Shown here in pieces: positions 1 to 59,730 of a stretch of 59,730 nt of DNA (position 1 is the first letter of the stretch; each line of letters starts with the position of its first letter). The DNA is taken from assembly GCA_014359475.1 (NCBI GenBank), contig JACIZI010000025.1, forward strand, positions 1 through 59,730. The letters run 5' to 3'. Made by a program: the position numbers and the translations under genes. Source of the DNA: Marinobacter sp. (GTDB lineage Bacteria > Pseudomonadota > Gammaproteobacteria > Pseudomonadales > Oleiphilaceae). The notes under the pieces are model-generated. The model did no database searches. It was not told where the DNA came from and worked only from the letters and a program-made list of their open reading frames with translations.

Positions 1-125
1 GGAAAGCGAGCGCAGATTTTCTGGATTTTGAGGCGCATAGTGGTTCTATGCAACGAAAAAGCCGGGAAATATGAGCCGTTTTCCCACCGGCGCAGTAGAT
101 TAGCCTTAAGTCCGACAGGCTGCTA
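1..125. mobile_element. Probable end fragment of an insertion sequence
   Basis: No credible gene lies here. The stretch ends in TCCGACAGGCTGCTAG, which resembles the terminal repeats of IS1182/IS5-like DDE transposons, and the last four bases, CTAG, would suit a palindromic target site. The rest of the putative element, with its transposase and other end, would lie outside the window, so this is recognition by resemblance only. Confidence 0.3.
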
Positions 126-135
126 GTCCACCAAG

Positions 136-199
136 GTGTCACAGCCCATGTCATAGCGTTGTCACAGCTTGGTGTCAGAAGTCGTGTCATGAGTCTGTC
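136..199. repeat. Phased GTCA direct repeats, about 12 bp apart
   Basis: The core GTCA recurs at 138, 150, 161, 174 and 186, usually within TGTCA, giving steps of 12, 11, 13 and 12 bp. The array sits between the putative IS end and the 3' end of a broken gene. Such arrays can be protein-binding sites (transposase or integrase arm sites, iterons), but none is identified here. Confidence 0.45.
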
Positions 200-204
200 G
201 CAAG

Positions 205-760
205 TTATCCGCCGCCGTGCCGGGCCGCCACCTGACGACCCTTGTCGGTCACGCGGTATTTCTGTTTGCTGCTGCACCTTTTCCTCGTTCCAGATCTCGA
301 TCTTGCCCAGTCCGCAGAGGGCGAATACATCAGTGACGCCGCCACCGGTCAGGGCGTTGTCCAGGATCTGCTTCAGGGCGGTGTTCTTCTCTTCCTCGGT
401 CAGTTTCTTGTCCACTGCGAAAATTTCTTCCAAGGTACCGACGCCGCCGGGCAGAGCGACAAACGCATCGGCCATCCGGGCCATGGCGGCCTTTCGTTCG
501 TGCATATCGGCAACAATTTTCAGCTCGGTCAGCCCATGATGGGCCAGCTCCCGATCTTTCAGGTACTCGGGAATCACTCCGTACACTCGGGCGCCCTTTT
601 CCAGAAAGGCATCTGCGACCACGCCCATCAGGCCGACGTTGCCACCGCCATACACCAGGTCGACTCCGTTCGTTGCCAGGTAGTGCCCCAGAGCGCGGGT
701 TGCCTGGGCGAATTCCGGGTTTTCACCAATGCTTGAACCACAAAATACGGCAATCTTCAT
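205..760 (-). pseudogene. Truncated LOG-family gene fused to foreign 3' sequence
   Basis: From an ATG at 760 the product starts MKIAVFCGSSIG and carries the LOG-family (TIGR00730) nucleotide-binding motifs GGGNVGLMG, MHERK and PGGVGTLEE. LOG proteins are lysine-decarboxylase-fold phosphoribohydrolases that cleave nucleoside monophosphates. After about residue 118 the LOG sequence stops and is replaced by a different stretch (KKLTEEEKNTALKQ, GGGVTDVFALCGLG) that I think resembles the C-terminal region of a type I restriction HsdR subunit. In the starting frame there is no stop before the window edge. A one-base shift near 265 would give a natural-looking tail (YRVTDKGRQVAARHGGG) ending at TAA 205-207. 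The LOG catalytic half may fold, but the gene is a chimera or pseudogene created by rearrangement. The LOG assignment is firm; the HsdR one is tentative. Confidence 0.6.
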
Positions 761-1095
761 GGGTCTTATGAGGCTTCATCGAATCGGTTCAGAGGGTTGA
801 GTGGGTTTTTCACTCTGTTGTGGTTGGTCCGGGCGTCTTTGGGTGCCGGAGCATACTAGAATGCCGCCTCCGATCTGCCCAGACTAGCTTTTGATCGTGC
901 ATTCGACCCCCAAAACCACTTGTTAAAGATTTGTAACCTGTTGAAGTATAAATAAAATGTAAGAGGTTGATTATCTGTGTTTCTGATATTCTCGAATGGT
1001 TCAAAACTGACAGGTGCCTGATGGGCCGCGGGGAACATGCTCTCCTGTCCACTATAAAAGGCAGGTCAGACCACCTGAACCATGGAATTTACATC
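761..1095. other. Intergenic region with divergent promoters expected
   Basis: This is the gap between the minus-strand LOG fragment and the plus-strand glycine-zipper gene. It is AT-rich around 920-1000. A TATAAA at about 1052-1057 could be the -10 of the downstream gene, but no convincing -35 was found. No open frame with protein-like composition is visible. Confidence 0.3.
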
Positions 1096-1425
1096 ATGAA
1101 TATGAAACCACTGCTCGTTTTTCTATCTCTGAGTGCCACCTCATTGGGTGCCGTTGCGGATGACACCGCCGACGCCGCGCTGGGGGGTGGTATTGGCGGC
1201 GCACTCGGGGCCGCCATCGGCAACGAGGTGGGTGGCAGAGATGGTGCGATTCTTGGCGGTGCCGTCGGTGCGGCAGCGGGAACGGCCATTACCACCCAGG
1301 ACCAAAGGGAACTCGATCGCGATTATGATTATGATCGCCGCCGGTATGATGATGATCGCGGGTCTTACCGGAAGTCTCGCGGCCATTTCTGCCCACCGGG
1401 CCAGGCGAAAAAGGGTAACTGCTGA
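1096..1425 (+). CDS. Small exported glycine-zipper protein
   Basis: The 109-residue product begins with a signal peptide (MNMKPLLVFLSLSATSLG, likely cleaved after AVA). A glycine-zipper segment of roughly 35 residues follows, with repeated small-residue motifs such as GGGIGGALGAAIG and GGAVGAAAG. The C-terminal half is very rich in Asp, Arg and Tyr and ends in HFCPPGQAKKGNC. Glycine-zipper proteins usually insert in or associate with the envelope. The precise role is unknown. The start at 1096 is preferred over upstream in-frame starts because it places the signal peptide at the N-terminus. The gene stands alone between two disrupted genes in the integration zone, so it may be island cargo. 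Confidence 0.65.
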   Translation: MNMKPLLVFLSLSATSLGAVADDTADAALGGGIGGALGAAIGNEVGGRDGAILGGAVGAAAGTAITTQDQRELDRDYDYDRRRYDDDRGSYRKSRGHFCPPGQAKKGNC

Positions 1426-1482
1426 GGCACTTGTGTTGAAGACGAAGTGCAACGCGTCGACACTGGGGCAGACATGATTCGT

Positions 1483-1716
1483 TTAACTGCATTGGTGTTG
1501 ATGCTTGTACCAATCCTCACAGAGCGTCACTTGTGGGTAACTGCCCAGCGATAGCGTCTTCTCGTTACCCGCAAAACGATGCCTCAGCCACCAATATTTG
1601 GACTCACCTTTGACGATCAGTGTCGGGCCGCCACCGTCTGCCAGCTTCCGTATCTTTCCGGAACCCTTGGCATTTTTTACTTCGTTAGCGGAGAGCTTAT
1701 TGAGTTGGCGGGCCAT
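1483..1716 (-). pseudogene. N-terminal remnant of a tyrosine integrase (DUF4102)
   Basis: From ATG 1716 the product starts MARQLNKLSANEVKNAK and continues through KLADGGGPTLIV, YWWLRHRFAG and LSLGSYPQVTL. This is the classical N-terminal arm-type DNA-binding domain (DUF4102) of P4/CP4-57-like phage and island integrases. The match ends abruptly after about 65 residues; 12 unrelated residues and a stop follow. The core-binding and catalytic domains (R-H-R-Y) are missing. The fragment begins about 185 bp beyond the tmRNA 3' end, where such integrases sit after recombination into ssrA. It cannot be functional as a recombinase. Confidence 0.8.
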
Positions 1717-1831
1717 GATTGTCCATTTTGTGGGTAACGACGTCTGAAAAAGTGGTGTTACCCACAATGTTACCCGCAAAAAGTCTTGGATCTCAATAGA
1801 TCCTAATCGACCTTGTTGGACCAAAAGGCAT

Positions 1832-1857
1832 AAAAAAAGCCCCATTTCCGGGGCTTT
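1832..1857 (-). terminator. Intrinsic terminator of ssrA
   Basis: Read on the minus strand, AAAGCCCC and GGGGCTTT form a stem around GGAAAT and are followed by a T run. It lies 45 bp beyond the tmRNA 3' end and fits termination of the ssrA transcript before the integrase remnant. Confidence 0.8.
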
Positions 1858-1901
1858 AGGGCGTTTCATTGGACCTTTTCAGACCCCCTGAAACTCTTGG
1901 T

Positions 1902-2268
1902 TGGTGGAGGCGGCGGGAATTGAACCCGCGTCCGCCAGCACTAGGCCTTGAGATCTACATGCTTAGCGTCCTTCTATTGATTTAACCTCAAGCGACCCAA
2001 AGGCCAGGGTGCAAGAGGCGAGCTCTTTGAATCTTAGCCGATAACCAGTGAGCTCTGATTATCGGAGCAGCCTATAAGCGATGACGTCCTGAGGTGTTGC
2101 TTCTGAGTTATAGGCGCCTCAGTCAGGACGACTGGAACGGCTTACGCCGCCAGTGCGTAGTTTTCGTCGTTTGCGACTATTTTAAAGCAGCTTTGGATTT
2201 ACGAGATTCGCTGCCATCTCGACATGCACCCAAGGGTTCGTCACCGGCGTCGAATCCAGATCGCCCCC
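1902..2268 (-). ncRNA. ssrA: tmRNA (transfer-messenger RNA)
   Basis: The RNA is about 367 nt. Its 5' end (GGGGGCGATCTGGATTCGAC) pairs with the 3' acceptor strand CGCCTCC, followed by ACCA, and the T arm reads GGTTCAATTCC. The mRNA-like part has the resume region TAGTC followed by GCA, and encodes the tag ANDENYALAA and a TAA stop (plus-strand 2142-2174), the same tag as in E. coli. tmRNA rescues stalled ribosomes and tags the unfinished protein for ClpXP-type proteolysis. Its partner SmpB is encoded 1.65 kb away on the same strand. The 3' end is the junction with the integrase remnant, as expected for an island attachment site. Confidence 0.97.
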
Positions 2269-2278
2269 TTTCAGTGTA

Positions 2279-2308
2279 AGTATATGGGGGGCGATTACCG
2301 GTATTCAA
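2279..2308 (-). promoter_or_regulatory. Sigma-70 promoter of ssrA
   Basis: On the minus strand, -35 TTGAAT (2303-2308) and -10 TATACT (2279-2284) are separated by 18 bp. The -10 box lies 10 bp upstream of the mature tmRNA 5' end, which leaves room for a short 5' leader to be processed. Confidence 0.7.
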
Positions 2309-2348
2309 GCGATTCCTGTGTTTTGTTGTAAGGAGATGTGCGGAGGTT

Positions 2349-3773
2349 TCATTTTTCTGCCGTCAGAAAGGCTCCGGTATGCGGCCGCGTCAGGGCCCGG
2401 TCGCGCAGCTCTGTGTAGCTTTCCCGGAAGTAGTCCATGATAGCCTGTGGATTGGTTTTGATGTTCCTGTCAACGGTAATGCCAAACTGTACGGTTCCGG
2501 CGTAACTGAAGATGCTCATGCCGATGCCGATATTGCCGGTCTGGGGCACCCAGAACATGGGCTGTTTAAGTCGTGAGCCGGCCAGATACACCGGATTTTC
2601 GGGGCCGGGTACATTGGTCAGGACGGCGGAGGCCTTGTTGCCGATGATGTTCAGCGCACGCCGTTCCAGTATGTCCGGGCCCCGGCCAAACAGGTCGAGC
2701 AGGCTGTAGGTGACCTGGGCCTGGTAGGAACGTTTGATGCGGTTCATGTTGTCCTGAGTCTTGCGGAATCGGCCGATGGGGTCGTGTGCTTCGACCGGCA
2801 GGTTGACCAGCACCAGGCCGAACTGGTTGCCCAGTGCGCCCACCGGCTGATCCAGTGGGCGGAGGTTGAAGGGTACGGCTACACGTATACCGCATTCGGG
2901 AATTTTGTCTCCATTGGCCAGAAAATGCTTGTGAAAAGCACCGGTAGCGGCGCATAGCAGCACATCGTTGACGGTTCCGTTGAGTGCTCTGGCGCATCCC
3001 TTGACTTCATCAAGGTCCAGCGGTGGAGCCCAGGCCACCTGTTTGCGACCGCAAAGATCCCCTGTGAGGCGGGTAGGTGGCTCGAAAGGGGACAAACCGA
3101 GTTTTACCAGATCCATTGAGATCTTGCCGGCGGTGCTCAGCAGTTTGAAGGGGTAATCGGGCTCGTTTCGCAGAGAGCTGAGGAATAACCGGCCTTGTTG
3201 CCGGGCGGTCTCGATGGTGTTTCTGGTACGCTGGATCAGGCGCCCTGCGCGGTTGGCGGGGGCTGCCCGGGGTTTTCTGATGGGGAGCTTATGAACGGTG
3301 GCGGTGGCTTCAGGGCCCGGGTCGGTGAGGGACAATAACACCCGCACCAGTGAGATACCGTCCGCGATGCAGTGATGGATGCGTACCACCAGTGCACAGC
3401 CGCCGTCGTACTGGTCAATATAGTGGATCTGCCAGAGCGGTCTGCGTAAATCCAGCCCGGTGCTGGTCAGGTCGCTGACCAGATCCTGCAGTTCTTGCTG
3501 GCCGCCCCCGCCGGGCAGGGCGATGACGTGTATATGGTTGTCGATATCGAACAGCGGGTCGTCCTGCCAGTATTCCCGGTCACCACGGCGGTGAATCCGC
3601 TGGCGAAAGCGGCGGAAACGGAGGAAGCGGTCGGTCAGTACCCGTTTCAGTCGCGGCAGGTGTATTGATTGCTCAAACACCAGCACGGCTGAAATCATCA
3701 TCGGATTCTCGACCGTCTCCATTCGTAGCCAGGACCGGTCTACTGCCGTCATGGGGGTTTCTTTCGAGCTCAT
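2349..3773 (-). CDS. Wax ester synthase / diacylglycerol acyltransferase (WS/DGAT)
   Basis: This 474-residue protein has the hallmark HHxxxDG acyltransferase motif as HHCIADG (residues 133-139), preceded by PLWQIHYI, and a downstream NDVLLC motif in the second half. WS/DGAT enzymes esterify acyl-CoA to fatty alcohols or diacylglycerol, making wax esters or triacylglycerol stored as lipid bodies; the length is normal for the family. Substrate choice cannot be read from the sequence. The start at 3773 is followed by a plausible second Met (residue 8, just before the conserved TAVDRSWLRME). It lies between ssrA and smpB on the same strand, with 80 bp to the ssrA promoter side and 145 bp to smpB. 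Such enzymes are typical of oil-accumulating marine hydrocarbon degraders such as Marinobacter. Confidence 0.92.
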   Translation of the reverse strand: MSSKETPMTAVDRSWLRMETVENPMMISAVLVFEQSIHLPRLKRVLTDRFLRFRRFRQRIHRRGDREYWQDDPLFDIDNHIHVIALPGGGGQQELQDLVSDLTSTGLDLRRPLWQIHYIDQYDGGCALVVRIHHCIADGISLVRVLLSLTDPGPEATATVHKLPIRKPRAAPANRAGRLIQRTRNTIETARQQGRLFLSSLRNEPDYPFKLLSTAGKISMDLVKLGLSPFEPPTRLTGDLCGRKQVAWAPPLDLDEVKGCARALNGTVNDVLLCAATGAFHKHFLANGDKIPECGIRVAVPFNLRPLDQPVGALGNQFGLVLVNLPVEAHDPIGRFRKTQDNMNRIKRSYQAQVTYSLLDLFGRGPDILERRALNIIGNKASAVLTNVPGPENPVYLAGSRLKQPMFWVPQTGNIGIGMSIFSYAGTVQFGITVDRNIKTNPQAIMDYFRESYTELRDRALTRPHTGAFLTAEK

Positions 3774-3918
3774 CCTTCCCTCCCTTGTGACCGGTGAGCG
3801 AGGGTGAACATCGGGTGTTCAGGGCCGGGATTTATGATTCAGAACACACACCACCCGCAGGTCTATCGAGTATAGGTTCTTTGTTGCCTCAATAAAAACT
3901 GGTTGAGCTTGCGATACA

Positions 3919-4401
3919 TTAACCATTATTGACTTCCCGGATGATGCGTTGCTTCTGGCGATTCCAGTCCCGCTCTTTCTCGGTCGCGCGCTTGTCGTGC
4001 TGCTTTTTGCCCTGGGCGAGGGCGATTTCGCATTTTACCTTGTTGTTCTTCCAGTAAAGGGCGAGGGGAATGCAGGTGTGCCCGGCCTGGTGCACCTTAC
4101 CGATCAGCTTGGCAATTTCTTTGGCGTGCAGCAGCAACTTGCGGGTGCGAGTGGGGTCGCAGATCACATGGGTGGACGCGGTGTTCAGGGGGGTGATGTG
4201 CGCGCCCAGCAGAAAGGCCTCGCCGTCTTTGAGCAGCACATAGGCATCCACCAGTTGAGCCTTGCCGGCCCGCAGGGACTTGACCTCCCAGCCCTGCAGA
4301 ACCAGGCCCGCTTCAAAGCGCTCTTCAATGTGGTATTCGTGCTTCGCCTTCTTGTTGAGGGCGATGGTATTGCCAGTATTTCCAGGTTTCTTGTTGCTCA
4401 T
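3919..4401 (-). CDS. smpB: SsrA-binding protein SmpB
   Basis: The 160-residue product is the tmRNA partner that delivers alanyl-tmRNA to stalled ribosomes. Recognisable features are the N-terminal [12 protein letters not shown], the oligonucleotide-binding-fold core with [14 protein letters not shown], the stretch LLLHAKEI, and the basic tail [15 protein letters not shown], which inserts into the mRNA channel. Length is normal. It reads away from the NSS transporter gene, so the two share the 148-bp gap 4402-4549 for their promoters. In Pseudomonas-type gene order smpB directly faces ratA; here the transporter gene lies between them. Confidence 0.98.
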
Positions 4402-4549
4402 GAAATCCTAATCCGGAGGTCGGGCAAAGAGCGCATTGTAGCCTAACTGTGCCAGACCGGTCACGGATTCGGCAGAATGGGCGGGCAGGATCGTCCGATG
4501 GCTTCATCATCCGCTACAATCAGGGACTCCCAATCACAAAGGGTATGGA

Positions 4550-6157
4550 ATGCCGACTCCCTACGAAACCACAACCGGCTCCTGGCTCCGTCCCACTACT
4601 TTTTTCTGGGCGGCGGTGGGCGCTACCGCGGGGCTGGGCAATCTCTGGCAGTTCCCCTATCTGGCCGGTAAACACGGGGGCAGCCTGTTCCTGCTGTTGT
4701 ATCTTGTCTGTCTGGTACTGGTCACCCTGCCGTTGATGGTTACCGAAGCCGCCATTGGCCGGCATGCCCGCCATGGCACGGTACTCGCCTTTGCAGGATT
4801 GGTACGTCTGTCCGGCAGGTCGTCCCACTGGGTCTGGGTGGGTCGCATCAATGTTCTTGCGGCGTTTCTGGTGCTTTCCTTTACGGCTGTTATCGGGGCA
4901 GTGTGTCTTGCCTGGATATTCTACGGTGCTTTCGGGCGATTTTCCGGTGGCGGGGAGCAGGCTGCGGCCAGTGCGCTGACGGGTCTGGTAGCGGATTCTG
5001 ACAATGTGCGGATGTTTATGGCCTGGCATGGCTTCTTTTTGCTGCTGGTTGTCGGGGTGTCCATGCAGGGGGTGGTTGGCGGTCTGGAGCGGGTGCTGAG
5101 GGCGTTGGTGCCAACCACTCTCCTGCTGATGCTGGGGCTGCTGGTGGTGTCTTCCCTGTCCGGAGATTTGCTGGCGGCGAGCCAAAAGCTGCTGGGTGCC
5201 CGGCCGGAAGACCTCAGCTGGGCGAGCCTGTGGGATGCCCTGTTCCATGCGTTTTATACTCTGGCTCTGGGTATGGGGGTTTGGGTGGTTTTCGGTGCCT
5301 ATTCGCACCGGGACACACGTCTCAAGCGGTCTGTGTTGGCTGTGGTGCTGACCGATACCCTGATGTCCGTGGTGGCGGGGCTGATGCTCTACGGGTTTGT
5401 GGGGGACAGTATTGACGGGCTGGCGGAGCATGGCTTCCGGTTATTGTTTGTGACGCTTCCGGCGGGCCTGTCAGGGTGGCCCTTGAGTCAACTGTTGACG
5501 GCGGTGGTCTTCCTGGTGGTTCTGATTCTGGTGTGGACCACCTCGCTGGCCTGGATGGAACCGGTGGTCGGCTGGTTCCGGGAATGGACCGGGGCACCGC
5601 GGCCGCTGTCGGCGTTTTTGGTGGGCGGGGCCGCGTGGCTGATGGGGCTGGGCAGCCTCTTGTCATTCAACCTATGGTCGTCGCACACCCTGTTTGGCGG
5701 TACTTTTTTCCGCTGGCTGGAACTGGTGACAAGCGGCCTGCTGATACCGCTGGCCAGTTTCTGCCTGGCGGTTTTTGCGGGCTGGTGTCTGACCCGGTCC
5801 CTGTCCATGCGGATACTCGGCAAGGCTCCGGGATCTTTCCGGGTGGTCTGGCTCTGGGTGACGCGCATTGTATTGCCGGTGGTGATTCTGGTGATTGCCG
5901 TGCAATACACCCGAGGGGCGCTGGAGCAAATGTGTGGGCCCCTTGAATCGCCACCCGTCTGGTGTGACAAAAAGCAGCCGTCAGCCCGTCCTGCCGGGAA
6001 ACCGGAGCGGCCGGCGCCACCGGTAAGTGATGGTGCCCGCCCCCGGCATAAGGAAGAGCCGGGGCCGTCTGAAGCAGGCGGTGCGCCGGCGGTCAGAAAC
6101 GATCCGGAAGCTCCGGAGGGTCAAAAAGATAGCGATATCATTTATGATAGCGTTTGA
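4550..6157 (+). CDS. Sodium-dependent transporter, NSS/SNF family
   Basis: This 535-residue integral inner-membrane protein has about twelve hydrophobic segments. The first contains GLGNLWQFPYLAGKHGG, the unwound-helix motif of neurotransmitter:sodium symporters, which take up amino acids or related solutes with Na+. At the position of the gating Arg (usual motif WRFP) there is Gln (WQFP). The last 75 or so residues after the final membrane helix form a Pro-, Glu- and Arg-rich cytoplasmic tail (GKPERPAPPVSDGARPRHK). The substrate is unknown. The gene is followed after 23 bp by ratA and may be cotranscribed with it. Relative to Pseudomonas gene order it is an insertion between smpB and ratA. 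Confidence 0.88.
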   Translation: MPTPYETTTGSWLRPTTFFWAAVGATAGLGNLWQFPYLAGKHGGSLFLLLYLVCLVLVTLPLMVTEAAIGRHARHGTVLAFAGLVRLSGRSSHWVWVGRINVLAAFLVLSFTAVIGAVCLAWIFYGAFGRFSGGGEQAAASALTGLVADSDNVRMFMAWHGFFLLLVVGVSMQGVVGGLERVLRALVPTTLLLMLGLLVVSSLSGDLLAASQKLLGARPEDLSWASLWDALFHAFYTLALGMGVWVVFGAYSHRDTRLKRSVLAVVLTDTLMSVVAGLMLYGFVGDSIDGLAEHGFRLLFVTLPAGLSGWPLSQLLTAVVFLVVLILVWTTSLAWMEPVVGWFREWTGAPRPLSAFLVGGAAWLMGLGSLLSFNLWSSHTLFGGTFFRWLELVTSGLLIPLASFCLAVFAGWCLTRSLSMRILGKAPGSFRVVWLWVTRIVLPVVILVIAVQYTRGALEQMCGPLESPPVWCDKKQPSARPAGKPERPAPPVSDGARPRHKEEPGPSEAGGAPAVRNDPEAPEGQKDSDIIYDSV

Positions 6158-6180
6158 TGTTTCTTTCAGAATGATAATAC

Positions 6181-6615
6181 ATGCCGCAGAAGATTGATAA
6201 ATCCGCACTGGTTCTGCATTCCGCCGAGCGGATGTTCTACCTGGTGAATGACATCGCCCGCTACCCGGAATTTCTTCCCTGGTGCGCGGGTGCCGAAGTG
6301 CATCATGCCGACGAAGAGGAGGTGGTGGCCTCTCTGGAGGTGGCAAAAGGTGGTGTCAGTCACCGACTCACCACCCGTAACCGCTTTCTGGTGCCTGAAG
6401 CCATTGAAATGAGCCTGGTGGACGGGCCTTTCCACAACCTTGCCGGCCGCTGGCATTTCCGGAAACTGGACGACAACGCCTGTAAGGTGAGCCTGACCCT
6501 GGACTTCGAGTTTTCCGGGACGCTTTCCAGAATGACATTTGGCAGTATTTTCAGGAAGGCGGCCGATACCATGGTGGATGCCTTTTGCCGTCGTGCGGAT
6601 GAGTTATACAAGTGA
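6181..6615 (+). CDS. ratA: RatA / COQ10-like START-domain protein
   Basis: The 144-residue single-domain protein belongs to the polyketide cyclase/START family represented by E. coli RatA and mitochondrial Coq10. The early segment SAERMFYLVNDIARYPEFLPWCAGAEV and the later FEFSGTLSRMTFG and DAFCRRADELY are typical. In E. coli, RatA was described as inhibiting 70S ribosome association, and homologues bind ubiquinone; which applies here is not visible. Its stop overlaps the GTG start of the next gene by 4 bp, so the two are translationally coupled, as in many gammaproteobacteria. Confidence 0.92.
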   Translation: MPQKIDKSALVLHSAERMFYLVNDIARYPEFLPWCAGAEVHHADEEEVVASLEVAKGGVSHRLTTRNRFLVPEAIEMSLVDGPFHNLAGRWHFRKLDDNACKVSLTLDFEFSGTLSRMTFGSIFRKAADTMVDAFCRRADELYK

Positions 6616-6902
6616 GTCAGCAAATGCGTGTAGAAGTTGCCTATGCCCGGCCGGACCGGCAGGAAATTGTGGAACTTGATGTGCCCGAAGGCACCACCGC
6701 CATGGAGGCAGTGCTGAAATCCGGCATTGAGAAGATCTTCCCGGAAATTGATCCTGCCAGTACAGATATGGGGCTATTCGGTAAGGTTGTGAAAACACCG
6801 GATGCCCACACGTTGAGAGAAGGAGACAGGGTGGAGCTTTATCGGCCGCTTAAGATTGATCCCAGGCAAGCCCGGCTGAACCGGGCAAAAAAGAAGGGCT
6901 GA
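6612..6902 (+). CDS. ratB: RnfH/RatB-family ubiquitin-fold protein
   Basis: The 96-residue protein of the RnfH (UPF0125) family has a beta-grasp fold, with MRVEVAYARPDRQEIVELDVPEG at the start, a central hydrophobic helix (TTAMEAVLKSGI) and the closing strand GDRVELYRPLKIDPRQAR. The tail is basic. The function is not settled; the family is almost always paired with ratA. The start is GTG at 6612, inside the ratA stop codon, which indicates coupling. It converges on bamE with only 7 bp between the stops. Confidence 0.9.
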   Translation: MSQQMRVEVAYARPDRQEIVELDVPEGTTAMEAVLKSGIEKIFPEIDPASTDMGLFGKVVKTPDAHTLREGDRVELYRPLKIDPRQARLNRAKKKG

Positions 6903-6909
6903 GACCGGC

Positions 6910-7248
6910 TCAGTACGCCGGTGTTTTTTCCAGCATATCTGCCTGGTAGTGAGTGAACTGTCCGTCAGCGTAATAGATGACTACCTTCTGTTCCCGGATC
7001 TCTCCCCCCTGCTTTTGGAAGGTATAGATATAGTAATCCTTTTCGTCATCCACCGGGTTGGTGACCATCGGTGTGCCCAGTACCGAGCGTACCTGGGAGC
7101 GGGTCAGGCCCTCGCTGAGTGAGGCCAGGTCCTCCCGGGTGACGATATTGCCCTGCTGAACATTGATCTTGTAAACCCCCGGAAATGCGCAGCCTGCCAG
7201 AGTCAGCAACAAGGAAAGTGCAGCGGTAGGGGCTGAAAATTTGCTCAT
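6910..7248 (-). CDS. bamE: Outer-membrane assembly lipoprotein BamE
   Basis: The 112-residue lipoprotein has a signal peptide ending in the lipobox LAGC (Cys20), followed by FPGVYKINVQQGN and the conserved BamE core (GLTRSQVRSVLGTPMV and DYYIYTFQKQGG). BamE is the small lipoprotein of the Bam complex that stabilises BamD-BamA while beta-barrel proteins are inserted in the outer membrane. The family is also called SmpA or OmlA. It is transcribed divergently from fur with 142 bp between the starts, a conserved arrangement in pseudomonads. Confidence 0.96.
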   Translation of the reverse strand: MSKFSAPTAALSLLLTLAGCAFPGVYKINVQQGNIVTREDLASLSEGLTRSQVRSVLGTPMVTNPVDDEKDYYIYTFQKQGGEIREQKVVIYYADGQFTHYQADMLEKTPAY

Positions 7249-7390
7249 GGTGGTGATGGAACCTCTTTATCTGGCGCGGCATAGAATCGGAATCATTCAG
7301 AGGTGCAGTTATGTTATGATTGCACTATGAAACAGACGCGGCTCAATCATACCGGAAGCCGTCAGAACACACCAAGAGTGAAAGCGCATC

Positions 7391-7807
7391 ATGTCATCTG
7401 AAAACACTGAATTGCGAAAGGTCGGGCTGAAAGTCACCCTGCCGCGGGTGAAGATCTTCAATATTCTGGAAAATTCCGAAGAGCATCACCTGAGTGCCGA
7501 GGATGTCTATAAAAAGCTGCTGGAGCAAGGGGACGACGTGGGGCTGGCCACGGTCTATCGTGTGTTGACGCAGTTTGAGGCGGCGGGACTGGTGTTGCGG
7601 CATAATTTCGAAGGCGGCCACGCGGTGTTCGAGATGGCTGGTGATGACCATCATGACCATATGGTCTGCACCCAGACCGGTCAGGTGATCGAGTTTTTCG
7701 ATGAGGTTATTGAGCAGCGCCAACGGCAGGTGGCCAAAGATCGCGGTTACGACATTGTTGACCATAGTCTGATCCTGTACGTAAAACCCATCAAGGAGCA
7801 AGAGTAA
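7391..7807 (+). CDS. fur: Ferric uptake regulator Fur
   Basis: This 138-residue metalloregulator has an N-terminal winged helix (GLKVTLPRVKIFNILE and GLATVYRVLTQFEAAGLV) and a C-terminal dimerisation and metal-binding domain with the HHDHMVC motif. Fur with bound Fe2+ represses iron-uptake genes. The second Cys of the E. coli CxxC zinc site is absent (CTQT from Cys93), as in Pseudomonas Fur, so this is the single-Cys type. A TATGAT at 7315-7320 could be the -10 of its promoter. No strong Fur box was found upstream. Confidence 0.97.
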   Translation: MSSENTELRKVGLKVTLPRVKIFNILENSEEHHLSAEDVYKKLLEQGDDVGLATVYRVLTQFEAAGLVLRHNFEGGHAVFEMAGDDHHDHMVCTQTGQVIEFFDEVIEQRQRQVAKDRGYDIVDHSLILYVKPIKEQE

Positions 7808-7811
7808 AAAG

Positions 7812-7834
7812 AGGGGCGGATAGAGTCCGCCCCT
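7812..7834. terminator. Bidirectional terminator between fur and recN
   Basis: AGGGGCGGA and TCCGCCCCT form a 9-bp GC-rich stem around TAGAG. On the minus strand a CTTTTTA tract follows, making it a good recN terminator; on the plus strand the T run is short, so termination of fur is less certain. Confidence 0.75.
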
Positions 7835-7867
7835 TAAGCTCTCAGGATCGAGAGGGGAATGGGTACG

Positions 7868-9544
7868 TCAGTGGTGGGTTGCCTGGCCTTTGCTGAACAT
7901 CTCCCGGGCATGGGCCATGGTCTGCTCGGTCAGATCCACGCCGCCAAGCATTCTGGCTACTTCTGTTACCCGGCTGGTCTCGTCCAGCGATTCGATGCGG
8001 GAGAAAGTGGCCTCGCCTTCCGTGAACTTGCTGACGAACAGATGCTGATGGCACTGGGCCGCCACCTGGGGCAGATGGGTGACGCACAGCACCTGGCCTT
8101 GTTCCCCGAGTGAGCGTAGCAGCCGGCCGACCACTTCCGCAGTACCACCCCCGATGCCGACATCCACTTCATCGAAGACCAGGGTCGGGGTGGTGGAGGT
8201 TTGCGCTACCACTACCTGGATGGCGAGGCTGATGCGGGACAGTTCGCCGCCGGAGGCTACCTTGGCCAGTGGGCGGGCTGGCTGACCCGGGTTGGCACTG
8301 GTCAGAAATTCCACGTCTTCCAGGCCGTTGGCGGACGGTTCTCCTTCAACCGGCTTCAGGCGGGTCACAAACTGCACCGCTGGCATGCTCAGCTGGGCCA
8401 GTTCCGCCATGATTCGCTCGTCCAGCCGGGCGGCTGCATCATGGCGCGCTTTTGACAGCTTGCCGGCAATCTCGTCATACGCCTTCCGGGCGTGTTGTGC
8501 CTCCGCTTCCAGAGCCTCAAGGCTGCCACCGCTATTGTCCAGTTCTGCCAGTTCCTCCGCGAGTTTGCGGTGGTAGGCGGGCAGCTCTTCCGGTGTGATC
8601 CGGTGCTTGCGGGCCAGTTGGTAGATGGCGCTCAGGCGCTCCTCCACTTCATTGAGCCTCGCCGGGTCGGCTTCATAGCCATCAATGAAGTGGCGCAGGT
8701 TGTCGCTGGCTTCGGTGATCTGGATTTCCGCTTCACAGAGCATCTGCAGGGTTTCGTCCAGCGCCGGTACTCGCACCGGTAACTGTTCCAGGCGTTGCAG
8801 TGCCTGACGCAGCAGGCTGGCAACACTGCCGTCATCTTCGGTACACAGTTGCGACGCCTCATGGCTGCTCTGCAGTACTGTCTCCGCATGGCTCAGTTGC
8901 TCCTGCTCCTGCTCCAGGCTCTGTTGTTCGCTTTCTGCCATGCCCAGGCGGTCCAGTTCCTCTACCTGATAGCGCAGCAGTTGCAGGCGTGCTTCGTGTT
9001 CGTCGGCGTTCTGCTGCCTGGCCTGCAGTCTGTCGCTGAGGTCCCGCCAGTGCTTCCAGGCATTGCGGGTGCTCTCTGCCAGTGCTTCGGCCCCGGCGTA
9101 TTCATCCAGCAGCTTGCGGTGAGTGTCTTTGCGCATCAGGGACTGGTGTTGGTGCTGGCTGTGGATATCCAGCAGCATGCCGCCAAGCTCTTTCAGCTGT
9201 GCCAGCGGGCAGGGGTTGCCGTTGATGAAGCCGCGGGTGCGGCCGTCGTGGCTGACCGTGCGGCGCAGTATGCACTGTCTGTCATCGTCCAGTTCGTTTT
9301 CTTCCAGCCAGGACAGGGCCTGCGGAAGGTGCGAGATATCGAATTCCGCCGTTACATCCGCCCGTTTTGCGCCATTGCGCACGGCTCCGGCATCAGCGCG
9401 GGCACCCATGGCCAGCCCCAGAGCGTCCAGCACAATGGACTTGCCGGCACCGGTTTCCCCGGTCAGTGCGGTCATGCCCCGGTTGAAATTAAGCTCGATG
9501 TGTTCGGCGATCGCGTAATTGGAAACCGTAAGCTGGCTCAGCAT
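7868..9544 (-). CDS. recN: DNA repair ATPase RecN
   Basis: The 558-residue SMC-like protein has an N-terminal ATPase half with Walker A GETGAGKS (residues 29-36), a long central coiled-coil region rich in Glu, Leu and Gln (about residues 150-370), and a C-terminal half with an ABC signature (ASGGELSRI) and Walker B (TLVFDEVDVGIGG). RecN helps hold broken DNA ends together during double-strand-break repair. The start at 9544 is chosen because it aligns with the family start MLSQL and has a GGAGG site 9 bp upstream; an in-frame extension to 9700 is not supported. Two perfect LexA boxes lie just upstream, so it belongs to the SOS response. Confidence 0.97.
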   Translation of the reverse strand: MLSQLTVSNYAIAEHIELNFNRGMTALTGETGAGKSIVLDALGLAMGARADAGAVRNGAKRADVTAEFDISHLPQALSWLEENELDDDRQCILRRTVSHDGRTRGFINGNPCPLAQLKELGGMLLDIHSQHQHQSLMRKDTHRKLLDEYAGAEALAESTRNAWKHWRDLSDRLQARQQNADEHEARLQLLRYQVEELDRLGMAESEQQSLEQEQEQLSHAETVLQSSHEASQLCTEDDGSVASLLRQALQRLEQLPVRVPALDETLQMLCEAEIQITEASDNLRHFIDGYEADPARLNEVEERLSAIYQLARKHRITPEELPAYHRKLAEELAELDNSGGSLEALEAEAQHARKAYDEIAGKLSKARHDAAARLDERIMAELAQLSMPAVQFVTRLKPVEGEPSANGLEDVEFLTSANPGQPARPLAKVASGGELSRISLAIQVVVAQTSTTPTLVFDEVDVGIGGGTAEVVGRLLRSLGEQGQVLCVTHLPQVAAQCHQHLFVSKFTEGEATFSRIESLDETSRVTEVARMLGGVDLTEQTMAHAREMFSKGQATHH

Positions 9545-9570
9545 TTGTGTGCCCTCCGAAAATCCCGGTA

Positions 9571-9586
9571 CTGTGATTGTGTACAG
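9571..9586. promoter_or_regulatory. LexA (SOS) box 1 upstream of recN
   Basis: CTGTGATTGTGTACAG matches the LexA consensus CTGT-N8-ACAG exactly. It lies 27 bp upstream of the recN start codon. Confidence 0.88.
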
Positions 9587-9589
9587 TGA

Positions 9590-9605
9590 CTGTGAATATA
9601 TACAG
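9590..9605. promoter_or_regulatory. LexA (SOS) box 2 upstream of recN
   Basis: CTGTGAATATATACAG is a second exact CTGT-N8-ACAG site, centred 19 bp from the first. It overlaps a minus-strand TATATT that could be the recN -10 box, so LexA bound here would block the promoter. The pair recalls the multiple LexA sites of E. coli recN. Confidence 0.88.
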
Positions 9606-9664
9606 TGATTTGACCGTTTGCAAACTGCAAGGTTGAATTTGTGCGAGATTGTGGGCCCCGGTGG

Positions 9665-9691
9665 TTGAATCCCCATAAATGGGCCCCATAT
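9665..9691 (+). promoter_or_regulatory. Sigma-32 heat-shock promoter of grpE-dnaK-dnaJ
   Basis: TTGAAT at 9665-9670, a 13-bp spacer and CCCCATAT at 9684-9691 match the sigma-32 pattern (CTTGAAA, N11-16, CCCCATNT) very well. It lies 93 bp upstream of grpE. Confidence 0.8.
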
Positions 9692-9784
9692 CTCCGGCAA
9701 ATGATCATTTCCGGCCCCCGTTGGCCGGATATCGCTGATTCACCCGGCCCCGCCGGGCCGAAAATAATCAATGCAGGAGATATC

Positions 9785-10381
9785 ATGAGCGCTGATGAGA
9801 ATCGCAACGAGCAGCCGGAAGAGGAGCTGAACGAGACGGCGGAAAACGCTACGGATAGTGAAGAGCAGGTCGCCGGCGACGAGCAGGTCAGCGAGCTCGA
9901 TGCCCTCAAGGGCAAGGTGGAGGAATATCAGGAGCAGGTGCTGCGGGTGCAGGCGGAAATGCAGAATGTTCGCCGCCGCGCGGAAATTGATGTGGAAAAG
10001 GCGCACAAATTCGCCCTGGAGAAGTTCGTGAAGGAGCTGCTGCCGGTGGCGGATAGCCTTGAGAAAGCCGTGGAGAGTACCGAGAACACGGAAGATGCCG
10101 GTGAGCTGGTGGCCTCCATTCGTGAAGGGGTGGAGATGACTCTGAGTCTGTTCATGAAGAGCCTGGAGAAATTCAACGTCGAGCAGATTGATCCGGAAGG
10201 CGAACCGTTTGATCCCCAGAAGCATGAGGCCATGTCCATGGTGCCTGCGCCGGGCGCAGAGCCGAACTCGGTCGTGTCGGTGGTGCAGAAGGGTTATCTG
10301 CTGAATGGGCGTGTCGTGCGCCCGGCGATGGTTGTGGTTGCCAGGGCGCAGGATGCACCAAAAGTTGATGAGCAGGCTTGA
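9785..10381 (+). CDS. grpE: Nucleotide exchange factor GrpE
   Basis: The 198-residue DnaK cochaperone drives ADP release from DnaK. It has an acidic, disordered N-terminus (EEELNETAENATDSEEQ), a long dimerising helix (QEQVLRVQAEMQNVRRRAEID) and a C-terminal beta domain that ends with FDPQKHEAMS, PNSVVSVVQKGYLLNGRVVRPAMV. The start at 9785 is chosen for its AGGAGA site and fit to the family; the open frame extends 48 codons upstream through the heat-shock promoter and is not coding there. It is the first gene of grpE-dnaK-dnaJ. Confidence 0.97.
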   Translation: MSADENRNEQPEEELNETAENATDSEEQVAGDEQVSELDALKGKVEEYQEQVLRVQAEMQNVRRRAEIDVEKAHKFALEKFVKELLPVADSLEKAVESTENTEDAGELVASIREGVEMTLSLFMKSLEKFNVEQIDPEGEPFDPQKHEAMSMVPAPGAEPNSVVSVVQKGYLLNGRVVRPAMVVVARAQDAPKVDEQA

Positions 10382-10508
10382 AAAGCGGATTAAAGCGCCA
10401 ATATAGCCTGTAACAGACAGTTTCGCGGGCCGCTGCCGCCCCGGCAGGATCAACAGACAGCTTCCGAGTCAGCTGCGAACAGATTGAACAACGAATTGGA
10501 GTGATTGC

Positions 10509-12434
<1,926 letters not shown>

Positions 12435-12459
12435 GCAACCCGTTTGATGCAGTAGTCAG

Positions 12460-12487
12460 AAAACGCGGGGCCGGTTCCCCGCGTTTT
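12460..12487 (+). terminator. Hairpin terminator between dnaK and dnaJ
   Basis: AAAACGCGGGG and CCCCGCGTTTT form a perfect 11-bp stem around CCGGTT, followed by T-rich sequence. It is probably a partial terminator, since dnaJ begins only 28 bp beyond it and shows no obvious promoter of its own. Confidence 0.75.
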
Positions 12488-12515
12488 CCTCGTTTTAATA
12501 ACAGGGTTTTGAAGC

Positions 12516-14461
<1,946 letters not shown>

Positions 14462-14465
14462 GTTT

Positions 14466-14580
14466 TTGCCACGGGAACCACGCAAGAACACGGAAAGAAA
14501 AGACTTAAAAGGATTAGCCGCGGACGAAAAGATAATCTGTCTTTGTATTGTCCGTGCCCTCCCGTGGATTGCGCGGCACA
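14466..14580. repeat. Imperfect inverted repeat, CCGCGG/CCACGG-type element
   Basis: The stretch contains CCACGGG (14469-14475) matched by CCCGTGG (14561-14567), and inside it a GCGGAC/GTCCG pair. Composition and motifs resemble the larger element at 47461-47625, so this may be a diverged copy. There is no open frame of interest, and it fills most of the gap between dapB and the carA leader. Confidence 0.45.
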
Positions 14581-14667
14581 CCCATCTCATCATGGACAAG
14601 GGTCGCCGGATTTCTTACAATGGGGCGATTTAACTGCACCAAGCGTACCATTGGAAAGTTTATAAAG

Positions 14668-14703
14668 AAGCGGGACCGGGTTTTTGCTCAGTCTCGCTTT
14701 TTT
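14668..14703 (+). terminator. Terminator-like hairpin in the carA leader
   Basis: AAGCGGGAC pairs with GTCTCGCTT (one G-U) and is followed by TTTTTT. It lies 67 bp before the carA start. It may end the dapB transcript or, if a promoter lies upstream of it, act as an attenuator of carAB. Confidence 0.55.
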
Positions 14704-14770
14704 GCGACCTGAATTTGCGCTTGCGTTCCTGTTCGTGACGAACTTACGCCACTCGATGAGGATACAAGCC

Positions 14771-15901
14771 TTGAGCACACCAGCAATCCTTGCACTCGCA
14801 GACGGAAGCCTTTTCTACGGCACATCCATCGGCGCAGACGGTGAAACCAGCGGTGAGGTGGTGTTCAACACCGCCATGACCGGTTATCAGGAAATCCTGA
14901 CCGATCCGTCATACTCGCGCCAGATGGTGACCCTTACGTATCCGCATATCGGCAATACCGGTGTCAATGATGAAGATGTGGAGTCTGATCGCATCCAGGC
15001 CGCAGGCCTGATTATCCGGGACCTGCCGCTGGCGGCCAGTAACTGGCGCAACCAGGGCAGTCTGGACAGCTACCTGAGGGAAAGCGGCGTGGTCGGTATT
15101 GCGGATATTGATACCCGCCGGCTGACCCGCATTCTGCGGGACAAAGGCTCCCAGAACGGGGCCATCGTAGCGGGCGAGGGTGCCACGGCCGAGAGGGCGC
15201 TGGAGCTGGCGAAAGCGTTCCCGGGCCTGAAGGGTATGGATCTGGCCAAAGAGGTAACCTGCGATAAGGTGTACCACTGGAGTGAGACCGAGTGGGATTT
15301 GAGTGCAGGCTACGGCGAGCGCACCGGCGGGCGCTTCAAGGTGGTGGCCTGGGACTACGGGGTCAAGCGCAACATCCTGCGCATGCTGGCCTCCCGGGAT
15401 TGTGACATTACCGTGGTACCTGCGCAGACTCCGGCCGCTGAAGTGCTGGCGATGAATCCGGACGGCATCTTTCTCTCCAATGGCCCCGGTGACCCTGAGC
15501 CTTGTGACTACGCGATCAAGGCGATCGGGGAAGTGCTGGAAACCAATATTCCCGTGTTCGGCATTTGTCTGGGGCACCAGTTGCTGGCACTGGCCAGCGG
15601 TGCCCAATCCGTGAAAATGGGCCATGGTCACCACGGGGCCAACCACCCGGTGCAGGATATTGCCAGAGGCACCGTGATGATTACCAGTCAGAACCACGGC
15701 TTTGCCGTGGACGAAGCGACGCTGCCGGCCAATGTGGAAGCCACCCACAAGTCGTTGTTTGACGGCACCCTGCAGGGTATCCGCCGCACCGACAAGCCGG
15801 CCTACAGCTTCCAGGGGCACCCGGAAGCCAGTCCGGGCCCCCACGACGTGGCACCGCTGTTCGACGAGTTTATCCGTCTGATGGAAGCGCGATCTGCCTG
15901 A
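14771..15901 (+). CDS. carA: Carbamoyl-phosphate synthase small subunit CarA
   Basis: The 376-residue glutaminase subunit releases ammonia from glutamine and passes it to CarB for carbamoyl phosphate, the precursor of pyrimidines and arginine. The C-terminal class I amidotransferase domain has the nucleophile in FGICLGHQL (Cys near residue 266) and the [10 protein letters not shown] segment with the catalytic His and Glu. The start is taken as TTG 14771 (product [16 protein letters not shown], matching the family), with a GAGGA site 8-9 bp before it. An in-frame ATG at 14756 would add five residues but has no ribosome site. carB follows after 82 bp. Confidence 0.95.
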
Positions 15902-15983
15902 GGGCATAGCCACTGTGGATAGCTCACCGGTGCCGGGTATCGCGCCACAAGAATTCAAAAGTTGCTGACAGGTATATCGAGAC

Positions 15984-18900
15984 ATGCCAAAACGTACTGA
16001 CATTCAGAGCATCCTGATCCTGGGCGCGGGTCCCATCGTGATCGGGCAGGCCTGCGAATTCGACTACTCCGGGGCCCAGGCCTGCAAGGCCCTGCGGGAA
16101 GAGGGATACCGGGTCATTCTGGTCAACTCCAACCCGGCCACCATCATGACCGACCCGGCCATGGCCGATGCCACCTACATCGAACCGATCACCTGGAAAA
16201 CAGTCGAGAAGATCATCGAGAAGGAACAGCCCGATGCCCTGTTGCCCACCATGGGCGGCCAGACCGCGCTGAACTGTGCGCTGGACCTGGAAAAGCAGGG
16301 TGTGCTGGAGAAGCACGGGGTCGAGATGATCGGTGCCAACGCCGATACCATCGACAAGGCGGAGGACCGGGACCGCTTCGACAAGGCCATGAAGAAAATC
16401 GGCCTGGAGTGTCCGCGCGCCACCATCGCCCATTCCATGGAAGAAGCCTGGAAGGTCGCCGACGACATTGGCTTCCCCTGTATCATCCGGCCGTCCTTCA
16501 CCATGGGTGGTTCCGGCGGCGGCATCGCCTACAACCGGGACGAATTCGAGGAAATCTGTACCCGTGGGCTGGATCTGTCCCCGACCAGCGAACTGCTGAT
16601 CGACGAGTCCCTGATCGGCTGGAAAGAGTACGAGATGGAAGTTGTCCGGGACAAGAACGACAACTGCATCATTGTCTGTGCCATCGAGAACTTCGATGCC
16701 ATGGGTGTGCACACCGGTGACTCCATCACGGTGGCCCCGGCCCAGACCCTCACCGACAAGGAATATCAGATCATGCGCAACGCTTCTCTGGCGGTGCTGC
16801 GTGAAATCGGTGTGGAAACCGGCGGTTCCAACGTCCAGTTTGGTGTAAACCCGGACAACGGCCGCATGGTGGTGATCGAGATGAATCCGCGGGTATCCCG
16901 GTCCTCGGCGCTGGCCTCCAAGGCCACCGGCTTCCCGATCGCCAAGGTCGCCGCCAAGCTGGCGGTGGGCTATACCCTGGACGAACTGCAGAACGAAATC
17001 ACCGGTGGTGTGACCCCGGCCTCGTTCGAGCCGTCGATCGACTACGTGGTCACCAAGATCCCCCGCTTCACCTTCGAGAAATTCCCCCAGGCCGACGCCC
17101 GCCTGACGACCCAGATGAAATCCGTCGGTGAGGTCATGGCCATCGGCCGGACCTTCCAGGAATCCCTGCAGAAAGCATTGCGCGGCCTGGAAGTGGGCTC
17201 CGAAGGCTTTGACGAAAAACTCGACGATCTGGATTCCGAGAATTCCCGGGAAACCCTTACCCGCGAACTGAACGTGCCCGGTGCCGACCGCATCTGGTAC
17301 ATCGGTGACGCCTTCCGGGCTGGCCTGAGTGTGGATGACCTGCACCAGCATACCCACGTGGATCCCTGGTACCTGGTGCAGATCGAAGATCTGATTAAAG
17401 AAGAACAGGCTCTCAGGTCCGCCGGCAAGGCCGACATCGACCAGGCAACCCTGTTCCGCCTCAAGCGCAAGGGTTTCTCGGATGCCCGTCTGGCCAGGTT
17501 GCTGGGCATCTCGGAAGTGAGTCTGCGCAAGCTGCGCCATGATCTGGGTATCCGCCCGGTGTATAAAAGGGTGGACACCTGCGCCGCGGAGTTCGCTTCG
17601 GACACTGCCTACATGTACTCCACTTACGAGGAAGAATGTGAGGCGGACGCTTCTGACCGCGAAAAAATCGTCGTCATCGGTGGTGGGCCCAACCGGATCG
17701 GTCAGGGCATCGAATTCGATTACTGCTGTGTGCACGCGGCCCTGGCCATGCGTGAAGACGGCTATGAAACCATCATGATCAACTGCAACCCGGAGACCGT
17801 GTCCACGGACTACGACACCTCCGACCGGCTGTACTTCGAGCCGATCACTCTGGAAGACGTGCTGGAGATCATCCATGTGGAGAAGCCCAGGGGCGTGATC
17901 GTGCAGTACGGCGGCCAGACGCCGCTGAAACTGGCCCGGGGCCTGGAAGCGGCTGGTGTGCCGATTATCGGTACCAGCCCGGATGCGATTGACCGCGCCG
18001 AGGACCGGGAACGGTTCCAGCAGATGATTGGCAGGCTGGGTCTCAAGCAACCGGAAAATGCCACCGTGCGCAGCCATGAAGAAGGCATCGTGGCGGCCCG
18101 GGAAATCGGCTATCCGCTGGTGGTTCGCCCGTCCTACGTGCTCGGCGGCCGGGCCATGGAGATTGTCTACGACGAGACCGAGCTGGTCCGTTACATGCGT
18201 AACGCCGTGCTGGTTTCCAATGACAGCCCGGTGCTGCTGGATCACTTCCTCAATGCCGCCATCGAGGTGGATATCGATGCCATTTCCGACGGCAAGGATG
18301 TCGTGATCGGCGGCATCATGCAGCATATCGAGCAGGCCGGTGTTCACTCCGGTGACTCGGCCTGCTCGCTGCCACCCTACAGCCTGCCCGGGGAGGTACA
18401 GGACCGGATGCGGGATGCGGTCAGGAAGATGGCCATCGAGCTGGATGTGATTGGCCTGATGAATGTTCAGCTGGCCTGGCAGGACGGCGAGATCTATGTG
18501 ATCGAAGTGAATCCCCGCGCCTCCCGTACCGTGCCGTTTGTCTCCAAGGCCATCGGTGTGTCACTGGCGGCCGTGGCGGCCCGGGTTATGTCCGGCAAGA
18601 GCCTTAAGGAGTTGAACTTTACACAGGAAATCGTACCTGATTACTATGCGGTGAAGGAATCGGTATTCCCGTTCAACAAGTTCCCCTCGGTGGATCCGAT
18701 CCTGGGACCGGAAATGAAATCCACCGGCGAGGTGATGGGGCTGGGGGATTCCTTTGATGAAGCCTTTGCCAAAGCGGCCCTGGCTATTGGTGAGCGCCTG
18801 CCTGTCAAGGGCACGGCCTTTATGTCGGTGCGGGATGTCGACAAGCCCGGAGCCGCCAGTGTGGCGCGGGATCTGGTGGATGCCGGATTCCGCATCATTG

Positions 18901-19202
18901 CCACCACCGGGACCGCCAGGGCGCTGGAGAACGCCGGCATTGAGGTGCAGCGGGTCAACAAGGTCCGCGAGGGTCGCCCGCACATTGTGGATGCCATCAA
19001 GAATGGCAAGGTACAGCTGATCATCAATACTACTGAGGGTCGCAAGGCTATCTCTGACTCGGCGCAGATCCGCCAGTCTGCCTTGCAGGCCAAGGTAACC
19101 TATACGACCACACTGGCAGGCGGCGAGGCCTTCTGCCGGGCTATCAAATTCGGTCCGGAGCGCACCGTGCGTCGCCTCCAGGATCTGCACGCAGGAAAGT
19201 GA
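15984..19202 (+). CDS. carB: Carbamoyl-phosphate synthase large subunit CarB
   Basis: The 1072-residue synthetase is built of two homologous halves, each with an ATP-grasp unit. The first (starts [22 protein letters not shown]) makes carboxyphosphate and carbamate; the second (from about residue 555, [19 protein letters not shown]) phosphorylates carbamate. A C-terminal MGS-like allosteric domain follows (about residue 940 on, with [11 protein letters not shown]), where UMP and ornithine bind in the E. coli enzyme. Length is normal. It forms an operon with carA; greA starts 4 bp after its stop. Confidence 0.99.
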
Positions 19203-19206
19203 CATT

Positions 19207-19686
19207 ATGGCTGACAGAGTACCGATGACAGTGGCGGGGGAAGCCCGCCTGCGGCAAGAGCTTAACCGGCTCAAGTCCGAAGACCGACCACGGGTCATTG
19301 CGGCCATTGCCGACGCCCGTGAACATGGCGACCTGAAGGAAAATGCGGAATATCATGCTGCCCGGGAGCAGCAGAGCTTTATTGAAGGACGTATCCAGGA
19401 AATCGAGGGAAAGCTGTCTGCCGCCCAGGTGATCGATGTCACGACCATTCAGAACACTGGCAAGGTGATCTTCGGTACGACGGTTCATCTGGTGAACGTG
19501 GAAACCGAAGAAGAAGTAACCTACAAGATCGTCGGAGAGGATGAGGCGGACATCAAGGAAGGCAAGATTTCCATCGGCTCCCCCATCGCCCGGGCCCTGG
19601 TAGGCCGGGAGGCAGGCGATGTGGCCACCGTCCAGCTCCCGTCCGGCACTGCCGAGTACGAGATTGATAAGGTGGAGCATATTTAG
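19207..19686 (+). CDS. greA: Transcription elongation factor GreA
   Basis: The 159-residue protein rescues backtracked RNA polymerase by stimulating cleavage of the 3' end of the transcript. It has an N-terminal coiled-coil hairpin whose tip carries the acidic residues [20 protein letters not shown], and a C-terminal FKBP-like globular domain ([32 protein letters not shown]). The gene starts 4 bp after the carB stop, as in pseudomonads, and is followed by a strong two-way terminator. Confidence 0.98.
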
Positions 19687-19688
19687 GG

Positions 19689-19720
19689 ATTTTTTGCCGC
19701 GGATTCCGCGGCAAAAAAAT
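19689..19720. terminator. Bidirectional terminator between greA and yhbY
   Basis: TTTTTTGCCGCGGA and TCCGCGGCAAAAAAA form a nearly perfect stem with a one-base centre, giving a T run on either strand. It serves both greA (plus) and yhbY (minus) and touches the last bases of yhbY. Its CCGCGG core resembles the repeats at 35847 and 47461. Confidence 0.85.
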
Positions 19721-20028
19721 CACTGATTCCGTAACAGGTTGGACAGCTTCGCATTCGGCTGCTTCGCCCGGCGCAGGATGACGGCAATTTTGCCGATGTT
19801 CTGCACCAGTGCCGCGCCGGAGGTCTCACACAGGGCCTGGATGACTTCCTGGCGGGCTTCCCGGTCCTGGCTGGCTATCTTGACCTTGATCAGCTCATGG
19901 TCGTTCAGGGCCCGCTCCAGCTCTTCCTGGAGCCCTTCCGTCAGGCCCTTGTCACCAACAATGATGACCGGTTTCAGATTGTGGGCGATGGCCCGGTATT
20001 GCCGGCGCTGTTCCGGAGAAAGGCTCAT
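19720..20028 (-). CDS. yhbY: YhbY-family CRM-domain RNA-binding protein
   Basis: The 102-residue single CRM-domain protein has the early LSPEQRRQYRAIAHNLKPVIIVGDKGLTEG, the GxxG-type RNA-binding loop, and the end KIAVILRRAKQPNAKLSNLL. E. coli YhbY associates with pre-50S ribosomal particles. The start at ATG 20028 has an AGAGATGA site upstream; an extension to 20052 adds eight residues without family support. It is divergent from rlmE, 156 bp away. Confidence 0.93.
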   Translation of the reverse strand: MSLSPEQRRQYRAIAHNLKPVIIVGDKGLTEGLQEELERALNDHELIKVKIASQDREARQEVIQALCETSGAALVQNIGKIAVILRRAKQPNAKLSNLLRNQ

Positions 20029-20094
20029 GATGTCATCTCTTGATCGGTACAATGAATTAATGGAACGATGGCGGCAGTGCTGCCGTGGTCATCG

Positions 20095-20100
20095 TATAAT
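20095..20100 (+). promoter_or_regulatory. Possible -10 box for rlmE-ftsH
   Basis: A consensus TATAAT lies 85 bp before the rlmE start in the yhbY/rlmE gap. No good -35 was found at the right distance, so this is a weak call. Confidence 0.3.
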
Positions 20101-20184
20101 GGGCAAATTGTAACAGATCGGCCGGGGCGGGATATGCCCGTATTTACCTATCGTTTGCCCCGGATTTATCCAGTGGAGGTTGTG

Positions 20185-20805
20185 TTGGCCCGCTCGAAAA
20201 CCAGTGATCGCTGGCTCAAGGAACATTTTGACGATGCCTGGGTCAGAAAGTCCCGGGAGGACGGGTACCGCTCCCGCGCCAGCTACAAGCTGATCGAGTT
20301 GGACGACAAGGACCATTTGTTTCGTCCTGGTCAGCTTGTGGTGGACCTGGGGGCGGCGCCCGGTGGCTGGTCCCAGGTCGCGGCAGAGCGGGTTGGCGGC
20401 CATGGCGTCGTGGTTGCCAGTGATATTCTGCCTATGGATGCCATTGCCGGTGTCGACTTTGTGCAGGGTGACTTTACCGAGCAGTCCGTGTTCGAGGCAT
20501 TGCTGGCGGTGCTGGGTGATCGCAAGGCGGACGTTGTAATTTCCGATATGGCACCCAATATGAGTGGTATGGCTGCGGTGGATATTCCCCGGGCCATGGG
20601 TCTTGTGGAGCTTGCACTTGACATGGCCCGGAACGTGCTGAAGCCCGATGGTACCTTTGTCGCCAAGGTTTTTCAGGGAGAAGGCTTTGACCAGCTGCTG
20701 CGGGATATGCGCGGCAGTTTCAGCAAGGTGGTGAGTCGCAAGCCGGACTCGTCACGGGCCAGGTCCCGTGAAATCTATCAGGTTTGCAAGGGATTCCGGG
20801 GATAG
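20185..20805 (+). CDS. rlmE: 23S rRNA (uridine2552-2'-O)-methyltransferase RlmE
   Basis: The 206-residue Rossmann-fold methyltransferase (FtsJ/RrmJ) modifies U2552 in the A loop of 23S rRNA using S-adenosylmethionine. SAM motif [12 protein letters not shown] is present, and so is the K-D-K-E catalytic set: Lys in SYKLIELDD, Asp in SDMAPNMSG, Lys in [11 protein letters not shown] and Glu in SREIYQV. The start is TTG 20185, 5 bp after GGAGG and aligned with the family start ([14 protein letters not shown]); GTG 20182 is too close to the ribosome site. ftsH follows, as in E. coli. Confidence 0.94.
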
Positions 20806-20956
20806 CGGGTGGCAGCCCGGCCCCGGAGCGCACCATAATGAAACGCTGGACATTACGGATGGGCCGTTTCTGGTGAACCGGCGTACAATTGGTGTAAGGT
20901 GTTCGAAAAGGGTGCCGCGCTGCAGGCCGGACCTCTCAATTCACAGGTGATGATCC

Positions 20957-22900
20957 TTGAACGATATGGCAAAAAATCTGGTTCTCTGGCTGGTAATAGC
21001 CGCCGTGCTGCTGATGGTGTTTCAGAACTTTTCTCCCACCACCAGCGGGCAACAACTCAATTATTCGCAGTTCGTGGAAATGGTGCAGGACGGCAGGGTC
21101 CGTCAGGTCACGATTGACGGCCTGCAGATTCAGGGTGTCCGTAATGACGGCTCCCAGTTCAGCACGATTCGCCCCCAGGTTTCTGATAACAAGCTGATGG
21201 ACGACCTGCTGTCCAATAACGTGGAAGTTATCGGCAAGGAGCCCGAGCGTCAGAGTCTCTGGACACAGTTGCTGGTGGCCGCCTTCCCGATACTCATCAT
21301 TATCGCGCTGTTCATGTTCTTTATGCGACAGATGCAGGGGGGTGGTGGCGCCAAAGGGCCTATGTCCTTTGGCAAGAGCAAAGCCCGCCTGATGAGCGAA
21401 GATCAGATCAAGACCACCTTTGGCGATGTGGCCGGTGTGGATGAGGCCAAAGAGGACGTAAAAGAGCTGGTGGATTTCCTGCGGGATCCCAGCAAGTTCC
21501 AGCGTCTCGGTGGCCGGATCCCCAAGGGCGTGCTGATGGTCGGTCAGCCTGGTACCGGTAAAACCCTGCTGGCCAAGGCCATTGCCGGCGAGGCCAAGGT
21601 GCCGTTCTTTTCCATCTCCGGTTCCGACTTCGTAGAGATGTTTGTCGGTGTCGGTGCGTCCCGGGTGAGGGATATGTTCGAGCAGGCCAAGAAACAGAGC
21701 CCCTGCATTATCTTCATCGATGAGATCGATGCGGTGGGCCGTCACCGTGGTGCCGGCATGGGCGGTGGTCACGATGAGCGAGAGCAGACTCTGAACCAGC
21801 TGCTCGTCGAGATGGACGGTTTCGAAGGCAACGAAGGCGTTATCGTAATCGCCGCCACCAACCGCCCTGACGTCCTGGACCCGGCGCTGCTGCGCCCGGG
21901 CCGGTTTGACCGCCAGGTGGTGGTGCCGTTGCCGGACATCATCGGCCGTGAGCAGATCCTCAAGGTGCACCTGAAGAAAGTGCCTCTTGCTGACGGTGTG
22001 GAAGCACAGATGATTGCCCGTGGTACCCCCGGTTTCTCCGGTGCCGATCTGGCCAATCTGGTGAACGAGGCGGCGCTGTTTGCGGCGCGCCGCAACCAGC
22101 GGCTGGTGTCCATGGAAGAGCTGGAGCTTGCCAAGGACAAGATCATGATGGGCGCCGAGCGCAAGTCCATGGTGATGAGCGAGAAGGAAAAGCGTAACAC
22201 CGCCTATCACGAGTCTGGTCACGCCATTGTCGGGCGGCTGATGCCGGAACATGATCCGGTCTACAAGGTGAGTATTATTCCCCGTGGCCGCGCCCTGGGT
22301 GTCACCATGTTCCTGCCGGAGGAGGATAAATACAGCCACTCCAAGCGCTATCTGATCAGCTCGATCTGCAGTCTGTTCGGTGGGCGTATTGCCGAAGAGC
22401 TGACCCTCGGGTTTGACGGGGTCACCACGGGTGCCTCCAACGACATTGAGCGCGCCACCACCCTGGCCCGCAATATGGTCACTCGCTGGGGCCTGTCCGA
22501 GAAACTGGGGCCGCTGCAGTACGATACCGACAGCGAGGAGCCGTTCCTGGGGCGGTCTGCCGGTCAGGCACACACGGTTTACTCCCCGGAAACTGCTCAG
22601 CGAATTGATGAGGAAGTACGCAACATCATCGACGAGTGTTATGAAACGGCCAAGCGAATCCTGGTCGACAACCGTGAAAAGCTGGATATGATGGCCGAGG
22701 CGCTGATGAAGTACGAAACCATCGACCGTCACCAGATTGATGACATCATGGAAGGGCGTGATCCTCGTCCGCCCAAAGGTTGGGGAGACAGTGGTTCTGC
22801 GGGCGGTGCGGCCGCATCAGGGGCCGAGGAGCAGCCCGCCAGAGGCCGCACCGACGAGGGCCCGCAGCCTGGTGTCGGACGGCCCGCCGGTGAGCATTAA
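20957..22900 (+). CDS. ftsH: ATP-dependent zinc metalloprotease FtsH
   Basis: The 647-residue inner-membrane protease degrades misassembled membrane proteins and regulatory targets such as sigma-32 and LpxC in E. coli. Two N-terminal membrane segments ([15 protein letters not shown] and [19 protein letters not shown]) flank a periplasmic domain. The AAA module has Walker A GQPGTGKT (about residue 195) and [11 protein letters not shown], and the zinc site is HESGH (about 417). The tail is Gly/Pro/Glu-rich. The start is TTG 20957 ([10 protein letters not shown]); ATG 20966 is an alternative, matching the shorter E. coli start. Nothing resembling a sigma-32 promoter was found in the 151-bp gap after rlmE. 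Confidence 0.98.
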
Positions 22901-22929
22901 GCTCCCTGCCGTAAAACGGTGAATAAGCG

Positions 22930-22957
22930 CGCCGCCCGCCAGGGCGGCGTTTCTCTT
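22930..22957 (+). terminator. Terminator between ftsH and folP
   Basis: CGCCGCCC and GGGCGGCG form a perfect 8-bp stem around GCCA, followed by TTTCTCTTT. Its position between ftsH and folP argues that folP does not start upstream at GTG 22919. Confidence 0.75.
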
Positions 22958-22981
22958 TCCGGCCAGTTACTTCAGCCCCCT

Positions 22982-23815
22982 ATGCAGATGAATTTCGCAG
23001 GCAAGATCCTGGACCTTTCCCGATGCCACGTGATGGGCATTCTGAATGTCACTCCAGACTCCTTTTCCGACGGAGGTCGCTTCAACCGACCGGACGTGGC
23101 CCTGCAGCGGGCACGGCAGATGGTGGCAGATGGTGCCTCGTTTATCGATGTGGGCGGTGAGTCCACGCGCCCCGGTGCAGCCCCCGTATCCGCTCAGGAA
23201 GAACTGGACCGGGTCTGTCCGGTCGTTGAAGTCATCCGGCGGGAACTGGACACGGTGATTTCGGTGGACACCAGCAGTCCTGATGTCATGCGGGAAGCCG
23301 CGACTCTTGGTGCCGGACTGATTAACGATGTCCGGTCCCTTACCCGGGAAGGGGCGCTTGAAGCAGCTGTTGCGGCGGAGCTTCCGGTCGCTCTGATGCA
23401 TATGAAAGGCGAGCCGGGTGTGATGCAGGAACGGCCCGAATACCGGAACCTGCTGCGTGAGGTGTCTGGATTCCTGATGGATCGTGTGCGGGTGGTGGAG
23501 CGGGCAGGTATTCCTGCGGACCGGATATTGCTGGATCCCGGGTTCGGCTTCGGTAAGACTCTGGAGCACAATCTGGAACTTTTGCACAGCCTTGAGAGGA
23601 TGAAGATACTGGGCCACCCCCTGTTCGTGGGTATGTCCCGAAAAAGCATGCTGGGCCAGATTACCGGTCGGGAAGTGGAAGAAAGGTTGCCCGCCAGTAT
23701 CGCAGTGGCGACAATAGCCGCCATGAAGGGCGCGTCAGTGATTCGTGTCCATGATGTCAGGGAAACAATGGATGCCGTCCGAGTGGTAGCGGCGTTGGAG
23801 GAAGCAGGGCAATGA
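22982..23815 (+). CDS. folP: Dihydropteroate synthase FolP
   Basis: The 277-residue TIM-barrel enzyme joins p-aminobenzoate to the pterin diphosphate in folate synthesis; it is the sulfonamide target. Signature motifs are [60 protein letters not shown] and GMSRKSMLG. The start at ATG 22982 ([13 protein letters not shown]) is preferred because the in-frame GTG 22919 would put the ftsH terminator inside the gene; ATG 22988 is also possible. Its stop overlaps the glmM start (ATGA), so the two are coupled, as is common. Confidence 0.95.
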
Positions 23816-25155
23816 GTGAAAGGAAATATTTCGGTACCGATGGCATTCGCGGACGGGTCGGCGACCAACCCATTACCCCCGAGTTCATGCTGCATCTGGG
23901 CTGGGCGGCTGGTCAGGCCTTCAAGCGGGATGGTCAGCGAAACAGCGTGCTGATCGGCAAGGATACCCGGCTGTCCGGCTACATGTTTGAATCGGCGCTG
24001 GAGTCCGGGCTGTCCGCGGCCGGTGTTGATGTGAAACTGCTGGGTCCCATGCCGACGCCGGCCATTGCCTACCTTACCCGCACCTTTCGGGCCTCCGCCG
24101 GCATCGTGATCAGCGCTTCCCATAACCCGCATCATGACAATGGTATCAAGTTCTTCTCCCCTGCCGGTACCAAGCTGGATGATGCCCTGGAAACCCGAAT
24201 CGAGGCCTGGCTGGATCGCCCCATCAAGGTGTGCGACCCTTCAGAGCTGGGTAAGGCCACCCGGGTGGACGATGCGCCTGGCCGTTACGTGGAGTTCTGT
24301 AAGAGCACCGTGCCCAACGAGTTCACCCTTGATGGGCTGCACATTGTGCTGGATTGTGCCCACGGTGCCACCTATCACGTGGCCCCCAAGGTGTTTCGGG
24401 AGCTGGGTGCGCGAGTTTCCGTAATTGGTGCGGATCCTGACGGGCTCAACATCAATCTGGACGTTGGCTCTACCCACCTGGGTGCCCTCTCGAAAGCCGT
24501 GGTGGAAAAAAAGGCCGATCTTGGCATTGCGTTCGATGGCGATGGCGACCGGGTGCTGTTCGTTGATCGTGACGGCTCCGAAGTGGATGGTGACGAGCTG
24601 CTGTATATCATAGCCTCCCAGAGGCACCGGCGAGGTCGCTTGAAGGGTGGGGTCGTCGGCACCCTTATGACCAATCTCGGTGTCGAGCTGGCGCTGAAAG
24701 AGCTGGGTATTGAGTTCGAGCGTGCCAGGGTGGGCGACCGGTATGTCATGGAGCGACTGCTGGCCAATGACTGGGTGCTTGGCGGTGAGGGTTCCGGGCA
24801 TCTGGTGATCCGCGACTGCACCACTACCGGTGATGGTATTGTGTCTGCTCTGCAGGTCTTACTGGCGCTCAGCCGGTCCGGTGCAACCCTTGCGCAGCTG
24901 CGTTCAGGCATGACCAAGCTGCCCCAGGACATGATCAATGTTCGCGTTGCTGAGCGGTTTGATCCGCTCTCCAGGAAGGATATTGCAGAGGCTTTGAGTC
25001 GGGCAGAAGCGGAGCTGGGCTGTGAGGGGCGCGTGCTGCTGCGCGCCTCCGGCACCGAGCCTTTGATCCGGGTGATGGCTGAAGGAAAGGATGCGGAACG
25101 GATCAGCCGCGTTGCCCGTCAGCTTGCAGGTGTGGTGGAGAGTTCCGCGCCGTGA
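23812..25155 (+). CDS. glmM: Phosphoglucosamine mutase GlmM
   Basis: The 447-residue enzyme converts glucosamine-6-phosphate to glucosamine-1-phosphate for UDP-GlcNAc, needed for peptidoglycan and lipopolysaccharide. The phosphoserine loop is SASHNP (Ser103), the metal loop is DGDGDR and the sugar loop GGEGSGH; the C-terminal phosphate-binding [11 protein letters not shown] is present. Length is normal. It is coupled to folP by a 4-bp overlap. Confidence 0.98.
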
Positions 25156-25176
25156 CGGTGAGGTTCGCAGGCTCGG

Positions 25177-25205
25177 TTGTACACGGCTCAGGAGTGCTGT
25201 ATAGT
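25177..25205 (+). promoter_or_regulatory. Sigma-70 promoter for tpiA-secG
   Basis: -35 TTGTAC (25177-25182) and -10 TATAGT (25200-25205) are separated by 17 bp, 28 bp before the tpiA start. Spacing and sequence are close to consensus. Confidence 0.65.
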
Positions 25206-25233
25206 TCCGCCTCCCTGGATATTGGGGGCCGAT

Positions 25234-25998
25234 ATGCGCCGTAAGATTGTTGCCGGAAACTGGAAAATGAACGGGTCTGCGGACCTGGTAGCGGATCTGG
25301 TGCCGACCGTGCGTAAGGCCGTTGCCGGCCTTGATAACGGTGTGGAGGTGGTGATCGTTCCGCCTGCGCTGTATGTGCCGCAGGTGCGGGCCGAGGCTGA
25401 CCCGGTTGTTGCTGTCGGGGTTCAGAACCTTTCCGGCTACGAGGCCGGTGCCTATACCGGTGAGATATCGGCCGCCATGGCGGTAGACAGCGGTTGTCGC
25501 TATGCATTAATCGGGCATTCCGAGCGACGCCGGTTGTTCGCGGAAAGCGACCAGATCGCCGCTGAGAAGGTGATGCGGGCCCTGGAAAGCGGCCTCAGCG
25601 CGATACTTTGCGTAGGCGAAACTCTTGAGGAGCGTGACCAGGGTCGGGCAGAGCAGGTGGTTGAAGGGCAGGTCTGCGCAGGTCTGTCCGGGGTCGGGCC
25701 GGATCAATGGGACCGGGTAGTGGTAGCCTACGAGCCGGTTTGGGCGATAGGTACCGGGAAAACGGCAACCACAGACGATGCCCAGGCCATGCACGCTTCG
25801 ATTCGTCGCTGGCTTGGCGAAATGGGTGCACCGGCTCAGGATGTGCCGCTACTTTACGGCGGCAGTGTAAAAGCGGATAATGCAGCCGCGCTTTTTGCCG
25901 AGCCTGATGTGGATGGCGGCCTGATTGGCGGGGCCTCACTGATGGCAGACGAATTTTTGAGTATTTGCCGGGCAATGCCGGTGAATGCCGGGAACTGA
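25234..25998 (+). CDS. tpiA: Triosephosphate isomerase TpiA
   Basis: This 254-residue TIM-barrel glycolytic enzyme interconverts dihydroxyacetone phosphate and glyceraldehyde-3-phosphate. Catalytic residues are visible: Lys11 in AGNWKMNG, His in IGHSERR, and Glu in YEPVWAIGTGKTA; the phosphate grip LYGGSVKADNA is near the end. The start at 25234 aligns with the family start (RRKIVAGNW) and sits behind a good promoter. secG follows after 19 bp. Confidence 0.98.
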   Translation: MRRKIVAGNWKMNGSADLVADLVPTVRKAVAGLDNGVEVVIVPPALYVPQVRAEADPVVAVGVQNLSGYEAGAYTGEISAAMAVDSGCRYALIGHSERRRLFAESDQIAAEKVMRALESGLSAILCVGETLEERDQGRAEQVVEGQVCAGLSGVGPDQWDRVVVAYEPVWAIGTGKTATTDDAQAMHASIRRWLGEMGAPAQDVPLLYGGSVKADNAAALFAEPDVDGGLIGGASLMADEFLSICRAMPVNAGN

Positions 25999-26017
25999 CA
26001 GGTTCACGAGAGTCGAT

Positions 26018-26401
26018 ATGGACTGGATGGAAACACTGATCGTTGTTGTGCACGTGGTGATCGCCGTCGCCCTGGTTGGCCTGGTGCTGATTCAGCAGGG
26101 CAAGGGTGCCGATGCGGGCGCAGCCTTCGGGGGCGGTGCATCCCAGACGGTGTTTGGCAGTCAGGGTAGTGGTAGTTTCCTGACTCGCATGACCACTGCC
26201 ATGGCGGTGGTGTTTTTCGTAACAAGTTTTTCGCTGGCAGTGTTTGCCAAGCAGCGGGCGGAAGTGGCTGGTGAAACCGGCATTCCGACCGTGCAGGAAT
26301 CGCCCGCTGATGCAGGCAGCGCTTCCCAGGCGCCTGCTGCGGACGAGCAGCCTGCTGACAGCGGGTCAGGCACCGGGGATAAAATCCCCGAGCTTGAGTG
26401 A
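26018..26401 (+). CDS. secG: Protein translocase subunit SecG
   Basis: The 127-residue inner-membrane subunit of the SecYEG channel has two membrane segments (about residues 3-23 and 55-73) around the conserved loop LIQQGKGADAGAAFGGGASQTVFGS. The C-terminal extension after the second helix is Ala-, Glu- and Pro-rich and somewhat longer than in E. coli. The start at ATG 26018 (MDWMETLIVVVH) matches the family. tRNA-Leu follows 7 bp after the stop, as in E. coli and Pseudomonas. Confidence 0.95.
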   Translation: MDWMETLIVVVHVVIAVALVGLVLIQQGKGADAGAAFGGGASQTVFGSQGSGSFLTRMTTAMAVVFFVTSFSLAVFAKQRAEVAGETGIPTVQESPADAGSASQAPAADEQPADSGSGTGDKIPELE

Positions 26402-26408
26402 GAATGTT

Positions 26409-26493
26409 GCCCGGGTGGTGAAACTGGTAGACACGCTATCTTGAGGGGGTAGTGGCGAAAGCCGTGCCGGTTCGAGTCCGGCCCCGGGCACCA
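26409..26493 (+). tRNA. tRNA-Leu (anticodon GAG)
   Basis: The 85-nt class II tRNA has acceptor strands GCCCGGG and CCCGGGC, anticodon stem CTATC/GGTAG with loop TTGAGGG giving GAG, a variable arm, T loop TTCGAGT and an encoded CCA. It reads CUC/CUU leucine codons. Confidence 0.95.
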
Positions 26494-26499
26494 TATAAT

Positions 26500-26529
26500 A
26501 CGGCTTGGAATATCCAGGCCGTTTTTTTT
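26500..26529 (+). terminator. Terminator after tRNA-Leu
   Basis: ACGGCTTGGA pairs with TCCAGGCCGT (one mismatch) around ATA and is followed by an eight-T run. It separates secG-tRNA from the rimP operon. Confidence 0.85.
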
Positions 26530-26538
26530 GGTCAGTCC

Positions 26539-26567
26539 TTGACCAGCATTGCCGGCATCACTATACT
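26539..26567 (+). promoter_or_regulatory. Sigma-70 promoter of the rimP-nusA-infB operon
   Basis: -35 TTGACC (26539-26544) and -10 TATACT (26562-26567) have an ideal 17-bp spacer. Transcription from here would give a leader of about 245 nt before rimP, which contains three terminator-like hairpins. Confidence 0.75.
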
Positions 26568-26684
26568 CCGGCGATTATCGAGGTGAGCGCTTCCGGGTAG
26601 CCGGTTTGCGCCCTCCGGGCAGGCCAGGTGTCTGTCTGCAGGTGACAGGGTTTATTGGGTTTGTCGCCTGTAAGTTCTTGCAAC

Positions 26685-26775
26685 AAAAGGCCCCAGGTTG
26701 TCGGGGCTTTTTGCTTAAGGGGCCTGGCGAACAGGCCCTTTTGCATAAAAAGGGCTGGTCAACAGCCCTTTTTTT
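26685..26775 (+). promoter_or_regulatory. Three tandem intrinsic terminators in the rimP-nusA leader
   Basis: Hairpin 1 (26685-26712) pairs GGCCCC with GGGGCT and ends in TTTTT. Hairpin 2 (26717-26742) pairs GGGCCTG with CAGGCCC and ends in TTTT. Hairpin 3 (26750-26775) pairs AAGGGCTG with CAGCCCTT and runs into TTTTT. All lie between the promoter at 26539 and the rimP start. Because the operon encodes NusA, which affects pausing and termination, a feedback attenuator is the likely role; this is inference by analogy with the E. coli nusA leader. Confidence 0.75.
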
Positions 26776-26819
26776 GTTTGTGGGATTTGTAAAACCGATC
26801 AGGCGGAGTAACGAAACCT

Positions 26820-27281
26820 TTGTCAGCAAAGCTATCACAACTGGAAGACATGCTCCGGCCCGTGGTCGAAGGGCTCGGTTATGAGTTCTGGGGCATCGAC
26901 TATCGTTCAACCGGCAGGCAGGTCCTGCTGCGGTTGTTTATTGATGATGCCGCCGACGGTATCAGCGTGGAAGACTGTGAGAAAGTCAGTCGCCAGGTCA
27001 GCGGGGTGCTCGACGTAGAGGACCCGATTCAGGGGGAGTACACCCTGGAGGTGTCATCCCCGGGTATGGATCGCCCCCTGTTTCGCCCCGAACATTACCG
27101 GGCATGGGTCGGTCATATGGTCCAGATCAAGCTGAGAATGTCCTTCGAGGGCCGTCGCAAGTTCAAGGGCCTGCTCAATGGCATGGATGGCGATGACGTT
27201 GCCGTTATCGTTGACGATCACGAATACCTGTTGCCCTTCGAGAGTATCGAGAAGGCCAACATTGTTCCCGTTTATGAGTAA
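26820..27281 (+). CDS. rimP: Ribosome maturation factor RimP
   Basis: The 153-residue protein helps 30S subunit maturation. The N-terminal alpha/beta domain contains [21 protein letters not shown] and [32 protein letters not shown]; an SH3-like C-terminal domain follows ([18 protein letters not shown]). The start is TTG 26820 ([13 protein letters not shown]), which aligns with Pseudomonas RimP and has a GGAG site 11 bp before it. It is the first gene of the operon leading to nusA. Confidence 0.95.
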
Positions 27282-27323
27282 TCGAATTGACGAAAACAGT
27301 TATTTTCAGGGCAGGGCAATCCG

Positions 27324-28817
27324 ATGAATAAAGAGATCTTGATGGTGGTCGAGGCCGTCTCGAACGAGAAAGGTGTCGAGAAAGATGTCATCTTCGAGGC
27401 GATTGAGCTGGCATTGGCGACCGCAGCCAGGAAGCGGTACGACGAAGAGGCGGACATCCGCGTTGCCATCGATCGAAAAACCGGTGAATACGAAACGTTC
27501 CGCCGCTGGCTGGTGGTTGATAATGATGCCGTGCCCGCACTGGGAACCGAGCTGACCCTGCAGGAAGCCGAGGAAATCGATACCAATCTCAGGCCGGGCG
27601 ACATCCACGAAGAGAAAGTGGAATCCGTGGCGTTTGGCCGAATCGGTGCCCAGGCGGCCAAGCAGATTATTTTCCAGAAGGTTCGTGAAGCGGAGCGCAC
27701 CAAAATTGTTGACAGCTACCGGGAGCGTATCGGGGAGCTGGTGTCCGGCACTGTAAAGAAGGTGACCCGGGACAATGTTATTGTTGATCTCGGCGCCAAT
27801 GCCGAAGCGCTGCTACCTCGGGAGTTTCTGATTCCCCGTGAAACGTTCCGGATGGGGGACCGGGTTCGTGCGCTGCTGCTGGAGATTCGCACCGACCACC
27901 GTGGACCCCAGCTGATTCTGAGCCGCACTGATGCGCAGATGCTTATCGAACTGTTCCGTATTGAGGTGCCGGAAATCGCTGAGGAGTTGATCGATATTCG
28001 CGGTGCCGCCCGTGATCCCGGATCCCGGGCGAAAATTGCGGTCAAGAGCAATGATCGTCGTATCGACCCCGTGGGCGCCTGTGTGGGCATGCGGGGTTCC
28101 CGCGTACAGGCGGTGTCCAACGAGCTCGGTGGTGAGCGTGTGGATATCGTGCTGTGGGATGATAATCCGGCCCAGCTGGTGATCAATGCCATGGCTCCGG
28201 CTGAGGTGGCGTCCATTGTGATGGATGAAGACCGGCAGACCATGGAAGTGGCGGTTGCCGAAGACAATCTGGCCCAGGCCATTGGGCGTAACGGTCAGAA
28301 CGTGCGTCTCGCCAGTGAGCTGACCGGCTGGACTCTGAACGTGATGACCGAAGAAGAAGCCGGTGAACGTCAGCAGGAAGAGTACAAGCGCCTGCTGGAT
28401 CACTTTATCTCACATCTGGATGTGGACGAGGAGTTCGCCAGCGTGCTGATAGAGGAAGGCTTTACTTCGATTGAAGAAGTGGCCTACGTCCCCATGGAGG
28501 AGATGCTGGCCATCGAAGGCTTTGATGAAGACACCATTACCGAACTGCGCCGTCGTGCCAAGGACGCACTGCTGAATCAGGCACTGGCCAGTGAGGAAGC
28601 CCTGGAAGGGGCAGAACCGGAAGAAGACCTCCTCAATATGGATGGTATGGACCGCCCGTTGGCATTCAAGCTGGCCGGCTTGGGCGTGCGCTCCATGGAG
28701 GATCTCGCCGAGCAGTCTGTGGATGATCTGCTCGAAATTGAAGGTATGGACGAAGAGCGTGCCGGTCAGTTGATTATGACCGCGCGCGCCCCCTGGTTTG
28801 AAGACGACCAGGCTTAA
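27324..28817 (+). CDS. nusA: Transcription termination/antitermination factor NusA
   Basis: The 497-residue protein binds RNA polymerase and nascent RNA and modulates pausing, termination and antitermination. It has an N-terminal polymerase-binding domain ([17 protein letters not shown]), an S1 domain ([20 protein letters not shown]), two KH domains ([15 protein letters not shown] and [19 protein letters not shown]) and two acidic C-terminal helical repeats as in E. coli. It follows rimP by 42 bp; infB starts 17 bp later behind a GGAGGAGG ribosome site. Feedback on its own leader is plausible. Confidence 0.99.
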
Positions 28818-28834
28818 CCGGGAGGAGGACCAGT

Positions 28835-31432
28835 ATGGCTGATGTAACGGTAAAACAACTGGCCGAAGATGTAGGCGCTCCCGTGGATCGTTTGCTGCGG
28901 CAGATCGTGGAAGCAGGCCTGAAGGCCCGCTCTGAAAATGATACAGTTACGAGCGATGAGAAGCAGCAGTTAGTGGCTTATCTGCGGAAGAATCATGGTG
29001 AGGAGGAGGCCGAGCCTCGCAAGATCACCCTCAAGCGCAAGACCACGACCACTCTCAAGGCCGGTGGCGCTGCCGGCCGCGCCAAGACCGTCAACGTGGA
29101 AGTGCGCAAGCGTCGGACCTACGTGAAGCGTGCGGAGGTGCAGCCGGAAGTGGAGTCGGCCGAGGTTGAGGAGCTGGCGAAGTCCGGAGTGTCTGCTGAG
29201 GCACCGCAGGAACAGGTTGCCGAAGCACCACGTAGCGAATCGGCAGAAGCTCCGGAAGCAGCGGAAGATATGCAGGAAAGCAGGCCGGAAGAGAAAGCAG
29301 AAGGCCAGCCGGCCACTGCTGAAGCCGAGGCTGAGAGGAAGGTATCGAACAAGGCCGCTGCGCCGGAGCCCGAACCCGTGCCGGCGCCGGAAGATATGCC
29401 TATCCCGCCGCCGGAAGACGGTAAGGATCGCAAGTCCAAGAAGAAAAAGGACAAGTCCCGGGATCGCAAGGATGAGGTGATCGACGAGGGTAAGCCGAAG
29501 AAGAAGCAGGCCGGCCATCGTGGCCCTCGTAATCGCCCGGCGGAAGAGCCGGTGGTGCTGAGTGAGGACGAAGAGGAAACCACCCTTCGTAAACCACTGC
29601 GGGCCAAAAAGAAACCCAAAGAGAAGCGACACGCTTTCGAGAAGCCGACCAAGCCCATGGTAAGAGAAGTTGAAGTACCCGAGACCATCAGTGTCGGGGA
29701 TCTGGCCCAGCGTATGGCCGTCAAGTCTGCCGATGTGATCAAGACACTGATGGGCATGGGTGTGATGGCCACCATCAACCAGGCCCTGGATCAGGAAACC
29801 GCGGTTCTGGTGACCGAAGAATTGGGTCACAAGGCCAAGGCCGTCAGTGACGATGCCTTTGAGGAAGAAGTGCTGAGTGAAATCACCGGCGACTCTGAAG
29901 GCAAGGAAAAAATCAAACGGGCCCCGGTGATCAGTGTGATGGGTCACGTTGACCACGGTAAGACATCCCTGCTGGATTATATTCGTCGCACCAAAGTGGC
30001 CTCCGGTGAGTCTGGTGGCATTACCCAGCACATTGGCGCCTACCACGTAGAAACCAGCCACGGCATGGTGTCATTCCTGGATACGCCGGGTCACGCGGCC
30101 TTCACCGCCATGCGTGCCCGTGGTGCCCAGTGTACCGATATCGTTATTCTGGTTGTGGCGGCCGATGATGGTGTAATGCCGCAGACCAGGGAAGCGGTGG
30201 ATCATGCCCGCTCTGCCGGAGTGCCGATCGTTGTCGCCATCAACAAGATGGACAAGGAACAGGCCGACCCGGACCGGATCAAGACAGAGCTGGCCGGTAT
30301 GGAGGTCATTCCTGAAGACTGGGGTGGTGATGTCCAGTTCATCCCGGTTTCAGCCCATACCGGTGAAGGCATTGATGATCTGCTCGAAGCGGTTCTGCTG
30401 CAGGCGGAGGTCCTGGAACTGGAAGCTTCTCCGGATGCGCCAGCCAAAGGCGTGGTGGTGGAGTCCAGTCTGGAACGTGGCCGTGGTTCTGTCGCCACCG
30501 TACTGGTACAGAACGGTACCCTGAAGCAGGGTGGCATGGTGGTGGCCGGCTCCTACTTCGGTAAGGTTCGCGCCATGACCGACGAAGCGGGCAAACAGGT
30601 GAAAGAAGCCGGACCGTCCATTCCGGTCGAGATTCTTGGTCTGAACGGTACCCCCGATGCCGGCGACGAGTTCTTTGTTGTGGCTGACGAGAAGAAGGCC
30701 AGGGAGTTGGCCGAGTTCCGCCAGGTCCGTGAGCGGGAGCAGCGGTTGCAGCGGCAGCAGGCGGCCAAGCTGGAGAACCTGTTCGAGAACATGGGCAAGG
30801 ATGAGGTCAAGACCCTTAATGTGGTGCTCAAGACCGATGTTCGCGGATCCCTGGAGGCCATTACCAAGGCACTGCAGGAGCTGGGCAACGACGAGGTTCA
30901 GGTGAAGGTGGTGTCTTCCGGTGTAGGTGGTATCGCGGAAACCGATGTCTCCCTGGCGCTGGCATCCGGGGCGGTGGTGTTCGGTTTCAACGTGCGTGCG
31001 GACAACGCCGCCAAGAAGCTGGTGGAGCAGGAAGGCGTGGACCTTCGCTACTACAGCATCATTTATAACCTGATTGACGACGTGAAGGCGGCCCTCACTG
31101 GCATGCTGGCACCGGAGTTCCGCGAGGATATCGTGGGTATCGCCGATGTGCGGGATGTATTCCGCTCGCCGAAGTTCGGGCAGGTGGCTGGCTGCATGGT
31201 GACCGAAGGTACCGTTTACCGTAACAAACCGATCCGCGTACTGCGGGACAATGTGGTGATCTTCGAGGGCGAGCTCGAATCCCTGCGCCGCTTCAAGGAC
31301 GACGTACAGGAAGTGCGCAACGGTATGGAGTGCGGTATTGGTGTCAAGGGCTACGACGTGAAGGTCGGCGACCAGATCGAGGTGTTCGACCGCGTCCGGG
31401 TAGAGCGTAAGCTCGAATCCACGGGGGCCTGA
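28835..31432 (+). CDS. infB: Translation initiation factor IF-2
   Basis: This 865-residue GTPase places initiator tRNA on the 30S subunit. It has an IF2-N module ([21 protein letters not shown]), a long charged Lys/Glu/Ala-rich linker (about residues 50-270), a second N-terminal domain ([13 protein letters not shown]), and the G domain with G1 GHVDHGKT (about residue 369), G3 DTPGH and G4 NKMD. Domains C1 and C2 follow. The rbfA start overlaps the stop by one base (TGATG). Confidence 0.99.
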
Positions 31433-31848
31433 TGCCGAAGGACTTCAGCCGCACCGAGCGCATCGGTGACCAGATGCAGCGTGAGCTGGCCATGCTGATC
31501 CAGCGGGAGGTCAAGGACCCCCGCGTCAGCATGGTTACGGTCAATGCCGTGAAGGTAAGTCGTGATCTGGGCTATGCCGACATCTATGTGTCCCTGTTGA
31601 CCACCGAGGAACTGACCGAAGAGTCGCCGCAGGTGCAGGATGCACTGAAGGTGCTCGACAAGGTGTCCGGGTTTCTCCGGGGCCAGGTCGGCAAGGCCAT
31701 GAAGCTGCGGGTGGTTCCCCACCTGCGCTTCCATTTCGATACCCTTCTGAACTATAGCCGTCACATGGACAGCCTGATCCGCGAAGCCGTGGGTGATAAA
31801 CCCGCGGTATCCCGGGATGAAGACAACAAGCCGGAGCAGGACGATTGA
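31432..31848 (+). CDS. rbfA: Ribosome-binding factor A
   Basis: The 138-residue KH-fold protein acts in late 30S maturation and cold adaptation. Typical features are [48 protein letters not shown] and the late [12 protein letters not shown]. The C-terminus is extended by an acidic Glu/Asp tail. The start overlaps the infB stop and the end overlaps the truB start, so the operon is tightly coupled. Confidence 0.97.
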
Positions 31849-32765
31849 GCCGCAGGCACAAGGGTCGCCGGGTTAACGGTATTCTGGTGATCGACAAGCC
31901 TGCAGGTATCACATCCAACGGGGTGCTCCAGCAGGTGAAACGCCTGTTTGGGGCGGCCAAGGCGGGCCACACCGGCGCGCTGGACCCCCTGGCTACCGGT
32001 GTGTTGCCCCTGTGTTTCGGGGAGGCCACCAAGTTCTCCCAGTCCATGCTGGACAGTGACAAGGCCTACATCACCACCGCCCGCCTGGGTATCCGCACGG
32101 AAACCGCAGACAGCGAGGGAGCGGTTGTGTGCGAGCGCCCGGTGCCTGCCCTGACGGAGCAGGACCTGGAGCCGGTACTGGCCCGTTTTCGCGGTGATAT
32201 TGAACAGGTTCCCTCCATGTACTCGGCCCTCAAGCACAAGGGCCGACCCCTCTATGAATACGCCCGGGAAGGCATCGAAATAGAGCGCCCTGCCCGCCCG
32301 GTGACTATCTATGAGCTGACCCTGCTGGCAGTACGGGAAACCGAGATTGATCTTGCCGTGAAATGCACCAAGGGGACCTATGTCCGTAACCTGGTGGAGG
32401 ACATCGGCGAGGTGCTGGGCTGTGGAGCCCATGTGAGTGCCCTGCGTCGTATCCTGGCCTCCGGGTTCAGCCTTGCACAGGCCCATCCGGTGGCAGAACT
32501 GGAGCAGATGCGGGAGCAGGGGGCGTCCCTCGATGCGCTGCTGGTGCCGGTGGACGCGGCACTCACCATGTTTCCGGAGGTTCATCTGGAAAGCGGGAAT
32601 TTACTGTCGATATTGAACGGACAACCCGTTAGAATATCGGGTCAGTCTTTGACCGGTCCGGTCCGCCTTTACGGTGAAAACCGTTTTGTGGGCCTCGGTG
32701 AAGGACAGCCAGAAGGCGAAGATACGGTGAAAATCGTACCCCGCCGGCTGGTCGCAAGCAGTTGA
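31845..32765 (+). CDS. truB: tRNA pseudouridine-55 synthase TruB
   Basis: The 306-residue enzyme makes pseudouridine 55 in the T loop of tRNAs. The catalytic Asp47 lies in [15 protein letters not shown]; other motifs are the N-terminal [34 protein letters not shown] and the C-terminal PUA-like domain ([11 protein letters not shown]). The start is TTG 31845, overlapping the rbfA stop by 4 bp, which suits translational coupling. Confidence 0.97.
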
Positions 32766-32853
32766 TGGTTTCGACCGTCGCTGACTAGCCGGGCTGCAGA
32801 GATGCGCGGTTCGGCCGGATGATTTTCAGGCATCGCATACAATGAGGTGATTT

Positions 32854-33123
32854 ATGGCACTTTCAGCCGAAGAGAAAGCACAGATCGTCAAGGATTATCA
32901 GCAGGGTGAGGGCGATACCGGCTCTCCGGAAGTTCAGGTAGCACTGCTGAGCGCCAATATCGACAAGCTTCAGGACCATTTCAAGACCAACAAGCAGGAT
33001 CACCATTCCCGGCGTGGTCTGATTCGTATGGTTAACCAGCGTCGTAAGCTGCTGGACTACCTGAAGCGCAAGAACGCCGACCGTTATCTGGATCTGATCC
33101 AGCGTCTGGGTCTGCGTCGGTAA
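32854..33123 (+). CDS. rpsO: 30S ribosomal protein S15
   Basis: The 89-residue ribosomal protein S15 binds 16S rRNA early in assembly of the platform. The whole sequence is typical, including [41 protein letters not shown] and the end [19 protein letters not shown] lies just before the start. It sits between truB and pnp as in most gammaproteobacteria. Confidence 0.99.
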
Positions 33124-33137
33124 TCCGGCGACCTGCC

Positions 33138-33163
33138 GGCCGGCCACCGTTCCGGTGCCGGCC
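33138..33163 (+). other. GC-rich hairpin after rpsO
   Basis: GGCCGGCCACCG pairs with CGGTGCCGGCC around a short centre, with one bulged C. No T run follows, so it is more likely a 3'-end-protecting or processing structure than an intrinsic terminator. Confidence 0.55.
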
Positions 33164-33297
33164 AGTGCCTCTGGCAACCACGAAGGACTTGTTTCTGAAG
33201 GGTTGCCGGGGCTGCTTCTCCACCCATTTCCCGAACAGGGACCGGTTGTTTCGGTGGCACCGGAGCTTGCATCTGTAACAATGGAAAGCACCGATAG

Positions 33298-33342
33298 CAG
33301 GTTGTTGAAAAGCCCGGGAACCCGGGGTTTTACAACAGCCTG
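33298..33342 (+). promoter_or_regulatory. Long hairpin in the pnp leader, possible RNase III site
   Basis: The two arms (33298-33318 and 33321-33342) pair over about 20 bp, ending in CCCGGG-AA-CCCGGG at the tip, with a bulge and one mismatch. It lies about 115 nt before pnp. In E. coli the pnp leader is cut by RNase III in a similar long stem, after which PNPase represses its own synthesis. No T run follows. The rest of the rpsO-pnp gap shows no open frame of note. Confidence 0.55.
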
Positions 33343-33458
33343 TTTGCTTTCAGACAGTGCTGGTTCTGCACCGTTTTGCACCCGATTCCTGCGTTTACTG
33401 ACTGAAACAGCAGCCGGCCACAACCGCCGCCTGTTATCCGAGAAAACCAGGAGTTAAT

Positions 33459-35579
33459 GTGAGTCCACAACCAATCAAGAAAACCTTCGAACTGGGCGGC
33501 CAGACGGTCACTCTGGAGACCGGACGTATTGCCCGCCAGGCAACCGGTGCGGTGCTGGTCACCATCGATGATGTGTCTGTACTGGGTACCGTCGTCGGTG
33601 CCAAAGAGCCAAAACCGGGCCAGGGATTTTTCCCGCTGACCGTCAACTACACCGAGAAGACCTATGCCGTGGGCAAGATTCCCGGCGGCTTCTTCAAGCG
33701 TGAAGGTCGTCCTTCCGAGAAGGAAACCCTGACTTCGCGCCTGATTGACCGTCCGATCCGTCCGCTGTTCCCGAACGGCTACATGAACGAAGTTCAGGTT
33801 GTCCTGACCGTCATGTCTGCCAACAAGACCCACGATCCTGACATTGCGGCCATGCTGGCGGCTTCTGCCGCTCTGGCCATTTCCGGCATCCCGTTCGACG
33901 GTCCGATCGGCGCGTCCCGCGTGGCCTTTACCAACGAGCGTGGCTATTTCCTCAACCCGACCTTTGAAGAACTGGAAACCTCCCTGCTGGACATGGTGGT
34001 TGCCGGTACTGAAGACGCGGTACTGATGGTTGAGTCCGAAGCCAAGGGGCTTACTGAAGACCAGATGCTGGGCGGTGTGTTGTTTGCCCATGAGGAAATG
34101 CAGTCGGCCATCAAGGCGATCAAAGAATTTGCCGAGGAGAACGGCAAGCCCCGCTGGGACTGGCAGCCGGAGCAGGAAAATACCGAATTACTGAACGCTA
34201 TCGATGGCGAGTTCCGCGGAGCCATCGAGGAAGCCTACAGCATCCGTGACAAGATGGAGCGTTACGGTCGCCTGAGCGAAGTGAAATCCGCGGCGGTCGA
34301 GAAGTTTGCCGGTGACGAAGAAGGCCAGCCCTCCGAGGAAGAGGTCCGGAAGTACTTCGCCAAGATCGAGAAAACTGCGGTTCGCCAGCAGGTGCTGGAC
34401 GGCAAGCCGCGGATCGACGGTCGTGACAACAAGACCGTTCGACCGATCGAAGTGGAAGTGGGCGTACTGCCGAGTGTTCATGGCTCCGCGCTGTTCACCC
34501 GTGGCGAGACCCAGGCCATCGTGACGGCCACCCTGGGTACTGCCCGCGATATGCAGATCATCGATGCTCTGGAAGGCGAACGTAAGGATCCGTTCCTGTT
34601 CCACTACAACTTCCCTCCCTACTCCGTAGGCGAAGCGGGGCGTATGGGCAGTCCGGGCCGTCGTGAAATTGGTCACGGGCGTCTGGCCAAGCGCGGTGTG
34701 CAGGCAGTCATGCCGACTATTGAGGAATTCCCGTACACTATCCGCGCGGTATCCGAGATCACTGAATCGAATGGTTCCAGCTCCATGGCTTCCGTGTGTG
34801 GTTCTTCCCTGGCGCTGATGGATGCGGGTGTGCCGCTGAAGGCTCCCGTAGCCGGTATTGCCATGGGCCTGGTCAAGGAAGGCGACAAATTTGCGGTTCT
34901 GACCGACATTCTGGGCGACGAGGACCACCTGGGCGATATGGACTTCAAGGTTGCCGGTACCAAAGACGGTGTCACTGCCCTGCAGATGGACATCAAGATC
35001 CAGGGCATTACCGACGAAATCATGGAAATTGCCCTGGAGCAGGCCCATGAGGCACGTCTGCATATCCTGGGCGAAATGAACAAGGTACTGGGCGAATCCC
35101 GTGCCGAGCTGTCTGACCGTGCGCCGAGTATCACTACCATCAAGATCCATCCGGACAAGATCCGTGACGTGATCGGTAAAGGCGGTGCCACCATCCGTTC
35201 CATCTGTGATGAGACTGGTGCTTCCATCGATCTGGACGACGACGGCAACGTGAAGATCTACGCGGACAACCAGGCGGCTGCCCAGGCTGCAGTCAACCGC
35301 GTGAAGGAAATCACCGCCGAGATCGAGGTGGGTGCCATCTACAAGGGCAAGGTTGAGCGTATTGTGGACTTCGGTGCCTTTGTGAATATCCTGCCTGGCA
35401 AGGATGGTCTGGTGCATATCTCCCAGATCTCCGAGCGCCGTATCGAGAATGTCACTGACGAGCTGAGCGAAGGTCAGGAAGTTCTGGTCAAGGTGCTGGA
35501 TGTCGATAACCGTGGACGGGTGAAGCTGTCCATGAAGGAAGTTCAGGAAGGCGAGCAGCCGACTGACTTCGGAGCCTGA
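33459..35579 (+). CDS. pnp: Polynucleotide phosphorylase
   Basis: The 706-residue phosphorolytic 3'-5' exoribonuclease is a component of the RNA degradosome. It has two RNase PH-like domains (first from about residue 10, second from about 320 with [18 protein letters not shown]), a connecting helical domain, then KH ([20 protein letters not shown]) and S1 ([32 protein letters not shown]) domains. The start is GTG 33459, preceded by CAGGAG. It ends the operon; an intrinsic terminator follows. Confidence 0.99.
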
Positions 35580-35606
35580 TAACGGGCTGAGCTTTTAGCT
35601 CGAATG

Positions 35607-35642
35607 AAACCCGCCTTTCCTTTTGGGATTGGCGGGTTTTTT
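35607..35642 (+). terminator. Terminator of pnp
   Basis: AAACCCGCC pairs with GGCGGGTTT around a 15-nt loop and continues into TTTTTT. It lies 28 bp after the pnp stop. Confidence 0.85.
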
Positions 35643-35670
35643 CGTTTCAGGACTGGTGGGGTTGGTGGAG

Positions 35671-35784
35671 GCGCTGTTCAGGGGAGGGCTTTTCAAAACA
35701 CGCCCGTGAATACGTCCCTGTAGGGCTCGGGCGCAGCCATCCATGGCTGCTTACGGTTTTGAAAAGCCCTCCCCTGAACAGCGC
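35671..35784. repeat. Structured hairpin element, copy 1
   Basis: Arms of 29 bp (35671-35699 and 35756-35784) are perfectly complementary, beginning GCGCTGTTCAGGGG. They enclose a 56-nt loop that starts ACGCCCGTGAATACGTCCC and contains its own 8-bp stem (GCAGCCAT and ATGGCTGC). The same loop, with different but again perfectly paired arms, occurs at 59594-59705. The element lies between the pnp terminator and a convergent hydrolase gene. There is no open frame of interest. Confidence 0.9.
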
Positions 35785-35843
35785 TAGATACCTCGTGCCA
35801 GTCTCTTTGTTGCCCCTACGCCTGCGATTCATTCACGGTGCTT

Positions 35844-36746
35844 TTATTCCGCGTCCTTCCGCGGTTTCCGCGGCAAATCATCGTTACCCTCCATAAACTC
35901 CAACAGCCCCTCTTTAAACTCCGGCAACACAAACGTCCCCCCGTGTCCGGTATCGGTCCGCATCAGGGTTTTGGGCTCGTCTGCTGCTTCATACAATCGC
36001 AGGCCATGGTGGAAGGGGATCAGTCCGTCGCGGACGCTGTGAATGACCATAACCGGCACCGGGCTGATGCGGGCGATGTGGTCCACGCCTTCGTAATCGT
36101 CGGGAATGGTCCAGCTGAGGGGGATTTGCAGGGGCCAGGTAAGCCAGAAGCCGTCGAGTTTTTCCCGGGTGATGGCGCGAAAGCCGGAGAAGGTGGCATC
36201 GAGGATGACTCCGTCCAGCGGCGGTTGCCGGTTTCGCTGGGTCCATTCGGCAGCAACGGGGATGGCGAGGCCGCCGCCGAGGCTCTGGCCCAGAATGAAC
36301 AAGGGCTTTCCTCCAAGCCGGGCGGGTTGGCTGGCGAGCCAGCGCAGGCCGGTTTCTGTGTCGCTCAGGGTGCCTTCGAGGGTGGAGACACCGGTGGAGC
36401 GGCCGTAGCCCCGGTAGTCCAGGGCGAAGACGTTGTAGCCTTTGTCCGGGAGCCAGGCGACGTTGAGGATGTGGCTGCTGATGTTCTGGGCGTTGCCGTG
36501 GAGGAAGTAGACGGTCCCCTTGGCCGGAGTCTGTACGGCCGGCAGCCACCAGCCGTGCAGGGTTTCACCGTCCGGGGATTGCAGGCTGATGTCTTCGTAT
36601 GCCAGGTTGAGCCGGTCCGGGGTGATATAGGTGGCCCGGTCCGGGTAGAAGAACATACCACTGCAGCCGCCGAGCAACAGGGCAAGGCCGGTTGCCATGG
36701 TGATGCGTTGGAGCTTCAGAAATAAGCGTGCAGACCCATCTGCCAT
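35844..36746 (-). CDS. Alpha/beta-hydrolase lipoprotein
   Basis: The 300-residue protein has an N-terminal signal with lipobox LLGGC (Cys28), so it is probably an outer-membrane or periplasmic lipoprotein. The hydrolase fold follows: oxyanion region YFLHGNAQN, nucleophile elbow GQSLGG (Ser155), Asp240 in HSVRDGLIP and His268 in DTGHGGTF. It resembles the FrsA/BEM46-like serine hydrolases; the substrate is unknown. It overlaps the end of the DUF4105 gene by 31 bp and is the last gene of that operon. The final ten residues (LPRKPRKDAE) are encoded by a dispersed repeat, so the original C-terminus was replaced. A shorter start at 36698 is possible but would leave a poor signal peptide. Confidence 0.85.
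   Translation of the reverse strand: MADGSARLFLKLQRITMATGLALLLGGCSGMFFYPDRATYITPDRLNLAYEDISLQSPDGETLHGWWLPAVQTPAKGTVYFLHGNAQNISSHILNVAWLPDKGYNVFALDYRGYGRSTGVSTLEGTLSDTETGLRWLASQPARLGGKPLFILGQSLGGGLAIPVAAEWTQRNRQPPLDGVILDATFSGFRAITREKLDGFWLTWPLQIPLSWTIPDDYEGVDHIARISPVPVMVIHSVRDGLIPFHHGLRLYEAADEPKTLMRTDTGHGGTFVLPEFKEGLLEFMEGNDDLPRKPRKDAE
35847..35876. repeat. Dispersed CCGCGG repeat, short copy
   Basis: The 30-bp stretch (TTCCGCGTCCTTCCGCGG and on through TTTCCGCGGCAAA) is nearly identical to 47597-47628 and to the inverse complement of 47461-47489. Here it forms the 3' end of the hydrolase gene. Confidence 0.75.
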
Positions 36747-38581
36747 GTTGTCTGATACCTGTCGAAGTGATGTTCCCGGGTGCCTTGAGCAAACAGGCTG
36801 AAGGACCGGCCGAAGTGGATGGCGGCGTTGCCGTATAGCTGATCCTGCCGGTGCTGGTCGCTGATGATCCAGGCTTTGGTTTTTGTTCCTGCCAGCAGGC
36901 TGACGCGATTACCCTGGTACAGCACGCCAAGATCGGCACCGGGGGCCATGTCATAGCCCCGGCTAAGGTCGTCATCAACCTCGAGGTCGCCGGTGGCCAG
37001 GGCGAAGGCCTGGGTGCCGGGAGCAACACGCCAGCTGCCGCCGGCCCCGCCTTCCACATAAGGTGTCAGAACCCGCCGGGTACCTGTGTCAGTGCGACGG
37101 CCGCCGAAGCCGATCTGCCAGGACAGGGGGGAGAAAAAGTCCGTTCTGGGCGTGATGGATCGAAGTCCCAATAGTGTCAGGGCTTCGAGCTGCCATTCGC
37201 CATTGTCATAACGTCGCGCCCTGGTGGAAAGAAACTCGAGCGCGGCGCCGGGGCGGTAGCCTCCAGGGGGATCAATCAGTGCATGGTAGGCCGGCTGTAA
37301 AGAGAGCTCTGTAAATTCACGTCCACCGATGCTGCCGACTGCAATGCCTGCCCTGAGAGTAGCGTGTCCCTGGTCATCCCGGAACTCCGGAGCAGGCGGG
37401 TTTAGGGTCGGGGTGGCATTATCAAGACGGCTTCTGGCTGACAGCAGCCGATGGGAGAGCGGTGCCGATATTTGCCTGGGGATGCCACCCGCTTCGCTTT
37501 GATAGCGAATGTACTCGTAGGTGGCATCCAGAAGCAGGGCCTGATTATCGATCGAGAGCGATTGATACGCAGGGCTGTCAGCCGGGTCGACCCGGTTCCC
37601 GGCAATGTCGAGCGACAGGTTGCGGAGATCCTCTGGCAGTCTGGCGATCAGGTGTTTGGCCTTGCTGAATTGGGAGGCGCGCCAGGTAACGTTATCCACC
37701 AGCCCTGCCCGCATTACCCAGCGAACGGTATCCGTGGGTATGGCGTGGGTGGTGACATTGCTCAACAGGTCACTGTCTTCACGGGCAACATCAATAAGCG
37801 CGAGCAGCCGGTAGGCGCAGTTTTCATCGAGGAAATAATAATCGAAGTTCGTATCCTTCAGCTCCCATGCATGCGCCAGCATCATGCGTATCTCGCCCTC
37901 AGTAAGGTTCAGACGATATTCCCATAAATCGCGGTGTTCCAGCGCAGAATAAAGCCGGATTTTCTCGTAGTAAGGCTGCACGGTAGTCCCCCCTGGGTAA
38001 CCACCGAAAAGACCTTTGATGGCAAAGGCCAGTTCATTGTCATCAGCGGGTGGTTCTGCCGCGTAAGAAATGGTCTTTGAAAGCATTACTTCGCCACCCT
38101 CTGCGTTCCTCGCCGGATCGAGCCGCAGAAAAGTGTGGCCGAACATTGAGGAGGGACTGTTGAGGTAAGATGCGGCGAAGACCAGGGTCACCGACCTCGT
38201 ATCCAGCTTCCTCAGCCAGTCCTGGTAAGCCGGGCAATCCGGTGCCGGGGCAGACCACCTGAGCTGTTTTTTGAGCCAGATGTACCTTGCCGGGAACCGA
38301 CAGGCCAGAGGAGCTTCTTCAGTACGGGGATGCTGCAAGGCCGAAATCGTAGCCGCCAGCTCTTTTTTCGGCGACACCCGCCCCTCCGGACTGAGGAAGA
38401 ACCCGTCATCGTCTGCCTGGCTTGTGTAGCCGCCTCCGAGCCAGTCTTTCTGGTAGTGGCCCAGGGCCAGCCAGGTGGGGTGCTTGTGCAGATTTTCTGC
38501 CGGGGTAAGTGGCGAGGCGGCAATAGAATGCGGGAGTAATATGCAAAACATAACTCCGATCAAGTTAAGTGGCAGGGACAT
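36716..38581 (-). CDS. DUF4105-family envelope protein with C-terminal beta-barrel
   Basis: The 621-residue exported protein starts at ATG 38581 with a signal peptide (MSLPLNLIGVMFCILLPHSI, cleaved near AAS). Residues about 130-330 form the DUF4105 (Lnb-type) domain, with VTLVFAASYLNSPSSMFGHTFLRLD and a conserved NYDYYFLDENCAYRLL-like stretch (here NFDYYFLDENCAYRLL) that looks like a Cys/His papain-like or NlpC-like active site. The last 200 residues alternate short amphipathic strands with Gly turns and end in an aromatic residue (GLHAYF), which suggests an outer-membrane barrel. The biochemical activity is not known. It lies in a three-gene operon after a DUF3015 gene and before a lipoprotein hydrolase. 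Confidence 0.8.
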   Translation of the reverse strand: MSLPLNLIGVMFCILLPHSIAASPLTPAENLHKHPTWLALGHYQKDWLGGGYTSQADDDGFFLSPEGRVSPKKELAATISALQHPRTEEAPLACRFPARYIWLKKQLRWSAPAPDCPAYQDWLRKLDTRSVTLVFAASYLNSPSSMFGHTFLRLDPARNAEGGEVMLSKTISYAAEPPADDNELAFAIKGLFGGYPGGTTVQPYYEKIRLYSALEHRDLWEYRLNLTEGEIRMMLAHAWELKDTNFDYYFLDENCAYRLLALIDVAREDSDLLSNVTTHAIPTDTVRWVMRAGLVDNVTWRASQFSKAKHLIARLPEDLRNLSLDIAGNRVDPADSPAYQSLSIDNQALLLDATYEYIRYQSEAGGIPRQISAPLSHRLLSARSRLDNATPTLNPPAPEFRDDQGHATLRAGIAVGSIGGREFTELSLQPAYHALIDPPGGYRPGAALEFLSTRARRYDNGEWQLEALTLLGLRSITPRTDFFSPLSWQIGFGGRRTDTGTRRVLTPYVEGGAGGSWRVAPGTQAFALATGDLEVDDDLSRGYDMAPGADLGVLYQGNRVSLLAGTKTKAWIISDQHRQDQLYGNAAIHFGRSFSLFAQGTREHHFDRYQTTWQMGLHAYF

Positions 38582-38651
38582 GCAAGTTGATTTCGAGCGG
38601 ATAGTTTGGATGGGCACCTTCCCTGGTGCGCCAGCGGTTGAGGGGTTGGTT

Positions 38652-39113
38652 TTAACCTGCAACGTAATGTTTGAGCTCGGGGCTTTCCTCCATTACCGCC
38701 ACTATGTGGTTTACGGCTTCGCCAGAGGTTGTCTCGGGAGTAGGAAAAATTGAGGCAAAGTGCTTGTTCAGCAGTGTGTATAGTGCCGGGCGGTCATCCG
38801 GAGCGACACCGAGGGAGGCGGCCAGCGCAGTGAGGTGCTCTCCTTCACCCCGGGCCATGTCCGCAGCGATTGCGTCGGCCCTTGAGTGCATCAGCATCGC
38901 CATCGACTGAACATTTTCGTTGGTGTTACAGCCAGCAATGCCTAGTGTCATGCTGACTGTCTGAGAGGCCATTCCATTGGTCGTGGCTGCCAGGACATGG
39001 GGCACGATTCCTGATTGTCCCTTCCAGACCATGGCACCAACCCCGCACCCTGGCTGGGCATTCGCCAGACCAGTCCCGAAAAGTAACATCAGAGTAAGCG
39101 AAATTTTCTTCAT
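38652..39113 (-). CDS. Exported DUF3015-family protein
   Basis: The 153-residue protein has a signal peptide (MKKISLTLMLLFGTGLANA). The mature part begins QPGCGVGAMVWKGQSGIVP and contains TLGIAGCNTNENV, the paired-Cys pattern of DUF3015. The rest is mostly helical (DARADAIAADMARGEGEHL-like). The start at 39113 has TAAGGAG 7 bp upstream; longer in-frame starts lack both signal peptide and ribosome site. DUF3015 and DUF4105 genes are often adjacent in gammaproteobacteria, suggesting a shared, undescribed envelope role. Confidence 0.82.
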   Translation of the reverse strand: MKKISLTLMLLFGTGLANAQPGCGVGAMVWKGQSGIVPHVLAATTNGMASQTVSMTLGIAGCNTNENVQSMAMLMHSRADAIAADMARGEGEHLTALAASLGVAPDDRPALYTLLNKHFASIFPTPETTSGEAVNHIVAVMEESPELKHYVAG

Positions 39114-39325
39114 TGAGCGTCTCCTTAGGGTTCGTCGGGTAGGGAATTGTCCAGGTTGTTTAATAGTTCCAAATTTCTGCTTGCATTTTAGGCCCACCAA
39201 CATTACCAATAGTAAATGATTGCCGGCTCCCGGCTAAGGTGGCCTACTCATCATACAGCGTAGTACGGAAGTCGTGCGTTGTTTAGGCCGATATCGCACT
39301 TTTATGGATGATAGGTGAAAAAATG

Positions 39326-40147
39326 ATGTCAATTCGTGTTGCTGCTGTACTGGTCATTGTCATGACCCTCATGGCCGGATGTACCTCGATGTCCCGTCAG
39401 ATTGGTTCTCTGACCGATAACAAATATGCCGAACCCCGAAGCGGAACCGTCTGGGTTGTTCCTCCTCCTCAGCTTGCGCCACCCGCTGCCAATGCACGCA
39501 CGGTATACATTTCCTACCGCAACATCAGTGACAGTGATATTGATTTGCTTGAGCTTCTCAGGACTTCTGCAAGGGAGCAGGGTTGGGCTGTGACCAACGA
39601 TCCCACCAATGCGAACTATCGTTTGCGTGCTTCCACCCGCTTTTTTGGCGAGGTAGAGCCAGAGTCCGGAGGGGCTTTTGCAGCCAGCAGCATGGGTGCT
39701 ATCGCTGGTGCCGCGACAGGCCTGGGAACGGGCGTTGCTGTGGCTAATGCGACGGATAGCGGTTTGGCTGGGGCAGCCGCGGGTATCGGCGTGGGCGGAT
39801 TAGTGGCTGCGGGTATCACAAATGCTTCGAAACCCAGGGAATGGGCGTTAATTGTAGATGTGGTTCTTGAAGAATATCACTCCGAGCAGGTTGAATTCAC
39901 CATGGCGACAGATTCCTCAAGTGGGACCAGCGATCGCGCCGGCACGGGCAATTCGCGTATGGCTTCCGGAGGTGGCACTGCCAAGTCAAATTCTTCCGGA
40001 GCTACCATCACGAAGACCAGTAATTATTTCCCCCATGGCATCCGTTTGTCCGTCTGGGCCAATCAGATGAATATGAAAGAGGAAGAAGCCCTGCCGCACA
40101 TTGAGGAGCGAACGCAAAGGGTAGTGACGCAAATGCTGCCCATGTAG
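39326..40147 (+). CDS. TraT-like outer-membrane lipoprotein
   Basis: The 273-residue protein has a signal peptide and lipobox LMAGC. It continues with a TraT-family layout: TVYISYRNISDSDIDLLELL, a glycine-zipper membrane stretch (SSMGAIAGAATGLGTGV and AAAGIGVGGLVAAGI), ALIVDVVLEE, a Ser/Gly-rich segment, and IRLSVWANQMNMKEEEALPHIEE near the end. Plasmid TraT blocks entry of similar plasmids and confers serum resistance; the role of chromosomal versions is unclear. An AGGTGA site favours ATG 39326 over ATG 39323. It converges on the TRL-like gene. Confidence 0.82.
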   Translation: MSIRVAAVLVIVMTLMAGCTSMSRQIGSLTDNKYAEPRSGTVWVVPPPQLAPPAANARTVYISYRNISDSDIDLLELLRTSAREQGWAVTNDPTNANYRLRASTRFFGEVEPESGGAFAASSMGAIAGAATGLGTGVAVANATDSGLAGAAAGIGVGGLVAAGITNASKPREWALIVDVVLEEYHSEQVEFTMATDSSSGTSDRAGTGNSRMASGGGTAKSNSSGATITKTSNYFPHGIRLSVWANQMNMKEEEALPHIEERTQRVVTQMLPM

Positions 40148-40200
40148 GCACTGTGTGCCCGTTTCATACCTGCGGGCTGGCATATTGTTAGAGCAGGTAG

Positions 40201-40233
40201 CCGGAGACCATCTGTGCCAGTCTCCGGTTTTTT
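40201..40233 (+). terminator. Terminator after the TraT-like gene
   Basis: CCGGAGAC and GTCTCCGG form a perfect 8-bp stem around an 11-nt loop and run into TTTTTT. Confidence 0.85.
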
Positions 40234-40278
40234 GACATGCTCCAGTGCCAGGGCTGAAGCACGAAAGGGTGCTCGAGC

Positions 40279-40587
40279 TTAGTTACCGTAAACAGTCAGC
40301 TCATAGTTACCGATGACGCCCAGGATGTTGTTGGCTTTCCAGTCCATGTGGGTCACCTCGGTAATGCCACCATCAGCCTTGGCAGCTTCGATGCTGCAGT
40401 CGCCCTGGGCGACCAGAACCAGGATGCTCTGACATTTGGCACGGCCAACCTTGGTGGCCTCACCGTTGGCAGTTGCGCCAGCCGGCAAAGTAACGTCAGT
40501 CAGGATAACGCCAACAGGCATGGAAGTAGCGCAGCCAGCCAGCGAAACGGAAGCAGCGAGAGCCAGAGTAGAAAGAACTTTTTTCAC
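40279..40587 (-). CDS. TRL-like small lipoprotein
   Basis: The 102-residue protein starts at GTG 40587 (AAGGATA ribosome site) with KKVLSTLALAASVSLAGC, a lipoprotein signal. The mature part carries the TRL-like signature: PVGVILTDVTLPAGATANGE, KVGRAKCQSILVLVAQGDCSIEAAK, and a C-terminal NNILGVIGNYELTVYGN. Family function is unknown; members are often stress- or surface-associated. A minus-strand TATGAT at about 40651-40656 with TTCAAA 17 bp upstream could be its promoter. It lies downstream of livF on the same strand. Confidence 0.8.
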   Translation of the reverse strand: MKKVLSTLALAASVSLAGCATSMPVGVILTDVTLPAGATANGEATKVGRAKCQSILVLVAQGDCSIEAAKADGGITEVTHMDWKANNILGVIGNYELTVYGN

Positions 40588-40695
40588 GAGGACTATCCTT
40601 ATGTTAGTCAGCTTTGTTTTCCCTGAGGGCTTTATCAGCCCTCGGAGGATCATAGTCGATTTTCCTGATAATTTGAACCGCACATAAGGAGGATC

Positions 40696-41397
40696 TCATC
40701 CCCCCAGATAAGCTGCTTGCACCTCCGGATTGTTCAGCAGATTCTTGCCGGTGTCATGCAGCCGGATGCGGCCGGTTTCGAGTACATAGCCCCGGTCGGC
40801 CAGGTTGAGAGCCTGGTGTGCGTTCTGTTCCACCAGGAAGATGGTAATCCCTTCTTCCCGCAGTTGGCCGATGATCTCGAAGATCTGTTTGATGACCAGC
40901 GGGGCCAGTCCCAGGGAGGGCTCGTCCATCAGCAGTATGCGGGGTTTGCTCATCAGCGCCCGGCCGATAGCCAGCATCTGTTGCTCCCCGCCGGACATGG
41001 TGCCGGCGCGCTGGTGTTCCCGCTCCTTGAGGCGGGGGAACAGCTCGTAGACGTGCGCCTGACTTTTGCGGATTTCCTCTTTGCTGTTGAAAAAGCCGCC
41101 CATGGCGAGGTTTTCTTCCACGGTCAGGCCCGAGAAAACCCTCCGTCCTTCCGGCACTATGGCCATGCCGGAGCGCATGATATTGGCGGTGGTGTCGCCG
41201 GTGATTTCCCGGCCTTCCAGAAAGATCCGGCCGTTGCTGGCCCGGGGGCTGCCGCAGACGGTCATCAGCAGGGTGGTCTTGCCCGCGCCGTTGGCACCGA
41301 TCAGGGAAACCAGTTCGCCCCGGCTCACCTCCAGTGACACCCCGTGCAGGGCTTCGATCTTGCCGTAGTGGGTGTGGACGTCTTCCAGTACCAGCAT
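40696..41397 (-). CDS. livF: Branched-chain amino-acid ABC transporter ATPase LivF
   Basis: The 233-residue ATPase of the high-affinity Leu/Ile/Val importer has Walker A GANGAGKTT, the ABC signature MSGGEQQML and Walker B RILLMDEPSLGLAP, with the LivF-specific ending (LVEQNAHQALNLADRGYVLETG). It works with LivG, the permeases LivH and LivM, and the binding protein LivK, all encoded upstream in the same operon. Its start is 9 bp after the livG stop. Confidence 0.97.
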   Translation of the reverse strand: MLVLEDVHTHYGKIEALHGVSLEVSRGELVSLIGANGAGKTTLLMTVCGSPRASNGRIFLEGREITGDTTANIMRSGMAIVPEGRRVFSGLTVEENLAMGGFFNSKEEIRKSQAHVYELFPRLKEREHQRAGTMSGGEQQMLAIGRALMSKPRILLMDEPSLGLAPLVIKQIFEIIGQLREEGITIFLVEQNAHQALNLADRGYVLETGRIRLHDTGKNLLNNPEVQAAYLGG

Positions 41398-41406
41398 GCA
41401 GTTTCC

Positions 41407-42162
41407 TCAGGCCTCGCCCAGGTAGGCTTTGATAACATCTTCGTTCTGACGAACTTCCTCCGGGGTGCCGCTGGCCAGGGGGCGGCCCTGGCTGATCACG
41501 TTGATGCGGTCGGAGATGTCCATCACCAGGCTCATGTCGTGCTCAATCAATACCACGGAGACATTGTAATCCTCCTTCAGGCTGATAATCAGTTGATTGA
41601 GGTCCCGGGTTTCGGCGGGGTTCAGGCCCGCCGCAGGTTCATCCAGCATCAGCAGTTTGGGCTCGGTGACCATGCAGCGGGCAATTTCCAGCCGCCGCTG
41701 CTGGCCATAGGCGAGGTTGCCCGCTTCCCGGTTAGCCAGATCCAGCAGGCCCACCCGGTCCAGCCAGTAGGCCGCACGGTCCAGGGATTTGCGTTCCCGG
41801 TCCCGGTAATCCGGGGTTTTCAGCAGGCCGGCGATCAGATTGGTGTTCAAATGACGGTGCTGAGCGACCAACAGGTTTTCCACCACGGTCATCTGGTTGA
41901 ACAGGCGCACGTGCTGGAAGGTGCGCACCAGCCCCAGCCGGGAAATCCGGTAATCCGGTTTGCCCTGGATTTCCTTGTCCTCAAACAGAATTTTGCCACC
42001 GGTGGGCCTGTAGAAGCCGCTCAGGCAGTTGAACACGGTGGTCTTGCCGGCCCCGTTGGGGCCGATAATGGAGACGATCTCGTGTTCCTGTACGTCAAGG
42101 GACACCTGGTCAACCGCCAGCAGGCCGCCAAAGCGCATGGACAGATTCTGTACTTCAAGCAT
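41407..42162 (-). CDS. livG: Branched-chain amino-acid ABC transporter ATPase LivG
   Basis: The 251-residue ATPase has Walker A GPNGAGKTT, signature sequence AYGQQRRLEIAR, Walker B LLMLDEPAAGLNP and the LivG-type end IEHDMSLVMDISDRINVISQGR. It pairs with LivF to power the LivHM channel. It starts 6 bp after the livM stop. Confidence 0.97.
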   Translation of the reverse strand: MLEVQNLSMRFGGLLAVDQVSLDVQEHEIVSIIGPNGAGKTTVFNCLSGFYRPTGGKILFEDKEIQGKPDYRISRLGLVRTFQHVRLFNQMTVVENLLVAQHRHLNTNLIAGLLKTPDYRDRERKSLDRAAYWLDRVGLLDLANREAGNLAYGQQRRLEIARCMVTEPKLLMLDEPAAGLNPAETRDLNQLIISLKEDYNVSVVLIEHDMSLVMDISDRINVISQGRPLASGTPEEVRQNEDVIKAYLGEA

Positions 42163-42168
42163 GGTCTG

Positions 42169-43440
42169 TCACTCCAGCCGGTTCAGTTTGATATGGATGC
42201 GCCGCATGGGTAATAAACCCTGGGGCCGCCAGACCATCATCAGCACCATGGCGGCACCGAAGATCAGCATCCGGTACTCGGAGAACTCCCGGGCCAGCTC
42301 CGGCAGGATGGTGACGGCAATGGCGGCCAGAATGACCCCCAGCTGCGAGCCCATGCCACCGAGCACCACAATCGCCAGGATGATGGCCGATTCCAGGAAG
42401 ACAAAGGACTCAGGGCTGATAAAGCCCTGCTTGGAGGCGAACACGGTGCCGGCAAAACCGGCGAAGAAAGCCCCGATTGTGAAAGCCGAAAGCTTCACAG
42501 CGGTGCGGCTCAGGCCCAGCGAGCGAGCGGCAATTTCATCCTCCCGCAGGGCTTCCCAGGCCCGGCCCACCGGCATCCTCATAAGGCGGCGAATGACCAT
42601 GGCGGTAATGACCGCAAGCACCAGGGCAATCAGGTAAAGGAAGATCACCTTGTGTTCGCCGGAGTAGGCGATCCCGAAGGTTTCATGGAAGGAGGTATTG
42701 CCTTCTTCCTTGACCCGGCGGCCGAATTCCATGCCGAACAGAGTGGGGTCCGGAATGCCGCCGATGCCGTTGGGGCCGCCGGTTACATTGGTCCAGTTGT
42801 TCAGCAGGATACGGATAATCTCCCCGAAGCCGAGGGTCACAATCGCCAGATAGTCCCCCCTTAAACGCAGCACCGGAAAACCCAGCACCAGCCCGAACAG
42901 GGCTGCCAGTAGTGCACCAATGGGCAACGCCAGCCAGAAGGATATATCGAAATACCGGGAGAGCAGGGCGAAGGTGTAAGCGCCCACGGCGTAGAACGCC
43001 TCGTAGCCAAGGTCCAGCAGGCCCGCCAGACCAACCACCACGTTCAGGCCCAGGGCCAGCATGATATAGATGAGCACCAGAGTGGCCAGGTCCACTGAAC
43101 CGCGAGACACCATGAAGGGCCAGAACAGGAATAACACCACCAGGACAGTGATGATCCGCGACTCGAGTTTCACTCGCCGGGACGGCTCCATGGGCTCGCG
43201 GCCGGCCAGGGGATTGAACCTTGGCAAGGTGCCCAGAGCGCCCATGATGGCATCGCGGAAAAGCTGGAAGCCGAACACGATTATAGACGCCAGCACTACC
43301 CCGATAATGGTAGTGGTTTTGGCGCCGGTCAGCGTAACGTTGATCCCCTGGGCTTCCAGGTTAAATCCCAGAATAGGGAAGGAAATGATCAGAGTAATCA
43401 TCGCGCAAAACAGCGCGTGTCCGAAGTTCTGGGCAACCAT
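42169..43440 (-). CDS. livM: Branched-chain amino-acid ABC permease LivM
   Basis: The 423-residue inner-membrane permease has an N-terminal hydrophobic extension of about 100 residues, as in Pseudomonas BraE, then the LivM core with [35 protein letters not shown] and the EAA-like loop [20 protein letters not shown] that contacts the ATPases. Its ATG overlaps the livH stop by one base. Confidence 0.96.
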
Positions 43441-44363
43441 CAGATTTTCTCAACCTCCGGTTTGCCGAGCAGGCCGGTGGGTTTGAACAGCAGAATCAGA
43501 ATCAGCAGGCCGAAAGACACCACGTCTTTGTACTCGCCGCTCAGGTAGCCCGATGTGAGACTTTCCGCCACACCGAGAATCAACCCGCCCAGCATGGCAC
43601 CGGGGATGCTGCCGATACCGCCAAGCACGGCGGCGGTGAAGGCTTTCAGTCCCGCAATGAAACCGAACAGCGGGTCCACCGAGCCGTAGTACATGCCCAG
43701 TAGCAAACCGGCAACCGCGGCCAGGGCGGCACCTATGACAAAGGTAGCGGAGATGATGCGGTTGGTGTCGATGCCCAGCAGGTTGGCCATCCCCAGATCC
43801 TGGGAAACCGCGCGACAGGCGCGGCCGATACGCGAGCGTGAGATGAACAGGGAGAGGGCTGTCATGCAGATGACTGTGGTAATGAAGATGGTGATCTGCA
43901 TGTAGGAGAGGGACATCTGGAATCCCTCACCGGAACCGAACTGGAGGCCGCCTTCAACCAGAGCAGGGAAGCCGATATTCCGGGAGCCCTGGGCCAGGTG
44001 GACGTAGTTCTGCAGGAAAATGGACATGCCGATGGCGGAAATCAGCGGAATCAGCCGGTGCCGGCCACGCACTGGACGGTAAGCCGTTCGCTCCACCGCC
44101 CAGCCCATGGCGCTGGAGACAATCATGGCGCAGATCAGCGCGACAATCAGTACCGCCGGTAACCAGGCGATGCCCAGAGTGGCCAGGCCCGTGATTGCGA
44201 TAAGAGCCGTGTAGGCACCGATCATGTAAATCTCGCCATGGGCGAAATTGATCATGCCGATAATGCCGTACACCATGGTGTAACCGATAGCGATCAGTGC
44301 GTAGGCGCTGCCAATGGTTAAGCCGTTAATCAGTTGCTGGGAAAAGTACAACAGATCCTGCAT
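43440..44363 (-). CDS. livH: Branched-chain amino-acid ABC permease LivH
   Basis: The 307-residue permease has eight or so membrane segments. Motifs include [41 protein letters not shown] near the start and the coupling loop [19 protein letters not shown]. It heterodimerises with LivM. It follows livK with a 157-bp gap that carries a strong hairpin, which suggests that only part of the transcription from livK reaches the permease genes. Confidence 0.96.
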
Positions 44364-44448
44364 GGTGCGAGAACTCCGATAAGCCTGCCGACCCGGTGCC
44401 CTTCAGTGCTGGAGTCCGTTCCGCGGCTTTATGGCCGGCAGGGTTCCC

Positions 44449-44496
44449 GAAAAACACCTTCCCTTCTTCATGACGGTGGGGTAGAAGGCGGGAAGG
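44449..44496 (-). terminator. Partial terminator between livK and livH
   Basis: On the minus strand CCTTCCCGCCTTC pairs with GAAGAAGGGAAGG (small bulge) and runs into TGTTTTTC. It would give more binding protein than permease, a common arrangement in ABC importers. Confidence 0.7.
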
Positions 44497-44520
44497 CGTT
44501 CTTGCTATTAATGCCGGTTG

Positions 44521-45645
44521 TTAACGGCTGGACTGGTTTACCGGAGTTTTGCTGCCGTCTGAATGCCATTCGTAAACAACAAACTCGAATGATTCAAGAT
44601 CACCGGTCTTGTCGTATTCGATGGTGCCGATGGGTGTCTCAAAGCTGCCTTTACGCAGGGCATCGGCCACTTCGAAGGGGTTAGTGCTGTCCACCATCTC
44701 TATGCCCCGGGCAATGACCTGAACCGCAGCATAGGAGGTCAGCACAAAGGGACCAGAGGGGTCTTCGCCCTTGTCCCGGAAGGCTTTAATGAGCTCCTGG
44801 TTTTCTTCTTTCTGGTCAAAGCTGGGGGGCAAGGTGACCAGCAGGCCTTCGGCGGCCTCGCCCGCAATTGTGTTGATGTCCTTATTGCCCACACCTTCGG
44901 GACCCATGAAGGTGGCATCCAGGTCTGCCTGACGCGCCTGACGCAGAATCAGGCCCAGTTCCGGGTGGTAGCCGCCGTAATAGACGTAATCCACATTCGC
45001 CTGCTTGAGCTTGGTGATCAGTGAGGAGAAATCCTTGTCGCCGGCGGTAATGCCCTCAAACATGGCAACCTCGATACCCTGCTTCTGCAACGTGTCACGA
45101 ACCGCAGTGGCGATGCCTTCACCGTATTGCTGCTTGTCGTGGACGATCGCCACTTTTTCAGGCTTCAGGCTGGCCAGGTAGTTGGCGGCCACCGGGCCCT
45201 GCATGCTGTCCAGGCCGATGGTACGGAACACCAGCTCGTAACCGCGCTCGGTGATTTCCGGGCTGGTCGAAGCCGGAGTCACCATCAGAACACCCTCATC
45301 TTCGTAAATATCTGATGCGGGCTGGGTGGAGGATGAGCACAGGTGCCCGACCACGAACTGTACGCCGTCATTGACCAGGCGATTGGCAACGGTGACTGCC
45401 TGCTTGGGGTCGCAGACATCGTCGTATTCCACGGCGACAAGTTGCTCCCCCAGGACGCCCCCGGTTTCGTTGATCTGCTCGATCGCCATACGGGCGCCGG
45501 AGAACTGCATATCACCATACTGGGCAACGGGCCCGGTCATGGGGCCGGCAATGCCGATCTGTATTTCAGCGCAGGCCTGGCCAGCAGCGGTCAGTGCAGC
45601 GGCAGCGGTAACAGCGGTAGTGATCTTTCTAACGGGAGTTCTCAT
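44521..45645 (-). CDS. livK: Branched-chain amino-acid-binding periplasmic protein LivK
   Basis: The 374-residue periplasmic binding protein has a signal peptide (MRTPVRKITTAVTAAAALTA, cleaved near ACA-EIQIG). The type I periplasmic fold follows: GIAGPMTGPVAQYGDMQFSGA, GVLGEQLVAVEYDDVCDPKQA with the conserved disulfide loop (FVVGHLCSSSTQPAS), and FRTIGLDSMQG. It captures Leu, Ile or Val (exact range unknown) for the LivHMGF complex. It is the first liv gene, behind a consensus -35 box. Confidence 0.96.
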   Translation of the reverse strand: MRTPVRKITTAVTAAAALTAAGQACAEIQIGIAGPMTGPVAQYGDMQFSGARMAIEQINETGGVLGEQLVAVEYDDVCDPKQAVTVANRLVNDGVQFVVGHLCSSSTQPASDIYEDEGVLMVTPASTSPEITERGYELVFRTIGLDSMQGPVAANYLASLKPEKVAIVHDKQQYGEGIATAVRDTLQKQGIEVAMFEGITAGDKDFSSLITKLKQANVDYVYYGGYHPELGLILRQARQADLDATFMGPEGVGNKDINTIAGEAAEGLLVTLPPSFDQKEENQELIKAFRDKGEDPSGPFVLTSYAAVQVIARGIEMVDSTNPFEVADALRKGSFETPIGTIEYDKTGDLESFEFVVYEWHSDGSKTPVNQSSR

Positions 45646-45693
45646 TGGCTGTGTCCTGTTTTAATCAGCTGTTTTTGTTGTGTCTGCAGTGCG

Positions 45694-45723
45694 TAAACAA
45701 ACACCCCTTTGCAGGCTTGTCAA
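45694..45723 (-). promoter_or_regulatory. Probable promoter of the liv operon
   Basis: On the minus strand a perfect -35 TTGACA (45718-45723) is followed after 18 bp by TGTTTA (45694-45699). The -10 is poor, so activation or another spacing is possible. Confidence 0.45.
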
Positions 45724-45797
45724 GCAACCGGCAGGCACCGGGGCAGTGGGCGTCTTCCACTACCGGATATACAAAAAAGCAAGCAGGATACGTGCCG

Positions 45798-46772
45798 TCA
45801 GCCTCTGCTCTGCTCATTGTTCTCCGGGAAAACCAGTTCCCGGAAACTCTCGTGCTCCCGTAGCTGGGCGAAGCTGGGGTCGACCGAAGCATCGTCCCGG
45901 TAGGCATCAGAGATGTTGACGGCCTTCTCCAGAGTGGTTACCGCGTCTTCCCAGCGGCCAATCTCGGCGTAGGCGCAAGCCAGCTGGTAGTGGGCGTGGC
46001 CGTTATCCGGAGCCAGTTTCAATGCTCGTTGACACAGGCTGATGGCCCACAGGGGTTCCTGCATTTCAAGAACTGCATCCGCCTTGTAACTCAGGGCTTC
46101 CACATCGTCCGGACGCAGATCGAGGATGGCATCGTAAACGGCAATCTTGTTTTGCTGGGATGCCTCCTGGCTGGCTTTCAGCCAAAGAGAATGCACCTCG
46201 TTGGTGCGCTCAATCTCTGCCTGGTTCTGGTGGATGATATCGGATTTCTGTTGTAGTTGTTCTTCTATCGACTGCAGGCGCTTTTCATATACCACGACGA
46301 GTTCATTCACCCGCTTCTCTGCGAGGCTGGTGAGCTGATTGCGCATGTCCCGGATAGAGTTCCAGCCGATCACCACCAGAATGGAAGTGGCACCGGCAAT
46401 CAGATAGAAGAAGTAGGTCACCGTATCGGTCGCATAGGACATGGTCTTGTCTGCTACCGACAACTCCTTGTCGACCACCTTCTCGATCAGCTCTGCCCGG
46501 GTTTCCAGCATCTCCTTGCGCAAAGCTTTGGTTTCTTCCAGTAGGTAAAGCTCCACGAACGGGGTATACATGGGTTCTTCAAGTTCGTTGATCTGCTTTT
46601 CCAGTTCTTCCGCATCGGGTTTGTCTTGCCGGGCTGCCTGCTGGGCCTGGGTGGCCAGCGGAAGCAGGGTGAGAAACGCAAGCAGCCAAAGTGCTGTACG
46701 TGCACGGGCCGCCCTGCGAGAGGCGAATGCGAGGCGGTGGAATAACTCAGGCAGCGGTTTGTTCATGCACAC
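45798..46772 (-). CDS. Membrane-anchored coiled-coil TPR protein
   Basis: The 324-residue protein has an N-terminal signal sequence (LWLLAFLTLLPLATQAQ) and an extracytoplasmic helical stretch. A central membrane segment (YFFYLIAGATSILVVIGW, about residues 117-134) is followed by a coiled coil (VNELVVVYEKRLQSIEEQLQQKSD). C-terminal tetratricopeptide repeats follow (ALKLAPDNGHAHYQLACAYAEIGRWEDAVTTLEKAV). It may scaffold a membrane complex; no partner is evident and I do not recognise a named family. It is transcribed toward livK, 152 bp away, but probably as a separate unit. Confidence 0.75.
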   Translation of the reverse strand: MCMNKPLPELFHRLAFASRRAARARTALWLLAFLTLLPLATQAQQAARQDKPDAEELEKQINELEEPMYTPFVELYLLEETKALRKEMLETRAELIEKVVDKELSVADKTMSYATDTVTYFFYLIAGATSILVVIGWNSIRDMRNQLTSLAEKRVNELVVVYEKRLQSIEEQLQQKSDIIHQNQAEIERTNEVHSLWLKASQEASQQNKIAVYDAILDLRPDDVEALSYKADAVLEMQEPLWAISLCQRALKLAPDNGHAHYQLACAYAEIGRWEDAVTTLEKAVNISDAYRDDASVDPSFAQLREHESFRELVFPENNEQSRG

Positions 46773-46868
46773 AGATTCCGGTCTGGTCAGGATTTAAAGG
46801 GGCATGACCATAGCATAGTGGTGCTGTAAAAAAATGCCGGTTTACCGAAGGTAAGGGGGGGTTACTGC

Positions 46869-46909
46869 TTGCATTAAGGAGAGTAACGATCTCTAATACT
46901 TAGTGGTAT
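46869..46909 (+). promoter_or_regulatory. Promoter and possible operator of the MarR gene
   Basis: -35 TTGCAT (46869-46874) and -10 TCTAAT (46892-46897) are 17 bp apart. An inverted repeat ATAC-N6-GTAT (46896-46909) covers the expected transcription start, where an autorepressor could bind. Confidence 0.45.
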
Positions 46910-46933
46910 AAATAAACTTCAAGGTCCGAGGTG

Positions 46934-47437
46934 ATGACGCAACCAATGAATTACGATCAGGTGCTGGTAGCCCTGCGCCGGGTGATCCGGGCAACTGACC
47001 TGCACTCCAAGCGGCTCAGCAAACACGCCGGCCTGACCGGCCCGCAATTGCTGATCATGCGGGCAATCCGCGATTTGGGTGAAGTGACCATCGGTACCAT
47101 TGCGGAGAGCGTCAGCCTCAGCCAGGCGACGGTGACCACCATCCTGGACCGCCTGGAACACCGCAAGCTGGTTTACCGTGTGCGTAGCACCCGGGACAAA
47201 CGCAAGGTGCACGCCCATCTGACCGAAGAAGGGGTGAAAATTCTGGAACAGGCCCCCAACCCCCTGCAGGAGGATTTCATCCAGCGATTTCAGAGTCTGG
47301 CGGAATGGGAGCAGACCATGATCCTCGCCGCTCTGCAGCGGGTTGCCAACATGATGAACGCCGACGATATCGATGCCTCGCCGGTGCTGACCGTGGGCTC
47401 GGTGCTAAAGGATGACGGGTGGAAAGAGAAGGGGTAG
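46934..47437 (+). CDS. MarR-family regulator, CosR/EctR-like
   Basis: The 167-residue winged-helix regulator has VALRRVIRATDLHSKRLSKHAGLTGPQLLIMRAI, the recognition helix SLSQATVTTILDRLEHRKLV, and the wing RVRSTRDKRKVHAHLTEEG. The C-terminal part (PLQEDFIQRFQSLAEWEQTMILAALQRVANMMNADDIDASPVL) resembles CosR/EctR1, the MarR subgroup that represses ectoine and other compatible-solute genes; no such genes are in the window. Start ATG 46934 follows an in-frame GTG at 46931; ATG 46946 is another candidate. An inverted repeat in its promoter suggests autoregulation. Confidence 0.82.
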   Translation: MTQPMNYDQVLVALRRVIRATDLHSKRLSKHAGLTGPQLLIMRAIRDLGEVTIGTIAESVSLSQATVTTILDRLEHRKLVYRVRSTRDKRKVHAHLTEEGVKILEQAPNPLQEDFIQRFQSLAEWEQTMILAALQRVANMMNADDIDASPVLTVGSVLKDDGWKEKG

Positions 47438-47460
47438 CCGCGGAAAGACAAAAGAAGACT

Positions 47461-47625
47461 TGCCGCGGCAACCGCGGAAGGACGCGGAATAAAGGCCAGA
47501 GAACATTGGCCACGGACTTGCGCGGACAGGCCCCGTCGCCAACATGGCAGTGAAGGTCCGTGTCGTCCGTGGCCCAATAATCTTTAAATCTTTTCTTTCC
47601 GCGTCCTTCCGCGGTTTCCGCGGCA
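47461..47625. repeat. Long CCGCGG-rich inverted repeat element
   Basis: Outer arms of 29 bp (47461-47489 and 47597-47625) match at 28 of 29 positions as inverse complements. Inside are perfect 10-bp arms GGCCACGGAC (47508-47517) and GTCCGTGGCC (47565-47574). The outer-arm sequence also occurs once at 35847-35876. It lies between the convergent MarR and lon genes and may end both transcripts, although T runs are weak. Confidence 0.8.
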
Positions 47626-47629
47626 AAAA

Positions 47630-50080
47630 TCAGTGCACCGAAGCCCCTCGCTTGGGTTTGTTGGCAAAGCACACCTGGTACACATCATTGAAGGTCCGCG
47701 CAAAGTTCACGGTCAGTCCTTCCTTCAGATAATCCGGCAGCTCCTCGTAGTCTCCCCGGTTAGCCTCCGGCAGCACCAGGCTGGTGATTTTCTGGCGGCG
47801 GGCGGCAATGACTTTTTCGCGGATGCCGCCCACTGGTAACACCTGCCCGGTCAGGGTCAGCTCCCCGGTCATGGCGAGGTTCTGCTGCGGTGCCTCACGC
47901 CTTGCAATGGACAGCAGGGCGGTGGCCATGGTCACGCCGGCGCTGGGGCCATCCTTGGGGGTGGCACCTTCCGGCACATGCAGGTGCACGAAAGACTTAT
48001 CGAAAAAGCCCGGATCCCCCTTGTAGCGTTTCAGGTTGGATGACACAAAGCTGTAGGCAATCTCCGCCGACTCTTTCATTACATCCCCCAGCTGCCCGGT
48101 GAGCTTGAAGCCCCGCTGGCTGCTATGAATGCGGGAGGCCTCGATGCTTAAGGTGGCACCGCCCATGGCAGTCCAGGCCAGGCCGGTCACCACGCCCACG
48201 CCCTTGAGGGATTTTTCCTTGCGGAACGCCGGCTGCCCCAGGTAAGCGGGCAGGTCTGCCACGCCCACCCTGACCGGTTGTTCCGGGTTTTCCAGCAGCT
48301 TCACAATGCCCTTGCGGACGATCTTGTGCAGCAGTTTTTCCAGGTTCCGTACCCCGGCTTCCCGGGCATAGCCTTCGATCACCTGCCGGATGGCTGCATC
48401 GGTAATGCTCATCTGCTTTTTGAGCAGGCCGGCCCGTTTGAGCAGGCGCGGCAGCAGGTGATGCTTGGCAATGGCCAGCTTCTCTTCGGCGATATAGCCG
48501 GACAGGCGGATCACATCCATGCGGTCCAGCAGCGGCCGGGGAATGGTGTCGAGCTGGTTGGCGGTGCAGATAAACAGCACCTTGGACAGATCCATCCGCA
48601 CATCCAGGTAGTGATCCAGGAACTCCCGGTTCTGCTCCGGATCAAGCGTTTCCAGCAGTGCAGAGGCCGGGTCGCCCTGATAGGAGGCACCGACCTTGTC
48701 GATCTCGTCCAGCATGATCACCGGGTTGGCCACCTTGCTGTCTTTCAGGGCCTGCACGAACTTGCCCGGCATGGCCCCGATGTAGGTGCGCCGATGTCCC
48801 TTGATCTCGGCTTCATCGCGCATGCCGCCCACACTGAACCGGTAGAACTCACGACCCAGGGCATCGGCGATGGAGCGGCCGATGGACGTTTTGCCCACGC
48901 CGGGCGGGCCGACCAGCAGCAGGATGGAGCCGCTGACCTCGCCCTTGAAAGAACCTTCTGCCAGAAACTCCACAATGCGGTCTTTTACATCGTCCAGGCC
49001 GTCGTGATCCCGGTCCAGAATGCGGCGGGCTTCTGCCAGGTCGAAATGATCTTCAGAGTAGAGTCCCCAGGGCACCTGGGTCAGCCAGTCCAGGTAGTTG
49101 CGGGTCACACCGTATTCCGGGGAGCCCTGTTCCAGCACCTGCAGTTTCTGCAGCTCGTCCTCGAAACGCTCGGTGACCGCTTCAGGCGGCTGCAGCTCCG
49201 CCATCCGTTCGCGGAAGCGCTCTGCATCGGCGGTCTTGTCGTCCTTGGCGATGCCCAGTTCGCGCTGGATGACCTTCAACTGCTCTTTCAGGAAGAACTC
49301 ACGCTGGTGCTTCTGCACCTTGTCATTTACTTCCTCGCTGATTTCCGCCTGCAGGCGCGCAACTTCCTGTTCCTTGGCCATCAACAGCAGGACCTTCTCC
49401 ATGCGTCGCAGCAGAGGAACCGTGTTGAGCACCTCTTGCAGTTCATGGCCTTTGGCACTGGTCATTGAGGCACCGAAGTCGGCCAGTGGCGAGCTGTCGT
49501 CCGGGCCGAAGCGGGACAGGTACTGCTTGACCTCCTCTCCGTAAAGCGGGTTGGTGCGCAGCAGTTCCTTGATTGCGCTGATGATCGCCAGGGTATAGGC
49601 CTTCAGCTCGCCCGGCTCTTCCCGGGGCTCGCGGGGGTACTCCACCTCCACCAGATAGGGTGGTCGGCGGCGCAGCCATTGGGTGATGCGGAATCGCTGC
49701 ACACCCTGGGCGATGAATTGTACCTTGCCGCTGTCGCTCTGGGCATGGTGCACTCTTACGGCGCAGCCCATGGTTTCCAGCTCGTCGCTGCCCGGTATGC
49801 CGTTCTCGCTTCGGGAGTCTTCCACATAGCAGATGCCCAGCATCTGGTGGTCGGTCTCGCCGACCCGCTTGAGGGTCTCCTGCCACGGATCCTGGTTGAC
49901 CACCACCGGCTGCACCTGCGCCGGAAAAAACGGCCGGTTGGTCACCGGCATGATGTACATCCGCTTGGGCAGCATCTGCTGGGGCAAGGCCAGGCTGTTA
50001 CTGTGCTCATCCTTGCCGATGTATTCGGTGATGTCCTCTTCGAACTCGTCCAGGGAGTCTTTGCGGTTTTCTTCGCTCAT
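47630..50080 (-). CDS. lon: ATP-dependent Lon-family protease
   Basis: This 816-residue serine protease has an N-terminal substrate domain (about residues 40-235), the coiled-coil region, an AAA domain with Walker A GPPGVGKT (about 389-396) and MLDEIDKVG, and the protease domain with catalytic Ser in PKDGPSAGVTMATALL (about 712) and Lys in GGIREKVIAARRQ (about 755). It degrades misfolded and regulatory proteins. It is not next to clpX or hupB, the usual place of the main gammaproteobacterial Lon, so it may be the second, AsrA-like Lon of pseudomonads. It is divergent from the CnoX gene. Confidence 0.93.
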   Translation of the reverse strand: MSEENRKDSLDEFEEDITEYIGKDEHSNSLALPQQMLPKRMYIMPVTNRPFFPAQVQPVVVNQDPWQETLKRVGETDHQMLGICYVEDSRSENGIPGSDELETMGCAVRVHHAQSDSGKVQFIAQGVQRFRITQWLRRRPPYLVEVEYPREPREEPGELKAYTLAIISAIKELLRTNPLYGEEVKQYLSRFGPDDSSPLADFGASMTSAKGHELQEVLNTVPLLRRMEKVLLLMAKEQEVARLQAEISEEVNDKVQKHQREFFLKEQLKVIQRELGIAKDDKTADAERFRERMAELQPPEAVTERFEDELQKLQVLEQGSPEYGVTRNYLDWLTQVPWGLYSEDHFDLAEARRILDRDHDGLDDVKDRIVEFLAEGSFKGEVSGSILLLVGPPGVGKTSIGRSIADALGREFYRFSVGGMRDEAEIKGHRRTYIGAMPGKFVQALKDSKVANPVIMLDEIDKVGASYQGDPASALLETLDPEQNREFLDHYLDVRMDLSKVLFICTANQLDTIPRPLLDRMDVIRLSGYIAEEKLAIAKHHLLPRLLKRAGLLKKQMSITDAAIRQVIEGYAREAGVRNLEKLLHKIVRKGIVKLLENPEQPVRVGVADLPAYLGQPAFRKEKSLKGVGVVTGLAWTAMGGATLSIEASRIHSSQRGFKLTGQLGDVMKESAEIAYSFVSSNLKRYKGDPGFFDKSFVHLHVPEGATPKDGPSAGVTMATALLSIARREAPQQNLAMTGELTLTGQVLPVGGIREKVIAARRQKITSLVLPEANRGDYEELPDYLKEGLTVNFARTFNDVYQVCFANKPKRGASVH

Positions 50081-50273
50081 ACTGGCTCGCTCTTAAGCGT
50101 GGATAATGGGAGCTGATCAACGGCTCGTTAAACACCTATGTAACGGCGGAAGCGGAGTTTTCAAGCTCCGGCTCTCAATACGGGCGTTTTCAGTTTGCGG
50201 GGTATTGAATTCCGGTACCGGTGGCCCCACTTTGGACCAGCATAGACCCATTCATCAGTTTCAGGTGCCCCGG

Positions 50274-51137
50274 ATGACAGATTCCCCCTTCGTATTTGAT
50301 GCCACCATGGACAACTTCCAGGAAAAGGTCATGGACGCCTCTTCACAGGTGCCCGTGCTGGTGGATGTCTGGGCCGACTGGTGCGCACCGTGCAAACAGA
50401 TCATGCCTGTGTTACAGAAACTGGCGGACGAATACCAGGGAGGCTTTCATCTGGCCAAGGTGAATGCTGACCAGCAGCAGGAACTGACCGCATCCCTTGG
50501 TGTGCGCAGCCTGCCAACGGTGATTCTGGTGAAGAATGGCCAGGCGGTAGACGGCTTCAACAGCGCCCTGCCGGAAGGGGAAGTGCGCAAGATGCTGGAA
50601 AAGCATGTGGAAGCGCCGAAGGAAGATCCCTACGATAAGGCCCACCGGATCTGGGAAGAGGGCGATGTGGAAGGTGCCCTGGCGATCCTCTCTGAAATGA
50701 ACCAGCAGGACCCCGAAAATCTGAAGGTGCTGATCGATCTCGCTCAGCTGAAGGCGGAAATGGGCGATCTCGAAACCGCCGAGCAAGTGCTTGAGAGCCT
50801 GCCCCCGGAAGAGAAAATGCAGCACCAGGCCAAACAGCTGGCGGCCCGGGTGAAGTTCCTGAAGCAGTCGGCCGAGTTGCCCCCGGTCAAGGACCTGGAA
50901 ATGGCCCTGAAGCAGGACCCGAAAGACCCGAACGCATTGCACCAGCTGGCGCTTCACCACGTATTACAGGAAAATAACGCCGCAGCCATGGACCTGCTGA
51001 TTCGCCTGATGCAGGTGGACAGCAAGTATAAAGACGAGGTTGCCAAGACAACGCTCATCGAGCTGTTCGACAAGCTGGGTAACAACAACCCGGATGTGCG
51101 GACTTATCGGCGCAAGCTGTATACTCTGATGCACTGA
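50274..51137 (+). CDS. cnoX: CnoX/YbbN-type thioredoxin with TPR domain
   Basis: The 287-residue protein has an N-terminal thioredoxin domain with an intact CAPC active site (Cys37 and Cys40), followed by TPR-like helical repeats (YDKAHRIWEEGDVEGALAILSEM and so on to the end). E. coli CnoX (YbbN) is a chaperedoxin that holds unfolding proteins during oxidative stress and passes them to GroEL or DnaK, but its own site is SxxC; the CxxC here predicts real redox activity. The start at 50274 matches the family; the frame continues upstream without protein-like sequence. It is divergent from lon, also a quality-control gene. Confidence 0.92.
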   Translation: MTDSPFVFDATMDNFQEKVMDASSQVPVLVDVWADWCAPCKQIMPVLQKLADEYQGGFHLAKVNADQQQELTASLGVRSLPTVILVKNGQAVDGFNSALPEGEVRKMLEKHVEAPKEDPYDKAHRIWEEGDVEGALAILSEMNQQDPENLKVLIDLAQLKAEMGDLETAEQVLESLPPEEKMQHQAKQLAARVKFLKQSAELPPVKDLEMALKQDPKDPNALHQLALHHVLQENNAAAMDLLIRLMQVDSKYKDEVAKTTLIELFDKLGNNNPDVRTYRRKLYTLMH

Positions 51138-51146
51138 GTTCGAATA

Positions 51147-51177
51147 TGGGGTCAGAAGAACTTTTCTTCTGACCCCA
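51147..51177. repeat. GGGGTCAGA palindromic repeat, copy 1
   Basis: TGGGGTCAGAAGAA and its exact complement form a 14-bp stem with a CTT loop. It begins 9 bp after the cnoX stop and can act as a terminator in the convergent gap. The outer GGGGTCAGA is shared with the palindrome at 53316; the inner stem differs. Confidence 0.8.
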
Positions 51178-51200
51178 ATTTCAAGTGCCGATTACGATAA

Positions 51201-53012
51201 TCAGTCGCGAGTCATCAGGCCCGGCTCGATGTCATCTGCGTTATCGGTATGCGTCATGACGAAGGCAAACGTGCTTGAGCTGCCAGCCAGCTGCCAGACG
51301 TTACCAATAGCGGTGCTGTCAGCATCGAACGTGATCTCAGCTTTGCCGGAGTCAGTGATCGTCCATTTACAAGCGGTGCCTTCATAACTGCAATCGCCAT
51401 TCCCACTGATAACGAGGTTGTTGTAACGGGTGTTTTCGGTGGGAATGTCGATGGTGTAGGAACCGATAAACGCCGTATCTGTGATTGCCTGCGTTTTCCT
51501 CAGTTTGAGCAGGCTTTCCCCTTCAACGCCCGTTTCTGCGAAAAAAATCTCGGCGCCGCTCTGTGCGACTTTAAAGTCAGCTGTATCGGTTGCGCCATAC
51601 GTTTCTGTCAGAGTTTCGGATGTGGCCTCCCAGCTCCACGTAGCGGTGGCGTAAGAGGCATTTTGTTCACCGTCAACATACCAGTCATTGTTGAAATCCT
51701 CGAAGGTGCCGTCCGAGTTGTAGGCAAGGACGACAATCTCGTTAGCTTCCTTGTTGCGATAAACAAACGCCTGGTCGTTGAATGTTTCTACAGATACCAC
51801 CTTGGAATCCGCGATTTCGGTTACAACACCGATCCGTGCCAGCACGTTGGATTCGTTGTAATCCAGGTAGATGCCGGTGCTCTTGCCTTGGCCGGCCAGG
51901 AAATAGACGCTGTCGATCACTCCGTTTTCGACAAAGTCGAGATCAAGAGCGCCAGTGGTGCTGTTTGCCGTGCCAATGGAAGACGTGCTGATTGGAGTTT
52001 CTGTCGGGAAGTAGTCCAGGCTGCCATCACTTTCCACCGTCAGCACCGCCTGATCCACTCCGTTGTAGGCGATCAGCAGGTTCTGCGCTGTGCTGGGCAG
52101 GTTGTACGGTTTTACGTCATACAGCGTTGCTACTTCCTCGCCCATTTCCAGGATCACCGATGTCTCTGTCGCGCAGGCTGTGAAAGACTCACTGCCATCG
52201 AAAGTCAGGGTATTTCCGGAAAGCTTCCAGGTGCCTTCCGCTCCATCAGTGATTTCGCCGTTGTTTACCTTGTCGTAGTGGAACTCGGTAAAAGTTCCGT
52301 CAGCAGCGAACTGGAAAACGGAGATCTCATCGCTCTCGATAAACCCGAAAGCTTTGCCCGCTAGTCGCGAGGCTGTCAGGGTCTCGCCGCCATCAGCACA
52401 GCTTCCAACTGGATCAAGGGTAGCCAGCGTGCCGTTAAGATGCTCAAGTGCATCTTTTGTACTGACAATTGCGGTCTGTCGTACAGAGTTTTTCTTAGTA
52501 AGGTCAGTAACAACGGTCGCTAAAGTGTCATCGTCCAGATTCGCGCTAGCAACGTCTGTAGGGTTCTGATTCGCCGCCATGACACGAGTGCTGTCAGTGA
52601 TGGTGATGCCATTACCCGGAACGCCATCATCATCGAGTGTCTGAAGGAAACGCGCGATGTTCGCTGCTTTAGCCTCATCATCTGCTGTCAGGCTATATGG
52701 GGAAACGACGTCAGCACCGGCAGAGCTTCCGATATTGAAAGAGCCAATTTTGAAGGATACGCTCTCGCCTTCTTTGTAAGAGAACTTGCCTTCGTCAGTG
52801 GTAATTCCGCTCAGACCTGAGGCCGTCTCGTACTCAAGCCCACCGACCGGGCTATCCACGAAAGTGCCAGTAACAACTTTTGTTTCTGGGTCATTGTTCG
52901 TTTGGTCTTGGGTGTTGGTGGTTCCTGAGGAGCTTCCACCCCCACAAGCAACCAGCCCAGAAGTCAAACCCGCAGCAATCAGCGCGCGCAGCAAAGCATT
53001 TTTTTTGAACAT
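51201..53012 (-). CDS. Large secreted lipoprotein of unknown function
   Basis: The 603-residue protein has a signal (MFKKNALLRALIAAGLTSGL) with lipobox LVAC, followed by GGGSSSG. The mature N-terminus has the module VTGTFVDSPVGGLEYETASG, GITTDEGKFSYKEGESVSF, seen in many marine gammaproteobacterial surface proteins. The remainder is beta-rich, acidic, with repeats of the kind SDEISVFQFAADGTF and SDGTFEDFNNDWYVDG, each near a short WSWEA/TWKLSG stretch, which resembles lipocalin-like or META-type copies. I recognise no enzyme motif. A start at ATG 53030 would add six residues. It is flanked on both sides by GGGGTCAGA palindromes. The 300-bp region upstream is AT-rich (53150-53260) with no other gene. 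Confidence 0.72.
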   Translation of the reverse strand: MFKKNALLRALIAAGLTSGLVACGGGSSSGTTNTQDQTNNDPETKVVTGTFVDSPVGGLEYETASGLSGITTDEGKFSYKEGESVSFKIGSFNIGSSAGADVVSPYSLTADDEAKAANIARFLQTLDDDGVPGNGITITDSTRVMAANQNPTDVASANLDDDTLATVVTDLTKKNSVRQTAIVSTKDALEHLNGTLATLDPVGSCADGGETLTASRLAGKAFGFIESDEISVFQFAADGTFTEFHYDKVNNGEITDGAEGTWKLSGNTLTFDGSESFTACATETSVILEMGEEVATLYDVKPYNLPSTAQNLLIAYNGVDQAVLTVESDGSLDYFPTETPISTSSIGTANSTTGALDLDFVENGVIDSVYFLAGQGKSTGIYLDYNESNVLARIGVVTEIADSKVVSVETFNDQAFVYRNKEANEIVVLAYNSDGTFEDFNNDWYVDGEQNASYATATWSWEATSETLTETYGATDTADFKVAQSGAEIFFAETGVEGESLLKLRKTQAITDTAFIGSYTIDIPTENTRYNNLVISGNGDCSYEGTACKWTITDSGKAEITFDADSTAIGNVWQLAGSSSTFAFVMTHTDNADDIEPGLMTRD

Positions 53013-53315
53013 CACTGTTTCCGTTTTCATTAGTAAGAGAATGGCAGCATTGCCTGGAATGCTGCCCACTGCAGTGGGGGTATCAGGCAAGGAGGATTCC
53101 GCTAATTGGTGAGTCTTCCCTGATCAATACTCCCGAAGCCCATGCGTTTTATTAAGGGCTATAAGAAAGTAGGGTTTTCTTGTTACAGGGGCAATTTCAG
53201 GCTTGCAAATTATTGTTAAATATAAATTTTAAACCTGGCTGATGTTTAACATGTCAATAACCAAAAGAGGTATTTGGCTGCTCTGGGGAAGGGTTTTTGG
53301 GGCTGGAATGAAAAA

Positions 53316-53345
53316 GGGGTCAGATGAAAGCTTTCATCTGACCCC
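53316..53345. repeat. GGGGTCAGA palindromic repeat, copy 2
   Basis: GGGGTCAGATGAAAG is followed directly by its exact complement, a 15+15 bp perfect palindrome. Together with 51147-51177 it brackets the lipoprotein gene. Confidence 0.8.
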
Positions 53346-53402
53346 GTCTTTGGCCCCGATATCGAGTGGGGCTACCCCCATCCCGGGGGCGGCAGCGAGC
53401 TC

Positions 53403-54767
53403 TTAGCCTTTGCCTCTCTTCATCGCCTCATACTCGTCCTCAAAGAAGAACTTCTCCTCTCCAAAAGCCGGCTCCAGCTCATGCAGCCAGGTGGCTGTGT
53501 CGCTGTACCTGGCAAAGAACGGGCGCTGTACCCAGTCCGGATTGCGGCCCTGCAGGAAGCGCAGGACGAAGACTTTCTCCCCTTTGATTTCGGTGATGCC
53601 CTGGATTTCCACCTTGCCGGGGCCGGCGCTCATGGAGGGGCCTCGGGCGGTGCGGGCCAGGCCGGAAACCTTCTTTATGGCCTCGCGATAGATCTGAAAG
53701 GCTTCGGCGAGGGGTACTTCGAAGTAGTTCTTGGCGCCTGTGTCCCGCTCCACAAACATGTAGTAGGGGATAATGCCCAGCTGTACTTCTTTCTTCCACA
53801 GTCTGGCCCAGTCGTCGGCGTTGTCGTTCACGTGCTTGATCAGCGGGCCCTGGGCACGGATTTCGGCACCGGTGGCGCGGATGCGGCGGATGGCTTCTTC
53901 GGCAATCTCGGTGGTGATTTCCTGCCAGTGGTTGTAGTGCGCCATGATAGCCACGTGCTTGCCGGCGTCCACGAGACGGGCGAACAGGTCCATCAGTTCG
54001 TCAGCATCCTTGTCGGTCACAAAGCGGTAGGGCCAGAAGGTGAGGGCCTTGGTGCCGATACGGATGGTCTGGATGTGATCGAACTCTGGCTGAAGCAGCG
54101 GTTCCAGGTATTGAACCAGGTTCCTGGTCTTCATTACCATGGGGTCGCCACCGGTGACCAGCAGGTCGGTTACTTCGGTGTGTTCTTTCAGATAGCCATG
54201 AAGTTTCTCGGCCCCGGTGCTGGCCATCTTCAGGTCTTTGTCACCGACAAACTGCGCCCAGCGGAAGCAGAAGGTGCAGTAGGAGTGGCAAGTCTGACCC
54301 TGGGCCGGGAAGAACAGCACGGTCTCGCGGTATTTGTGCTGCACACCGTCCAGTACTTCACCGTCCAGCTGCGGCATGTTCATTTCCATCTGGCCGGCCG
54401 GGTGCGGGTTCAGCTCATCCCGGATGTCCTTGGCAACGGCCTGGATCTCTTTCTTATCGGCACCTTCCCGGTGCATTCTTGCCATGCGCTCGTAATGCTC
54501 GTGCTTCAACATGCCTTTTTGCGGGAAGACAAGCTGATAGATCGGGTCATTGGGCACTTTGTCCCAGTTAATCAGCTCGTTGATTACGTATTCGTTGACC
54601 CGGAACGGCAGCACGCTGGCGACGACTTTCATCTCGAACAGCGTCTCCTCCGGGAGATTCTGGATCACCTCGATCTTGTCGAGCTGTTTGTCGGTGTACA
54701 CCTTGAAGCGGCGCTCTGCGAACTCGGCAGTCGGTATCCGGTTCGGGAAGGTGACGATGGAATTCAT
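53403..54767 (-). CDS. Lysine 2,3-aminomutase-like radical SAM enzyme (KamA family)
   Basis: The 454-residue radical SAM protein has the 4Fe-4S motif CxxxCxxC in CHSYCTFCFRW (about residues 160-167), LLVTGGDPMVMKT, AIMAHYNHWQEIT and a late SMSAGPGKVEI whose Lys could hold pyridoxal phosphate. Lysine 2,3-aminomutases convert L-lysine to beta-lysine, used in lysine degradation or in the osmolyte N-epsilon-acetyl-beta-lysine. The acetyltransferase partner AblB is not nearby, so the pathway is open. The protein is unlike the shorter EpmB group that acts on elongation factor P. It stands alone between the lipoprotein and aceE. Confidence 0.85.
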   Translation of the reverse strand: MNSIVTFPNRIPTAEFAERRFKVYTDKQLDKIEVIQNLPEETLFEMKVVASVLPFRVNEYVINELINWDKVPNDPIYQLVFPQKGMLKHEHYERMARMHREGADKKEIQAVAKDIRDELNPHPAGQMEMNMPQLDGEVLDGVQHKYRETVLFFPAQGQTCHSYCTFCFRWAQFVGDKDLKMASTGAEKLHGYLKEHTEVTDLLVTGGDPMVMKTRNLVQYLEPLLQPEFDHIQTIRIGTKALTFWPYRFVTDKDADELMDLFARLVDAGKHVAIMAHYNHWQEITTEIAEEAIRRIRATGAEIRAQGPLIKHVNDNADDWARLWKKEVQLGIIPYYMFVERDTGAKNYFEVPLAEAFQIYREAIKKVSGLARTARGPSMSAGPGKVEIQGITEIKGEKVFVLRFLQGRNPDWVQRPFFARYSDTATWLHELEPAFGEEKFFFEDEYEAMKRGKG

Positions 54768-55155
54768 AAATCGCCCTCAGTTGGTGGTGGCCAAATTCGG
54801 GAGCGGAGGTGTTTCCCATCGCTCCCTGGTCAAAAAACGGGCAGGAGAGTATACATAAATCCGAAACTGTTTTCAGGTCTAATTAAAATTTCCGTAAGGC
54901 GATGAGTCGTAAGCGGCCAAATCCATGAATGTTGCGGGGAATGTGAGGCAAAAATAGCAAATATCGTTAACGTTTATCCGGTAAGTGTGTTTAGTGCGAC
55001 AAGCTTTTGGAGCGGTCAGGCCTTGTTGGGGCAGTCAAAACGCCTATCCTGGTCTATGCTTACGGGACACCATGCACAGCTTATCCGCACACTTCCAAAC
55101 CTTATTCCGGTGCCGCCCCGTGTGCGGTGAACCGGTCATGCCAGGGGGAGAATAG
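54768..55155. other. Divergent intergenic region upstream of aceE
   Basis: This gap lies between kamA-like (minus) and aceE (plus). A weak plus-strand promoter is TTGTTG (55023-55028) with TATCCT (55045-55050), 16 bp apart. A strong ribosome site GGGGGAGA lies 4 bp before aceE. I found no PdhR-like operator (AATTGGTnnnACCAATT) and no small gene. Confidence 0.35.
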
Positions 55156-57819
<2,664 letters not shown>

Positions 57820-57829
57820 GGAGTCCGCC

Positions 57830-59542
57830 ATGAGTGAACAGGACATCAAGATTCCCGATCTCGGCGGTGCTGAGGAAGTCGAGGTTATTGAAGTCATCGT
57901 CAGTGAGGGGGATGCCGTTGAAGAAGAGGATCCCATTCTCACTATAGAGTCTGACAAGGCATCCGTAGAACTGCCCTCACCGGGTGCTGGCAAGATCACC
58001 TCTATCACTGTGAAAGTCGGTGACAAGGTGAAAGAAGGGGATGTGGTCGGCAAATACGAGACCTCTGACGGCAGTGATGACTCCGCAGAGCAAGAAGAGT
58101 CTGCCCAGGCAGAAGAGGCGTCAGAAGGCAAAAAAGACGAGTCCGAAGAGCAGAGTGCCAGGGACGCCGAGGGCGAGCCTGCGGACAGCAAACCGGCTGA
58201 GAAGAAAAGAACTGGCGGCACCCGCAAGGAAGTGGTGAAAGTCCCGAGCCTGGACGGCTTCGAAGATGTGCCGGTAATCGAAATCAACGTCTCGGCAGGG
58301 GATGAGGTTGGCGAGGAAGACCCGCTGGTAACCGTGGAATCTGACAAAGCCAGCATGGAAATCCCCTCACCCTATGCGGGCAAGGTGGAAAAAGTACTGG
58401 TCAAGGAAGGCGACAAACTTTCCGAAGGGGATGACCTGCTGGAAATGACCATCGTGGAAGATGACGGTGGCGACGAAGAGGCCGGTGAGTCGGAGGATAG
58501 CCGGCAGCCGGAAGGTGAAAAGGGCAGCAAAGAAAAGCAACCGACCACCCGGGAGGACGACGGTAAAGACTCCGCTGAATCAAGCGGCCGGGCCCAGGGT
58601 TCCACCTACGAACCCCCGTCCCCCGGCACCAAAGTGCACGCCGGTCCCGCAGTGCGAAAACTGGCCCGGGAACTGGGTGCCGATCTGACCCGCATCAAGG
58701 GCTCCGGGCCCAAGAACCGCATCCTCAAGGACGACGTACAGGATTACGTGAAGGGCCAGCTACAGCAAACCCAGCAGGGCAGTGGCGCAGCCGCCGGCGG
58801 CGCTGCGGGCATCCCCGGCGTGAAATTGCCTGACTTCAGCCAGTTCGGCGAAGTGGAGCGCAGCAGCATGTCCCGCATGATGTACGCCACCGCCAACAAC
58901 ATGCAGCGCAGCTGGCTGAACGTGCCCCACGTCACCCAGTTTGAAGATGCGGACATCACAGACATGGAAGAGTTCCGCAAGTCCCGCAAACAGGAAGGCG
59001 AGAAGAAGGGCATCAAAATGACCCCGCTGCCGTTCCTCCTCAAGGCCTGTGCCAGAGCCCTGGAAGAGCTGCCGCAGTTCAACGTGTCGCTGGACATGGA
59101 GCGACGGGAGGTGGTTCACAAGAAATTCATCCACATCGGCATTGCGGTGGATACGCCCTACGGCCTGATGGTTCCGGTGATCCGGGACGTGGACCAGAAG
59201 GGCCTGTGGGAACTGGCGGCCGAAAGTGCCGAACTGGCCCGGAAAGCCCGGGACAAGCAGCTCAAGCCGGCGGAAATGCAGGGTGCCTGTTTTACCATCA
59301 CCAGTCTGGGTGGTATCGGCGGCACGGCGTTTACGCCGATTGTGAATACGCCGGAGGTGGCGATCCTGGGTGTCTCCAAAGCAGCCATGAAACCAGTCTG
59401 GGACGGCTCCGAGTTCCAGCCTCGGCTGATGCTGCCGCTGTCGTTGTCCTACGACCACCGTGCTGTTAACGGTGCCGACGCGGCCCGGTTTACTACCTTG
59501 CTGGCCTCGTTGCTTGGGGATATTCGGGGGTTGCTGCTTTAG
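57830..59542 (+). CDS. aceF: Dihydrolipoyllysine acetyltransferase (pyruvate dehydrogenase E2)
   Basis: The 570-residue core protein of the pyruvate dehydrogenase complex has two lipoyl domains (lipoylated Lys43 in ESDKASVEL and a second in ESDKASMEI), each followed by a charged, flexible linker. A peripheral-subunit-binding domain (VRKLARELGADLTRIKGSG, about residues 267-300) and the catalytic acetyltransferase domain follow, ending with SLSYDHRAVNGADAARF, which holds the active-site His and Asp. E. coli has three lipoyl domains; two are usual in pseudomonads. A hairpin element of the 35671 type lies just downstream. Confidence 0.98.
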   Translation: MSEQDIKIPDLGGAEEVEVIEVIVSEGDAVEEEDPILTIESDKASVELPSPGAGKITSITVKVGDKVKEGDVVGKYETSDGSDDSAEQEESAQAEEASEGKKDESEEQSARDAEGEPADSKPAEKKRTGGTRKEVVKVPSLDGFEDVPVIEINVSAGDEVGEEDPLVTVESDKASMEIPSPYAGKVEKVLVKEGDKLSEGDDLLEMTIVEDDGGDEEAGESEDSRQPEGEKGSKEKQPTTREDDGKDSAESSGRAQGSTYEPPSPGTKVHAGPAVRKLARELGADLTRIKGSGPKNRILKDDVQDYVKGQLQQTQQGSGAAAGGAAGIPGVKLPDFSQFGEVERSSMSRMMYATANNMQRSWLNVPHVTQFEDADITDMEEFRKSRKQEGEKKGIKMTPLPFLLKACARALEELPQFNVSLDMERREVVHKKFIHIGIAVDTPYGLMVPVIRDVDQKGLWELAAESAELARKARDKQLKPAEMQGACFTITSLGGIGGTAFTPIVNTPEVAILGVSKAAMKPVWDGSEFQPRLMLPLSLSYDHRAVNGADAARFTTLLASLLGDIRGLLL

Positions 59543-59593
59543 CCTTGGTGGGGTTTTAGGCTCCGTTGCCTAGCCTTCGGGTTGTGGGGGCGG

Positions 59594-59705
59594 GAGCCGG
59601 GCCGGGATCTCTTTTCAGGACACGCCCGTGAATACGTCCCTGTAGGGCTCGGCTCCAGCCATCCATGGCTGGAGACGGTCCTGAAAAGAGATCCCGGCCC
59701 GGCTC
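59594..59705. repeat. Structured hairpin element, copy 2
   Basis: Arms of 28 bp (59594-59621 and 59678-59705) are perfectly complementary, starting GAGCCGGGCCGGGATC. The 56-nt loop (59622-59677) matches that of copy 1 except where its inner stem differs, and there the change again keeps pairing (CTCCAGCCAT with ATGGCTGGAG). It begins 51 bp after the aceF stop. Confidence 0.9.
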
Positions 59706-59730
59706 TATGGACTCCACGGATATCTCGACA

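Follow-up and report, generated by a model that had tools for sequence, protein, structure and literature searches.

The hairpin at 35671..35784 of the window, by which we mean the whole 59,730-nt stretch of Marinobacter sp. DNA analyzed here, belongs to a folded RNA element present in dozens of copies per genome. With a confidence a little above even, we read this element as a dispersed, partly mobile RNA of the TwoAYGGAY type, in which two heads on a sequence-free stem bind CsrA/RsmA, and the data as a whole suggest that marine gammaproteobacteria carry a scattered and partly mobile set of RNAs that bind CsrA. The tens of dispersed copies, the compensated locus-specific stems, the outward-facing pairs and the carriage in two different MITEs are new; among titles and abstract openings of the open-licence literature, no earlier description of the dispersed form was recognised.

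A mechanical inverted-repeat search confirmed the 29-bp perfect arms and 56-nt loop claimed for copy 1 in the original prediction. The arms of its stem P1 are 29 nt each (in the minus-strand RNA, 5' arm at 35756..35784 and 3' arm at 35671..35699), 100% complementary and separated by 56 nt, and the whole element scored 114.3 bits with covariance model R1 on the minus strand, here the RNA sense. The second copy (59594..59705, minus strand, 115.3 bits) was found as predicted with different arms, these being 28 nt long (59594-59621 and 59678-59705), 100% complementary and also 56 nt apart, with hexaloops at 59661-59666 and 59636-59641. Copy 1 is flanked by a polynucleotide phosphorylase gene on the plus strand (33459..35579; Pfam RNase_PH, PNPase, KH_1 and S1), whose stop is 92 nt before it and is followed by a terminator-like stem and T-run at 35607-35643 (by eye), and an alpha/beta hydrolase gene on the minus strand (35844..36746; Pfam Hydrolase_4), whose stop is about 60 nt upstream in the RNA sense. 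Copy 2 lies near the contig end, 51 nt from the stop of a plus-strand dihydrolipoamide acyltransferase gene (57830..59542; Pfam 2-oxoacid_dh and Biotin_lipoyl). Hairpin copies form the ends of several contigs of the assembly, and the spacer beside the hairpin is common to the ends of the window contig C18 (59594-59730) and of contig C5 (L102, last 130 bases), with one base differing by eye; the two contigs probably adjoin in the genome, and copy 2, judged by its flank, is probably one half of an outward pair with a copy close to the C5 end. The sole Rfam match in the window at gathering score was the tmRNA gene (1902-2268, minus strand, 215.7 bits). A second repeat is TTGCCGCGGCAACCGCGGAAGGACGCGGAA, which with its complement makes up an inverted repeat of 30 nt (97%) at 47460-47626, the arms being 107 nt apart, and TTGCCGCGGCAACCGCGGAAGGACGCGGAA recurs by eye at ~35850-35880, at the 3' end of the minus-strand gene adjoining copy 1.

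The predicted existence of a family was borne out by several searches. A 25-base piece of the loop gave 24 matches with ≤3 mismatches in the window genome and 0 when read backwards, and an exact 23-base core string was present in 79 stretches of named genomes, 70 titled Marinobacter and 9 from Oleiphilaceae, Halomonas, Pseudohongiella and further gammaproteobacterial records. Model R1 was built on an alignment (A1) of 81 copies, comprising 80 of 83 non-redundant copies (L025:377, L031:6754 and L060:3391 left out, four weak-armed copies having been removed earlier) and the window copy; core-string loci were thus found by exact string and window-genome loci by model. Among the best 150 candidates scored, R1 gave 68 places in the window genome at E≤0.001. 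Each of 39 genomes of the genus, the window genome included, held 3–99 places (among the best 100 candidates scored in each), while across the class 40 of 229 genomes, again including the window genome, matched at E≤1e-5 (among the best 17 candidates scored in each), and 16 of these carriers when counted more fully held 7–96 places (among the best 150). In a phylum sample of 249 genomes, within and outside the class in unstated proportion, 14 matched, all Gammaproteobacteria (best 15 candidates scored in each). The phage search and the E. coli search gave no match to the element, one Marinobacter plasmid carried it in the plasmid search, and the core string occurred in four stretches of viral contigs, one of which passed R1. 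On viral contig IMGVR_UViG_2724679354 a hairpin copy (L213:6202-6305, minus strand) is shortly followed by a terminator-like palindrome (by eye). Further copies were therefore abundant and did not share one arm sequence, the reverse of the two outcomes that the original prediction had named as counting against a family.

The stem varies in sequence and keeps its pairing. Copy 1 (114 nt) folds far below 200 shuffles (z −11.5 on the minus and −11.0 on the plus strand), and in a hit-blind 1.25 Mb sample of the window genome that included the window, 17 of the 26 inverted repeats scoring ≥18 with loops of 8–130 nt were the element. Stem length has a mode of 28–30 bp, and the long stem is lost (arms of ≤11 pairs) in 5 of 89 copies. 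Arm sequence changes by locus with self-complementarity kept, also at orthologous loci, which supports the predicted pattern of a nearly constant loop between locus-specific paired arms. The original prediction had also read compensatory changes from the two window copies: pairing is indeed kept in both, but their arms differ almost throughout, so that two paralogues alone are no proof of compensation, and it is the orthologous loci that supply it. Specifically, four species groups (X, Y, Z and W) showed 24 double Watson-Crick replacements vs 7 G.U, 1 A.C and 8 other single-side states, with 7 double and 0 single changes in group Y; the count leaves out groups V (wrong L039 copy), T (out of register), W2 (1 changed state) and U (2 changed states). 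The element also provides a clean example of how stems at orthologous loci change by paired substitutions. Across the 81 aligned copies RNAalifold found both-side changes in 25 of 38 predicted pairs, and in 31 distant copies (28 loci, other genomes) pairing is kept in 98.2% of cells and both-side changes occur at 35 of 37 pairs, giving a covariation of 0.981 vs 0.194 for shuffled and 0.132–0.165 for slid alignments, the alignment being one fitted to the structure.

The mismatches that remain in the stems are strand-asymmetric. In 79 distinct arm pairs (2250 base pairs) read in the minus sense, under a rule that treats every mismatch alike, G.U outnumbered A.C by 44 to 11 (p 8.7e-6) and purine-purine outnumbered pyrimidine-pyrimidine mismatches by 39 to 5 (p 1.4e-7). 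The effect is carried by the 51 Marinobacter-type arm pairs (34 vs 8 and 31 vs 2, respectively); the 28 distant arm pairs point in the same direction without significance (G.U 10 vs A.C 3, p 0.09; 8 vs 3, p 0.23). An excess of G.U and purine-purine mismatches is what a folded single strand tolerates, so that the folded form matters, in keeping with the earlier proposal that selection or a copying process acts on it. On these counts the folded strand is the minus strand; a plus-strand reading was rejected, the mismatch asymmetry, the tandem G.A pairs of the head and the Rfam comparison (both below) all favouring minus. G.T and purine mismatches are also milder in single-stranded DNA, and the asymmetry fits RNA or single-stranded DNA alike without discriminating between them.

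A minus-sense reading allows the loop to be drawn as a junction that bears two short hairpins, P2 (5–8 bp) and P3. In copy 1, P2 is GCAGCC-AUGGAU-GGCUGC (35733..35750, hexaloop AUGGAU at 35739-35744), as supported by sequence, fold and loop counts, with the A and U of the loop also paired in the computed fold. P3 is GCCC-UAC-AGGGAC-GUA-UUCAC-GGGC (35702..35726, hexaloop AGGGAC at 35714-35719) and is drawn comparatively: UAC/GUA is swapped for CCC/GGG in 5 of 79 copies, atop GCCC/GGGC with a UUCAC bulge, and the pairing is kept in distant copies. About 50 of 79 copies have tandem A.G/G.A below the fifth pair of P2, where the others mostly have Watson-Crick pairs. ANGGA is present in both loops of 79 of the 81 copies, in hexaloops closed by C-G; the second loop base, counted in 79 copies, is G in 39 (P2) and 67 (P3), U in 31 and 12, and A in 9 and 0, and all four bases are found at the N of ANGGA in distant copies. 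Two CANGGAYG motifs occur in 78 of 81 copies and in 23 of 31 distant ones, and the exact string RUACARGGAUGU in 0 of 81 Marinobacter-type and 5 of 31 distant copies. The set of 79 arm pairs was found by a pattern needing both loops, so that loop intactness there is ascertained; the hit-blind 1.25 Mb sample is free of this bias, and in it 16 of 19 CANGGAYG pairs spaced 16–40 nt apart fall inside the element, and 15 of the 16 inverted repeats with loops of 45–66 nt carry both sites. Conservation extends beyond the loops to the junction bases CGAGC and UUYRC. In the minimum-energy fold of copy 1, P2 is present, but the P3 region has CCC paired with GGG around UACA, hiding the second GGA, and RNAalifold also draws the head differently; comparative pair counts favour the P2/P3 drawing over these computed folds.

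These loops resemble published CsrA/RsmA sites. The published RsmA consensus is CANGGAYG, and the one obtained for CsrA by SELEX is RUACARGGAUGU (PMC7705225; PMC9308961, on RsmV), and the high-affinity form for RsmE is an ANGGAX hexaloop directly on a stem, the RsmZ stem-loops being C-G closed (PMC4005645). In the element, sequence and covariation place a C-G-closed CANGGAYG hexaloop directly on each short stem, while the minimum-energy fold of copy 1 closes the P2 site alone in this way. At a permissive threshold RF01731 (TwoAYGGAY) matched copy 1 at minus 35669-35786 with 36.0 bits, under its curated cut-off of 43, in a cmscan alignment spanning model positions 1–168; the same scan gave weaker microRNA-type matches to the bare stem, and with an input of exactly 118 bases the RF01731 match was absent from the list. 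In the window genome RF01731 matched 16 places at E≤0.1, one of them above cut-off (45.3), and all 16 are R1 places. Across the class it exceeded its own cut-off in 11 of 229 genomes, with up to at least 11 places each, and the window genome was absent among the matches listed in that search; R1 matched in 3 of 13 genomes with RF01731 matches. RF01731 loci L282, L283 and L285 are also long-stemmed; in L282 and L283 the long stems are near-perfect and the ANGGA loop is kept in the first hairpin only, the second loop being of CACGACGTCG type. RF01731 shares clan CL00106 with CsrB. TwoAYGGAY was published as a probable RNA that is not cis-regulatory (PMC2864571) and its binding to CsrA has already been proposed from motif matches (PMC4333381), so that this idea is prior and not new here.

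The window genome encodes a CsrA with L4 and R44, which we take to be RNA-binding residues. The presence of csrA does not separate carriers of the element (36 of 40) from other genomes of the class (158 of 189), and no csrA match was found in carrier G256 (98% complete). RsmY, considered for the genus, gave weak matches in 25 of 61 genomes, 0 above cut-off, and the L109 match resembles by eye a gene end with a terminator. Under the CsrA reading, minus-sense transcription passing the element would produce a near-perfect stem of ~28 bp, free in sequence, that closes a junction; this junction would present two short hairpins, each capped by a C-ANGGAY-G hexaloop that is a site of CsrA/RsmA type. 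Each copy would most likely bind one CsrA dimer through both heads, and a bound copy could either feed a genome-wide CsrA sink or mark its host transcript. Insulation of the head from whatever transcript it sits in is the probable role of the long stem, which RNase III may cut, so freeing the head. Transcription, CsrA binding, a sink or sponge function and the function of the stem are what we infer. Against the reading, CsrA can do without a 28-bp stem and without the conserved CGAGC and UUYRC bases of the junction; the weak orientation bias, the lack of promoter signal and the near-absence of T-runs described below, the csrA distribution, the mostly sub-cut-off RF01731 scores and the absence of exact RUACARGGAUGU from Marinobacter-type copies also weigh against it. 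Our confidence was lowered slightly because the minimum-energy fold of copy 1 and RNAalifold disagree with the P2/P3 drawing.

The long near-perfect stem and the conserved junction bases speak for a rival view of the element as a structured RNA within read-through transcripts whose main role is a different one, such as 3'-end protection, RNase III processing or gene insulation, the loops serving another protein. This reading, which we hold to be unlikely though a real contender, also fits the genomic arrangement, as determined from in-analysis ORF calling rather than annotation: among the 89 copies whose RNA-downstream gene faces the hairpin, 77 have the stop of that gene within 60 nt, and outward pairs supply a sense hairpin to transcripts from either side. 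In the window genome 12 of 12 pairs less than 200 nt apart face outward in the RNA sense (p 6e-8 vs one in four; based on the strongest 64 of 68 places). The same orientation holds for 33 of 33 pairs up to 300 nt apart among the named core-string loci, a set that includes the 9 non-Marinobacter loci and in which many pairs are likely orthologues in different species and so not independent. The outward rule fails outside the named set, with one outward and one tandem pair in L140-L188, and tandem copies occur in G468, G490 and G301. A weak bias is seen on the other side, where 99 of 164 copies share their strand with the RNA-upstream gene (p 0.01). Of the options raised in the original prediction, a structured RNA at transcript ends thus fits best as to the structured RNA, with the strand reversed and the transcript ends weakly supported. 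An intrinsic terminator is not indicated, a T-run following the stem in 1 of 53 copies, and a sigma-70-type promoter consensus scan upstream of 53 distinct copies gave no signal (mean sense 2.50, antisense 2.79, shuffled 2.61), the antisense score exceeding the sense score in the RNA-downstream flank (2.92 vs 2.24). The scarcity of T-runs counts against a role of this other kind, which also leaves unexplained the two ANGGA loops with a free N and the Rfam clan.

We consider it distinctly unlikely that the element is a palindrome mobile at the DNA level, like a REPIN or a MITE, with a single-stranded hairpin as transposase or recombinase substrate and CsrA-like loops that are incidental, although mobility is supported in two other genomes. 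In G095 the hairpin lies in the middle of a MITE of 208–209 bp with terminal repeat CTAAATACGTGTTCCGAAT (9 loci read), in three subfamilies whose arms differ yet remain self-complementary, and in G127 it lies inside a different MITE in most of 7 loci read; these copies have shared flanks, which speaks for mobility at the DNA level, as does the finding that 27% of 30 distant copies, vs 0.5% of 588 mismatched flank pairs, have an outer inverted repeat of score ≥11. The position of the hairpin mid-element in two different MITEs is however that of cargo. Four G149 copies had no shared flanks, and in the Marinobacter-type set an outer inverted repeat (score ≥11) was found in 1 of 44 loci, the Pseudohongiella one, which is no more than chance. 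The earlier option of a mobile palindrome is accordingly supported in G095 and G127 and unsupported for Marinobacter-type copies, around which terminal repeats do not exceed chance. MITE-like inverted repeats with GCAGCCTGTCGG(A/G)CTTAAG and no hairpin were seen at L229, L230, L255 and L261 of the window genome, and the G127 hairpin is flanked by a similar terminal repeat; another long palindrome, of GTAGGTCGGATTAGCGAAGCGTAATCCGACA type with arms of 31–34 bp and loops of 22–30 nt, occurs in Marinobacter (L028, L041, L073 and L023). The outward pairs are REPIN-like, some copies have an outer GTAG, and G468 holds six tandem copies (L217:2900-4200, minus strand; period ~227 nt), each unit with an additional palindrome that we take to be a Pseudomonas-type GTAG REP. 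The REPIN idea drawn from the GTAG flank and the G468 array was nevertheless unsupported: GTAGCCTG is present in 5 of 43 loci, and the fetched flanks of the two Y1 transposase (Y1_Tnp) genes of the window genome hold no hairpin, a single test that yielded no positive evidence for the earlier option of a recombinase acting on a single-stranded hairpin. It is very improbable that the arms are functionless and kept perfect by replication template switching at quasi-palindromes. Rare intermediates (no single changes beside the seven double ones of group Y) and a G.U share of 44 in 2250 arm base pairs are in its favour; a strand-neutral correction predicts no strand asymmetry in the remaining mismatches, and neither the pair exchange within P2 and P3 nor the finding that 15 of 16 long-armed hairpins with 45–66 nt loops keep both loops intact is predicted.

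The reading as a dispersed CsrA/RsmA-binding RNA would offer a concrete function for an orphan structured-RNA family and for a common marine gammaproteobacterial repeat. A more far-reaching version, possible but held only tentatively, is a CsrA sponge that is mobile and distributed. In Marinobacter and its relatives, tens of TwoAYGGAY-type heads, spread by MITEs and outward pairs, would then supplement or replace the usual single CsrA-sequestering sRNAs and be released by RNase III from many read-through transcripts, with CsrA activity reading the summed transcription of many loci. If true, a global regulator would be titrated by dispersed, mobile RNA heads and not by one dedicated sRNA.

CsrB/CsrC and RsmX/Y/Z are dedicated sRNA genes with many sites and their own promoter and terminator. 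The element shares with them GGA loops on short stems (PMC4005645), and CsrB belongs to the TwoAYGGAY clan; it differs in having two sites per copy, tens of scattered copies and no promoter or terminator signal. Like REP/REPIN sequences, described as GTAG- or CGTC-tagged palindromes, it is dispersed, extragenic and often paired inverted, but its stem is ~28 bp as against the 5–13 bp given for REPs (PMC3733652), GTAG is found in a minority of copies and the Y1 genes have no adjoining hairpin. MITEs carry it between terminal inverted repeats in G095 and G127, the hairpin being cargo, whereas around Marinobacter-type copies such repeats do not exceed chance. The closest likeness is to TwoAYGGAY itself: tandem G.A is present in one stem of RF01731 (PMC4333381), and the external stem around both hairpins corresponds to P1. 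The loops of that family are AYGGAY, whereas the second loop base of the element is G rather than Y in 39 (P2) and 67 (P3) of 79 copies, and the TwoAYGGAY model has a long stem where P3 is short with a UUCAC bulge. As judged from sequence and drawn structure, the element is a variant in or next to TwoAYGGAY.
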